IMG/VR virus record: IMGVR_UViG_3300049893_001406
Span: 1 to 45,454 of that record
Origin: a virus
DNA: 45,454 nucleotides
Reading direction: 5' to 3' (one strand)
In this document: piece after piece, positions 1 to 45,454 of the stretch
Numbering within the stretch: position 1 is the stretch's first letter
Layout: every line of letters begins with the position of its first letter
The notes under the pieces: model-generated
Database searches by the model: none
The model's input: the letters and a program-made list of their open reading frames with translations, nothing else
What the model was told of the DNA's origin: nothing
Made by a program: the position numbers and the translations under genes

Positions 1-119
1 GCTGATGATCGCGGCTTGCGCCTGCGGCAGGCCTTGGCCCAGCGCGGCGAAGATCTGCGCGGGATGTTCGACCGGATCAAGGCTGGAATAATTTCGCGGA
101 ATAATCCAGTGGCGAAAAT
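1..119. repeat. Left copy of the 119-bp terminal direct repeat
   Basis: Bases 1-119 are identical to 45336-45454. The repeat lies inside one reading frame that continues across the joined ends, so it is best read as the overlap of a circular assembly, not a biological terminal repeat. A 119-base overlap matches a k-mer length used by common short-read assemblers (inference). The true circle would be about 45,335 bp. Confidence 0.95.
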
Positions 120-3100
120 CGCGCCGGAGAACACCGATGTTCGCCAAGCCACTGCACCGCCGCCGGCCAAGCCTACCGCCGCGCCCCAGCCCCAGGTGGA
201 TGCGGGACAGCAGCGGGTTCCGGGTCCAGCGGATCCGGGCGAACGGTCGATGGCTGGTGAGCCTGCTGGGTCCTCGCCACGTCCGGCGCAACCCGCACCT
301 GCGCCGGTTCCTGCGCCAGCTAGCCAGGACGGAGAGGCCGCGCCACAGGTAGACCGCAACGGCGGAACCGGCATGACCGAGGACCAGGCGGCGGCGCCCG
401 TGGACGATGGCGTGCCGTTCAGCACCGACGTCAGCGCCTACAGCACCGAGCACGGCGCCATTGGAACCGGATCCATCATGCCGGCAAAGCCGCCGGCCGA
501 CGACAAGGGCGAGATCCGGCCCCTGCGCAAGCTGATCGAGGACCTGGCCGATTGGATCGGCGCAGCGACCTACACCCGCAACAAGGCGCGGCGCAAGGGA
601 TGGCTGGGCTACTATGATCCGGCGTCGTCCGCCGTGGTCATGCGGAAGTCCACCGACCTCAACACCTGGGCGCATGAGCTGTCCCACTGGCTGGACGACC
701 GCTTCGGCGTCACCGAGGCCTTCCAATCGGACGACCTCACCGGCAAGCCGGACCTTGGCGATGGGCCATTGGACGCCGAACTGGCCAACTTCTGGGGCCT
801 GGGCAGCAAGCCGCCCGGAAACCTGAGCCCGGCGGCAAAGGCCAACTACATTCGCGGCGAAGGCTTCGCGGAGTTCCTGCGCGCGTGGATGATCAACCCC
901 GAGGCGGCCCGCCGCGCGGCGCCGCTCACCGCCGCCCATGTGCAAGCCACCGTCCCGGCCGATGTCCTGGAGCGCCTGCAATCGTTCGGCATGGACGTGC
1001 GACGCTTCTACCACGCGCCGGCATCCGAGAGCGCCAAGGCCAACATTCGAGGACTGGGCGACACCGGACCGACCCTACGCGAGCGCATGTGGTCCAGCCT
1101 GTTCCCACCCAAGGGGCGCGCGGCAGATCCCCTGCAATTCGGCGTCAAGGACTGGCTGCGGGTGCGCCTGACCAGCCGCCTGCATCCGCTCACCAAGGCC
1201 ATCCGCTACGCCGGGAAGATCACCGGCCGCGCCGTGAACGCCACCCGCGCGGAAAGCCTCATCCGCGTACTGGCCGGCGTAAACGACAAGGTCCACGCCA
1301 TCGCCAACAATGGCATGATCCGCGCCAAGTGGATCAAGGACGGTAAGATCCAGCGCGCGGACGGCGTGGGCGGCGGCATGGACTGGTTGCTTGGCTGGGC
1401 CAACACCGCGAACGAGGCCACGATGCGCAGCGACCTGCGCGCCCTGGACGTTTACCTGGTCAGCCAGAGCGTCGTGGAGCAGGCCGATAACATCGACAAC
1501 GAGCGGGCCGACTTCGTGGCCGAGCAGATGAAGAAGATCGAGCAGGAGCACCAGGACCGCCTGATGACCCTGGAGGAAATGGCGGCCAAGGTCGAGGCCC
1601 AGGGCGAGCGCCGTAAGCGCCAGGTAGAGCGCCACACCGCCGGACGAATTGATGATGTCCGCACCGCCAGCGAGAAGGTGGCAGCGGGCGCCGACGCTGA
1701 CGTGGCCGACATGATCGACCGTGGCAAGGCCAAGGACCGGCCGGCATCTGCCGCCCGTGCCCGCATGGCCAAGCGCGGCGATGCGCTCACCCGCTCTGTG
1801 CTCGACCTCTATGGCGCCATCGACGCCACCAGCGCCGACATCAACCGCGAGACGGAAACGCAGATCCGCCACATGCAGCAGCGGGTGGCCAACTGGTATC
1901 AGGCCAAGCTGATTCAGCTCGCCCGTGTATCCAATCGCATGGCCGCCCGTGACCGCCGGCGCAAGGCCAACCTGTCGGGCCAGGGCGGCGGGCTCATCGC
2001 CGACGATACGGCAGCCCGCAAGGCCCTGGACGAGATCATGGCCAACCCGGAGCTGCGCGCCCGGTTGGAGGAAGGGGCGAAACGCTACCGGGCATGGGCC
2101 ATGGGCGTGCTGACCTACCTGCGCGACAAGGGCCGGATGTCGGCCGAGTCATTCCGCGACATCACGGCCAAGAACGTCAATTATGCGGCCATGAATCGCG
2201 TCATGGACGACACCGCCGGATTCCGCCCCATCGGTGGCGGCAAGGTGGGCGTGGCCAAGGAAACGGTCCACGGCCGAACCGGCAGCACCCGCACCATCGA
2301 CAATCCGATGGCCAACCTGATGGAGAACACCGCCCGCAGCGTGGCAGAAGCTGACCGCAACGAGGCCATGCTTGCCGTGGTTGACCTGTTGCGGGAATCG
2401 CGCGGCATGCACGACGGCGAAGCAACGGATCTCGGCAGCGTGGCGCAGCGCGTAGACGGCCCGGGAGACGGCGCCGTCACGGTGTTCCGCAACGGGGAGC
2501 CGGAATACTGGAAGTTCAACGAGCACATCGAGGCCGCCATCAAGGGCATCACCGAGCAGTACAACCTGCCGGAGCCGCTGACGTTCCTGGCCAAGGTCCT
2601 GCGCGCTGGCGTCACCAATTCCCCAGACTTCGCCGTCCGTAACCGCATCCGTGACATATTCACGCGCCTGATCATCGGCCAGGTCAACCCCAAGACCGCA
2701 GCCGGCTGGCTCGCCCGATTGGCCAAGCAGGTCCCGGGCTTCAACCGCCTGGACGCCGAGCAAAAGGCCGTTGTGGAAATGTCGGGAAGCGCCTTCGCCG
2801 GCCACTACATGCGCGGGAAAGAGGACTGGCACAAGGCGCTCCAGTCTCGCGTGCGCGAGCTACGGAAGGACAAGAGCGTTATCGTCACCGGCCTGTCCGC
2901 GCTGCCGCGTGCCTACATGGGCATGGTCAGGTCCAGCGAGTTCAGCGGCCGGGCCGATGAATGGTGGGGCTTATTCAACCAGCTCCGCAAGGAAGGCGTG
3001 GACGAGGAAACGGCGGCGCTGATGGCGGCCCGTGGCGCCCGTGACCTGGTGGATTTCGCGGAGTCCGGCACCTGGATAGGCACGGCATCACAGATGGTCC

Positions 3101-4251
3101 CATTCCTCAACGCCGCCGTGCAGGGCGTTCGAGCTGGCGGCATCGCCCTGGGACGCGATCCCAAGGGCGTGCTGGCGCGCTGGGCCATCTTCGCCGCCAT
3201 GCCGTCAATCGCCGCCTATGCGCTTGCCGCAGCCCGTGGCGATGACGACCGCGAGGAGTACGCGAACCTGCCGCCCTGGCGCCGCGACCTGTTCTGGAAT
3301 ATCAAGGTCGGCCCCGACACCTGGGTTGCGATCCCCAAGCCGTTCGAGCTGGGCGTGCTCGGGACCGGCGCCGAGCGCCTGGTACAGTCGGCCCACGACG
3401 CATCGCAGGGACGCGACCCGTCCAAGGCATTCGACGGAGCCGTTGGATCCATCGCCGGGGCACTGATCCCGGTAGACCACCGGTCGCTGATGGTCGCCTT
3501 CGCCCCGCTGGTCGAGGTGATGACCAACACCAACGCCTTCACCGGCAAGGCCATCGTCCCGGATTACGAGAAGCGCAAGCCGGTAGACCAGCGCGAGGGC
3601 GCGCAGTACGCCAGCCGCCTTGGGCACCTAGGCCAGTTCCTGAGCTTCGACAAAGCCGACCCGCGTCAGGTGGACCACCTGGTGCGCGGCATATTCGGAT
3701 CGCTCGGCGGGCTAGCGACTGGCGTCAGCGACATCGGCCGCGACGACAAGGCCGGCCAGGTGTCGCGCATCGGCATGCAGATGTCCGGCGTGCTCAAGCG
3801 CGGAGCCGGCGACCAGCAGACCGAAGTCCAGGACATGATCGAGAATGAGCAGAAGGCGGGCCGCCCCAACGGCAAGGCCATCCAGCGTATCGCGGAAATG
3901 AAGCGTGGATTCTACCAGGCCGGGACCGGCAGCCAGCGCGACGCCATCGCCAAGTCCATGCGGGAATACGCCAGCGGTGAGGATCCACGGTTCCTGCTGG
4001 ACCGGGCACTGTCGGCGGCCAACCAGCTTGCCGGCGCCATCGAGGACCTGGAGCCAGCGGCGCGGCCGGCGTTCATCAAGGCGCACGCCGACGAGCTGCG
4101 CATCCATGGCGCGCTTCGCGCCATCGGAAGCAGGCTAAACGCTATGCAGAAGCGCGGAATGAGCGACGCCGCCATGCGGGCAGAGGCCAAGGCAGCCCTG
4201 GACAAGATCAGGGCGCGGCCGAAGGGCGGCCAGGTTCTTGGAAGTGACTAG
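1..4251 (+). CDS. Giant polyvalent internal virion protein with zincin motif, C-terminal 1,416 residues
   Basis: This is the 3' part of a gene that starts at 42849 and crosses the circle junction; joined, it encodes about 2,245 residues. The frame is open from base 1, and the TTG at 16 is not needed as a start. A zinc-protease motif HELSH lies at 673-687 (residue about 1054 of the joined protein), followed about 60 residues later by EGFAEF, which could supply the third ligand, as in zincin domains of phage polyvalent proteins. After it come long helical and coiled-coil stretches (bases about 1480-2100), a segment around 2590-2700 that resembles LPD38-type domains, and hydrophobic helices near 3170-3230. 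Last gene of the late block, directly after other internal virion genes, it is probably packaged and ejected with the DNA, as in T7 or Bcep22-like podoviruses. The protease substrate is unknown. No lysozyme or transglycosylase motif was recognised. Confidence 0.85.
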   Translation, partial: ADDRGLRLRQALAQRGEDLRGMFDRIKAGIISRNNPVAKIAPENTDVRQATAPPPAKPTAAPQPQVDAGQQRVPGPADPGERSMAGEPAGSSPRPAQPAPAPVPAPASQDGEAAPQVDRNGGTGMTEDQAAAPVDDGVPFSTDVSAYSTEHGAIGTGSIMPAKPPADDKGEIRPLRKLIEDLADWIGAATYTRNKARRKGWLGYYDPASSAVVMRKSTDLNTWAHELSHWLDDRFGVTEAFQSDDLTGKPDLGDGPLDAELANFWGLGSKPPGNLSPAAKANYIRGEGFAEFLRAWMINPEAARRAAPLTAAHVQATVPADVLERLQSFGMDVRRFYHAPASESAKANIRGLGDTGPTLRERMWSSLFPPKGRAADPLQFGVKDWLRVRLTSRLHPLTKAIRYAGKITGRAVNATRAESLIRVLAGVNDKVHAIANNGMIRAKWIKDGKIQRADGVGGGMDWLLGWANTANEATMRSDLRALDVYLVSQSVVEQADNIDNERADFVAEQMKKIEQEHQDRLMTLEEMAAKVEAQGERRKRQVERHTAGRIDDVRTASEKVAAGADADVADMIDRGKAKDRPASAARARMAKRGDALTRSVLDLYGAIDATSADINRETETQIRHMQQRVANWYQAKLIQLARVSNRMAARDRRRKANLSGQGGGLIADDTAARKALDEIMANPELRARLEEGAKRYRAWAMGVLTYLRDKGRMSAESFRDITAKNVNYAAMNRVMDDTAGFRPIGGGKVGVAKETVHGRTGSTRTIDNPMANLMENTARSVAEADRNEAMLAVVDLLRESRGMHDGEATDLGSVAQRVDGPGDGAVTVFRNGEPEYWKFNEHIEAAIKGITEQYNLPEPLTFLAKVLRAGVTNSPDFAVRNRIRDIFTRLIIGQVNPKTAAGWLARLAKQVPGFNRLDAEQKAVVEMSGSAFAGHYMRGKEDWHKALQSRVRELRKDKSVIVTGLSALPRAYMGMVRSSEFSGRADEWWGLFNQLRKEGVDEETAALMAARGARDLVDFAESGTWIGTASQMVPFLNAAVQGVRAGGIALGRDPKGVLARWAIFAAMPSIAAYALAAARGDDDREEYANLPPWRRDLFWNIKVGPDTWVAIPKPFELGVLGTGAERLVQSAHDASQGRDPSKAFDGAVGSIAGALIPVDHRSLMVAFAPLVEVMTNTNAFTGKAIVPDYEKRKPVDQREGAQYASRLGHLGQFLSFDKADPRQVDHLVRGIFGSLGGLATGVSDIGRDDKAGQVSRIGMQMSGVLKRGAGDQQTEVQDMIENEQKAGRPNGKAIQRIAEMKRGFYQAGTGSQRDAIAKSMREYASGEDPRFLLDRALSAANQLAGAIEDLEPAARPAFIKAHADELRIHGALRAIGSRLNAMQKRGMSDAAMRAEAKAALDKIRARPKGGQVLGSD

Positions 4252-4390
4252 CCCGGTATTCGTCCCACTCGCCCAACAGCATGCCAATAAGCAGGCATTG
4301 CACCGCCAGCAGCAGGAGAATGGCGCCAGCGTCGAGCCAATCGCGGATCGCTGGTCCATGGCGTGAACGCGGATCATGGCCCCGTTGCAT
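4208..4390 (-). CDS. Possible 60-aa single-pass membrane protein
   Basis: This short minus-strand frame runs against the 3' end of the giant gene, overlapping its last 44 bases. It encodes a polar, Arg/His-rich N-terminus, one strongly hydrophobic stretch (about residues 20-42) and a short polar tail. The clean transmembrane segment in an otherwise gene-free spot suggests a real gene, but no Shine-Dalgarno sequence is visible. The ATG at 4390 is chosen over a TTG at 4396. It lies beyond attP in the direction of the lysogeny operon. No function is assigned; it may be spurious. Confidence 0.35.
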   Translation of the reverse strand: MQRGHDPRSRHGPAIRDWLDAGAILLLLAVQCLLIGMLLGEWDEYRASHFQEPGRPSAAP

Positions 4391-4433
4391 GATCAAACAC
4401 TATTGCAAATCGGTCAACGATGGAGCGAAAACC

Positions 4434-4455
4434 GGGGGAACACCAAGGGAACACG
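4434..4455 (+). other. Left arm-type repeat pair (GGGAACAC x2)
   Basis: Two copies of GGGAACAC begin at 4436 and 4447, 11 bp apart. The first sits in GGGGGAACACC. The same pair recurs on the other side of the tRNA core at 4621-4639. Paired short direct repeats on both sides of a core are what arm-binding sites of tyrosine integrases look like; the role is inferred. Confidence 0.55.
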
Positions 4456-4555
4456 CGGCGAAACATGATGAAACAATGCCAGGAAAGATGCGTGGAAATC
4501 GCTGGGAAATACAACAAAACAGAACCGGCGGAAACCATCTGGAACAGGGCGGATC

Positions 4556-4596
4556 GGATTATGAGTCCCCTGCTCTGACCGTTGAGCTATAGGCCC
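4556..4596 (-). other. Probable attP core: 5' half of a tRNA gene with CAU anticodon
   Basis: Read on the minus strand from 4596, the sequence has a 7-base acceptor strand (GGGCCTA), a D-stem pair GCTC/GAGC (4587-4584 with 4575-4572), a GGGGA anticodon-stem strand and the loop CTCATAA with anticodon CAT at 4563-4561. The match to a tRNA ends just past the loop: the 3' side of the anticodon stem starts TCC and then stops pairing. It is therefore a half tRNA, as expected for an integrase crossover region in or near an anticodon loop. It begins one base after the integrase stop codon. Confidence 0.75.
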
Positions 4597-4597
4597 G

Positions 4598-5635
4598 TCA
4601 ATTACTTACGACAAGGTTATGGGAACACGGGGGAACACCGGCGATTGCCTCAAGGGCCTTGCGCTGGCGGTCCTCCGTTGTGCGAGCGTAGACGTTGAGC
4701 AGCAGTGACGGGGTTCGGTGTCCCGTGATGCTGGCCACTGTTTTCGGATCGCCGGTGTTGCCCATCATGCGGGTGATGGCGTACCGCCGCAGATCGAGAA
4801 CGCCAGCCCCACGGGCCGGGATCGCCTTCCCGTCCTTCCGCTCGCTGGCGATGGCATGGATCCACCAGGCGCTGAACTCCGACCCGCTGGCCCACGGCCT
4901 TCCCAGGTGGCCGACCAGGAACGGAGCACCGGGCGCTACGGCGGCGGCCAACGGCGACAGCAGCCCGGCCGTCACCGACAGGATGGGGTGCTCGTGGATG
5001 TCGCCGGACTTCACGCGCAGACGCAGCCACCCAGGCCTGGTTGTCAGCGCCTCGGGCGTGAGCAGGCGCAGGCTTTCGACGCGGTGCCCGTAGGTGGACA
5101 CTAGGTGGCCTATGGCGGCATTGGCTGGGTGCCACTTCTCCGCCTTCGCCAGCAGCTCGTCGATGCGCGACTCCGTCAGCAGGTTCTGCGGTTGCCGTCG
5201 CGGCGGGCGTGGTCGCATGGCCGGGATCAGGCGCTGGTCGATGCGTTGGCCGTTGTCGGAGGCGAACCGCAGCAGCGCCCGCAGCAGGCGTCGCTGGTGG
5301 ATCTTGAGCACCGGCGCCACGTCCATGCCGACGTCCGCCGCACACTTCCATCCGTGATCATCGCCCAGGGCGAGCAGCACACGCGACGCCTTCGCGCGGT
5401 GATCGGCCGTGGCGTCTGGCCTGGACGAGCAGTAGCGAGCGACCAGCTCGGGCCAGAGGATGGTGGTATATCCATCGTGCGGAGACGCGGCGGCAATCTT
5501 GAGGTTCAGCTCGCGGCAGAACGATTCCGCGTCCAGGCTGCGCCGAAATCCTTTGGTGTTGTTCTTCGCGCCACGGCCGCCCAGGCGCCAGCGTACAACC
5601 CAGCGTTTGCCCTTGCGGTGGACGGAGGCCATCAA
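4598..5635 (-). CDS. int: Tyrosine-recombinase integrase
   Basis: A 345-aa site-specific recombinase expected to integrate the phage at a host tRNA gene. The catalytic set is visible: R185 (GHRVESLRLL), a probable beta-hairpin K209, R284 in DLRRYAIT (the usual His of HxxR is Asp281), H306 in ITGHRTPS and nucleophile Y316 in NVYAR. The R-H-Y spacing is normal. The N-terminus is basic and may bind arm sites. The start is MM; either Met could be used. It is the last gene of the leftward lysogeny operon, and its stop codon lies one base from the tRNA-derived core. The right GGGAACAC pair lies inside its 3' coding end. Confidence 0.93.
   Translation of the reverse strand: MMASVHRKGKRWVVRWRLGGRGAKNNTKGFRRSLDAESFCRELNLKIAAASPHDGYTTILWPELVARYCSSRPDATADHRAKASRVLLALGDDHGWKCAADVGMDVAPVLKIHQRRLLRALLRFASDNGQRIDQRLIPAMRPRPPRRQPQNLLTESRIDELLAKAEKWHPANAAIGHLVSTYGHRVESLRLLTPEALTTRPGWLRLRVKSGDIHEHPILSVTAGLLSPLAAAVAPGAPFLVGHLGRPWASGSEFSAWWIHAIASERKDGKAIPARGAGVLDLRRYAITRMMGNTGDPKTVASITGHRTPSLLLNVYARTTEDRQRKALEAIAGVPPCSHNLVVSN
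4621..4639 (+). other. Right arm-type repeat pair (GGGAACAC x2) inside the integrase 3' end
   Basis: GGGAACAC begins at 4621 and 4631, 10 bp apart and in the same orientation as the left pair at 4436 and 4447. The second copy again sits in GGGGGAACACC. With the tRNA core between the pairs, this gives an arm-core-arm layout. Confidence 0.55.
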
Positions 5636-5641
5636 TTACCG

Positions 5642-5812
5642 CTAGGGCCTGTGTTGATATGGGCGCAAGAACTCGCCGGAATAGCTGTCGAAAATTAGCG
5701 AGGATCCGGAAAACGTGTGCCACCTGTTCGTGCGCGCATAAAAATCAATTATAAATGCGATTGCGCCCGTAATTAGGCACGCCGACAGGACCATCAGCGC
5801 CGCCGTTCTCAT
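5642..5812 (-). CDS. Small single-pass membrane protein of the lysogeny operon
   Basis: A 56-aa protein with one hydrophobic segment at about residues 5-25, right after the start (MRTAALMVL...), and a polar tail ending in PYQHRP. Its ATG overlaps the stop codon of the upstream gene (ATGA on the minus strand), which supports this start over longer frames. It stops 7 bp before the integrase start. Co-transcription with repressor and integrase suggests prophage-state expression. Superinfection exclusion would fit such a gene, but nothing in the sequence proves it. Confidence 0.6.
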   Translation of the reverse strand: MRTAALMVLSACLITGAIAFIIDFYARTNRWHTFSGSSLIFDSYSGEFLRPYQHRP

Positions 5813-6327
5813 GTTCCCTTCACCGCCTGCCGTTGGTCGTCGCTGGACTCGTGGCCGATCAGATCCTCCGTCTTCGCGCGTAGTGGATGCGCGGCCCGGT
5901 GCCATAGCAAGGCGGCGCCGGTGACGACGTGCGGCCCTAGGCCGATCGAGAACAGCACATGCACGAGCACGGGATACGGGGGGAGTGAATCACTCGACCA
6001 GAGGGCCAGTGTGGCGTTATAATCGACGCCATATGGAACCGGAAACACGGCGTCTATGCATGCCTTTTCCAGATCATAGCGTTCGATTTGGTCCGCGATG
6101 TCATGTAGCCAATCCATCAGCGCCCGGCGGGCCTCGGTCGGCGTCGGCAGCGCGTGAAATTTGGTGCCGCTCGGGTCGATCTTGAACCGCGTGGCGATGT
6201 CCATCATGCCCCAGGCGGCGCCGGCATTCAGCTCCATCAGGCGGGCGTCTACGCATGGTCGCATTCCATCCGGGCGCTGCACGGTGGCGGCAAAGCGGAC
6301 GATATGGCTTGACCCGTCGTCGTTCAT
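5809..6327 (-). CDS. Unknown 172-aa protein of the lysogeny operon
   Basis: Not recognised. The product is soluble for most of its length, with a hydrophobic stretch near residues 120-145 (PVLVHVLFSIG and following) that could be one membrane pass or a buried helix. Its start overlaps the repressor stop (ATGA) and its stop overlaps the next start, so all three are translationally coupled. Lying between repressor and integrase, it is probably expressed from the prophage, the usual place for genes that protect the lysogen from other phages. That role is inferred from position alone. Confidence 0.65.
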   Translation of the reverse strand: MNDDGSSHIVRFAATVQRPDGMRPCVDARLMELNAGAAWGMMDIATRFKIDPSGTKFHALPTPTEARRALMDWLHDIADQIERYDLEKACIDAVFPVPYGVDYNATLALWSSDSLPPYPVLVHVLFSIGLGPHVVTGAALLWHRAAHPLRAKTEDLIGHESSDDQRQAVKGT

Positions 6328-6779
6328 GGCGCGCGAATCTTTTTTGGCTTTTTAAGCGCCCACGACTCAGGGATGGGCGGAGGCCTTGCTGCCGCGCACG
6401 GCTTGTTGTCCATGCGCCACATCAGGGCGTCTATCTTGGATTCCATCCTGCGCATCGCCTCCAGCAGGCGGTCGTTGCTCGCCGCCTCACCATCCACCTT
6501 CGGTGCCAGCGGGACCGGCGGGATGGGTATGGTCGGCACAGCGGCGGCCACGGCGCGGGTGTGGTCGGCCCACCAGGGGGGGGCAAGGCCCTCTGCCAGC
6601 CATTCCACCGGCACATTCAACGCGGCAGAAAACGCCGGCCAATACTTCCCGCCATCGCGGCTGCCGGCTAGTATTAAATTTAAATATTGACGTGAAATGC
6701 CGCATGATTTTGCGAGTGCCGCCGGCTGCAATCCGGCAGCCTCTATGGCTCTGCGAAGGCGGGTAGCGCGGGTTTCCAC
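6324..6779 (-). CDS. CI-like repressor with N-terminal XRE helix-turn-helix
   Basis: A 151-aa protein expected to hold the prophage silent by binding the 6780-6856 switch. The helix-turn-helix is seen at residues about 18-42 (ALAKSCGISRQYLNLILAG). A Pro/Ala-rich linker follows (about 75-95), then a short helical segment and a basic tail. It has no S24 LexA-like autocleavage domain, so induction may not work by RecA-driven cleavage. The start is GTG at 6779, with an AGGG upstream. One copy of GTTTCCACG overlaps the start codon. Confidence 0.8.
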   Translation of the reverse strand: METRATRLRRAIEAAGLQPAALAKSCGISRQYLNLILAGSRDGGKYWPAFSAALNVPVEWLAEGLAPPWWADHTRAVAAAVPTIPIPPVPLAPKVDGEAASNDRLLEAMRRMESKIDALMWRMDNKPCAAARPPPIPESWALKKPKKIRAP

Positions 6780-6838
6780 GCTGTGACCCTATCTGTTTAC
6801 AATTGTTAATCAAATGGCAGTTGACATATGTTTCCACG
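6772..6838 (+). promoter_or_regulatory. Divergent switch region with candidate operators
   Basis: GTTTCCACG occurs twice in the same orientation, at 6772-6780 over the repressor start and at 6830-6838 inside the cro promoter spacer; both are followed by YTGW. Between them is a palindrome-like AT-rich element, TTACAATTGTTAA (6798-6810), centred on ACAATTGT. These are the obvious candidate sites for repressor and Cro. Which protein binds which site cannot be told from sequence. No convincing leftward promoter was identified. Confidence 0.5.
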
Positions 6839-6848
6839 TTGATATACA
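6821..6848 (+). promoter_or_regulatory. Rightward early promoter (PR-like)
   Basis: A perfect -35 TTGACA at 6821-6826 is followed by a 16-bp spacer and a -10 TATACA at 6843-6848. Transcription should start near 6854-6855, only 2-3 bases before the cro ATG at 6857, so the first message would be nearly leaderless. A GTTTCCACG repeat in the spacer could act as an operator. Confidence 0.7.
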
Positions 6849-6856
6849 TCTGTCGC

Positions 6857-7042
6857 ATGAGCACAGCGCAGTTACCAGCCCCACGCGCCGCCCGTGAAAA
6901 GGCTGGCCTCCGTCAGGTCGATGTCGCCAGCAAGGCCGGCGTCTCAGTCCAGACGGTGATCCGTTGCGAGAACGGCAACAGATACCCGAGGCAGGAGGCG
7001 GCACGCCGCGCCTACCTCGCGGCGCTCGGCCTTTCCGCCTGA
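6857..7042 (+). CDS. Cro-like XRE regulator
   Basis: A 61-aa DNA-binding protein with a compact helix-turn-helix (AAREKAGLRQVDVASKAG, then VSVQTVIRCENG). It is the first gene right of the switch and divergent from the repressor, the classic Cro position. No Shine-Dalgarno lies upstream of the ATG. The start falls almost at the predicted transcription start, which favours leaderless translation. An upstream in-frame extension to 6803 is rejected because it would run through the promoter. Confidence 0.8.
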   Translation: MSTAQLPAPRAAREKAGLRQVDVASKAGVSVQTVIRCENGNRYPRQEAARRAYLAALGLSA

Positions 7043-7070
7043 TCCACACCGCCGCCCAAAGGAGGCAGCC

Positions 7071-7256
7071 ATGAATACCGTGAACGGTTGGCTCACCACG
7101 ACGCAGGCAACGAGGGTAATGGGCGGCATCAGCCGCCAGACCCTGTGGCGCTGGGCGCATGCCGGCGTCATACCCAAAAGGGCCATCATCCAGATCGGGA
7201 CGCGCGTGCGCATCGCCGCCTGGTGGGCGCAGCAGCGTGGGGCATCCCATGTCTAA
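7071..7256 (+). CDS. AlpA/MerR-type small DNA-binding protein (excisionase or CII-like candidate)
   Basis: A 61-aa protein with a winged-helix pattern of the excisionase/AlpA kind: WLTTTQATRVMGGISRQTLWRW, then AGVIPKRA and a short wing. A strong AAAGGAGG precedes the ATG. It follows cro and overlaps the next gene. It could direct excision together with the integrase, or activate a lysogeny promoter. Family membership is from the pattern; the exact role is inferred. Confidence 0.65.
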   Translation: MNTVNGWLTTTQATRVMGGISRQTLWRWAHAGVIPKRAIIQIGTRVRIAAWWAQQRGASHV

Positions 7257-7608
7257 CCACGTCCAATCCCGCGTATCGGTCACAGGTTGCGAGGGCCGTC
7301 ACCCTCTCCCGTCAACCGTCACCTGGGCCGACCAGGACGCGGCCACGCAGAAGTGGCGGCGCGCGCTTCGTCACTACCGGCAGCAGCAGGCTTTCCTGAT
7401 CCTGGTCGGAGCCTACGGCCTGGCCCTGTGGCTCCTGGCCAGCCTGTGCGTGGCCTGCTTCATCGTGCCGGCCGCTCCGGAGGCGGGTCTGTCCGGTCTG
7501 CTGGCCATGTGCTTCGTCGCGCTGGCCCTCATCCAGACCTGGCGCCACCACTGGCGCAAGTTGGTCACGACAGAACACGACGCGTGGCGGAATAAGGGGC
7601 GGCTATGA
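7249..7608 (+). CDS. Small membrane protein with two predicted helices
   Basis: A 119-aa protein: a polar N-terminal half (about 50 residues), then two hydrophobic segments at about 48-70 and 80-95 joined by a short Pro-containing loop, ending in a basic polar tail. Not recognised. The ATG lies inside the end of the preceding gene and the stop overlaps the next start (ATGA). Small two-helix membrane proteins in early phage operons can act in exclusion or as toxins; nothing here decides that. Confidence 0.6.
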   Translation: MSNHVQSRVSVTGCEGRHPLPSTVTWADQDAATQKWRRALRHYRQQQAFLILVGAYGLALWLLASLCVACFIVPAAPEAGLSGLLAMCFVALALIQTWRHHWRKLVTTEHDAWRNKGRL

Positions 7609-7922
7609 GCGCCACCGCCTGCCCCATCGCCGCCAGCCTGTCCAGCCACCTGCGCGACATTGACCGCGCCGATGCTAACGCCGCCGAATCAAAGCAGATT
7701 TACGACGAAAAGCTGGCCGATCTGCTGGACAACTGCACGGTGGTGACGCGCTTTGGCCAGCGTGACGTTCATGAACTGATGGTGGACGGCGAGCTACAGG
7801 ACGACTGCTACGCTGATGAATGCCAGGACCTGCGCGCCTGGGTTATCAAAAACCTTGAGCCCATCGCTGACGCTCGTACAGCCGCCGAGTTTGACCGGCG
7901 GAAGTACAACGGCGACCTTTAA
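7605..7922 (+). CDS. Unknown 105-aa acidic early protein
   Basis: Not recognised. The predicted protein is acidic and mostly helical, without membrane segments or cysteine pairs that suggest metal binding. It overlaps the preceding gene by 4 bp (ATGA) and is followed by a 129-bp gap before recT. Coding-like composition and coupling support it as a real early gene. Confidence 0.65.
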   Translation: MSATACPIAASLSSHLRDIDRADANAAESKQIYDEKLADLLDNCTVVTRFGQRDVHELMVDGELQDDCYADECQDLRAWVIKNLEPIADARTAAEFDRRKYNGDL

Positions 7923-7931
7923 CAACCGCCT

Positions 7932-7953
7932 CCCGCCGCCAAGGAACGGCGGG
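7932..7953 (+). promoter_or_regulatory. GC-rich hairpin in the leader before recT
   Basis: CCCGCCG (7932-7938) pairs perfectly with CGGCGGG (7947-7953) around an 8-base loop that contains AAGGAA. No T-run follows, so it is not a standard terminator. It sits in the only sizeable gap (7923-8051) of the rightward early region and could be an RNA processing, pausing or antitermination site. Confidence 0.45.
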
Positions 7954-8051
7954 GCGAACGCACTCGGGTATCCGGCCCTCTCCTTCTGCGGACCACGGCG
8001 CAGTAAACCGGATCGTGGACTTTCAACCAGCGGCTCAAGGAGGCCGCAAAA

Positions 8052-9002
8052 ATGAGCAACCAAGTCACCACCACCGCACCAACCGGCAACGGGTTCGCCC
8101 TCGCCGCCGTTCCTGCCAACCCGTCCGAAGCCTTCGCACTCTGCGAGCGCCTGGCCAAGTCTGAGCTGGTGCCCAAGGGGTTCCAGGGAAAGCCAAACGA
8201 CATTTTCGTTGCCGGCATGATGGGCAGCCGCCTCGGCCTGGACCTGTTCAGCAGCCTCTCTGGCATCGCTGTGGTCAACGGTCGAGCCACACTCTGGGGC
8301 GATTCGATGTTGGCCGTCTGCCAGTCGCGCAGCGATTGGGGCGGTATGACAGTTTCTTTCGCTGACGAGGACAAGGACCCGACTTGCATTGTCACCGTCA
8401 CCCGCAACGGCATGCCACCCTACTCGGCTCAGTTCTCCATGAGCGACGCCAAGCGCGCCGGCCTGTCCGGAAAGGCTGGCCCGTGGACGCAGTACCCGCG
8501 CCGCATGCTGGAATTGCGCGCCCGCGCCTTCGCCCTGCGCGGCGCATTCGCTGACGCATTGTCCGGCTTCCATGCCCGCGAGGAAATGGATGACGTGGTG
8601 GACGTGACGGCAAGCGCCACCGTCCACACCGATCCCAAGCCGGCCAAGCGCCGCACGGTAAAGCCTGACGACTCCACGCACAGTGGCATCACCAGCCAGG
8701 GAACGGCAAATGCCCATGGCCGCGAGACTGCCGAGGACCGCGCGGAGGACGCCGCTCAATTTAGCGACCAGAATACCGAGGCGGAAAAGACGACCGCTGA
8801 AAAGGACGTGAGCGTCGAACGCTGCACGGCCGATTTTGCCCGCCTGTGGAAGCTGTCAGAGGCTGGCAAGGCTGTTGCCAAAAAGATCCAGGCCAGTTGG
8901 AGGCTGGAGAAGATTGCCGACCTGGCCGGCTCCAGCGACGACGACCGCGAAGCGTTCCTGATGGAAGTTGGCGAGGCCCTGGCCGCGATGGAAGGGGCGT
9001 GA
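8052..9002 (+). CDS. recT: RecT-family single-strand annealing protein
   Basis: A 316-aa protein. Residues about 15-185 show the RecT-type pattern: an opening on choosing and sizing, then GMMGSRLGLDLFSSLSG, a GRATLWGDSMLAVCQS stretch and a Tyr/Arg-rich QYPRRMLELRARAFALR helix before a downstream acidic, low-complexity linker. The C-terminal 80 residues are helical. It should anneal single-stranded DNA during recombination and circularisation of the genome. A strong AAGGAGG lies before the ATG. It heads a set with a coiled-coil protein and a DUF2800 nuclease, which would be the exonuclease partner. Confidence 0.8.
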   Translation: MSNQVTTTAPTGNGFALAAVPANPSEAFALCERLAKSELVPKGFQGKPNDIFVAGMMGSRLGLDLFSSLSGIAVVNGRATLWGDSMLAVCQSRSDWGGMTVSFADEDKDPTCIVTVTRNGMPPYSAQFSMSDAKRAGLSGKAGPWTQYPRRMLELRARAFALRGAFADALSGFHAREEMDDVVDVTASATVHTDPKPAKRRTVKPDDSTHSGITSQGTANAHGRETAEDRAEDAAQFSDQNTEAEKTTAEKDVSVERCTADFARLWKLSEAGKAVAKKIQASWRLEKIADLAGSSDDDREAFLMEVGEALAAMEGA

Positions 9003-9005
9003 ACC

Positions 9006-9809
9006 GTGAGCCCGCTTGCCGTAACCCATCAAATTACAGCCCCGCTCCAGGTGATCCCTGACGATCTTGGAAACCGCGCCAACAATTTAGCCATTGCCAT
9101 TAATGTGCTGAAGATCACCGACACGCTGACGTATCAGACGGGAAACCGCCTGCTGACCGAGGCGCATACCGCGCTGAAGGAGTTGGAAGCCGCCAGGGTG
9201 AAGCTCAAGAAGCCGATCACCGACTTGGGCAAGGCCATTGATGGAGTGGTTGCCGGCGTTGCCGATCCGCTGGAGAAGGCCAAGCGGTCAATGCAGGGCA
9301 TGGTTGCCGCCTATGACCGCGCCCAGCGTGAAGCGTTAGAGAAGGCCCAGCGTGAGGCCGAGGAGAAGATCCGCCAGGAGCGCGAGGCGGCAGAGAAGGA
9401 GCGCGCACGCCTCCAGGCCATCGCTGATGCAGAGCACGCTGCCAAGGTTGCGGATGCCAAGGCAAAAGCCGACGCCGAGGCCAAGGAGCTGGAGGAAATA
9501 CTAGGCAAGCCGGTAGAGTCCACGCCCGTTCAGGTGGCGCCGGCCACGGTTGTCGCTGCCGCAGCCCCAACCACGGTTATCCCTGTTGCAGCACCGCTTC
9601 CCAAGGCTGTGGCACAGGTCGTCCAGGTTCCCGTGCTGACGGTGACCGATCCGGCCGCTCTGGCTGCGTTCCTGGTCGCCCAGGGCCGCGCCGATCTGGT
9701 TGAGTTCAAGATGCGCGACATCAAGGCCATGCACGACGCTGGAGTTCCTGTTGCTGGCGTCGCCATTGTGATGCGGGACCAGACCCGCATGGCGCGGGGT
9801 GTGGCGTGA
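9006..9809 (+). CDS. Coiled-coil protein between RecT and nuclease
   Basis: A 267-aa protein with a GTG start. Residues about 20-100 are helical; 95-165 form a long Glu/Lys/Arg/Ala-rich coiled coil with repeated REALEKAQREAEEKIRQ-like heptads. An Ala/Val/Pro-rich stretch (about 170-210) leads to a small C-terminal domain ending in GVAIVMRDQTRM. Phages with RecT-exonuclease modules often carry such a protein here, which suggests an accessory role in recombination. Its stop overlaps the GTG of the nuclease gene, so the two are coupled. Confidence 0.65.
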   Translation: MSPLAVTHQITAPLQVIPDDLGNRANNLAIAINVLKITDTLTYQTGNRLLTEAHTALKELEAARVKLKKPITDLGKAIDGVVAGVADPLEKAKRSMQGMVAAYDRAQREALEKAQREAEEKIRQEREAAEKERARLQAIADAEHAAKVADAKAKADAEAKELEEILGKPVESTPVQVAPATVVAAAAPTTVIPVAAPLPKAVAQVVQVPVLTVTDPAALAAFLVAQGRADLVEFKMRDIKAMHDAGVPVAGVAIVMRDQTRMARGVA

Positions 9810-10942
9810 TCTTAACCCAATCCATTATCGACATGGCGGAGAGGTTCCGCCGCCCGTCGAACATCAGCCGCATCTCCGAGTGCAACGGCCAGCCGTTCAT
9901 GGCTGCCGCCGTCACGCTTGACGATGGCGAGCAGAAATCGGCACCAGAGGCGGACCTGGGCAATGCGGTGCATGCCGCTGTCCAGGAGGGGGCAAATTAC
10001 GCCCTGACCGTCACCGAGGGGAATTGGACAGCAGCCGCCAACATGGCGTGCGACAAGGCCACGGCGCAGGGCATGGATTCCTGGTCGGTCCACTGCATCC
10101 GCACTACCCTTGAGTTCTATTCTGGCCTTATCGCCAAGTACGGCATCGACCAGGACAACATCCTGGTTGAGCACCAGATGGACATGGCCAGCGCTGGGTT
10201 CAAGCGCAATGGAACGTCTGACCTTGTGCTTGTGATCCCGTTTAAGCTGGTGGTCATCGTTGACCTGAAGGCCGGATTTGTGGACCAGGGCGACGCCGAG
10301 GACCACGACCAGATGGCCACCTATGCAGCCGCTGCCGCGTCCACGTTCAAGGCCAAGAAGGTGGTCGTCTACCTGTGGCAGCCTAGAGCGGAGCGCGACC
10401 GCCGCATCACCGCTGCCGAGTTCGACGCGGACAACCTCCGCGCCACCCTGGCATGGTCGAGTTCAGTTCTCGACCGCAGCCGCCAGACAAATGCCGAGCT
10501 GAAAGCCGGCTTCAATCAATGCTCCACCTGCCCGGCCCTGCGTCGGTGCCCTGTTGCAAGGAAGCTCATCATGGACACCCAGGAAGCCCTAGCCGTTCTC
10601 GGAACCCCCACTGATCCAGAATCCTGGGGCGATGCCATCGGATCCGCCAAGCTGGCCGAGAAGTGGGCCGAGACCTGGAAGGATGCCGGCAAGGCGCACA
10701 TGATGGCTGGTGGTTTGGTTATTGGGTTCAAGTTGGGAGCTGGCCGCAGCATCGAATCGGTAGCCAGCGTCCCCGAGGCCATGGCAAAGCTGCGCGAGGC
10801 TGGCCTGGAGGCTGATGGGCTGGAGGCAGCGTCCATCAGCGCCAGCAAACTGACGCCTGCCGCCCGCGCTGTCATTGAAAGCCACATCACAACCAAGGTC
10901 AGCGCGCCAAGCCTGGTCGCGGATAAGCGCTCCAAGCCATGA
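9806..10942 (+). CDS. DUF2800 / Cas4-RecB-like PD-(D/E)XK nuclease
   Basis: A 378-aa predicted exonuclease. The nuclease core is visible: D139 in NGTSDLVL and D153-L-K155 in VIVDLKAG, the D...DxK signature. A cysteine cluster follows (C239, C242, C248 in CSTCPALRRC), resembling the Fe-S-binding cysteines of Cas4/AddB-type nucleases. This matches DUF2800. It probably resects DNA ends for the neighbouring RecT. The start is GTG, overlapping the previous stop by 4 bp. Substrate polarity cannot be read from sequence. Confidence 0.8.
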   Translation: MILTQSIIDMAERFRRPSNISRISECNGQPFMAAAVTLDDGEQKSAPEADLGNAVHAAVQEGANYALTVTEGNWTAAANMACDKATAQGMDSWSVHCIRTTLEFYSGLIAKYGIDQDNILVEHQMDMASAGFKRNGTSDLVLVIPFKLVVIVDLKAGFVDQGDAEDHDQMATYAAAAASTFKAKKVVVYLWQPRAERDRRITAAEFDADNLRATLAWSSSVLDRSRQTNAELKAGFNQCSTCPALRRCPVARKLIMDTQEALAVLGTPTDPESWGDAIGSAKLAEKWAETWKDAGKAHMMAGGLVIGFKLGAGRSIESVASVPEAMAKLREAGLEADGLEAASISASKLTPAARAVIESHITTKVSAPSLVADKRSKP

Positions 10943-11235
10943 CCACCGCCACCATCGCAGAACCAACATTCATCCGCGCGATCGACGGCGAGCGCCTGGG
11001 GAAACAACTTGGCGCCACTGTAATCATCATGGCATCGGGCCGGTGGCTGACCCTGGCCGAGATCAGCGCCGCAATCCATGAGGCCTTTCCGTCAATCCAC
11101 GCGCCCGAGGCCAGCGTTTCCGCCCGCCTGCGCCAGATGCGGACGCTCCGCTGGACCATCAACCGCCGCAGGCGCTGGGTGTGGGTGGGCGATCCCAAGG
11201 CGGGGCTGTGGGAGTATCAGGCGGTGATGCCGTGA
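10939..11235 (+). CDS. Winged-helix DNA-binding protein, 98 aa
   Basis: The middle of the protein, WLTLAEISAAIHEAFPSIHA followed by SVSARLRQMRTL, reads as a winged helix with a recognition helix, then an Arg-rich wing (INRRRRWVWVG). Phage early operons often carry this type. It may regulate transcription or bind replication DNA. Coupled by ATGA to the nuclease gene upstream and by GTGA to the next gene. Confidence 0.6.
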   Translation: MTTATIAEPTFIRAIDGERLGKQLGATVIIMASGRWLTLAEISAAIHEAFPSIHAPEASVSARLRQMRTLRWTINRRRRWVWVGDPKAGLWEYQAVMP

Positions 11236-11453
11236 CAATTATTCAATCTATCTATGGCCCAAACGTTGAAATGGTCAATCAACGCAAGAAGGAATTGGGC
11301 AAGTTGGCGCTCATAAAGATAGCCAGAAAAATAGAGTTCAGCGCATCATCTTGCGCATCTTACGAGAGCATTCCTATGGGTGATTACCCTGAAACCATGG
11401 TAGCGGTTGCAAACCTGTACCGGCAAGCGGCAAATGAAGCGGTGATGCCATGA
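11232..11453 (+). CDS. Unknown 73-aa protein
   Basis: Not recognised. A GTG start overlaps the previous stop (GTGA) and the stop overlaps the next ATG. The segment is clearly less GC-rich than its neighbours, suggesting recent acquisition. The product is mostly helical, with KKELGKLALIKIARKIE and a second helix near the C-terminus. Confidence 0.55.
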   Translation: MTIIQSIYGPNVEMVNQRKKELGKLALIKIARKIEFSASSCASYESIPMGDYPETMVAVANLYRQAANEAVMP

Positions 11454-12013
11454 AAGAGCGCCCAATTTTATTTAGCGGCGCGATGGTCTGCGCCTTACTC
11501 AACGGCACCAAGACGCAGACGCGGCGGATCGTGAAGCCGCGTGGCGATGTTACCGTGGCCGATCTAGTCGCATGTGGACGTTGCCCCTACGGCCAGCCCG
11601 GCGACCGGCTGTGGGTTAAGGAAACATGGCGCACCGATAAGAGACTTGACGATAAAGCCCCCTCTAAGTTTAGCGGATGGCCAGTTAGATATATATCCGA
11701 CGATAAAGTATTGATGCACGGCGCGTTCTATGGAGCAACAAACGGGAAAACACGCGTTAGCATCCACATGCCCCGCTGGGCGTCGCGCATCACCCTGGAA
11801 ATCACCGGCGTCCGCGTCGAGCGGTTGAAGGACATCAGCGAGGCGGATGCAAAGGCCGAAGGCGTAAGCGCGTCGGCGCTTGTCGAAATGAAAGACGGCA
11901 GCCCGTGCTATTCTGCGGAATACCGCGACTTATGGGAGCGAATTAACGGCATCGGCTCATGGGAAAAAAATCCGTGGGTGTGGGTGATCGAATTTAAGCA
12001 GGTGAAGCCATGA
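11450..12013 (+). CDS. ASCH/PUA-like phage protein
   Basis: A 187-aa protein. It opens with KERPILFSGAMVCALLNGTKTQTRRIVKP, cited here only by its key parts RPILFSG, MVCALLNGTKTQTRR and VKP. That opening is typical of a widespread phage family with an ASCH/PUA-like RNA-binding fold. GDRLWVKETW, MPRWASRITLEITGV and VERLKDISEADAKAEG follow in the family order. Proteins of this type are common in early operons, often near replication or nucleotide-modification genes. An RNA-binding or nucleotide-handling role is plausible but unproven. The middle (residues 65-100) is AT-richer than the rest. Confidence 0.7.
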   Translation: MKERPILFSGAMVCALLNGTKTQTRRIVKPRGDVTVADLVACGRCPYGQPGDRLWVKETWRTDKRLDDKAPSKFSGWPVRYISDDKVLMHGAFYGATNGKTRVSIHMPRWASRITLEITGVRVERLKDISEADAKAEGVSASALVEMKDGSPCYSAEYRDLWERINGIGSWEKNPWVWVIEFKQVKP

Positions 12014-12270
12014 ACATGTCCGCCGCCACTTACGGCCGTGGCTACACCGCCCCCGAGCTTCGCCCTGACCAAATGGCCGTCCGATTCGCTGGCGCCTCCC
12101 GCTGCGTGTCGTGCCACGCCAATGGGACTTTCTCGTATTTCCATGAGCGCATCGGCGCGTGGATCACCAATGATTGCACCGTCCCGCAGGAAGTCCTGGA
12201 CGGACTGGCCGCCGATGAACGCAACCGCGTGATGCGCCACATGACGGCGGCGGGCGTGGTGGCGGCATGA
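12010..12270 (+). CDS. Small CxxC protein, 86 aa
   Basis: Not recognised. A CVSCHANG motif near residue 35 and a further Cys about 20 residues later suggest a partial metal site. The rest is polar, with a helical C-terminus (ADERNRVMRHMTAAG). Coupled by ATGA at both ends. It belongs to the run of small Cys-rich genes between 12010 and 13723. Confidence 0.55.
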   Translation: MNMSAATYGRGYTAPELRPDQMAVRFAGASRCVSCHANGTFSYFHERIGAWITNDCTVPQEVLDGLAADERNRVMRHMTAAGVVAA

Positions 12271-12431
12271 AAAAGAAACCGTCCAAATACCGCACCTGCG
12301 CGGCCTGCCAGTGGTCATATCCGGCTAACGGCGGCAAGACCAAATGCGCGCGCCGCATCGTTAAAATGGCTGATGCTGGAGTCGCGCCGGTTGTCGATGA
12401 GCCGTGCGCGTTTTGGAAGGAGCGCAAATGA
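12267..12431 (+). CDS. Small four-cysteine protein, 54 aa
   Basis: The ORF starts at the ATGA overlap with the preceding gene and ends at an ATGA overlap with rusA. The product is Lys-rich, with CAAC, then a further Cys in KTKCARR and one in EPCAFW, a zinc-ribbon-like spacing. Length and coupling on both sides support a real gene. Function unknown. Confidence 0.55.
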   Translation: MKKKPSKYRTCAACQWSYPANGGKTKCARRIVKMADAGVAPVVDEPCAFWKERK

Positions 12432-12802
12432 TCACGCTCAACCTTGAAGGATTTGAAGTCCCATCACAAAACGTCACCATGCGCCAGCATTGGGCAAAAA
12501 CCGCAAAAATGAACACGCGGCTACTGATGACCATTAAATGCATGATCAAGGAAAGCCACAAGGTCAGCGCAGAGCATCCGATAAAGCGCCATGTGAAAAT
12601 CATCGCATATCGGAAGCGGTTTATCAGCGACAACTCCAATCTGGTCGGAGGTTGCAAAGGGCTGATCGACGCCATCAAGCGGGCCGGGCTGCTGGTGGAC
12701 GATTCCGACCAGTGGATGCGCGCGGAATACTGGCAGTCGAAAGCGTCCGAGTCGCCTACCGGCAAACCTTACACCACCATCATCATCACCAACGAGGAAT
12801 AA
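12428..12802 (+). CDS. rusA: RusA-family Holliday junction resolvase
   Basis: A 124-aa protein of normal length for RusA endonucleases. The family core is visible: DNSNLVGGCKGLIDAIKRAGLLVDD with further acidic residues (cited by the D-N...K...D...G..DD pattern), after an N-terminal strand with basic residues. It would cut four-way junctions made by RecT annealing or during replication. Coupled to the upstream gene by ATGA. Preferred over the longer frame from 12404 because of the ATGA overlap. Confidence 0.8.
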   Translation: MITLNLEGFEVPSQNVTMRQHWAKTAKMNTRLLMTIKCMIKESHKVSAEHPIKRHVKIIAYRKRFISDNSNLVGGCKGLIDAIKRAGLLVDDSDQWMRAEYWQSKASESPTGKPYTTIIITNEE

Positions 12803-12804
12803 CC

Positions 12805-13111
12805 ATGAACATCAACAAAACCCAGCTTTCCGTCAGCCTGCGGGACAAGATGGACGATACGATGCCCCTTGTCGTTCGCGCCTTGACCGATGCCGCCGAG
12901 CATCAGCGCGGCGCTTGCGTGACCATCAAGATCAAGGTCAAGCACGATAAAAAAGAATCCCGGCATGATAAACCTGATTGCGTCGGCCAAGTGCAAGTCG
13001 CCTAAGGGCCGCAAGGTGGACCTGTCCGGCGATACTGATGATGATTTGCTGATGTCGTTCCAGTCTGGCGAGGCGCAGTGGCAGCAGAAAATCGACGGAA
13101 CAGAGGAATGA
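12805..13111 (+). CDS. Early protein interrupted by a one-base frameshift at an A-run
   Basis: The frame from 12805 (MNINKTQLSVSLRDKMDD...) ends at 13005. The +1 frame continues with GMINLIASAKCKSPKGRKV to 13111, where it overlaps the next start by ATGA. Removing one base from the run of six A at 12949-12954 joins both halves into one 101-aa protein with a seamless Lys-Asn-Pro-Gly join. So either a homopolymer error or mutation is present, or the two products arise by slippage on the A-run. The joined protein has an acidic helical N-terminus and a beta-rich C-terminus. Function unknown. Confidence 0.6.
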
Positions 13112-13329
13112 GCAAGGAACTGCAAATGCGTGCCCGTGAACTTTTCTCGCTGATGCAGCACGGATGCACTGATGGCCATTGCAAGATGCGCCCACGAAAA
13201 GGAAGCATGCACACAAATGGCGGATGCCGGTGCGTTGGCACTCTGGCCGACCTTGCGCTGGATGTCGCCAGCGAGGCTGACAAGTGCCGCCGTGGCAGCG
13301 GGAATAGCATCGAAGGGTATATTTTATGA
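13108..13329 (+). CDS. Small Cys/His-rich protein, 73 aa
   Basis: The ATG at 13108 overlaps the preceding stop; an upstream in-frame start at 13078 is less likely. HGCTDGHC and CRC motifs plus a further Cys suggest a metal-binding knuckle, followed by a helix (LADLALDVASEADKC). Not recognised. Coupled downstream by ATGA. Confidence 0.55.
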   Translation: MSKELQMRARELFSLMQHGCTDGHCKMRPRKGSMHTNGGCRCVGTLADLALDVASEADKCRRGSGNSIEGYIL

Positions 13330-13532
13330 CCGCCTGCACCTGGAAAACCTACGGCAGCATGCAGACCGGCTTTGCTCCATGCGCCAGTGTTTATTGGCAC
13401 CTGTCCACGGCATACAATTTCTGCCCATTTTGCGGCCAACCATTGAAGATCATTCATTCCCCGCCGAATGTCACCAATGGATCCGTGATCGAAATAGTCA
13501 CCACTATTCCAGGAAATGAAACAAGGCCATGA
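13326..13532 (+). CDS. Small zinc-ribbon-like protein, 68 aa
   Basis: CPFCGQPLKI is a typical zinc-ribbon knuckle, with two more Cys and a His upstream (C4, C20, and HLSTAYNF). The C-terminal part is beta-rich. Coupled by ATGA on both sides. A DNA- or protein-binding role is likely for such knuckles; no specific function is recognised. Confidence 0.6.
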   Translation: MTACTWKTYGSMQTGFAPCASVYWHLSTAYNFCPFCGQPLKIIHSPPNVTNGSVIEIVTTIPGNETRP

Positions 13533-13723
13533 CCACGAATCCAGCGCCCTACGGATACTTTCCCGGCACAGGGATCCCGCGCAAGAAGCCGGTGCCAGAG
13601 CATGACGGACGTGGCGTGTGCAAATTCTGCGGCGCTACCGGCCTGGTGTGGGAGAAGCGCGGCGGGTGGATGCTGTGCGAAGTCGGCGGGAAGGTTCACC
13701 AATGCAGGAAGGACAAGCCATGA
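13529..13723 (+). CDS. Small zinc-ribbon-like protein, 64 aa
   Basis: The N-terminus is Pro-rich (YGYFPGTGIPRKKP). CKFCGATGLVWEKR and, after about 15 residues, MLCEV with a later C in HQCRKD give a four-Cys ribbon. The third consecutive Cys-knuckle gene. ATGA coupling to both neighbours. Function unknown. Confidence 0.6.
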   Translation: MTTNPAPYGYFPGTGIPRKKPVPEHDGRGVCKFCGATGLVWEKRGGWMLCEVGGKVHQCRKDKP

Positions 13724-14538
13724 GCGAAGACACCATATTCACCGAATGTCACTTCGATGGACCGGCACCAGGTGGATCCTGGAGCGATGTTATGCGCGGT
13801 CCTATCGTACGGAACCTGTACATCAGAGACGCTGCCTATGAGCCGAAGGACATGGCAGAGTTGCGAGCGGAACTAGCCGACTGCAAGGCCCGCTTGCACA
13901 CGGCCGAGGAACACGCTCGCAGCACCGAGAACTCGCGCGAATACTGGATGCACGCGGCACTAGGGCGCGAGACTGAAGGAGACGAGCGCGACGCGGAATT
14001 GCACGCGCTTGGCACTGAGCTTTCCGACCTCAAATCCCGCATGCACACGATGAGCCAAGAACTGGTTAATGCACGCGACAAGGCCGCAGGTGCCGAATTA
14101 GAGCGCGCAGGGTGGCAGATGTCATGCGAGGCAGACCGCGCCGTTTACAAGGATGATCGGAAGTATATCGATGAATTGCGTGCCAAAGTCGAGTCGCTGA
14201 CGCGGGAGCGGGATGTGTTCCGTGACCGACTCAATGAACAGATCGCGGTGGTGGAAAAGGAAAACGCACGCCTAGGTGCTATCCCACAGATGCCGAAACC
14301 GACAACGCCGGAAGACGCTATCCGGATTATGCGTGATTGGTTCCGTATTTACCACGCTGCTGAGTCGCAAGTTGAGGACTACATATCAACGGACTGCGAT
14401 AGATTTATCAAAGAGATACAGGAACTCCGCGCCCAGGTCGCCACGCTGACGCGGGAGCTTGCTGAATACAGGGACGCTGAGCAGCGCCACAAGGACACCT
14501 TGGATGGCCATGAAGAATATGAGGAGGACATGAAATGA
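13720..14538 (+). CDS. Long coiled-coil early protein, 272 aa
   Basis: The ATG at 13720 overlaps the preceding stop. After about 40 residues the protein is almost wholly coiled coil with heptads such as ELRAELADCKARLHTAEEH, ELRAKVESLTRERD and ELRAQVATLTRELAEY. The last two share a repeated DNA module also present in the next gene (14835-14870 matches 14425-14460 at 32 of 36 bases). The role is unknown; it may be a scaffold or adaptor. Coupled to the next gene by ATGA. Confidence 0.6.
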   Translation: MSEDTIFTECHFDGPAPGGSWSDVMRGPIVRNLYIRDAAYEPKDMAELRAELADCKARLHTAEEHARSTENSREYWMHAALGRETEGDERDAELHALGTELSDLKSRMHTMSQELVNARDKAAGAELERAGWQMSCEADRAVYKDDRKYIDELRAKVESLTRERDVFRDRLNEQIAVVEKENARLGAIPQMPKPTTPEDAIRIMRDWFRIYHAAESQVEDYISTDCDRFIKEIQELRAQVATLTRELAEYRDAEQRHKDTLDGHEEYEEDMK

Positions 14539-15302
14539 TCGCGTGCGAATCATGCATGTCTCTGCAAAATAGCGGAAGCATCAAGAAATGCCCGACGTGC
14601 GGCGCGGACCTGATCCATGTTGTTCGCATGGAGAAGTATCAATATGCACTGAAAGAGCGTGACGCTGCCATCGAGCGCGAGACTACGGCAAGAGACCAAT
14701 TATCGTCCGATATGTGCGCTTTGCAGGAAGTAGCCTCCCACTTTTCACGTTTAACCCCGAAGGGCCGAACCATGAGCGACGATTTCAACCACTATTATGA
14801 TGCGACCCAGCGGCTCACCGCCGAATGCGACGCCCTCCGCGCCCAAGTCGAGGCGCTGACGCGGGAGCTTGAGAAGCGGAAGGCTGGACCTATTGGATAC
14901 GGAATTGAGCACCTGCGAATCATTTTGGCTCGCACTCAAGATGGAGAAGGCGCTGTCGAATTGCTGAATGGAATAGTTGGGCAGGCAATCGACCAGCGCG
15001 ACGAAGCACGGGCGAAGCTGTCCGAGACTGAGGACGAGGCGGCCCGCCAGCACCACTATATTGGTGTGCTTGAGCGCGATTTTGAGCGGGTGAAGGCTCA
15101 CGCCGACCGAGCCATCACGCGGCTGGAGGAGGTTGAAAAGGAACGCGACGCCCTCGCCGCTGCGCTGCGGGAGGCCGTGTCTTTGCTTCCTGTCATCGAA
15201 GAAGGTGAGCATGGAATATGTGGGCTAACTGTTACTGGAACGGTTCTTTATCGGTTCGTCCAAAAAGCGCGTGCCATGCTGGGCGAGAAGGGCGGTGCGT
15301 GA
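14535..15302 (+). CDS. Zinc ribbon plus coiled-coil protein, 255 aa
   Basis: The N-terminus has a clear four-Cys ribbon (CESC...CPTCG, residues 4-23). A linker and a long coiled coil follow (LRAQVEALTRELEKR near residue 101; later RAKLSETEDEAARQ and LEEVEKERDALAAAL), ending in a small C-terminal segment. An internal ATG at 14772 (MSDDFNHYY) looks like the start of a stand-alone coiled-coil gene, so this ORF may be a fusion of two small genes. Function unknown. Confidence 0.6.
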   Translation: MIACESCMSLQNSGSIKKCPTCGADLIHVVRMEKYQYALKERDAAIERETTARDQLSSDMCALQEVASHFSRLTPKGRTMSDDFNHYYDATQRLTAECDALRAQVEALTRELEKRKAGPIGYGIEHLRIILARTQDGEGAVELLNGIVGQAIDQRDEARAKLSETEDEAARQHHYIGVLERDFERVKAHADRAITRLEEVEKERDALAAALREAVSLLPVIEEGEHGICGLTVTGTVLYRFVQKARAMLGEKGGA

Positions 15303-15397
15303 TGCTGCCCGCCTTCCTGATCTTCATCCTGCCTGTCATCATCGGCACCCTGTCGCTCGGAATACTGCTCCTGGTGGAGCGGTGGGGGAAGAAATGA
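15302..15397 (+). CDS. 31-aa single-pass membrane peptide
   Basis: Start and stop overlap both neighbours (TGATG upstream, ATGA downstream). Nearly all of the peptide is one transmembrane helix, LPAFLIFILPVIIGTLSLG, with a Glu-Arg and Lys-Lys end. Too short for most gene finders, but the overlaps support translation. It could be a small membrane regulator or toxin-like peptide; unproven. Confidence 0.45.
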   Translation: MLPAFLIFILPVIIGTLSLGILLLVERWGKK

Positions 15398-15495
15398 GCG
15401 AAAAAACATTCCTGCTACTGCGTATGGTAATCGTGTGGTCCGGTACAATCGGCACCATACTTGCCATTGCGCATTGCTTTGGGGCAAGGCAATGA
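15394..15495 (+). CDS. 33-aa single-pass membrane peptide
   Basis: This follows the previous mini-gene with ATGA overlap and overlaps the nuclease-like gene by ATGA. One hydrophobic segment (LLLRMVIVWSGTIGTILAI) is followed by HCFGARQ. The tandem pair of tiny membrane genes in a coupled operon is unlikely to be chance. Function unknown. Confidence 0.45.
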   Translation: MSEKTFLLLRMVIVWSGTIGTILAIAHCFGARQ

Positions 15496-16283
15496 TCGGC
15501 GCCCAGCGATCCATCACATCCGGCGATGTGAAGGCCCGCCTACGAGAGCGGTATGCATTAAAGGACGGGTGGATCACCATGGACGAGGTGACTCCGCCGA
15601 AGTGCGACAGGCGATTTGATATGCTCGCCATCATGGGCTGGCAATCGCGTGGCCATGAAGTCATGGGCTTTGAAGTGAAGGTAAGCCGTGGTGATTGGCT
15701 GGCTGAACTGAAAGACCCTGCGAAGGCCGAACCGCTGGTGCGCCTGTGCTCGCGCTGGTGGATCGCTGCACCGCCTGATGTTGTGCGTGTCGATGAGCTT
15801 CCGCCATCCTGGGGCCTCCTGGTCATTCACCCGGAGCAGATTAGGACAGTGAAGCAGGCGCCCACCCTGGAGCCGGAGGCGTGGTCTGATGCCATCTGGC
15901 GCTGCATGCTCCTGCGCTGCGCCACCAGGGAGGCCCGGACGCCTGACGACCCAGCCAAAGCGAGAACGGAAGGCGCCCGCGAGTCCAGAGAGGCCAGCGA
16001 GAGCGCGTGGAAACGAGAGCTTGACCGCGAGCGTTCAAGAATCACAGAGCTTGAAGGAATAATCAGGCAGGCAGAGCAGGCAACTGGCGTCAACCTGGGC
16101 CGCTGGTGCAACTACCATGCCTTGGGTGAGGCAATGCAATTCCTGCGTGATGGACGCACCGATGAAATGGTCCGCAGGATCGAACGTGACGCACACATGA
16201 TGAGAGAGGCCGCGCTACGGATGCGGATGGCGGTGCGCGGATTGAAAGAGAAGGCGGCAGCGTCTTCGGTGGTGGCGTCGTGA
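15492..16283 (+). CDS. MmcB-like PD-(D/E)XK domain protein
   Basis: A 263-aa protein. The N-terminal 90 residues show the nuclease-like set RRFDMLAI (D43), GFEVKVSRGDWLAEL (E61, K63) and CSRWWIAAP, as in MmcB-type DNA-repair proteins of alphaproteobacteria and phages. The C-terminal half (about 130-255) is a charged coiled coil. It probably acts on DNA, perhaps branched or damaged DNA. A catalytic role is likely but not certain, since some family members may be non-cutting. The start is the ATGA overlap at 15492. Confidence 0.7.
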   Translation: MIGAQRSITSGDVKARLRERYALKDGWITMDEVTPPKCDRRFDMLAIMGWQSRGHEVMGFEVKVSRGDWLAELKDPAKAEPLVRLCSRWWIAAPPDVVRVDELPPSWGLLVIHPEQIRTVKQAPTLEPEAWSDAIWRCMLLRCATREARTPDDPAKARTEGARESREASESAWKRELDRERSRITELEGIIRQAEQATGVNLGRWCNYHALGEAMQFLRDGRTDEMVRRIERDAHMMREAALRMRMAVRGLKEKAAASSVVAS

Positions 16284-16369
16284 CCTGCACCGCCGCCCAG
16301 CCCGGCCTCTACTGCTCCGAATGCCGGGCTGTCAACCTTTTTTCATCCAAGGAAGTTAGAGAAAAATGA
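16280..16369 (+). CDS. 29-aa peptide with Cys pair
   Basis: A GTG start overlaps the previous stop and an ATGA overlap joins it to the replication gene. The product contains CTAAQPGLYCSEC and a polar tail. The same kind of CSEC opening recurs in the gene at 17938, so it may be a truncated relative. It may mainly serve to couple translation of the initiator. Confidence 0.4.
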   Translation: MTCTAAQPGLYCSECRAVNLFSSKEVREK

Positions 16370-17091
16370 AGGCTTTACGAATTGTCGGCTGGACACGCTA
16401 CCTGCACGCAGATTGCAAGCGAGGTGCAAGCAAGGTGCTTGCAGATGGCACGCATACCTCCGGGCCTCTCGCATGGGTCAAGTGTCCGACCTCCCACACC
16501 GGCCTTGGCTTCCTTGACCTGATGGACCATCCGGACGGCATGGCGCACTTCGGAGCGTGGGTGCTGATCCTGGAGACGGCTGCCAGGTGCCCCGTCCACG
16601 GCACCCTGATAACCGATGGCGGAAGACCACTTGGGGCGCGTGAATTGGCCTTAAAAACCAGGGGAAACGCCGATATTTTCGCAGCGGCAATTTCACGCCT
16701 GCTGGCCATCGGATGGCTGGAAGAAGTGGAAATGCAAGACACATGCAAGCAGGTTGCAAGCAGGTTGCAAGCAGGTTGCAAGCAAGTGACCCGCCCAGAG
16801 GAGAGGAGAGGAGAGGAGATAAGAGAAGATAACATAACAACAACGCGAGCGCGCGACGGCGGAGTTGTTGAAGTTGATCCAGACAAAGACGAAGACGACC
16901 CGGCGGCAGTCCTGGCACCACAGCCACCACCAGCACCCGCCAAGCCCCCGGTCTGCTTTGGTGATTGGGTGATGAACGGTCACAACCGCATCGCCATGCC
17001 GTTCGTGGGCTGGGTGCTGGAAACCATCACGCACCCGCACTTTGGCCCGGAGCCGGTGCGGTGCTTCTCCATACATATGACGGTGAAATGA
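16366..17091 (+). CDS. Replication initiator / replisome organiser with internal origin
   Basis: A 241-aa protein. The N-terminal 120 residues contain a winged-helix-like region (RELALKTRGNADIF, then AAAISRLLAIGWLEEV), as in phage replisome organisers of the lambda O or DnaD-linked type. A variable, charged and Pro-rich linker follows (about 125-195), then a small C-terminal domain. The gene carries two clusters of 11-bp TGCAAGC repeats and an A/G-rich tract, the layout of an origin inside its initiator gene. It should recruit host helicase, perhaps with the DUF1376 protein downstream. The assignment rests on architecture more than on a sequence signature. Confidence 0.65.
   Translation: MKALRIVGWTRYLHADCKRGASKVLADGTHTSGPLAWVKCPTSHTGLGFLDLMDHPDGMAHFGAWVLILETAARCPVHGTLITDGGRPLGARELALKTRGNADIFAAAISRLLAIGWLEEVEMQDTCKQVASRLQAGCKQVTRPEERRGEEIREDNITTTRARDGGVVEVDPDKDEDDPAAVLAPQPPPAPAKPPVCFGDWVMNGHNRIAMPFVGWVLETITHPHFGPEPVRCFSIHMTVK
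16403..16443 (+). repeat. Iteron cluster A: 11-bp TGCAAGC repeats
   Basis: Four units start exactly 11 bp apart at 16403, 16414, 16425 and 16436: TGCACGC, TGCAAGC, TGCAAGC and TGCTTGC. The last also contains GCTTGCA, the reverse complement of TGCAAGC, at 16437-16443. The 11-bp period is not a multiple of three, so it is not a protein repeat, and it places the sites on one face of the helix. A likely initiator-binding site. Confidence 0.65.
16733..16787 (+). repeat. Iteron cluster B: five 11-bp TGCAAG repeats
   Basis: Five units start at 16733, 16744, 16755, 16766 and 16777. The middle three are identical (TGCAAGCAGGT); the outer two differ by a few bases (TGCAAGACACA, TGCAAGCAAGT). The spacing is out of frame with the codons. 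Together with the A/G-rich tract right after it, this resembles the iterons plus unwinding element of lambdoid origins. Confidence 0.75.
16797..16841 (+). other. Purine-rich tract, candidate DNA-unwinding element
   Basis: A 5-bp-period GAGAG run changes gradually into an A-rich stretch (GAGAT, AAGAG, AAGAT, AACAT, AACAAC). It is a strong strand-biased purine tract right after iteron cluster B and by far the most A-rich point of the gene, fitting an easily melted origin element. Confidence 0.55.
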
Positions 17092-17441
17092 TGGGCCGCC
17101 CCGACTACGCCCAGCAGATGCTTCCAGGCCTCGACCTGTCGTGGCTGTCGGAATGCGCCAACGTTCTTCTCGACTGCGACGACGAAATCGAGCACATGGC
17201 GAAGCTCGCCGGCAATGACGACCTGTCCGAGCTGAAAACGGCCCTCGACGACATCCACCAGAAGATGATCGAGGCTGGACGCATCGCCGTGGCGCTGTGC
17301 CGAAAGCACAAGGTCAATGGTCACATCGTCGGCGATACCAGGCGCGACGGGCAGCGGCAAATGGCGAAGATGAGCGAGACGGAATCCCCGGAAACACCCG
17401 CGCGGATTATTCCGCAGAATTATTCCGAGGGGCGGCTGTGA
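17088..17441 (+). CDS. Unknown 117-aa helical protein
   Basis: Not recognised. The start is ATGATG at 17088, overlapping the initiator stop. The product is acidic and helical in its first 80 residues (ECANVLLDCDDEIEHMAKL, LKTALDDIHQKMIEAG) and polar towards the end. A phage-encoded partner of the replication protein is possible, based on position only. Confidence 0.55.
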   Translation: MMGRPDYAQQMLPGLDLSWLSECANVLLDCDDEIEHMAKLAGNDDLSELKTALDDIHQKMIEAGRIAVALCRKHKVNGHIVGDTRRDGQRQMAKMSETESPETPARIIPQNYSEGRL

Positions 17442-17941
17442 CGCAGACCAGCCTTCTCGATGGCGTCGGCGTCTGCTGGCGGGCGATACCGGCCGAGGAC
17501 GCAAACCGCGCGCTCGTTGCATGGGAGCACAAGATGGGCGCCATTCGCCGCCCGTGCTTCGCTGATGTGGGCACACATGGGCTGCTTCACGATGGCCGGC
17601 TGGTGGCCGTTGCCTGCACCGCCGGGCTGATCCAGCCGACCGTGGCCGGCGCCGCATGGCTGACCAGGGAGAACGCGGTCGAGCTGGCGCGGCTCTGCGC
17701 CGAGCGGCCGGGCCTATGCCGGGTGGCGCTTCGCCTGTGGCGTGAGTTCACCTGGCCGACCTTCGGCCGCGCCTACGCCGTCAGCTACCAGGATGCCGAA
17801 CTGCACACCGGCAACGTCTACCGCTTCGACGGCTGGCAGCGGGTCAGCTATTCAGCCTCCGGGACCGACACCAGAAGCGGTCGCCCTGGGCGGAAGAAAT
17901 GGGTCTGGGTCTGGCCACCGCGCGCCGAGGCGACGCCATGA
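17438..17941 (+). CDS. GNAT-fold protein resembling the Mom family
   Basis: A 167-aa protein with a GTG start. The order GTHGLLHDGRLVAVACTAGL, ELARLCAERPGLCRVALRLW, YAVSYQDAELHTGNVYRFDGW and SGTDTRSGRPGRKKWVW (motif fragments) fits a GNAT-like fold. The Y-Q-D...H-T-G...Y-R-F motif resembles that of Mom-type DNA-modification proteins. Mom itself modifies adenine to evade restriction. A role in DNA modification or anti-restriction is plausible; similarity is judged by eye and catalysis is not shown. It lies in the early operon between replication genes. Confidence 0.5.
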   Translation: MTQTSLLDGVGVCWRAIPAEDANRALVAWEHKMGAIRRPCFADVGTHGLLHDGRLVAVACTAGLIQPTVAGAAWLTRENAVELARLCAERPGLCRVALRLWREFTWPTFGRAYAVSYQDAELHTGNVYRFDGWQRVSYSASGTDTRSGRPGRKKWVWVWPPRAEATP

Positions 17942-18129
17942 CCGTCACCACCGCCCAGCCCGGCAGCGAGTGCAGCGAATGCCACAAGGCAGGCCGCTAC
18001 GTCGACGCGCGCCGGACGATAGTCGATGACCGCGGAAACCGGACGCACCTGTGCACGAATCATGCAGCCGCCGAAATTCACCGGCACAACCTCTACGATT
18101 TCACGATGAACCCGACCGGAAAGAAGTGA
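17938..18129 (+). CDS. Small zinc-knuckle protein, 63 aa
   Basis: The motif CSECHKAGRYVDARR is followed by LCTNHAAAEIHRHN, giving Cys and His ligands for a small zinc site. Coupled by ATGA to the Mom-like gene. The short 29-aa peptide at 16280 opens similarly (TCTAAQPG...CSEC), hinting at a duplicated module. Function unknown. Confidence 0.6.
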   Translation: MTVTTAQPGSECSECHKAGRYVDARRTIVDDRGNRTHLCTNHAAAEIHRHNLYDFTMNPTGKK

Positions 18130-18134
18130 CACCG

Positions 18135-19121
18135 ATGCCTGACGACCGACTCCCACCGCCGCCCGTCCCCTTCGATTGCGACCTGCGCGACCTGCAATGG
18201 ATGCCGCTCGACGTCGTCCGCCTGCGCGACAGCGAGCTGGCCGCCACCCCCGACGCCGAAGTGTTCCGGGTTTCCGTCCTGTCCTGGTGCGTGTCCTGGC
18301 ACCAGATCCCAGCCGCCAGCCTGCCGGATGACGACGCATCCCTCGCTCGCCTGCTGGGCTTCGGCCGCGACGTCGCCACATGGAAGCAGATCCGCGCCGC
18401 TGGTGGCCTCCGGGGATGGGTCAAGCACAGCGACGGCAGGCTGTACCACCAGGTGGTAGCGGAGAAGGCTGTCGAGGCATCCGGGCAGAAGCAGCGTGCC
18501 AAGGCCAAGCGTGAAAAGGACGCCGACAGGCTGCACCGGTGGCGCTTGAAGCATGGCGAAACGGCCGACGAAACGGGCGGGGAAACAGGCGGAACAACGC
18601 ATGATGAAACGCGTTTCGCAACGCGTGATGAAACGCGTTTCGTCGCTACGACGTCGCAGAGAGACCAGACAGGACCAGACCGGACCTTACCTGACCTTAC
18701 CTTACCGTATAAGAATACAGCGCCGCCGCCGCCGGTTTCAGTGCAGCCGGGAAACGAAGGCACGGCGACGGCGACGGCGGCCCATGTCCGTACCAATGTC
18801 CCCAAGCGGATCCCCACGGGACCCGATCCGCATCTGGTTGCCAGCGCCGTGCAATCTGGCGACCTGCACGCCCTGATCTCCCTGTGGGGGGCTGGAAGCC
18901 CGGTGGAGTGGGCAAGGGACTTCCCGGGCGTGAGCCTGGCCCAGATCGCAACCCTCCTGGCCTGGAAGACGGCGAAACGGGCCCCGATCAGGCACGCGAG
19001 CGGCGGAAGGGCGGCCCGGGACGAATTCGCGGCCCTGGACGCCCAGGAACGCCGGGAATGGGCCTCCTACGCCGTCACCCGGTACAACCTGCCCATCGCG
19101 CAGGCTGGCGGTGCGGCATGA
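18135..19121 (+). CDS. DUF1376 (YdaU-type) replication-associated protein
   Basis: A 328-aa protein. Residues about 13-110 show the DUF1376 pattern: MPLDVVRLRDSELAAT, FRVSVLSWCVSWHQIPAASLPDDD and a GLRGWVKHSDGRLYHQVVAEKA segment (fragments). A charged helix, a low-complexity linker with DETRFATRDETRFVAT repeats, and a C-terminal domain follow. DUF1376 proteins sit in phage replication regions and may help load helicase. ATG 18135 is preferred (AAGAAG upstream); GTG 18126 would restore the usual 4-bp overlap and add three residues. The linker DNA has two GAAACGCGTTTC palindromes. Confidence 0.8.
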   Translation: MPDDRLPPPPVPFDCDLRDLQWMPLDVVRLRDSELAATPDAEVFRVSVLSWCVSWHQIPAASLPDDDASLARLLGFGRDVATWKQIRAAGGLRGWVKHSDGRLYHQVVAEKAVEASGQKQRAKAKREKDADRLHRWRLKHGETADETGGETGGTTHDETRFATRDETRFVATTSQRDQTGPDRTLPDLTLPYKNTAPPPPVSVQPGNEGTATATAAHVRTNVPKRIPTGPDPHLVASAVQSGDLHALISLWGAGSPVEWARDFPGVSLAQIATLLAWKTAKRAPIRHASGGRAARDEFAALDAQERREWASYAVTRYNLPIAQAGGAA

Positions 19122-19333
19122 GCGACCACATGGCCGTGGCCATCCGCGCCGTCCACCAGCTCGACCTCCAGACCCACGCCTACCAGGAGGACCACGACGT
19201 CCAGCGCATCGCCGTGGCCCGTAGCCTGGCCGCCCGGCTGTTCCTGGCCCTCGACCGTGAGGCCAAGGCCATCGGGATAGGCGACGAGATCGAGCAGGCC
19301 CGCACCCTGGCCAAGCGCAGGAGAACCGCATGA
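19118..19333 (+). CDS. Unknown 71-aa helical protein
   Basis: Not recognised. It is a mostly helical, charged small protein (HMAVAIRAVHQLDLQTHAYQ, LAARLFLALDREAKAIG). Coupled by ATGA to the DUF1376 gene and to the small terminase gene, so packaging genes are joined to the early chain without a visible break. Confidence 0.55.
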   Translation: MSDHMAVAIRAVHQLDLQTHAYQEDHDVQRIAVARSLAARLFLALDREAKAIGIGDEIEQARTLAKRRRTA

Positions 19334-19815
19334 ACAAAAAACTCACACCAGCACAGATCCGACGCAGGGCGTTTGCCGAGCATGTGGCGGCGGGGATGAG
19401 CGCCACAGAGGCGTACATACGAGCGGGTTACAATTCTAAAGGGCACGCGGCTGAATCAGCAGCATCAACCTTATTGAGAAACGTTGAGGTTCAAGAAATC
19501 ATTAGATCAGCCGCTGAGAAAGCGAGCAAGGGGCGCATCATCACCGCCCAGCGCCGCCGCGAGATCCTGTCCGAGATAGCCGAGGGGGTGACGGCAGCGG
19601 TAGCGAAGGGGCCGATGGGCGAAACATCGAGGGGGCCGCTTCAATCTGAACGGGTGGCGGCCATCAAGCACCTGGACGAACTCGACGGCCTGATACGCCA
19701 GAAGGTCGAGCACAGCGGGCCGAATGGGGCGCCGATTGGTGCGGTGCTGGCGACGGTGGATGAATCGACCATCAGGGCGCGCATCGCCGAGCTGGCGAAG
19801 CGCAAAACCAAATAA
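19330..19815 (+). CDS. terS: Terminase small subunit
   Basis: A 161-aa protein with the small-terminase pattern: LTPAQIRRRAFAEHVAAGMS, ATEAYIRAGYNSKG and AASTLLRNVEVQEIIR, a helix-turn-helix N-terminal domain that recognises the packaging site. The C-terminal half is helical and basic (ARIAELAKRKTK) and may contact the large subunit. The large subunit gene is 1.3 kb downstream, separated by three genes, which is unusual, since the two are often adjacent. Confidence 0.8.
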   Translation: MNKKLTPAQIRRRAFAEHVAAGMSATEAYIRAGYNSKGHAAESAASTLLRNVEVQEIIRSAAEKASKGRIITAQRRREILSEIAEGVTAAVAKGPMGETSRGPLQSERVAAIKHLDELDGLIRQKVEHSGPNGAPIGAVLATVDESTIRARIAELAKRKTK

Positions 19816-19825
19816 CCAACAACAA

Positions 19826-19838
19826 CGGGCAATGCCCG
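19826..19838 (+). promoter_or_regulatory. Small hairpin before the Acb2-RyR gene
   Basis: CGGGC-AAT-GCCCG forms a short 5-bp stem just before the GGGAGAG ribosome-binding site of the gene at 19848. It could tune that gene's translation. This is the first intergenic gap after the long coupled run. Confidence 0.3.
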
Positions 19839-19847
19839 GGAGAGAAA

Positions 19848-20423
19848 ATGACCAGCCCCATCATGCGCTATTTCACGTTCGAGCACCTGCCGGCCAAGCT
19901 GCGCACGGTTTTCATGCCGTTCGGTCTACTGGCCGCCCAACTGGACGGAATGCTTCCCGATGGCCCGGAGAAGTCGGTTGCGCTCCGAAAGCTGCTGGAG
20001 GGGAAGGATGCCGCCGTGCGTTCCGCCCTTGATGCCACCGAGCTGCGCGCCGATGTGCCGGTGATGCTGCCGGCCTTCGCCGAGGTGGCCGCCCGTATCG
20101 CCCATGAGGTCAACCGCGCTTACTGCCGGAGCATCGGCGATCACAGTCAGCCGCCCTGGGATGAGGCGCCGGACTGGCAGCGTTCCAGCGCCATCAAGGG
20201 CGTTCAGTTCCACATGGACAATCCCCTGGCCAGCCCCGAGGCGAGCCACGCATCATGGCTGGCGCAGAAGCTGGCAGAGGGGTGGAAGTGGGGCCCGGTT
20301 AAGGACGCGGACAGGAAGGAACACCCCTGCTGCGTCCCGTACCTGGAGCTGCCCACCGAGCAGCGCTCCAAGGACTACCTGTTCCGCGCCGTAATCCACG
20401 CCCTGCGCGGCGGTGCCAAATGA
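19848..20423 (+). CDS. Predicted Acb2/Tad1-hairpin plus RyR fusion (candidate anti-CBASS/Thoeris)
   Basis: A 191-aa protein of two parts. Residues about 7-66 (YFTFEHLPAKLRTVFMPFG, LPDGPEKSVALRKLLEGKD, AAVRSAL) match the helical-hairpin pattern of Acb2/Tad1 proteins, which bind cyclic nucleotides and block CBASS or Thoeris. Residues about 88-185 match a RyR domain (AYCRSIGDHSQPPW, HASWLAQKLAEGWKWGP, EHPCCVPYLELPTEQRSKD). The fusion would be a soluble sponge or sensor. The gene is an insertion between the terminase subunit genes, a common accessory spot, with its own GGGAGAG ribosome-binding site. Domain assignments are from memory of the families and were not tested. Confidence 0.65.
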   Translation: MTSPIMRYFTFEHLPAKLRTVFMPFGLLAAQLDGMLPDGPEKSVALRKLLEGKDAAVRSALDATELRADVPVMLPAFAEVAARIAHEVNRAYCRSIGDHSQPPWDEAPDWQRSSAIKGVQFHMDNPLASPEASHASWLAQKLAEGWKWGPVKDADRKEHPCCVPYLELPTEQRSKDYLFRAVIHALRGGAK

Positions 20424-20881
20424 GCGACGCCACCGACCCCCGTTTCCCCGGATTCGACGACCACCACCAGATGCGCCGCAGCGACAAGCCGGCCGCGCCG
20501 CTGGACCCCCACAAGCAAGCGCCCAAGGAGATCAAAGACACCGTTTGGGAAATCGTCCAGGGCCGGGCGCCCACGGTGCAGGATGACCCCGACACCGTGA
20601 CCGTGCCCAAGGAATACGTCCAGGCTATTGCCTGGCACGCGACGCGGGAACTCAAGCGGCGCGGCTGCCTCAAGGGCTTCTCTGTGAAAGTGGACCCCGA
20701 TGTCCCGCAAGTGTTCCTGACCTGGGAGCGCCCCAGCGGTATCGTCACCGCCGATGGCAACGCCTACCAGCAGGCCACCGACTGCCTGTCGGCGTTCGTC
20801 CAGAACCGTCCGCCGGAGCATGTTGGGTCGGAGGCGGTTGATGCGTTCATCACGCGCCTGGAGGCGTCGCTCAATCCATGA
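20420..20881 (+). CDS. Unknown 153-aa protein in the terminase region
   Basis: Not recognised. Residues 1-55 are polar and Pro/Asp-rich. The rest looks like a compact alpha/beta domain (YVQAIAWHATRELKRRG, FSVKVDPDVPQVFLTWERP) ending in a helix. ATGA coupling to the Acb2-RyR gene suggests they may act together, perhaps in host-defence evasion; inference from position only. Confidence 0.55.
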   Translation: MSDATDPRFPGFDDHHQMRRSDKPAAPLDPHKQAPKEIKDTVWEIVQGRAPTVQDDPDTVTVPKEYVQAIAWHATRELKRRGCLKGFSVKVDPDVPQVFLTWERPSGIVTADGNAYQQATDCLSAFVQNRPPEHVGSEAVDAFITRLEASLNP

Positions 20882-21090
20882 GCCCATTCATATGCGACGG
20901 ATGCGGAAAGCAGGAAGACGCGAAAACGCTTCCCAAAGGGTGGGTAGTGACAGCGCATGGCCATGTGAAACCGCTTAAATTCACAAGAAGAATTGATATT
21001 AAAAAAATAAGAGACTTGCCGCCTTTAACCTATAAACGCTGGTGCGAGAAGTGTAAGGGCAAGCCGGCGGCAACGGGGCTGATCGACTAA
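20878..21090 (+). CDS. Small four-Cys zinc protein, 70 aa
   Basis: CDGCGKQEDAKTLP near the start and CEKCKGKPA near the end give a four-Cys zinc site. The middle is Lys/Ile-rich and clearly AT-rich DNA (20980-21020), unlike its neighbours, suggesting acquisition. The stop overlaps the large terminase start (TAATG). Function unknown. Confidence 0.6.
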   Translation: MSPFICDGCGKQEDAKTLPKGWVVTAHGHVKPLKFTRRIDIKKIRDLPPLTYKRWCEKCKGKPAATGLID

Positions 21091-22649
21091 TGGCCGCCCT
21101 GGCCGACATCGATGCGGTGGAGCTGCTGATGCTCCAGGACGAGCTGTGCCGGCGCTCGCTGGCCGATCACGTCCAGGCGTGCTACCCGGCATTCAGCCTG
21201 TCGCCATGGCAGCAGCACCTGTGCCGCCGGCTCCAGGCATTCGTGGAGTCCATCGAGCGCGGGGAAAGCCCGCGCCTGATGGTCCACATCATGCCGCAGG
21301 CGGGGAAGACCACGATTGTCAGCCGTGCGTTCATCGCCTGGATCATGGGACGGCATCCCGAGTGGGACGGCATCATGGCGTCCTATGCCAGCAGCCTGAG
21401 CCGGAAGAACAGCCGGTGGGTGCGTAATCGCCTGCGGTCGCCAGAACATCAACGCATATTCCCTGGATGTAAGCTGGCCGACGATTCCCAGGCCATCGAA
21501 GACATGACCATGACCGATGGGCACCAGCTCATCAGTCGCGGTGTGGGCGGTGGCAGCTCGGGCAATCCGGCCAATTATGTGGTGATCGATGACCCTTTCA
21601 GCAATCGTCAGGACGCCAGCTCTCCGGTTGTGCAGGAGAACGTCGAGGATTGGTATGACGGTACGGCAGTCGGCCGCCTCGGGCCAGGTGCCGGGGTGCT
21701 CATCATGCATACCCGCTGGGACATCATGGATCTTGCGGGCCGCCTACTGAAGCGGTCGGAAGACGGGAAGGATGATCCGCACATCGACAAATGGGAGGTA
21801 ATCAGCTACCCGGCCGAGTGGGAACCCGGCGCACCGCGCGAGTTCTACGCCTTCGAGAAGGGCGCCAATGGCGCCGAGACCGGATGGCTGATCAGCCGCT
21901 TCCGCCCCGTGGATTTGAAGCGCAAAAAGGCCAACCTCCCGCCGCGTGACTGGCTGTCCCTGTTCCAGCAGAAGCCGGTGCAGGAGGGCGGGAATATCAT
22001 TAAGACCAGCTGGATAATCGAGGAGCCATGGCCCGAAGGCTGGCGCCCCATCGTCTGGCAAGCATGGGATCTCGCCGGCACGAAGCAGGACGCGCACGAC
22101 GGTGGATGCTACTCGGTCGGCGTGGCCATCGCCCAGGACTGGATGCGCCGCTGGTGGCTGGTGGACGTGGTACGCGGGAAATGGGATTCCGGCGAATTGT
22201 GTGAGCAGATCCTGACCTTCGCCCACAAGTGGAAGGCCAACGCCGTGTGGGGCGAGGACCCGGTTGCGCTCTACCTGGTGCCGTTCCTGCGGGATCGGAT
22301 GCGGGACAGCGGGAAGCACGCGCACTTCTCCCGCGTCAGCGTCCAGGGACGGGGCGACAAGGTGGCCAGGGCGCAGGCCAGCCTGGTGCCGGTGATGAGC
22401 AACGGCTCATTCTACGTCCCCAAGGGCGCCGCTTGGCTCAATGACCTCAAGGTCGAGCTGGGCCAATTTCCCCAGGGCTACAAGGACCAGGTGGACGCGC
22501 TGTCGCTGGCCTTTGCCGAGGCCATGCCGCGCGCCGTGGCCAGCCCGCCACCGCCCATTCATAAACCCAAAGACCCGACCGCCATCCGGTGGGACGACCT
22601 CGGCGGTGATGAGCCGCCAGAACGCAGGAGATCCGCATGGAAACGGTAG
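21090..22649 (+). CDS. terL: Terminase large subunit (TIGR01630-like)
   Basis: A 519-aa packaging motor. The ATPase has Walker A PQAGKTT (residues 69-75) and Walker B YVVIDD (163-168). The nuclease has D327 in WDLAGTKQD and a late DQVDALSL (D469). Overall it resembles TIGR01630-type phage terminases. It should fill procapsids through the portal encoded downstream; whether it works by headful packaging or at a specific site cannot be decided here. The start overlaps the preceding gene by one base (TAATG), and the 3' end overlaps the next gene by 13 bp. Confidence 0.9.
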   Translation: MAALADIDAVELLMLQDELCRRSLADHVQACYPAFSLSPWQQHLCRRLQAFVESIERGESPRLMVHIMPQAGKTTIVSRAFIAWIMGRHPEWDGIMASYASSLSRKNSRWVRNRLRSPEHQRIFPGCKLADDSQAIEDMTMTDGHQLISRGVGGGSSGNPANYVVIDDPFSNRQDASSPVVQENVEDWYDGTAVGRLGPGAGVLIMHTRWDIMDLAGRLLKRSEDGKDDPHIDKWEVISYPAEWEPGAPREFYAFEKGANGAETGWLISRFRPVDLKRKKANLPPRDWLSLFQQKPVQEGGNIIKTSWIIEEPWPEGWRPIVWQAWDLAGTKQDAHDGGCYSVGVAIAQDWMRRWWLVDVVRGKWDSGELCEQILTFAHKWKANAVWGEDPVALYLVPFLRDRMRDSGKHAHFSRVSVQGRGDKVARAQASLVPVMSNGSFYVPKGAAWLNDLKVELGQFPQGYKDQVDALSLAFAEAMPRAVASPPPPIHKPKDPTAIRWDDLGGDEPPERRRSAWKR

Positions 22650-23155
22650 CCATCCTATGCCCAGGCCCATCGCTGGCCAATCTGACGGCGGAGGCCCTGG
22701 GCCATCCATCCCTGATCATCGCCGTCAATTTCGCCATGGACCACCCGTTGGCGAAGTGGTGCGACTACTGGTGCGCGCATGACCTGTGGGCGCCTCCACT
22801 GAAGCTGCCGCGTCAGGCGCCCGAAATCGGCATGGTGACGTGCCGCGCCGCCATCGCTGAGGGTCAGGCGGACCATGTGCCCTACCCGCTGTTTGATTTT
22901 CGGAAATCGCGCTTTGCCGAGCCGGTGCGGATTTCCACGTCGGCCGCCATCTATTGGGCGGCTGAGTTCCTGGCCACCGACCCGCACAAGAAATTCGGAA
23001 CCATCGCGCTGCATGGGTGCGACATGAAGGGAAATTATCATTTCGATGGTTCCCATGATCCGCTCTGGAGCGATCAGGAGTGGGACCTGGCAAAGGCGTG
23101 CCTACGCAAGGCAATCGACGCGGTGCCATTCCGCGTCACGGGGGCTCCATGGTGA
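22637..23155 (+). CDS. DUF115/MptE-like Rossmann-type protein
   Basis: A 172-aa protein. CPGPSLANLTAEAL near the start, IIAVNFAMDH and CDYWCAHDLWA follow the GPSL...N...D-Y...D layout of DUF115-type proteins, with a later HGCDMKGNY strand-loop. DUF115 members include pterin and glycan enzymes, and similar proteins occur near phage terminase genes, sometimes called morphogenetic. A sugar- or nucleotide-linked enzyme is plausible; the substrate is unknown. It overlaps terL by 13 bp. Confidence 0.55.
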   Translation: METVAILCPGPSLANLTAEALGHPSLIIAVNFAMDHPLAKWCDYWCAHDLWAPPLKLPRQAPEIGMVTCRAAIAEGQADHVPYPLFDFRKSRFAEPVRISTSAAIYWAAEFLATDPHKKFGTIALHGCDMKGNYHFDGSHDPLWSDQEWDLAKACLRKAIDAVPFRVTGAPW

Positions 23156-23640
23156 TCACCGCTGCAACTCCACTCCGCGCCGCCGCCATCTGGTGCGTGG
23201 AACTACTGCCAGGCCGGCCGGTGGCTGTCACCGCCCTGGCCGCCATCGCCGAGGTGGACATCAGCCGCGCCAGGGCCTACGCGTCCATCCTGATCGCCCG
23301 TGGCGCCCTGACCGAGACCGACGCTGGCCTGGTGGCTGGCCCGAAGTGGGATACCTGGAGATCAGAGCCAGGCGGCAGGCCCAAGGTCAGCATGGCGGCG
23401 GGAGCAGCGGCAATGGACGACATGCGCCGCGCTATGTCCATCAACGTGCGTGCCTTGGCCGCATCGCGCGGATGGTCACAGCATGAGCTGGCCCGCCAAA
23501 GTGGGGCCGATGTTCGGTCCATCGGGCGCCTGTTCACCCGCGCTGTACCACTGCCCGCGGCGGCCTGTGTCCTGGTGGCCCGGGCGCTGGCCACAACAGT
23601 CGAACAACTCCTGTCACCCCCTGCTTCCTTCCGGCATTAG
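23149..23640 (+). CDS. Two-part HTH regulator at the early/late boundary
   Basis: A 163-aa protein. The N-terminal 70 residues look like a winged helix (VTALAAIAEVDISRARAYASIL). The C-terminal part has an XRE-type helix-turn-helix (SINVRALAASRGWSQHELARQSG, then VRSIGRLFTRA). It may start at ATG 23149 or GTG 23152. As the last gene before the structural block, it could control late transcription or be a second repressor-like regulator. That is inference; no late promoter was recognised nearby. Confidence 0.65.
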   Translation: MVITAATPLRAAAIWCVELLPGRPVAVTALAAIAEVDISRARAYASILIARGALTETDAGLVAGPKWDTWRSEPGGRPKVSMAAGAAAMDDMRRAMSINVRALAASRGWSQHELARQSGADVRSIGRLFTRAVPLPAAACVLVARALATTVEQLLSPPASFRH

Positions 23641-23696
23641 GCCCGGCTGCCATTGGTGGGGCTAACCAACCGGCCACCCCCACAGGAGCCACTGCC

Positions 23697-24257
23697 ATGC
23701 CTTCCGAAATCGTCGCCGTCGTGGAGGCCGTCAGCACCGCCTCCGCCACCTCCAAGCCCGTCCTCGTCGGCCGCGCCAATGCGCGCCTGCTGGGGCCTAT
23801 CGAAGTCGAGATCGAGCGTTCCGCCGCAACCGGCGGCGGCACGGTCTACGGCGCCAACCTCCCCAGCTTCGCCGCTGGCGACACCAAGTATTGCCGCATG
23901 GTCGGCAGCGACGGCGCCACCGGTCGCACGGTGTTCACGACCACCATCACCTACGCCGCGTTCAGCAACTACAACCTGATCGTGCTGGTCAACGGCGCGG
24001 TCGTGGAGCAGGGCTCCGGCGCCGGCAAGTGGGACGTGGCCGACAGCTCCGGCGTCGCCGCCGTGACCTTCGGCACCGCCCTGGCCGTTGGTGATGTGGT
24101 GGAGTTCCATGCGGTCACCCCCGCGACGGTCTACACCCACACCGCCGTGCAGTTCAAGCAGATCCTGAAGCAGGGCTATGAGGTGATGTGGTACGCTGCC
24201 GACGCGACCACGTCCCCGGCCGTCACCAACGTCTATGTGAATGCGGTCAGCGAATAA
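23697..24257 (+). CDS. Unknown structural protein before portal
   Basis: A 186-aa protein, beta-rich and Ala/Val/Thr-rich, with few charged residues, typical of virion beta-sandwich proteins. AGGAG lies before the ATG. Position just before portal and coding bias agree with a head or decoration protein. Not recognised. Confidence 0.6.
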   Translation: MPSEIVAVVEAVSTASATSKPVLVGRANARLLGPIEVEIERSAATGGGTVYGANLPSFAAGDTKYCRMVGSDGATGRTVFTTTITYAAFSNYNLIVLVNGAVVEQGSGAGKWDVADSSGVAAVTFGTALAVGDVVEFHAVTPATVYTHTAVQFKQILKQGYEVMWYAADATTSPAVTNVYVNAVSE

Positions 24258-24260
24258 CCC

Positions 24261-26390
24261 ATGGACCAACTCGACCAGCCGGCGGCGCCACTTGACGTGG
24301 CGCTTCCCGGCTCGGCCGAGGCTCCGGCCGAGCTGATAGACCAGTCCGTTGAGGCCGGTGTCGCGGCGACAGAACGTGAAGTGCGCGACACCACGCCCGA
24401 GACCCGGGCGCTGGTTGATCATTGGTGGACGGTCACCGCTGAGACTGCCGACTTCTCCGCCGCCGTGGCGCGGATGTTCAAGGACGAGGTGGTCCTGGAC
24501 GGTGGCGATCCCAAGGACGTGGCCGACGCGAACATCAGCACCGTCCAGCACGTCTACCGCAATGGCATCCAGACCCTGGCCCTGATGTCGCCGGGGACCG
24601 CTGGCGTGCGCTGGAAGGCCCGCGAGTTGGCCGAGCCCATCCCGGGCATGGCTGAGCCGATGGAGCAGCAGCAGGAGCGGCGCAAGGCCCAGGGCATGGC
24701 CAACGTCTGCACCACCCTGTTCCGCCGCTTCGCCGAGGCGTCCGATTTCGATGAGCGCGGCGAGGCATGGATACAGGATTCCATCCATTTCCGTGCCGGT
24801 CTGGTCAAGGTCTGGTGGCAGCGCGAGCTGGCGACCGATCCCATCAGCCGCGACCGCCTGGCCGACCAACAGGACCAGATTGCCCTCCTGCGGACGCTGA
24901 TCGAGCAGTACGATCAGGGCGAGTTCGGCAAGGACGATCCCCCACACCGCCAGATGGCGCAGCTCATGGCCAGCCTGGGCGTCAGTGAAGCCGACGTGCG
25001 CCGTGGGCTGGTGATCGAGACCGTTCCGCTCACGCAATATCGCATCGATCCCAGTGTGACCGGTCCCGAGCACAAGCGGCAGGCCCGTTGGGAGCGCCAC
25101 GACATCCTGATGCAGCGGGACGACATCCTGTCCAAGTGGGACCACATCAGCTACGACGACTTGCAGCGGTGCTCCGTCATCGCCATTGATGAACAAGGCC
25201 GCTGGCTCAAGCGGGACATGCAGGAGCGCACGCAGCGCACGGGAATGTCCGGCGACCTCAAGTTGCACGACCGCACGCCCGGTTCCATTTCCGGTGAGGA
25301 TTGGCTGCTGGTGGCGGAGATCTACGACTACCAGACCAACACCCGACTGGTGCTGGTTGAGGGACTGGACTTCCCCGCCGTCGAGGAGCCCTTGCAGGGC
25401 GGAAGCCCGTTCATGGTCATGGTGCTCAACCGCCGGGCACGGTCATTCTACGGCTACTCCGACACCGAGATGCAGGCCAAGCTCCAGGACGCCCGCAATC
25501 GCATGCGGACCCAGGAGGAGGATGCCCGGGAATCGGCGCAGCCTCGCTGGGCGTACAATCCGGCCGTCATCAACGACCCCAAGACCATCAACGCCATCCA
25601 GAACGCCAAGCCGCGCGAAATGATCCCGGTGCCGGTGCCGTCTGGCGACGACCTGTCCAAGAACATCCTTCCGCTCGCCGGCAACCATGAGTTCCGCATG
25701 GAGCAGTTCGATGACAGCAAGCTGTCCATCGAGCAGGACAAGATGGCGATGATGCCCGAGGCGGTGCTCGGCGTGAGCGGCAAGGCCAAGTTCGCGGCCG
25801 AAATCGAGGCAGGCACGGCCGGCGGCGCTGCCCTGGCCCGCTACCGCCAAAAGCGCATCGGGCGGTCCTACAAGGCGCTATGTGACCGGGCCATGCAGCT
25901 CATCCTGGCCAACTGTCCGCAGGAATTGGCGGTGCGCTATGCCGGCGTCATGGCCCTGGAGTTCTTCCCGCAGTCGCCCATTGATCGCAATGAGCTGTAC
26001 GACGGCCTGACCATCGAGGTGGACGTCGCCCTGGATCAGAACCTGGACGCCAGCGAGCGCACCCGGCTGCTGGTGCAGTGGGCCGAGATCATGCAGAAGA
26101 TGGGCGTCCGCTTCGATGCGGAGACCAGCGGCAAGATGCTGGGCAGCCTCCTCGGCATGGGCGACGAGGCCAAGGGCATGATCATCAGCGACCCGAACGA
26201 CCTGATTGCGCGCCTCTCGCAGGCCATGCAGCAGGGCAAGGTGCCGCTGGTTCCAGAGGCCATCGCGGCGCTCCAGCAGATCATGGCCGGCGCTCAACAG
26301 CAGCTCCAGCAGATGATCATGCAGCAGGCCCAGCAGCAGATGGCCGCACCCGCCCAAAATCCACAGCAGCAGCCGCCTCTGGTGGCATAG
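24261..26390 (+). CDS. Portal protein, podovirus type
   Basis: A 709-aa protein, normal for podovirus portals. Early helical segments (HWWTVTAETADFSAAVARMF) and a WARKEL-like region lead to a core with YRIDPSV and DILSKWDHI, then a long helical C-terminal barrel (residues about 610-705) rich in Gln (QQQLQQMIMQQAQQQ). The portal forms the dodecameric ring for DNA entry and exit, and its barrel would reach into the head. Order relative to terminase and scaffold supports the call; sequence similarity is judged by features, not by alignment. Confidence 0.8.
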   Translation: MDQLDQPAAPLDVALPGSAEAPAELIDQSVEAGVAATEREVRDTTPETRALVDHWWTVTAETADFSAAVARMFKDEVVLDGGDPKDVADANISTVQHVYRNGIQTLALMSPGTAGVRWKARELAEPIPGMAEPMEQQQERRKAQGMANVCTTLFRRFAEASDFDERGEAWIQDSIHFRAGLVKVWWQRELATDPISRDRLADQQDQIALLRTLIEQYDQGEFGKDDPPHRQMAQLMASLGVSEADVRRGLVIETVPLTQYRIDPSVTGPEHKRQARWERHDILMQRDDILSKWDHISYDDLQRCSVIAIDEQGRWLKRDMQERTQRTGMSGDLKLHDRTPGSISGEDWLLVAEIYDYQTNTRLVLVEGLDFPAVEEPLQGGSPFMVMVLNRRARSFYGYSDTEMQAKLQDARNRMRTQEEDARESAQPRWAYNPAVINDPKTINAIQNAKPREMIPVPVPSGDDLSKNILPLAGNHEFRMEQFDDSKLSIEQDKMAMMPEAVLGVSGKAKFAAEIEAGTAGGAALARYRQKRIGRSYKALCDRAMQLILANCPQELAVRYAGVMALEFFPQSPIDRNELYDGLTIEVDVALDQNLDASERTRLLVQWAEIMQKMGVRFDAETSGKMLGSLLGMGDEAKGMIISDPNDLIARLSQAMQQGKVPLVPEAIAALQQIMAGAQQQLQQMIMQQAQQQMAAPAQNPQQQPPLVA

Positions 26391-26399
26391 GACGCAACC

Positions 26400-26783
26400 A
26401 TGGCACGACGCGAATACTCGACCCTCAATCCTACCGTCGTCACGCGCAGCGCCGGGGACGTGGTGTTGTACCAATGGACCGGGATGCTGAATGGCGACTA
26501 TGGTGCCGCCATCCAGGTGCCGGCCCTGGCCGACCGTAGCGTCCAGATTCTCGGAACGCTTGGGACTGGCGGAAGCGTCCGTATCCACGGATCGAACAAG
26601 CCGGCCCCCGTAGAGACGACCGACACCGATTGGGCCGTCCTCACCGATCCGCAGGGCAACGACCTCAATATTGCGTCGCTCAAGGCCGAGTCCATCACCG
26701 AGCCGATGTTGTGGATCCGCCCCAAGGTCACGGCCGGCGACGGCACGACCAACCTGACCATCATCATCCTTTTCCGTAAGTGA
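26400..26783 (+). CDS. Candidate head-decoration or head-fibre protein
   Basis: A 127-aa beta-rich protein (VLYQWTGMLNGDYGAAIQVP, SVQILGTLGTGGSVRIHG, NLTIIILFRK). Small beta proteins between portal and scaffold are often decoration proteins. Not recognised beyond this. An ATG with only a weak ribosome-binding site is used. Confidence 0.5.
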   Translation: MARREYSTLNPTVVTRSAGDVVLYQWTGMLNGDYGAAIQVPALADRSVQILGTLGTGGSVRIHGSNKPAPVETTDTDWAVLTDPQGNDLNIASLKAESITEPMLWIRPKVTAGDGTTNLTIIILFRK

Positions 26784-26790
26784 GGCAGCC

Positions 26791-27282
26791 ATGACCATCC
26801 CCATCAGCAAGCAGGCCCGTTCCATCCTCACCGGTCTGGTGGAGACCTTCGACGCCATTGACCGCGTCAATGGCCTGGAGCAGGTGGAAAGCGACCTGCG
26901 GGCCAAGATCGAGCGGGCCAAGATCGAGGCCGAGTCCATCAGCAAACAGTCGCACCAGGAGTTGGACAGCGCCAAGGCCGCCCGCGCGGAAGCCGAGCAG
27001 ATCAAGGCCGATGGCAACAAGGCGGCGCGGGATGCGATGATCGCGGCGCAGAAGGATGCGGCGGCAAAGATAGCGGACATGCAGGCCGAGGCCGACAAGC
27101 GCCTGGCAGATGCCGTGGCACTGCGCGCTGCGGCGCTGGCGGGCCTGGAAGCCGTGAACAAGGAGATTGCTAAGGCCGGCAACACTTTGTCGGCCACGCA
27201 AAACCTTGTCAAATCCGAGACGGAAACGCTTGCCAAGATCCAGGATGCCATTGCGGCCATTACCAAGCGCGCGCAGGGCTAG
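26791..27282 (+). CDS. Coiled-coil virion or scaffold-helper protein
   Basis: A 163-aa protein made nearly entirely of one coiled coil rich in Ala, Lys, Glu and Gln (LRAKIERAKIEAESIS, KAARAEAEQIKADGNKAARD, LAGLEAVNKEIAKAG). It lies after the candidate decoration gene. It may be an assembly helper or a fibre coil. Not recognised as a named family. Confidence 0.6.
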   Translation: MTIPISKQARSILTGLVETFDAIDRVNGLEQVESDLRAKIERAKIEAESISKQSHQELDSAKAARAEAEQIKADGNKAARDAMIAAQKDAAAKIADMQAEADKRLADAVALRAAALAGLEAVNKEIAKAGNTLSATQNLVKSETETLAKIQDAIAAITKRAQG

Positions 27283-27370
27283 GGAGGAACTTTACCGAAG
27301 CGGGATCCGCATGGCCATCCAGATCAATCCGCGAGGGCATCACCATGAGCATACAAGCTGCGGGGCATAA

Positions 27371-27445
27371 ATGGCCATAACACTCACGGGCGCGAAGTAC
27401 GCGGCGGCTACACTGTCCACATCCGTGTATGTGGAGATGCCATGA
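27371..27445 (+). CDS. Possible 24-aa leader ORF before the fibre gene
   Basis: The 159-bp gap before the fibre gene contains this short ORF (MAITLTGAKYAAATLSTSVYV, then EMP). Its stop overlaps the fibre start by ATGA, so it may couple fibre translation. There is no good ribosome-binding site. Chance occurrence is possible. The rest of the gap shows nothing else clear. Confidence 0.3.
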   Translation: MAITLTGAKYAAATLSTSVYVEMP

Positions 27446-30400
27446 GCTTTTCTCTAGCATCTAACGTCATCACGCAAACAGGAACGGACGCGGATCTGTC
27501 CGGCCTTTCCGCAATCTCTGGTGTCGTGACGCAGACCATCACGGCGTACTATACGCGGAAGGTCTACATCATTCCGTCCGGTGTGCGGCTGGTTGTGAAC
27601 GGCACGCTATCGCACGATCCAAAATACGAAGACTTGCACTTTGTCGGCGGCGATTTCAATATGATCACCGTCGCAGGGACCTACAATTACGGTGTCTCGA
27701 CTGAATACACCGGATGCGGTCTACATTTTCCGTTTAGAACAAACCAGCATTGGAACCAACACGGCGTCGATATTTCAAGCGGCGGAACATTCAACTGGCG
27801 CGGCGGATTGATTCTTGGCGCAAATACTGCCGTGTATGCAAACAGCGGCGGAATCCTCAATGTGGACGGAGGCCAGGTATGGGGCGCAATCGGAGCACGG
27901 TATGGTGGGCAGAATATCTACGGATGGATCGGCGGCTATTCGCTCAACGTGACGAACAACAATACCGGTGTTGGAATCCGTTTGATGGGTGCCGTGTCGC
28001 TTGATATGGGTGACAATATCGAAGTGAATCGCATACGATTCGAGAAGGGGGCGCAGATTTCCGCCATTGGATCTCTTACTTCCTGGGTGCGGTATAAGGA
28101 TTGTGAGACGGACGACCCAACCGCCATACTGGTAAAAACATATGACCGTAAAAATCTGTTTGTGAATTGGAAGAATGGAACAAATGTCCGCGCGTCGAAG
28201 GTCGGTGCTGGCAATGGCTCATGCCAAATGGAATTTTATCGTAATTTCCAGCCGTTTGCGAAAACGCCAGCGGGTTCAGCAATCCAAGATGCGGTATTTT
28301 ACATCAAGGACGTGAACAACGGAAGCCGCCAGACGTTCACATTGCAGGAGCTAGGAACCGCTTCAAATCAGGACTATGTCTACGTCGCGAAGACAGCAGC
28401 ATCCGGCGCTCCATCTTCAGCGATCAAGCTCTACCTTGGAAGCGTGAAGTGCACCACAGATATAAGTGACACCTACGACAGCGGAAACGGTCGCTATGAC
28501 CGCCGTTTCAGCGACACCGCAGGAAGTTATACCAACACCGACACCGGTACGGTTTACTGTTGGTCTTATGGCCATCTTGCGGACACATTCCAACAGGCAT
28601 TCAGTGATGGAACGGTAGGCACGCTGGCACCTACTCGCCCGCTCGTTGCAGACCCAAACGTTTCACTTTCAGCGGTCAACGCTGTTTCCATTCTTGCGTC
28701 GAATTTCTCCGTTTCGCTCACAGGCGTTGGCACGGTCACTGTTACCGCGACATCAACCGCGAGCGATTTGTATGACGCGTTGAAGGCGTACAAGACGCGA
28801 GACGTACAGGCTCAACTAGAGTTCCCGGCAATAAACACGCAGCCCGTGACCGGAAGTGGCACCGTGCTCACAACTGCGATGAACATCACAATTAACAGCG
28901 GGCAGGCGCTGAACGCATCGGCGAAGTTCGATACGTTGACTAGCTCGGCAACAGTAACCGGGGCACTTACTACTGGCGGAGCGTACACATACGTCAACGG
29001 CTCGATGCAGCTTCCGTCAACTACGCCTGTTTTGACTGGCGGGACAATCAATATCGGCGCGGCCGGGACCTACGGATTCTGCGGCAACGCGACCATCGTC
29101 AGCATGACCCCGACCGCGCCGGGGACGTATATCATCAACGGCGCAAATTGCGTAGACCTTGATCTGCGGAACACAAGCGGCACACATGCAATCACTGTGC
29201 AACTTCCTGCGGGTGCTACCTACACGACAGCGAATAATACCGGCGCAGCCATAACCGTTACATTCCCAGTCATCTCCAACACCGCGACGATTTCCGGGTA
29301 CACCGCGCAGAGCCACATCATTGTGCACAACGTCACCAAGGGAACATTCCCGCTTGATGCGAAGGTGGCAACGACTCCATGGTCATTGAGCTACAATGAG
29401 GGCGATACATTCGAGGATGGGGACATCATTGACGTCTACCACGTCTTTGTTGCTGCGGATGGAACAAGCGCCACCAAGAAGACCCGCACGCGCACCACGG
29501 CAACGTCCGTAGGATGGTCGGTGACGATCACCGAGGAGACGTGTCCGGTCTACGCCGCATATTATGCGACCTACAGTGTGACCGGAGCGACTGTTTACGC
29601 CTCTGGCGACTTCGTGCGCGATGGTGCCAACCAGCAGATTGACCTCGACGACGGTGACGACTCCTGGTACGGCCACCGCATGTTTTTATTCGATAAGTAC
29701 GACATCTGGCATAATACCGGCAATCAAGCGTGGTTCATGAAAATGACCGCCACGGACGCGGCAAACATCGATCTAGGCGACGGCGCAGAGATCGACAACC
29801 TGAACGCAAACACGGCCAAGCAGCAAGACGCCATTAACATCACGGCCGACGGTGGAGCAACGATAGGTCCCGTGCAGAACCCAACCACGGGCGGCGGTGG
29901 CGTTACTCTGTTCAGCGGGGGAAAGGTGCTGCTGGCTTCAACCGGAGGAATATCTCCCAGCGAAGCACAGATCAAGGCATGGATTAGAGAAGAATTGGCA
30001 TCAGAGCTTTCAGACATCGTCGCAATAGACGGCCGACTGCCCTCCGATCCTGCCGACAATTCACAGGTCCTTGATGCAATCGCAGGGATCAGCGCAGGAA
30101 GCGGTGCCTCACTGGCCGAGATCGAGGCGTCTACCGTGCTCGCCAAGGAGGCGACGTCCGCCGCCATCAAAGCCAAGACCGACTCGCTGGCATTCACGGG
30201 CGACAACGTCCATGCCGAAGCCAAGGTGATCGCGGCGAACGCTGTAAACGCAACGGCCATCGCATCCGGAGCGATCACCAACGCCAAGTTTGCGGCCGGG
30301 GCAATTGACGCCGCAGCGATAGCGGACAACGCGATTGATGCCGGGGCCATAGCTGCCAACGCAATCACCAGCGCGAAAATCGCAGCCGGGGCCATCACCG

Positions 30401-30711
30401 CGACGCAGGCGCCAAACATGGACGTGGCCACCAGCACGCGCCTTGCCGCCGCCGGGTACACCGCGCCCGACAACGCCTCCGTCGCTGCGATCAAGGTCCG
30501 CACCGATGCCATGCGGACGTACGCGGACGTCAGCAGCAATGGCGAAACCTACGGCAAGCAGCACCGCGACATCCTGGCGGCGCAGACCGGGGTCACATTG
30601 GGCGGCGGAACCGGTACGGAAACCTTCATGGAGCCGGACGGCATCACGCCGCGCGTGGTGAGCAACAATGACGGCACCAACCGCACGTCCGTATCCAGGC
30701 CGGGCGCCTGA
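27442..30711 (+). CDS. Large head/tail-fibre-like protein, 1,089 aa
   Basis: A long beta-rich protein with no signal peptide. The N-terminal and middle parts (about 1-800) carry many Gly/Asn/Thr-rich strands, such as SGGTFNWRGGLILGANTAVY, that suggest a beta-helix or beta-sandwich fibre. The C-terminal 180 residues have Ala-Ile repeats (AGAIDAAAIADNAIDAGAIA...), likely a trimeric stem, then a GGGTGTETF end. Located between portal and scaffold, not with the tail genes. GC is lower than in neighbouring genes from about 27,700 to 29,700. Likely a surface fibre, perhaps attached to the head; the receptor is unknown. Confidence 0.6.
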   Translation: MSFSLASNVITQTGTDADLSGLSAISGVVTQTITAYYTRKVYIIPSGVRLVVNGTLSHDPKYEDLHFVGGDFNMITVAGTYNYGVSTEYTGCGLHFPFRTNQHWNQHGVDISSGGTFNWRGGLILGANTAVYANSGGILNVDGGQVWGAIGARYGGQNIYGWIGGYSLNVTNNNTGVGIRLMGAVSLDMGDNIEVNRIRFEKGAQISAIGSLTSWVRYKDCETDDPTAILVKTYDRKNLFVNWKNGTNVRASKVGAGNGSCQMEFYRNFQPFAKTPAGSAIQDAVFYIKDVNNGSRQTFTLQELGTASNQDYVYVAKTAASGAPSSAIKLYLGSVKCTTDISDTYDSGNGRYDRRFSDTAGSYTNTDTGTVYCWSYGHLADTFQQAFSDGTVGTLAPTRPLVADPNVSLSAVNAVSILASNFSVSLTGVGTVTVTATSTASDLYDALKAYKTRDVQAQLEFPAINTQPVTGSGTVLTTAMNITINSGQALNASAKFDTLTSSATVTGALTTGGAYTYVNGSMQLPSTTPVLTGGTINIGAAGTYGFCGNATIVSMTPTAPGTYIINGANCVDLDLRNTSGTHAITVQLPAGATYTTANNTGAAITVTFPVISNTATISGYTAQSHIIVHNVTKGTFPLDAKVATTPWSLSYNEGDTFEDGDIIDVYHVFVAADGTSATKKTRTRTTATSVGWSVTITEETCPVYAAYYATYSVTGATVYASGDFVRDGANQQIDLDDGDDSWYGHRMFLFDKYDIWHNTGNQAWFMKMTATDAANIDLGDGAEIDNLNANTAKQQDAINITADGGATIGPVQNPTTGGGGVTLFSGGKVLLASTGGISPSEAQIKAWIREELASELSDIVAIDGRLPSDPADNSQVLDAIAGISAGSGASLAEIEASTVLAKEATSAAIKAKTDSLAFTGDNVHAEAKVIAANAVNATAIASGAITNAKFAAGAIDAAAIADNAIDAGAIAANAITSAKIAAGAITATQAPNMDVATSTRLAAAGYTAPDNASVAAIKVRTDAMRTYADVSSNGETYGKQHRDILAAQTGVTLGGGTGTETFMEPDGITPRVVSNNDGTNRTSVSRPGA

Positions 30712-30836
30712 TGCTCACCTTCCGCCATACGTCGCTGGTCCACTTCCGGTTCCGGCACTTCGCGTTTGCGGGGGGCGGGGGCGGCGGCGATTCATCCGAG
30801 TGGATAATCCGGTGCCGCCGCCGGGGCCGCCGTTAG
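30711..30836 (+). CDS. Small Arg-rich 41-aa ORF after the fibre
   Basis: Start overlaps the fibre stop (TGATG). The product has an aromatic/His-rich start (FRHTSLVHFRFRHFAF), a Gly run and an end EWIIRCRRRGRR. Short ORFs of this form, with a W-I-I-R-x-RRR end, are seen after fibre genes in related phages as I recall. The length makes chance possible. Confidence 0.4.
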   Translation: MLTFRHTSLVHFRFRHFAFAGGGGGGDSSEWIIRCRRRGRR

Positions 30837-30899
30837 CCGTCGCGCCCTGCTTCCTTCGCAACCAAGAACCTCGGCGCCAATGTCCGGCCGAGGACCTCT

Positions 30900-32063
30900 A
30901 TGGCGGACGCCGCTGAAGAAGACCAGATCCAGCCCAGCCAAGATGCCGCCGACCATGGCGCACAGGATGGGCAACAGCCGCCAGGCGACACCGCCGAAGC
31001 GCGGCCGACCGACGAGGGCCAAGCGCCCGAGCAGGCCGGTGACGACTCCGACCAGACGAGTGACCCGTTGGTGCTCGCCCAGATGGAGCCCGAGACGCGC
31101 GCCGACGAGCCTCCGGCCAAGAAGCCGGCAACGCCCGTAGCGCCCAAACCGTCATCCCCGATTCAGAAGCCCCCTGCTGCGGCCATCAAGCCCAGCAAGG
31201 ACGACACGCCAAAGGCGCCAGCCGACCAGGCCAAGCCAGCGGCACCCACGCAGGACGATCCCGAGCTGGCGGAAGCCCTCGCCGACCTGCCGCCCGAAGA
31301 TTGGGGCAGCATTTCCCACAAGGGGAAATCCCAATATCTGGCGCAACGGAAGCTGATCCGGTCTCAAAGTGAGGCTGTCCGCGCTGAGCGGAAGGCCCGC
31401 GAAGAAGCCGAGGGACGCTATCAGGAGGTGGACAAGTTCGTCCGTGATCAGGGGCTCGGCAACGAAGAGTACGTCAACACGGTCGCCGTATCAGGCATGG
31501 TCAAGCGCGGAGACGCGCGAGCCATCCCGATCCTGGAAGCGACCATCCAGGGCCTGCGCAAGGCGGCTGGACTTCCGGAGCCACAGGCGCAAGCCGCGCC
31601 GGCCCGGTTGGATGATGACCTCGCTGCCATTCTGAGAGAGGCGGAGGAGTTCGGGATCGACACTTCCAAGGTGCGCTCCCGGTTCCAGGCCCCAGCGGCA
31701 CAACCGCCGCCGGCACCCGCCCAGGCTGCGCCGCAGCAGCGGCAGCAGCAGGCCCCGCCTGCTGCCAGGAACGTAGCCGCCGAGGATGATGAGAACGACA
31801 AGATCGTTGCCTATCTCCAGCGGAGAGGCGTCGCTGATCCTGTTGCGCGCGTTGCGGAGCTTATCACCGCCAATCCAGACCTTGCCAAACGGCAGTTGGG
31901 CGAGCGGTACGAGGCGATCATTGAGGCCCATTCGGCAGTTGTAGTCCCCCAGCAGGTGCGGCGACCGACCACGACGCAGACCCTTTCCGGGCGCGGTGGT
32001 CCGGGGCGACCGGCTGGCCAGACCGGCAACGCCGATCCGCTCAAGCACGCCATCCGGCGCTGA
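30900..32063 (+). CDS. Scaffolding-type protein
   Basis: A 387-aa acidic, Pro/Ala/Gln-rich protein with a disordered N-terminal half (EEDQIQPSQDAADHGAQ), a central helical region with charged repeats (KLIRSQSEAVRAERKAREEA), and a Pro/Gln-rich C-terminal part. Composition and the place directly before the capsid gene are those of a scaffold, which would help build procapsids and then leave. GAGGA lies before the ATG. Confidence 0.7.
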   Translation: MADAAEEDQIQPSQDAADHGAQDGQQPPGDTAEARPTDEGQAPEQAGDDSDQTSDPLVLAQMEPETRADEPPAKKPATPVAPKPSSPIQKPPAAAIKPSKDDTPKAPADQAKPAAPTQDDPELAEALADLPPEDWGSISHKGKSQYLAQRKLIRSQSEAVRAERKAREEAEGRYQEVDKFVRDQGLGNEEYVNTVAVSGMVKRGDARAIPILEATIQGLRKAAGLPEPQAQAAPARLDDDLAAILREAEEFGIDTSKVRSRFQAPAAQPPPAPAQAAPQQRQQQAPPAARNVAAEDDENDKIVAYLQRRGVADPVARVAELITANPDLAKRQLGERYEAIIEAHSAVVVPQQVRRPTTTQTLSGRGGPGRPAGQTGNADPLKHAIRR

Positions 32064-32089
32064 GCTGATCCCATCCCATCGAGTACACC

Positions 32090-33241
32090 ATGGCTTCCGA
32101 CCGCAGCACCATCACGACCGCCGAAGTTGACGCAATGTTGACCGCCACCAGCAGCTCCCGCCTGCTGAACGGCAAAAACAAGGTGATCAATCTCGGCAAC
32201 GTCAACACCCCCACCATCAACATGCTCCGCTCTCAGGGCGGCGCCAAGTCCACGCCCGTCCGTGGCGCGTACAAGTGCCACCTGGCCAGCCCGCGCGGCA
32301 AGAAGCTCCAGGGCACCAGTGGCCGCGACATCCACCGCTTCGATAGCGTGGATACCCTGTTCGACATCGAGTTCTCGGTCGGCCGCGTCCACCTCGGTGA
32401 CGAGTGGGTGCACCAGCAGCTCTCCGAGGCCGGCGTCGAGATCGACCGCGTTACCCAGGAAGCGCCCATCGACGTGACCAAGGGCGGCTGGTGGACCAAG
32501 GGCTCCGACTCGTTTGAAGTGCTGGTCAACCTCGCCCAGCAGAAGCTGGACGCCCTGGACCTCAACTACACCCAGGAACTCAACAAGGATTTCTGGCGTT
32601 CGAACACCAGCGATGCCAAGAAGTGGTCCGGCGTGGACTCGGCCCTGCCCTCGACCAGCAACACCAGCGGCAGCATCGGCAACCGGTCGCGCACCAACAA
32701 GCTGCTGCGCCACCAGCTCGCCACCGCCACCGCCCATCTGGACCTGGAATCGGTGCTGAACAACCAGCGCCGCGCCTGCAACAAGCGCACCCAGGATGGC
32801 ACCAAGGCCAATATGATGGTCTGCGGCGAGACGGTCTATCAGGTGATCGTGGAACGCATGTTCTCGGGCTCGACGGCCATCACCAGCCCGCGCATCACCC
32901 GCAACATCGACAACGCTCGCGCGGACGCCCAGGCCATGAGCCAGAAGCTCGGCATCGGCTTCCCCGACGACGCGATCTACATGGCCGGCGTGGGCCTGAT
33001 CATGATCGAACCGGTGTTTGAGGACCTGGACGCCGAAGACGCGCCCACGCCCGTCTGGCAGAAGCGTTGGTATATGATCAACACCGACCACTTGGCGTTT
33101 AAGGCGACCAAGAACCGGGACGGCCACAAGCGCGTCCACGCCACGCCCTACAACCAGGACGTGACCCGCATCAGCGCCTACGGCGAATATGCCCTGGTGC
33201 TCGACAAGATCGATTGCCACGGCTGCGGGTACATCGCCTAG
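32090..33241 (+). CDS. Major capsid protein
   Basis: A 383-aa protein of podovirus capsid size, with no transmembrane or coiled-coil region. It has an N-terminal arm (MASDRSTITTAEVDAMLTAT), alternating strands and helices (FEVLVNLAQQKLDALDLNY, TKANMMVCGETVYQVIVERM) and a C-terminal strand pair (RISAYGEYALVLDKID). Order scaffold-capsid and length support the call. The upstream ribosome-binding site is weak (GAG in CGAGTACACC), which is odd for the most abundant protein. Confidence 0.8.
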   Translation: MASDRSTITTAEVDAMLTATSSSRLLNGKNKVINLGNVNTPTINMLRSQGGAKSTPVRGAYKCHLASPRGKKLQGTSGRDIHRFDSVDTLFDIEFSVGRVHLGDEWVHQQLSEAGVEIDRVTQEAPIDVTKGGWWTKGSDSFEVLVNLAQQKLDALDLNYTQELNKDFWRSNTSDAKKWSGVDSALPSTSNTSGSIGNRSRTNKLLRHQLATATAHLDLESVLNNQRRACNKRTQDGTKANMMVCGETVYQVIVERMFSGSTAITSPRITRNIDNARADAQAMSQKLGIGFPDDAIYMAGVGLIMIEPVFEDLDAEDAPTPVWQKRWYMINTDHLAFKATKNRDGHKRVHATPYNQDVTRISAYGEYALVLDKIDCHGCGYIA

Positions 33242-33264
33242 CCTGACGCATGGATGACCGCGAA

Positions 33265-33289
33265 CCCTCCCGGTGTGGTGCCGGGGGGG
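33265..33289 (+). terminator. GC-rich hairpin after the capsid gene
   Basis: CCCTCCCGG (33265-33273) pairs over 9 bp (one T-G wobble) with CCGGGGGGG (33281-33289) around TGTGGTG. There is no T-run afterwards, so it may terminate weakly, stabilise the upstream capsid mRNA 3' end, or slow transcription. It lies in the 72-bp gap between capsid and the next gene. Confidence 0.5.
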
Positions 33290-33313
33290 ATTCGTCGGCA
33301 AGAGGACTCCTCC

Positions 33314-33892
33314 ATGACCCGTCCGTACCATCGCAAGAACGCCGACCCGGCACCCACCCCCACCTTTGCCGCTCCAGCTCCCGCCAGGGGCGCGGAATCT
33401 GGACCCCGTGTGATCGCCCGCCAGGTGTGCGTGCACATCGAGAGCACCGCCAAGCGTGGCGGCCTGGACGTGGTAGCCCTGCACCGGATCCCGCTTCTGC
33501 GCCGCAAGCTGTCCGTGGACGGCGAGGTGCGGCTGATTGGCGAATGGCCCGACAACACCGACCGCCGCCGCAGCCTGGACGCCCTGGGCATGCAAGAGGA
33601 ATACCGCCGCATGCAGGAGCTGTTCGTCTATGAGACGGGCAACCCCGAGGATGGCCGGCGCGGCGACATGGTGGACCTCGTTACCGACTTCTATGGCGCC
33701 CCGACCTCAGGCCGCCTGGTGGCCGTGATGCGCAAGCTGGACGCCGCCTGGACGGCCCTGGAGCAGCAGCTTGCCAAGACTGGCGAGAAGTTCCCGACGC
33801 CCCAGCAGATGGAGGAGATCGTGGCCCTGGCATCGCCCGAGCACGATTTCGAGGACGGCATCCCCTACGACCCGGCCGCAATCAACGCCTGA
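33314..33892 (+). CDS. Unknown 192-aa virion-associated protein
   Basis: Not recognised. A Pro/Ala-rich N-terminus (about 1-30) is followed by an alpha/beta body and helices (LVAVMRKLDAAWTALEQQLAK). The gene is between capsid and the tail adaptor, where head-completion proteins are encoded. ATG 33314 with AGAGGA upstream is preferred to the start at 33254, which would pass through the hairpin. Confidence 0.55.
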   Translation: MTRPYHRKNADPAPTPTFAAPAPARGAESGPRVIARQVCVHIESTAKRGGLDVVALHRIPLLRRKLSVDGEVRLIGEWPDNTDRRRSLDALGMQEEYRRMQELFVYETGNPEDGRRGDMVDLVTDFYGAPTSGRLVAVMRKLDAAWTALEQQLAKTGEKFPTPQQMEEIVALASPEHDFEDGIPYDPAAINA

Positions 33893-33945
33893 CCCCTGCC
33901 ATTTCAAGCGGAGGCGACACGCCACCCGATCCCTGAGAGGAACCC

Positions 33946-34665
33946 GTGGAACAGTTCGCCAGTCGCCTGGAAATTCGCCGCCGCATCCTGGCCCGCATGG
34001 GCAAGACCACCAATGGTTCCCAGGCGGCGCAGACGACCGAGCAATACAACGAGGTGATCCGCGCGGCGGCCGAGGCCGTTTACATGCGCTGCCCGTGGGC
34101 GCAGTCGCAGCGCGAGGCGACGGAATCGGTCGGCATAGATCAACGCTTCGTCAACTACCCCGAAAACTCAGGGCCCGGCAACATCATCGCCATCGGCGTG
34201 TGGATGGCCGATGAGCAGCGTTACCGTCCCCTGCGGCGCGGGCGCATACCGGTCGAGCTGGACGACGAGCCCCTGGTTGAGGAAGGCGGCGACGTGGCCG
34301 CCGAGCACCGCGCCACGCCCAGCCTCTACGAGGTGAAGGCGCAGATCGAGGTATGGCCGCGCCCCGATCAGGAATACCGGTTGAAAATAGACTACACGGT
34401 GCACCCCGACCTGGACGCGGACGCGGACGTTTCGGTGGTCGATGCAGAATGCATTGTCCTGTGGGCGATGGCCGACCTGTTCGAGTTCGAAGGGGACCAA
34501 GGCCTTGCCACCATCCAGCGCAACAAGTTCCAGGATCGCATCAACCTGCTGATCGCCAATCAGCACCCGCTCCAGACCATCCGCCGTGGGCGCCATAGCC
34601 TGACCGTGCGGAGTGATGAATACGTGCCGACCTCCGGCACCTGGCCCAGCGTGATGGTGCCCTGA
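33946..34665 (+). CDS. Tail tubular protein A-like (T7 gp11-type) adaptor
   Basis: A 239-aa protein with a GTG start and GAGAGGA upstream. It is built of helices (YNEVIRAAAEAVYMR, CIVLWAMADLFEFEGDQGLATIQRNKFQDRI by parts) and strands (YRLKIDYTVHP), of normal size for gp11-type adaptors that join portal and nozzle in short-tailed phages. The following gene is the nozzle candidate. Called by size, order and composition. Confidence 0.65.
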   Translation: MEQFASRLEIRRRILARMGKTTNGSQAAQTTEQYNEVIRAAAEAVYMRCPWAQSQREATESVGIDQRFVNYPENSGPGNIIAIGVWMADEQRYRPLRRGRIPVELDDEPLVEEGGDVAAEHRATPSLYEVKAQIEVWPRPDQEYRLKIDYTVHPDLDADADVSVVDAECIVLWAMADLFEFEGDQGLATIQRNKFQDRINLLIANQHPLQTIRRGRHSLTVRSDEYVPTSGTWPSVMVP

Positions 34666-34667
34666 TC

Positions 34668-37205
34668 ATGCCTGCCCGCCAGACATGGAGCCTGGACGAA
34701 TTCCACGGGGGCATTGACCTCCGGGATGGGCAGTTCTCGGCCAACCAGACCCGTTTCCGCGAGCTGGAAAACCTGTGGATCGACAAGGGCAAGAAGCTGC
34801 GCCGGCGCATGCCATGCCTGAAGACGGACGGAGAACTGGACGCGGCATGCCAGGGCCTGATCAGCATCGACGGGCAGTTCTACACCTTCGCCAAAGATGG
34901 CGAGGGAGCCACGCACACGGGCGCCCTGGCCGGCCTGGTCGAGACGCTGCACTTCACCCTGCCTGACTATTGCGACCCCAGCGACTGGACCCTGCTGACG
35001 GCCGGCGTGTTCAATGGCCACGCTGCGGCCTGGATCCTGCATGGATACCAGAGCACCGCATATCCAGCCATCGCCATGCTGCATGTGTGGGATGGCCTGC
35101 TGTACGCCCCGACCTACGTACAAGATCCCTACCTTCCCGGCTCATTCTCGCCCAGCATCGCCGACCTGACGGACCAGCGGTATGATGCCACCTTCCGGCC
35201 GGTGCTCGGCCAGGGCGCAACCAAACTATGGACCGGGACCCTGCGCGGGAATGCAAATTGCAGCCGCACGGCGGATGCCCGCATCTGGAACCAGCGCACC
35301 AAGGACAGCCTGTTGGAGGACGGGGAATACTGGTGCTACATCGTGCCGGAGGGATCCGGCGTGCTGCGGTCGTTCGTTGTTCCGCGCAATGCCGCATGGG
35401 TGCGCCTGGATTGGCCCACCTCAAAAACCTGGGCTTATTACGTCCTGGAATATAACAACAACGGCGAATGGATCCCGATGGAGGAAATCCCAAGGGATGA
35501 GCTTGGGTTAACACCGACCGCCCCCTTCACCTGGCAGCCGTCGCCCGTTGCCAGCCGCTTTGCCGGCGGATGGGACGAGACGCGCATTTCGGTCGTGTGG
35601 GGCCGCGCATCGGCCGGTCTGATCCGCCTTCGTCTGGTGGCCGGCGCAACGTCGGTGACAGTTCCAACGCATCCGACCGTGGAATATGTGGCCGGAACCG
35701 GATCCGCATGGAAGCTGCGCATAGGGCCCACCAAATACCAGCACCGTGGACAGGATGCGGTCGAGGTTGATGGATACGAAACGGCAGACCTTGAAGACGG
35801 AAAAACATACCTTTTATCTGTTACGGCAAACGAGGCAGACCATCCGTCCCTGCTGGAGATCGTGTCAGCGTACCAGCCAAACGGCTGGGAAAATGAGCAC
35901 AGAAAGTGGATAAAGCAGATTGTGACATTTGCCGCAGGTGTCGGCACAACCGTCCTGGAAACCGCGTGGACACCAAACGCATACGCGCGTTACATAGGCG
36001 GCAAGACAGAGGTTAAGGTTGATGCTTTAATCTACGGATATGCACTTGTCGGGACCACCATAGTCGTATCGTCGGTGAAATACATAGTTTCCGAGGTGAA
36101 CGGCAGCATTCTGACGGTCACAAACATTTCCGGCGCGGACGGTGACTACACCGCAAACCTCAACGCGCTGAAGACTGTCGATAGGACCAATGAGCCGGTC
36201 ATTACCGATTTCACTTATGCCTTCGACGCCGACACCGAAAGCGCATGGTACACGGACCGGGTGCTGGAATATGTCGATCAGGCCGGCGCCGAGGACGCGC
36301 TATCCATCGCCACGTCCAGCCATGACAATACCGGCGGCATAATCACATCCATTTCCTCCGTGCGCCAGCGCATGCTGATCACCTACAGCGGATCCATGCA
36401 GCTTTGGGCCATCGACCAGGACACCAACCGGACGCAGCATCTGGACACGTTGTCATTCGGGACCGGCGACCAGGTAGCCCCGCAGCCGGTTTCCTGGTAC
36501 GGATCTCTGGCCCTGCCGGTGGTCAATGGCATACGCGCCATCAGCGTGGTCGGCGCCAATACCGACAACCTCCAGGACCTCAACATTGGCGAGCCCATCG
36601 AGCCCATGCCGGCCCTGGCGGTGAGCGCGGCCGGCTTCTGGCCCTGGTATGGCCAACTGGTGTTCGCTGGGACCACCGAGGACGGAGCAGAGCTGCGCGT
36701 CCTGGACTACTCGCGGGAGTCCAAGATCACGGCCTGGAGCCGGTGGACGGTGGACGGCATCACCAGCATCGACGCGGAGACGCTGATCCCGCTCGTATCG
36801 GACCTGTGGTTCCGGTCGGGCCGGTCGCTCTACCGCTTCGACGCCAAGGCCACGCTGTTCCGCGACTTCGGCGACACCGAGGGCGACGCCTACGAATCGT
36901 CGGCCTATTTCCATTTCAACGACATGGGCAAGCCCGGTAACGGGAAGCGCATCGTTGGCATGGACATCGTGCAGGATGGCACCTCCAGCATCCAGTTCCG
37001 CCTGCCGCCCTACGGCGCCGACTTTGCCGGAGAGGATCCAGGCCCCGACGTGGTCGGCCCGCAGATCGACGGCATCACCTACGGCCTTTCCCGCATCCCG
37101 CTGTCACTGACCGCCACCGCCGTAGCCCCGCGCCTGTCCACCCAGGACGAGACCGGTTGGAGACTCCAGCGGCTGTCACTCGACTTCCTCCTGCTGAGAC
37201 GGTGA
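34668..37205 (+). CDS. Tail nozzle / tail tubular protein B-like (T7 gp12-type)
   Basis: An 845-aa, beta-rich, Trp- and Tyr-rich protein of the size of podovirus nozzle proteins (QTWSLDEFHGGIDLRDGQ at the start; LWAIDQDTNRTQHLDTL later). A middle segment (35,700-36,200) is clearly less GC-rich. Together with the preceding adaptor it would form the short tail tube. No peptidase or lysozyme motif seen. Confidence 0.7.
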   Translation: MPARQTWSLDEFHGGIDLRDGQFSANQTRFRELENLWIDKGKKLRRRMPCLKTDGELDAACQGLISIDGQFYTFAKDGEGATHTGALAGLVETLHFTLPDYCDPSDWTLLTAGVFNGHAAAWILHGYQSTAYPAIAMLHVWDGLLYAPTYVQDPYLPGSFSPSIADLTDQRYDATFRPVLGQGATKLWTGTLRGNANCSRTADARIWNQRTKDSLLEDGEYWCYIVPEGSGVLRSFVVPRNAAWVRLDWPTSKTWAYYVLEYNNNGEWIPMEEIPRDELGLTPTAPFTWQPSPVASRFAGGWDETRISVVWGRASAGLIRLRLVAGATSVTVPTHPTVEYVAGTGSAWKLRIGPTKYQHRGQDAVEVDGYETADLEDGKTYLLSVTANEADHPSLLEIVSAYQPNGWENEHRKWIKQIVTFAAGVGTTVLETAWTPNAYARYIGGKTEVKVDALIYGYALVGTTIVVSSVKYIVSEVNGSILTVTNISGADGDYTANLNALKTVDRTNEPVITDFTYAFDADTESAWYTDRVLEYVDQAGAEDALSIATSSHDNTGGIITSISSVRQRMLITYSGSMQLWAIDQDTNRTQHLDTLSFGTGDQVAPQPVSWYGSLALPVVNGIRAISVVGANTDNLQDLNIGEPIEPMPALAVSAAGFWPWYGQLVFAGTTEDGAELRVLDYSRESKITAWSRWTVDGITSIDAETLIPLVSDLWFRSGRSLYRFDAKATLFRDFGDTEGDAYESSAYFHFNDMGKPGNGKRIVGMDIVQDGTSSIQFRLPPYGADFAGEDPGPDVVGPQIDGITYGLSRIPLSLTATAVAPRLSTQDETGWRLQRLSLDFLLLRR

Positions 37206-37209
37206 ACCA

Positions 37210-39531
37210 ATGACCAGCATCGCACACATTGAGCAGGATCAGAATTTCCAGGGCGATTCACCATCGGCGCGCGACCGCATCCACGCGGCTGAGGTGGATA
37301 GCCAGTTCCAGGCATTCAAGCAGAGGTTTAATGACCTGCTGGACGCAACGGCAGTCACCATCCGCGATGACAACACGCTGATGGATGGGATCGTCCGCTC
37401 GCGCAATCTGCATTCCGAGGTGGTGGCGCTGATCGCCAGCAAGGCCGGATGGCAGCCCAAGGCCGACGTGATCACCGCCAGCACCGGCAGCAACATCACG
37501 CTGTCAGCCCCTGGCGCGACCATCGGCGGCAAGTCGATGTCGTCCGGCAATAGGTTCCTGGCCAAGGACCAGACGGCGGCGGCTGAAAACGGAATCTACA
37601 CCTGGAACGGGGCGTCTGCGGCTGCAACCCGAGTAACCGATGCCGACAGCGCGGACGAGCTTGGTTATGCCTTCGTCACCGTTTCAGTAGCCGGCGCCGC
37701 CACGCTGGCCGGAACGTCGTGGGTCTGCAATCAGGCTGCCGACGCGATCACGCTGGGATCAACGGCCATCACCTTCGGGCAGGCCGGAGGTGGCGCCGCG
37801 AACGTCCAGAACGCGCAGATGGCCGACATGGCCCAAGCGACGATCAAGGGAAGGGCGAGTGGCGCGGGGACTGGAAAGCCTGTTGATCTTACTGCGGCGC
37901 AGTCGCGTGTGATTGTTGGTATTAGCGACGCGATGCTGCCGGTTACGAGCGCAGCGACGCTTGCGGCTGGACTGGCGGCGTTTGGTTCGTTTGACGATGC
38001 GATGGTAACTCCTAGCGGATCTACGCAGGCGTCCACTCTGGCCACTATTTTCGGTCGGTACAAAACTGTTAAGGATTTCGGAGCGGTAGGAGACGGTGTC
38101 GAAGATGACACTGCCTCGCTTATGGAGTATCGTGACTATATCGAAGCGAACTCTATCGGCGTTGCTATCTACCCGCCCGGCATCTACTTGGTAAACACCG
38201 CTAACACATCTGGTGTAGGATACTCAGCAAGCACGCACAAACTCGCTATCTTTGGGTATGGGGCGGTTATCAAGAAGGCAACAACGACAGCCCAGCATAC
38301 GATGTTCTACTATCGTAAGGACATGGCCATATATGGCCTTACGCTGGAAGGATACGCAACGGGGTCCGGGTATGCCACAGCAAACCCGCCGTGGTCTTTT
38401 GGCTTCCGATCGGCAGTTGGATCCGACCGGGTTACTTTTACCGACTGCGTTGCTCACGGCCTTGGATACGATGGGTGGTATCACGATCCAGGCGCGGCGG
38501 GAGGTCTGGTTACGCTGGTGAATTGTTCCGGCTATGACTGCATGAGAAACGATGCATCAATAATCTCCGGGTCGGTGATTGAGATTGGCGGAAAATGGGG
38601 ATTCGATTCATCGGCACTGACGAAGGTTGGAGCGGTTGACGTTGAACCTGACGCACTTACCACCGTCACAAGCGCGTCATTTACAGGATCAAAGTTTGGC
38701 CACAAACTAAACTTCATCGGGCAGAATGGTCCGGTGAATGTCGCTCGCGTAAAAGATTTGATTTTCGATGGATCAGTTTACAGCGCAACATGCGGCCTTG
38801 ATTGGCAGGTTCTCGTTGACGGTATCTATGGCGTAGATTCATGCTCTTACATCAACGGCGCAGCGTTGAGCAGAGGTGGCGTGAAGAACAACGCACTTGG
38901 AACTGGACGGTTTTATACTGAGAAACAGACAGCCAACAAAAATCTGCTAGCCAACGCCTACAATTCCATTACAGGATGGACCGAATCATCTAGTGGATCA
39001 GTTACGACAACCCCAAACGTGGACATAGGAGACGCCAAAGGCATACGGATTCAATGCGATGCTGGCGAATATCTCAACTACAAGCAAGTAATTACCGTAG
39101 AAGCTGACACCGTATATTCGTTCGGGGCAATGATTAGCTCCACTGTAAGTGACTCCAGCACACATGGAGTGTACGTCTATGTTGATACCAGCAGTTACTT
39201 CTTGAAGCCGTATACATTAGGTAGCGGTGCCCAAAAGGTGAGCGGACAGTTTAAGGTCCCCGCCGGAATCACGTCCGTAGACTTCCGATTCGGCTCTCCC
39301 GGTTCCGCCTGCGATATGGTGTTCACCGATTTATACCTGATCAAAGGGACAGTTGGTGAGCTACGTGGAGACCGTGTAACTAGAGCCGCTGCCGCTCCTA
39401 CAACTGGCACATGGGCGGTTGGAGACGTCGTGTGGAATGCCACTCCATCCGCCGCAGGGGCTCCCGGATGGGTTTGTGTTACTGCCGGAACCCCCGGCAC
39501 GTGGAAAGCCATGGCCAACCTTGCTGCGTAA
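37210..39531 (+). CDS. Tailspike/tail-fibre protein with beta-helix
   Basis: A 773-aa protein. An N-terminal adaptor region (about 1-140) precedes Ala/Gly-rich sections (about 150-280), then the hallmark of right-handed beta-helix tailspikes at residue about 290: KDFGAVGDGVEDDTA, followed by YPPGIYLV. The C-terminal region is Ser/Thr/Tyr-rich. Pectate-lyase-like spikes often degrade capsular or O-antigen sugars; catalytic residues cannot be placed. GC falls from about 38,000 to 39,300, typical of a swapped receptor-binding domain. Confidence 0.8.
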   Translation: MTSIAHIEQDQNFQGDSPSARDRIHAAEVDSQFQAFKQRFNDLLDATAVTIRDDNTLMDGIVRSRNLHSEVVALIASKAGWQPKADVITASTGSNITLSAPGATIGGKSMSSGNRFLAKDQTAAAENGIYTWNGASAAATRVTDADSADELGYAFVTVSVAGAATLAGTSWVCNQAADAITLGSTAITFGQAGGGAANVQNAQMADMAQATIKGRASGAGTGKPVDLTAAQSRVIVGISDAMLPVTSAATLAAGLAAFGSFDDAMVTPSGSTQASTLATIFGRYKTVKDFGAVGDGVEDDTASLMEYRDYIEANSIGVAIYPPGIYLVNTANTSGVGYSASTHKLAIFGYGAVIKKATTTAQHTMFYYRKDMAIYGLTLEGYATGSGYATANPPWSFGFRSAVGSDRVTFTDCVAHGLGYDGWYHDPGAAGGLVTLVNCSGYDCMRNDASIISGSVIEIGGKWGFDSSALTKVGAVDVEPDALTTVTSASFTGSKFGHKLNFIGQNGPVNVARVKDLIFDGSVYSATCGLDWQVLVDGIYGVDSCSYINGAALSRGGVKNNALGTGRFYTEKQTANKNLLANAYNSITGWTESSSGSVTTTPNVDIGDAKGIRIQCDAGEYLNYKQVITVEADTVYSFGAMISSTVSDSSTHGVYVYVDTSSYFLKPYTLGSGAQKVSGQFKVPAGITSVDFRFGSPGSACDMVFTDLYLIKGTVGELRGDRVTRAAAAPTTGTWAVGDVVWNATPSAAGAPGWVCVTAGTPGTWKAMANLAA

Positions 39532-39534
39532 CAA

Positions 39535-39618
39535 ATGACATACACCGACGCCATAAAAGAAGCATACGCAAGCTGCCCGTCATCCGTGGCAGTCATCGAA
39601 ACCATCAACAAACCATAA
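39535..39618 (+). CDS. 27-aa ORF resembling the start of DUF1833
   Basis: MTYTDAIKEAYASCPSSVAV, then IETINKP. The A-Y-A-S-C/A-P start resembles the N-terminus of DUF1833 tail proteins of long-tailed phages, but the frame stops after 27 codons. It may be a remnant from recombination or a real small gene. Directly after the tailspike stop. Confidence 0.35.
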   Translation: MTYTDAIKEAYASCPSSVAVIETINKP

Positions 39619-39631
39619 TCACGAACCAATC

Positions 39632-39913
39632 ATGGCCCTCAAGCTCTCCCCCGAAACAACCGCCCACGTCAAACTTGGCAGCCTCGCTGCCGGCGCCGCG
39701 TCGCTGGTCACGGCCACCATTTTCGTGTGGGGCATCAAGACCAACGGCGAGCAGGCGCTGGCCGAGATCCGCGACCTACGCCAGGAGTGGAAGGAAGAAA
39801 TGGTGCCATGCGTCCGCAAGGTAGATCGCCTGTGGTGGATGCACGACAACGGACAAAGCAATCCGCCGACCGTAACACACAACGCCATCGTGCCAAAAGT
39901 GAGCGCGCCATGA
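39632..39913 (+). CDS. Small membrane protein, possible holin
   Basis: A 93-aa protein. A short N-terminal part is followed by one hydrophobic helix (LGSLAAGAASLVTATIFVWG, about residues 15-35), then a charged helix (GEQALAEIRDLRQEWKEEM) and a tail with WWMHDNGQS. One membrane helix plus a coiled part at the tail-to-internal-protein boundary fits a small lysis-type membrane protein. No endolysin partner is visible. Overlaps the next gene by ATGA. Confidence 0.5.
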   Translation: MALKLSPETTAHVKLGSLAAGAASLVTATIFVWGIKTNGEQALAEIRDLRQEWKEEMVPCVRKVDRLWWMHDNGQSNPPTVTHNAIVPKVSAP

Positions 39914-40497
39914 TCGACATCCGGTGCATGTTTGGATTCCATCGCTGGGATGGGATCATGTCCGACAACGGCACGCGCTGTGCCCGGTGCGGCCGGTTCT
40001 ACGGCATCGTGGACGGACTGAAATCCGGCGCGCTGATCGGCGTTGCCATCATCGCCATGCTCTGGCTGCTGGCCGGTTGCGCGTGCGGTATTCGCACCAC
40101 CCCTCCCGGCGGCGGACAGGGAGGCTCCACCCTTTCCGCCGAGCTTGCCCGATTCGGAGCGTACGGTCTATGGATTGGCGGCGCCATCCTGGGGATGGGA
40201 GTTCTCTTGCGGATCGGTCGCATCGCCTCCTTTGCCGCCTCCTTCGTCAACCCGATCGCGGGAATGCTCGGCCTTGCCGGCGGCATCGCCTCCGTTGCCA
40301 CCATTGCCACCGAAGTTGGCGGAACCGCCGCCGCCCTCGGGCTCGCTGCCCTCTGGCTGGCCGACCATCCAAGCCTGGTCCCGTGGGCGGGTGGCATTGC
40401 CGCTCTGGCATTTGGTTTCCGCCATCGTCGGAATGTGCGCCGTTGGCTTCGCCTTGGGCCGCCTGCTGGCGCCACGTCCAACAATAAACCAGAATAA
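39910..40497 (+). CDS. Multi-pass membrane protein with N-terminal Cys motif
   Basis: A 195-aa protein. It opens with MIDIRCMFGFHRWDG and CARCGRFYG, a small Cys/His motif like the DUF1660 type of phage proteins. Several hydrophobic stretches follow: about 38-58 (containing LLAGCACG, lipobox-like but too far from the start to be a usual signal), 80-110 and 120-170. The C-terminus is basic (FRHRRNVRRWLR). A membrane role in lysis or DNA injection is possible. Coupled by ATGA to the holin-like gene. Confidence 0.55.
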   Translation: MIDIRCMFGFHRWDGIMSDNGTRCARCGRFYGIVDGLKSGALIGVAIIAMLWLLAGCACGIRTTPPGGGQGGSTLSAELARFGAYGLWIGGAILGMGVLLRIGRIASFAASFVNPIAGMLGLAGGIASVATIATEVGGTAAALGLAALWLADHPSLVPWAGGIAALAFGFRHRRNVRRWLRLGPPAGATSNNKPE

Positions 40498-40508
40498 GGA
40501 GCCATGAC

Positions 40509-41255
40509 ATGGGCTTGGATCCAATCAGCGACATTCGGGACTCAGCAAAAGACGTGCTCCCAAGCTGGGAGGATACCGTAGGGTATGCAAAACACGGCAT
40601 CCTTTATCCCGGGAGAAAGGCCAAGCGGTCGGCTGAAGAAGAAGCCGACGCGCAGGCCAGGGCCCTGCAAGACGCGCAGAACATGCGCAACGCCAATATC
40701 GCCAAGCTGCGCGAGTTGTTCGGTATCGGCGACACCGCCGCCGCATCATCGAACGCGCAGACGCTGAACGATGCCATCAAACGCCTGTATGCGACCATGG
40801 CCAGCCAGGGCCTACGTCAGGCAGACTCAGGCTTCGCCGACGCCAGCCGCACCAGCCGCCAGAACCTGGCGCGCGTCGGGCAACTCGGGAGCGGGCTGGA
40901 GGCCAATGCCAAGTCGGCCACCCTGTCGGATTACCTGCGCGCGCGCCAGAAGGCGATCACCAACGCCGCCGGCCAGCGGGACTCCCTGCGGAACCAGCTC
41001 AATAGCCAGCGCATGGGACTGGAGCAGCAGATCGCAACCGGTCAGGTCGCCAATCCGGACTTTCAAAGCATTATCGCAAATCGTGACGCCTCACTATCGG
41101 CCGCGCGGAGCAACGTGGTCCCGTCCGCCATCGGCCAAGGGCTCACCGTGGCAGGGAACGCATATTTTACCGGGAAGACGCAGGAAGCACAGGGAAACCA
41201 GGGGCTCAACGTTTTCAATTTCAGCAACTCCAATAATCGCGGGAGCATCACATGA
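40509..41255 (+). CDS. Internal virion protein (T7 gp14-like)
   Basis: A 248-aa, mostly helical, Ala/Gln/Asn-rich protein (AKRSAEEEADAQARALQ, SASQGLRQADSGFADASR-like stretches), with no membrane segment at the start. AAGGAG lies before the ATG at 40509; the ATG at 40503 is out of frame. Position, size and composition fit small ejection proteins that precede the large internal protein. Called by context. Confidence 0.6.
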   Translation: MGLDPISDIRDSAKDVLPSWEDTVGYAKHGILYPGRKAKRSAEEEADAQARALQDAQNMRNANIAKLRELFGIGDTAAASSNAQTLNDAIKRLYATMASQGLRQADSGFADASRTSRQNLARVGQLGSGLEANAKSATLSDYLRARQKAITNAAGQRDSLRNQLNSQRMGLEQQIATGQVANPDFQSIIANRDASLSAARSNVVPSAIGQGLTVAGNAYFTGKTQEAQGNQGLNVFNFSNSNNRGSIT

Positions 41256-41950
41256 TTGCACCAATCGGCGCCGCCATGCAGCTCGGAGGCATGGCATTCG
41301 ACGGATACGGCCAAATGCAGGGCCTGGACGCCATGCGTGGCGTGTGGGAGGCCGCGCGAGAAAGGCAGCGAGCCTACGATCAGGCGATCAACCAGCGCAC
41401 CCAAGATGCCCTGGCGCAGATCAACCCGCAGAGCGTGACCGGCGCAGAGCAGTCTGCTGACATGCTTGGCCGGATCATGGGTAGCAACAAGAACATCCTG
41501 CGGGCGCTGAAGGCAGCCGGCGGCCGGCGCCCCGGAAACGCCGAAGGCAATGCCGTGGCGGCCCAGGCCACCAGCGGCATGCAGGGCCGGTTGATCGACC
41601 AGGCGCAGCTTGCTGCCATCCTGCATGGCTTGCGCTCCGGCGGGCAGAATTACGACATGCTGGGACGCCAGCTTGGCCTTGATACCTCCATCATCCGCAG
41701 CGACGCCCGGGACGCGGCCTCACTGGTGCCTCTCCAGGAACGCGCGGCGGGAATGGAGGGCCAGTGGGCGCGGCAGCTCGGGAGCCTGTTCAACATGGGC
41801 GGGCAAGGCGCGATGATGGCGGGCATGGCCATGCCAGGCGCCGTCGCCACCCCGGGCTCCACGCTCGACGGTGCCAGTTATTCGAGGGCTGGATTCTCTG
41901 AAGCGCCCATCAACGGCTGGTCATCCAATCCCATCAACGGTCTCTCCTGA
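41252..41950 (+). CDS. Internal virion protein, 232 aa
   Basis: ATGA overlap with the preceding gene. The product is Gly/Ala/Gln-rich with an opening helix (PIGAAMQLGGMAFDGYGQM) and a later Met/Gly-rich hydrophobic stretch (GAMMAGMAMPGAVA) that could insert in a membrane on ejection. It probably belongs to the ejection set with its neighbours. No named family recognised. Confidence 0.55.
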   Translation: MIAPIGAAMQLGGMAFDGYGQMQGLDAMRGVWEAARERQRAYDQAINQRTQDALAQINPQSVTGAEQSADMLGRIMGSNKNILRALKAAGGRRPGNAEGNAVAAQATSGMQGRLIDQAQLAAILHGLRSGGQNYDMLGRQLGLDTSIIRSDARDAASLVPLQERAAGMEGQWARQLGSLFNMGGQGAMMAGMAMPGAVATPGSTLDGASYSRAGFSEAPINGWSSNPINGLS

Positions 41951-41960
41951 GAGGATTCCC

Positions 41961-42839
41961 ATGCTTCCGTACCGCCCCATGGTCATCGATAACCGTGCGC
42001 CCGTGGCGCAGTTCGTGGACGGCAGCCCGCTCACGGACGGCATGGCCAATCTCGCCGCGTCGCTGATGAACGCCGGCCCGGCGGCGGCGCAGATCCGCCA
42101 GCAGAAGCAGCGGCAGGACCTGGAAAACCTGTTCCGGGAGCGGCAGATGAGCCGCATGGAGCAGCAGGATGCATTGCAGAAGCTGTGGCATGAGCAGGAA
42201 GCGAACAGGCAGAGTACGCTGGATAATCGAAACATGGGGTGGAAGGACGCGGAGACCGGCAGGCTCGGCGCATACACACAGGCGCAGATTGATAATATGG
42301 CGGCCGACAATACCCGGCAGAACCTGGGCATGATCGGCACCGGGATGAACAACGCGGCGGCGCGCGGCATCGATATGCTGAAGTTGCTGTTCCATGGCGG
42401 CGGGAAGGCTGGAGCGGCCCCCAAGAAGGAGCGCCCGAACGTCCGCAACTTCGGCAGCAAGGACATTCCTGACTGGCAGCAATGGAACGCCGATGATGAG
42501 CGATGGGAGCCGGTCGAGCTGCCACAACCGGCCGCTCCTGCGCCCACGTCGCTGCCGTTGTCCGGTGAAGAAAAAGCCAATATGGCACAGGCGCGCGAGT
42601 CGATGAACGTGGCGGAAACCGGATACCCGGACCGCGAGTTCAACGTCTACAACCCGGTGGACTGGTTCCGCTCGCCGCCGAAGCCCATCGCCGCCGGCCA
42701 GCCTGCCGCGCCAGCTCAGGCCGGCGCGAAACCGAACAAGGGAAGCCGCAGCCTATCGGCGGCGGTGAAAGCCACCGGCAAGGATGCCGACACGGTGCGC
42801 GCCGAGCTGACCGCCCTCGGCTACAACGTCACCCCGTAA
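41961..42839 (+). CDS. Internal virion protein, 292 aa
   Basis: GAGAGGA lies before ATG 41961. The N-terminal 110 residues are helical and Gln/Arg/Glu-rich (AAQIRQQKQRQDLENLFRER); the middle is Pro/Glu-rich; the C-terminus ends in a KGSRSLSAAVKATGKDAD segment followed by a short helix. Directly upstream of the giant gene. Likely another ejected protein. Confidence 0.55.
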   Translation: MLPYRPMVIDNRAPVAQFVDGSPLTDGMANLAASLMNAGPAAAQIRQQKQRQDLENLFRERQMSRMEQQDALQKLWHEQEANRQSTLDNRNMGWKDAETGRLGAYTQAQIDNMAADNTRQNLGMIGTGMNNAAARGIDMLKLLFHGGGKAGAAPKKERPNVRNFGSKDIPDWQQWNADDERWEPVELPQPAAPAPTSLPLSGEEKANMAQARESMNVAETGYPDREFNVYNPVDWFRSPPKPIAAGQPAAPAQAGAKPNKGSRSLSAAVKATGKDADTVRAELTALGYNVTP

Positions 42840-42848
42840 GGCCAGGAC

Positions 42849-45454
42849 ATGCCCACAGCCGACCCATATGCAGCGATGCCGGACACCTCCGATTCCGCTG
42901 ACCCATACGCCAACCTTCCGGACACATCGGCAGACGCCGACCCGTATGCGGCACTTCCGGACACCACCCTTCCGGACGGTTTCGAGTACGGCCAAAATGG
43001 AACCATACTGGAAAACATAGGCGGGACGCGAGGCGGCGACGTTGTTCCGGTCGCGCTGGCAGGCCCATCGAACTGGATGCCGGTATCTGTGCCAAAAAAG
43101 GGCAATCTGGCCAACGTGTACCCCAGCCTTGAAGCCCTGCGCAAGGAACTGATGAGCCGAGGAGATCAGGCGCTGGCAGAACAGATCAACCGGCAGGCCT
43201 CGGCGAAGCTCCTGCAAGAGCAGGCCGGACCCATGGCCAACGTGGTGGCCGGCGCCGCTGGCAGCATCGACAGCACCCGCCGCGCCCTGGGCATTGGCGA
43301 AGCAGGCGAGAGCAACGCCAGCCGAGTTGTGCAGGAAGCCAGCCAGGAACTCAGCCCAGGCATATGGGGCGACATCCAGCGCGGCGCAGGCGGTCTGGCC
43401 GCCGACATCCCGCTGATGCTCGCTGGCGGACCGCTGGCGGAGGTGGCTGGCGGACTGCTCCGCGTCCAACAGGGCGGAAAGATCGTGCGCGCGATGGTTC
43501 CGACCGCTGCGGCCGTCCAGCCGCTGGCGGCACGCGAGGGCCTGACGACCGCACAGGAACACGGCGCAGCCGCCGGACTTGGAGCATGGGCCATCGAGAC
43601 TGCCGTTCCCGCTTTATTTGGGAAGACTGGCGCTGAGAAGGCCATCATCGGGAAAATGCCATGGGAGCAGGCTGCACCGGCAATGGTGCCCCGCGTTCGC
43701 GCGCTGATGGCCGACAGCGGCATGGAGGCAACCGAGGAGGTCGCCACCGAAGTGGCCCACGCCATCCACGAATGGGCGAGCGGCATGGATCCGCAGGCGC
43801 TGGACCCCGCGCGACTCGCCCGCCGCGTGGCCGTTGCCGGCGCCCTGGGCGGAGCTGCCGGCGTTGGATTCAACGCACCGGGCGCCATTGCCGATGCGGC
43901 ACAGGAGAGAGATGGCCAGCAACGCGCAGTCGCCCTGGACGCCCTGCGCAACCTCGGCGGCGAGGTCGAGGCTCCCGCCACAGCCGACCCCATCCAGGTC
44001 GATGAGCGCACCGCCGCCCTGGGCAAGACGCTGGCGCCCATCCTTGGACCCGAAGAAGTCGCCCGCGAGGAAGCCGGCCGAGCCATCGAGGCGAGCGCCG
44101 CCAATGATACGGCAATCAGGCGTCAACGGCTGGCCCGCGCCTTGGGCGACGAGGCGGCCGACATCAGCGCCGACCGCAGGGCCGGCATGGAATCGCTGGC
44201 CAAGGAGGAGGCGGCGGCCGAGCGCCGCCGGCGCATCGCGGCAATGACCGACGAGGCCGCCGACATCAGCCAGGACCGGCAGGCCGGCATGGCGAAGCTA
44301 TCGCAGATGGATGCCGAGGCAGAGCGCCAGCGCCAGATCCGGCAGATCGCAGACGACGCCGAAGAATTGAAGCGCGCCAAGGACAGCATGGCTGAAATGG
44401 ACCTGGAGGCAGAGCGCCAGCGCGAGGTCCGGCGAATCGCGGACGAGCAGCTACGCACCGACACCGGGGAAAGAAGTTTGATCGCCGCCGAAGGTCGCGC
44501 CCCCGACGTCGCCGAGACGCCCGAGGACCGCCAGCGGTTCGACGTTCTGGAGCAGATACGCCAGGAGACGGACCGGCGCCATCAGGTGCGGCTTGCCGCC
44601 ATCGTCGGCCGCCGCAGGGAGGGCCAGATCGGCAAGCCGCAGGCTGGCCAGGAGAAGGCCGCCAGCGAGGCGCAGCGCGCCCGCGAGTACGCCGAGGCAG
44701 CCCAGGCGGTGGCCGATGGCCAGCCGCTGCCGTCCTGGTCCGCCCTATCGACCCAGGAGGCCACCGATGCCCAAGAAGCTCCGCAGCCTGGTGCCGTCGT
44801 GGCTCCTGGGCCTGTTCCTGTGCCAGGATCCACCCGAGCACCGGCAGCGCCTGCACCACAAGCAGCACCAGTCGCCACGGTTGCCGTGCCGGCGGCACCC
44901 ACGGCGGATGCCGCCGGGAAGGTGACGCGCCGTGCCCGCGTGGTGCCCATTCCCAACGGCCAGGGATTCCGCGTGGCCATTTCCGATGGCGCGCAGCCCG
45001 TGCGCTTCCTGCGCCCCGGCAGCCAGCCCGTGGCAGCCCAGGAGGCGCAGGCCTTCGCCACCGCCGCCGAGGCGGAACAGGCGGCCAGATCGTCCTTGGG
45101 CGACCGCTGGGATGTGGGCATGAGCGACCAGGCCCGCCGCACCAGCGAGCAGGCACAGCGCGATGCCGACATGCAGAAGGCACAGCAGGAGGCCGGCGAC
45201 CAGGCGGTGGCCACCATTGAGTCCCGCGCCCGCGAAATCCTGGCCCGCTCGCCCAATGCCACGCACTACGACCTGATGCGCGAAATGTCGGATTTCGGCT
45301 TCCGCGTGGACAAGTCCCAGGCGCTACCGCCCGGGGCTGATGATCGCGGCTTGCGCCTGCGGCAGGCCTTGGCCCAGCGCGGCGAAGATCTGCGCGGGAT
45401 GTTCGACCGGATCAAGGCTGGAATAATTTCGCGGAATAATCCAGTGGCGAAAAT
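42849..45454 (+). CDS. Giant polyvalent internal virion protein, N-terminal part
   Basis: The gene starts at 42849 and runs off the window end; the reading continues at base 1 after the 119-bp overlap is removed, giving about 2,245 residues in total. The start has three 13-residue repeats of DPYA-x-x-PDT (residues 5-39). Hydrophobic helices follow (about 110-150 and 320-345). A three-fold repeat of about 30-35 residues (DEAADISADRRAGM, DEAADISQDRQAGM, then a shorter one; residues about 430-535) leads into a Pro/Ala linker (about 635-690). The rest, with the zincin motif, is annotated at 1-4251. Likely ejected into the host cell. Confidence 0.85.
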   Translation, partial: MPTADPYAAMPDTSDSADPYANLPDTSADADPYAALPDTTLPDGFEYGQNGTILENIGGTRGGDVVPVALAGPSNWMPVSVPKKGNLANVYPSLEALRKELMSRGDQALAEQINRQASAKLLQEQAGPMANVVAGAAGSIDSTRRALGIGEAGESNASRVVQEASQELSPGIWGDIQRGAGGLAADIPLMLAGGPLAEVAGGLLRVQQGGKIVRAMVPTAAAVQPLAAREGLTTAQEHGAAAGLGAWAIETAVPALFGKTGAEKAIIGKMPWEQAAPAMVPRVRALMADSGMEATEEVATEVAHAIHEWASGMDPQALDPARLARRVAVAGALGGAAGVGFNAPGAIADAAQERDGQQRAVALDALRNLGGEVEAPATADPIQVDERTAALGKTLAPILGPEEVAREEAGRAIEASAANDTAIRRQRLARALGDEAADISADRRAGMESLAKEEAAAERRRRIAAMTDEAADISQDRQAGMAKLSQMDAEAERQRQIRQIADDAEELKRAKDSMAEMDLEAERQREVRRIADEQLRTDTGERSLIAAEGRAPDVAETPEDRQRFDVLEQIRQETDRRHQVRLAAIVGRRREGQIGKPQAGQEKAASEAQRAREYAEAAQAVADGQPLPSWSALSTQEATDAQEAPQPGAVVAPGPVPVPGSTRAPAAPAPQAAPVATVAVPAAPTADAAGKVTRRARVVPIPNGQGFRVAISDGAQPVRFLRPGSQPVAAQEAQAFATAAEAEQAARSSLGDRWDVGMSDQARRTSEQAQRDADMQKAQQEAGDQAVATIESRAREILARSPNATHYDLMREMSDFGFRVDKSQALPPGADDRGLRLRQALAQRGEDLRGMFDRIKAGIISRNNPVAK
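45336..45454. repeat. Right copy of the 119-bp terminal direct repeat
   Basis: Identical to 1-119 and in the same orientation. It is the assembly overlap of a circular molecule, so bases 45336-45454 should be removed when the circle is closed. Confidence 0.95.

Follow-up and report, generated by a model that had tools for sequence, protein, structure and literature searches.

A phage protein encoded between the terminase genes joins an Acb2/Tad1-like hairpin to a RyR domain and is a candidate two-headed sponge for bacterial immune signals

Phage proteins that contain a RyR domain cleave or sequester the Thoeris signals 2'cADPR and 3'cADPR (PMC13232231). Mycobacteriophage DyoEdafos gp78, named RyDEP in a May 2026 preprint, is a glycosidase for both molecules, and eight RyDEP homologs from other phages were assayed in the same study. 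None of the eight was catalytic; six bound 2'/3'cADPR and the other two formed no stable complex. The homologs from a Ruegeria phage and a Pectobacterium phage acted as sponges with nanomolar affinity and protected phages against Thoeris (PMC13232231). Nucleotide binding has likewise been established for Acb2 and Tad1, the hairpins of which make hexamers; the Acb2 protomer is described as a short helix followed by two long antiparallel helices, and Tad1, in which the C-terminal helices are classed in the Acb2_Tad1 hairpin family of Pfam, binds gcADPR (PMC12043709). Here we describe a phage protein in which domains related to these two groups are joined in a single polypeptide.

The window, by which we mean the whole 45.5-kb virus contig (45,454 nucleotides) that was analysed, contains an intact ORF of 191 aa (19848..20423, + strand) that fuses an Acb2/Tad1-like hairpin to a RyR domain. 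Translation would start at an ATG at 19848, with a Shine-Dalgarno-like GGGAG (19838..19842, +) located 5 nt upstream. The gene for the terminase small subunit, terS (19330..19815, +; Terminase_2 2.5e-13), ends 32 bp before the fusion ORF, and that for the large subunit, terL (21090..22649, +; phrog_38 1.5e-79), follows after two small ORFs, all on the same strand. The first of these, which encodes 153 aa (20420..20881, +) and overlaps the end of the fusion ORF through an ATGA at 20420, returned no convincing family match. The second is a 70-aa CxxC-containing ORF (20878..21090, +) that overlaps both of its neighbours; its resemblance to anti-TRAP is weak (E 0.05) and falls far short of the cut-off. 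A slot like that in the window is found in Gordonia phage Soos (L291, 1501-1659), where a hairpin of the window subfamily lies in a small-gene cluster just behind terS. The contig also carries an integrase-like ORF (4598-5635, a weak match) and RecT/exonuclease-type genes, and its terL is at most about one third identical to the terL of the best-matching phages among the matches listed.

The first-pass annotation had placed the ORF between the terminase genes and had read its C-terminal part as a RyR domain, and both points are borne out. The domain spans about residues 81-187 (20088..20402, +, for residues 81-185), and PF02026 matches the fusion ORF with 38.7 bits (1.2e-9), above the curated cut-off of 27.4. 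The AlphaFold2 model of the domain has a pLDDT of 95-98 across most of its length, and when compared with the PDB by Foldseek it retrieved RyR R12 domains, the best match being the Bt-hRyR_12 chimera (E 3.9e-4), which points to an R12-like fold. Alignment with RyDEP (PMC13232231), the residue numbering of which was verified against the DyoEdafos gp78 sequence itself, pairs His134 (20247..20249, +) with the catalytic H75, Trp137 (20256..20258, +) with the adenine-bracing W78, His159 (20322..20324, +) with the phosphate-contacting H100, and Asp176 (20373..20375, +) with the catalytic D117. The first three residues are kept in 105 of 105 aligned sequences and D176 in 104 of 105. The window protein thus shares with the RyDEP family the PF02026 domain and counterparts of H75, W78, H100 and D117, but differs from it in possessing an N-terminal hairpin, in lacking Q54 and in having no neighbouring NARP1 genes. 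Q54 is one of the RyDEP active-site residues that were mutated in PMC13232231; in the window protein, A115 is aligned there, in a stretch where the alignment is loose, and the corresponding position in relatives from Pectobacterium and Ruegeria phages is occupied by A or I.

The presence of the H/D catalytic dyad could be taken as a sign of glycosidase activity in the RyR half, which, like the DyoEdafos RyDEP, would then convert cADPR signals into ADPR. The dyad, however, is equally present in the relatives from Pectobacterium and Ruegeria phages, and the homologs that were assayed from such phages were non-catalytic (PMC13232231). With Q54 replaced and no NARP1 genes found in the window or in the available fusion loci, enzymatic activity appears highly improbable. 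The RyR domain shares 56% identity with a protein from Pectobacterium phage Nepra and 51% with one from Ruegeria phage V12, compared with 37%, over 91 aa, in the case of the glycosidase RyDEP. Both phage proteins come from the groups that supplied the sponges of PMC13232231, whether or not they are the very proteins assayed there. The closer relationship to members of the sponge groups, the loss of Q54 and the lack of NARP1 genes together make a sponge likelier than an enzyme. The possibility that the RyR domain binds a signalling nucleotide had also been raised at the outset; phage RyR proteins related to it do so (PMC13232231), the ligand residues are kept here with the exception of Q54, and the window domain probably binds cADPR signals as well.

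The N-terminal domain (residues 4-61; 19857..20030, +) matches phrog_1761 (4.6e-26) and phrog_5120, both of which are families with no assigned function. The hairpin family comprises 311 phage records, which are mostly short free-standing proteins filed as function unknown. Its motif is ERTVALRKLLEGKDAAVRA, and 37 hairpin sequences agree without exception at E41, R47, K48, L50, E51, K53, D54, A55 and R58. Residue 22 (19911-19913), which is Ser in 35 of 36 relatives, is Phe in the window protein.

The proposal of the first-pass annotation that this domain is an Acb2/Tad1 hairpin survives as distant homology and not as Pfam membership. PF24729 (Acb2_Tad1_hairpin) gives the window hairpin 15.1 bits where 27 are required, so that the domain fails Pfam alone, and among its relatives 14 of 37 match this family at E <= 0.5, the best with an E of 0.0018. 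Comparison of the window hairpin family by hhalign with a sister set of PF24729-type hairpins (A4; 29 of 29 match PF24729) gave 96%, an E of 4.2e-9 and a score of 46.1, whereas the maximum score among 200 column shuffles was 16.3. The A4 profile in turn matches the solved 'Acb2 homolog 43' (9ptq) at 3e-5 and, weakly, Tad1 (E ~0.07). An early iterated HMM had fused the two hairpin subfamilies, but a rerun with stricter inclusion keeps them apart, and since they are separate in strict HMM searches the homology link rests on hhalign. Direct profile comparison of the window hairpin with T4 Acb2 was not significant, and neither single-sequence searches of the PDB with the hairpin nor a search with the profile of its family returned a match. 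In the AlphaFold2 model (pLDDT 90) helices are predicted at residues 4-9, 16-35 and 40-68, the first short and the other two long and antiparallel, which is the layout described for the Acb2 protomer. Foldseek of this model against the PDB retrieved nothing significant, a result that, with no positive control, is weak evidence either way for a helical hairpin of 60 residues. Among viral models ranked behind the closest matches, the named family that recurred most was that of the Acb2/Tad1 hairpin proteins (E 0.02 to ~0.8, probability up to 1.0), and a hairpin-containing fusion protein of phage phiCB2047-B, discussed below, ranked 19. Lack of a structural match for residues 1-70, which the first-pass annotation had named as grounds for refutation, thus received a mixed answer, with Acb2/Tad1 hairpins matched among viral models and not in the PDB. 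These profile and model comparisons support the view that the window hairpin is a distant homolog of Acb2/Tad1, below Pfam-level membership.

Three further observations concern the assignment of this domain. Acb4 was considered as the hairpin family and rejected, as the Acb4 fold is dsRBD-like (PMC11722364). When hairpin-only and RyR-only rows were aligned together (A1), the hairpins seemed to fall on the RyR 'KD' motif, and this alignment was discarded. Among the structural matches of the hairpin model is an Ochrobactrum phage protein (BFVD A0A6G6XYP8) named 'Anti-TRAP domain-containing'.

In T4 Acb2 the Y8A substitution disrupts cyclic dinucleotide binding and F82 stacks on the base (PMC12657218), while T68M lowers affinity (PMC12657230). 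In the hhalign register, where the alignment to T4 Acb2 alone is not significant, Y8, T68 and F82 correspond to F11, R47 and L61 of the window protein. Only the Y8 position keeps an aromatic residue (F11); with His counted as aromatic, 33 of 36 relatives have such a residue here as well. T68 and F82 are both replaced. Of the two invariant arginines R47 and R58, the latter is aligned to T4 Arg79. The window hairpin therefore resembles Acb2 (T4 Vs.4, Pseudomonas phage p26) in its predicted helix layout, its distant homology via PF24729 and its aromatic at Y8, but departs from it in falling below the Pfam cut-off, in the changes at T68 and F82 and in its fusion to a RyR domain. Because the T4 Acb2 ligand positions differ, the pocket appears to be altered and we claim no specific ligand; the case for the hairpin binding any nucleotide at all is evenly balanced.

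These substitutions could indicate that the Acb2-fold hairpin only assembles the protein, raising the avidity of a single-signal sponge in which the RyR domain binds cADPR. Such a role would accord with the hexamers made by Acb2 and Tad1 hairpins (PMC12043709) and with the occurrence of the two domains in either order (see below), as expected for a simple assembly tag. The hairpin family is, however, mostly free-standing in phages, implying a function of its own; its invariant charged residues E41, R47, K48, E51, K53, D54 and R58 go beyond the look of a packing surface, and the sister hairpins score as members of the Pfam family to which known sponges belong. We thus consider a purely assembling hairpin unlikely, if by no means far-fetched. 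In a further explanation the hairpin is Tad1-like and binds, as the RyR domain would, cADPR-type signals, to give one broad anti-Thoeris sponge instead of one directed against both Thoeris and CBASS. Tad1 has its C-terminal hairpin in the same Pfam family and binds gcADPR (PMC12043709), and its similarity to the window hairpin is a weak profile match (E 0.07) made through the sister set A4. However, the A4 profile has its best solved relative in an Acb2 homolog, and the gcADPR pocket of Tad1 is lined by loops of its N-terminal beta-sheet domain (PMC12043709). That domain is absent here, as the window models have no strands before the hairpin, which starts at residue 4. A sponge with two cADPR-type heads is thus distinctly unlikely.

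The joining of a hairpin to a RyR domain is not confined to the window, as four further fusions were found. One (L001) has the domain order and hairpin subfamily of the window protein, with which it shares 58% identity in the hairpin and 56% in the RyR domain, compared with 6% in the linker (about residues 62-80; 20031..20087, +); both domains are thus kept between the two proteins and the linker is not. In another (L028) a PF24729 hairpin (52 bits) is N-terminal to the RyR domain (43.5 bits). The order is reversed in the remaining two, in which RyR is followed by a PF24729 hairpin, one from locus L131 (88.2 bits) and the other, SUFG_00048 (AGH07415.1; 33.4 bits), from the cultured Sulfitobacter phage phiCB2047-B. 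The hairpin passes Pfam in L028, L131 and phiCB2047-B. SUFG_00048, annotated as hypothetical, resembles the window protein in combining both domains in one protein, of 188 aa, but differs in its reversed order and in having a hairpin of the canonical PF24729 subfamily. In addition, five phages (L180, L074, L133, L149 and L241) carry separate hairpin and RyR genes on the same strand, with 27-373 bp between the domains; the two genes of L074 overlap, the stop codon of the first sharing bases with the start codon of the second (TAATG). Three Gordonia phages (FlyingTortilla, Hanem and ChisanaKitsune) each have a canonical hairpin gene and a RyR gene ~40 kb apart.

Across 214 distinct RyR loci, part of which were gathered with fusion queries, ten hairpins lie within 1 kb of RyR, all within 373 bp and all on the same strand, and the 1.08 Mb of flanking sequence at 1-4 kb contains none. 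An earlier set of 142 RyR loci had two further hairpins, 4.8-5.5 kb away, and a base-rate expectation of 0.05 within 1 kb. When 95 loci were collected with RyR-only queries, a sample that is not fully blind as two of its three queries were picked as neighbours of fusion RyRs, three hairpins were recovered, all in known fusions (the L001, L028 and L131 contigs), and again none at 1-4 kb. On the RyR tree the fewest changes that separate the fusion state from all other rows number four, of which the starred branches force only one; with 81 of its 138 branches open, the tree is too poorly resolved to prove independent origins. Plasmid records gave RyR or hairpin matches and no fusion, and fusions make up a small minority of RyR proteins.

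RyR is a promiscuous domain, and the hairpin is one of several fusion partners. It is also fused to Phage_gp49_66 (PF13876, the N4 Gp49 family) in L070 (5494-6324, 108.5 bits) and L047 (5599-6315, 53.8 bits). In a separate observation, RyR is often followed within the ORF by an unnamed C-terminal module, 'YIGRR..D..YGTGL.F..GQVR' (L002-L008, L012 and L021), which had no Pfam match in L003, the single case tested. The Gp49 family may itself be worth testing as a counter-defence module, as N4 gp48 is the sponge Acb4 (PMC12657230). Fusion of RyR to Phage_gp49_66 and other modules with no known signal link would fit a protein unconnected with counter-defence, whose two promiscuous modules came together by chance in a slot for accessory genes within the packaging operon and serve another role; that several fusions or pairs are located near terminase, portal or capsid genes points the same way. 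Against this stand the recurrence of the combination in two orders and with two hairpin subfamilies, an adjacency far above the base rate and the proven immune-signal binders in both families, which leave chance joining hardly credible.

We propose that the fusion protein acts in counter-defence as a two-headed sponge for bacterial nucleotide immune signals, which in our view is the best explanation of the protein as a whole, although on sequence, models and analogy we hold it at even strength. The reading fits the data as both families hold proven sponges and the domains have been joined repeatedly, in either order, through a drifting linker. The C-terminal RyR domain would most likely bind 2'cADPR and 3'cADPR tightly without cutting them. 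The N-terminal hairpin would most likely drive formation of a higher oligomer, as in the Acb2 and Tad1 hexamers, and bind a second signal, which could be another cADPR isomer or one of the cyclic di- or trinucleotides used by CBASS or type III CRISPR. A single protein produced during infection would in this way blunt two alarm pathways, or one of them more strongly. The more specific proposal is that a RyDEP-type cADPR sponge and an Acb2/Tad1-like cyclic-oligonucleotide sponge, built together several times and in both orders, disarm two different signal classes at once, namely Thoeris and CBASS (or type III CRISPR); we judge this possible, at somewhat short of an even chance. As RyDEP forms dimers and Acb2 hexamers, one may speculate, by analogy, that the protein forms a hexamer with six cADPR sites.

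The literature searched for RyR together with Acb2, Thoeris or CBASS yielded the RyDEP preprint alone, besides an unrelated NAD review, and the main text of PMC13232231, its supplement aside, contains no mention of Acb2, Tad1, hairpins or such a fusion. Provisionally, the fusion thus appears to be absent from the searched literature, a body of work that mostly excludes subscription papers. If the proposed function is correct, a single small gene would let a phage block two alarm pathways of bacteria, and hairpin-RyR pairs would provide a marker for finding more immune-signal sponges. It would also give a testable function to a hairpin family of 311 phage records, and phrog_1761/phrog_5120 would, if the two-sponge reading holds, represent a new branch of immune-signal sponges. 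More broadly, it would suggest that infected hosts may often use cADPR and cyclic oligonucleotides side by side as signals.
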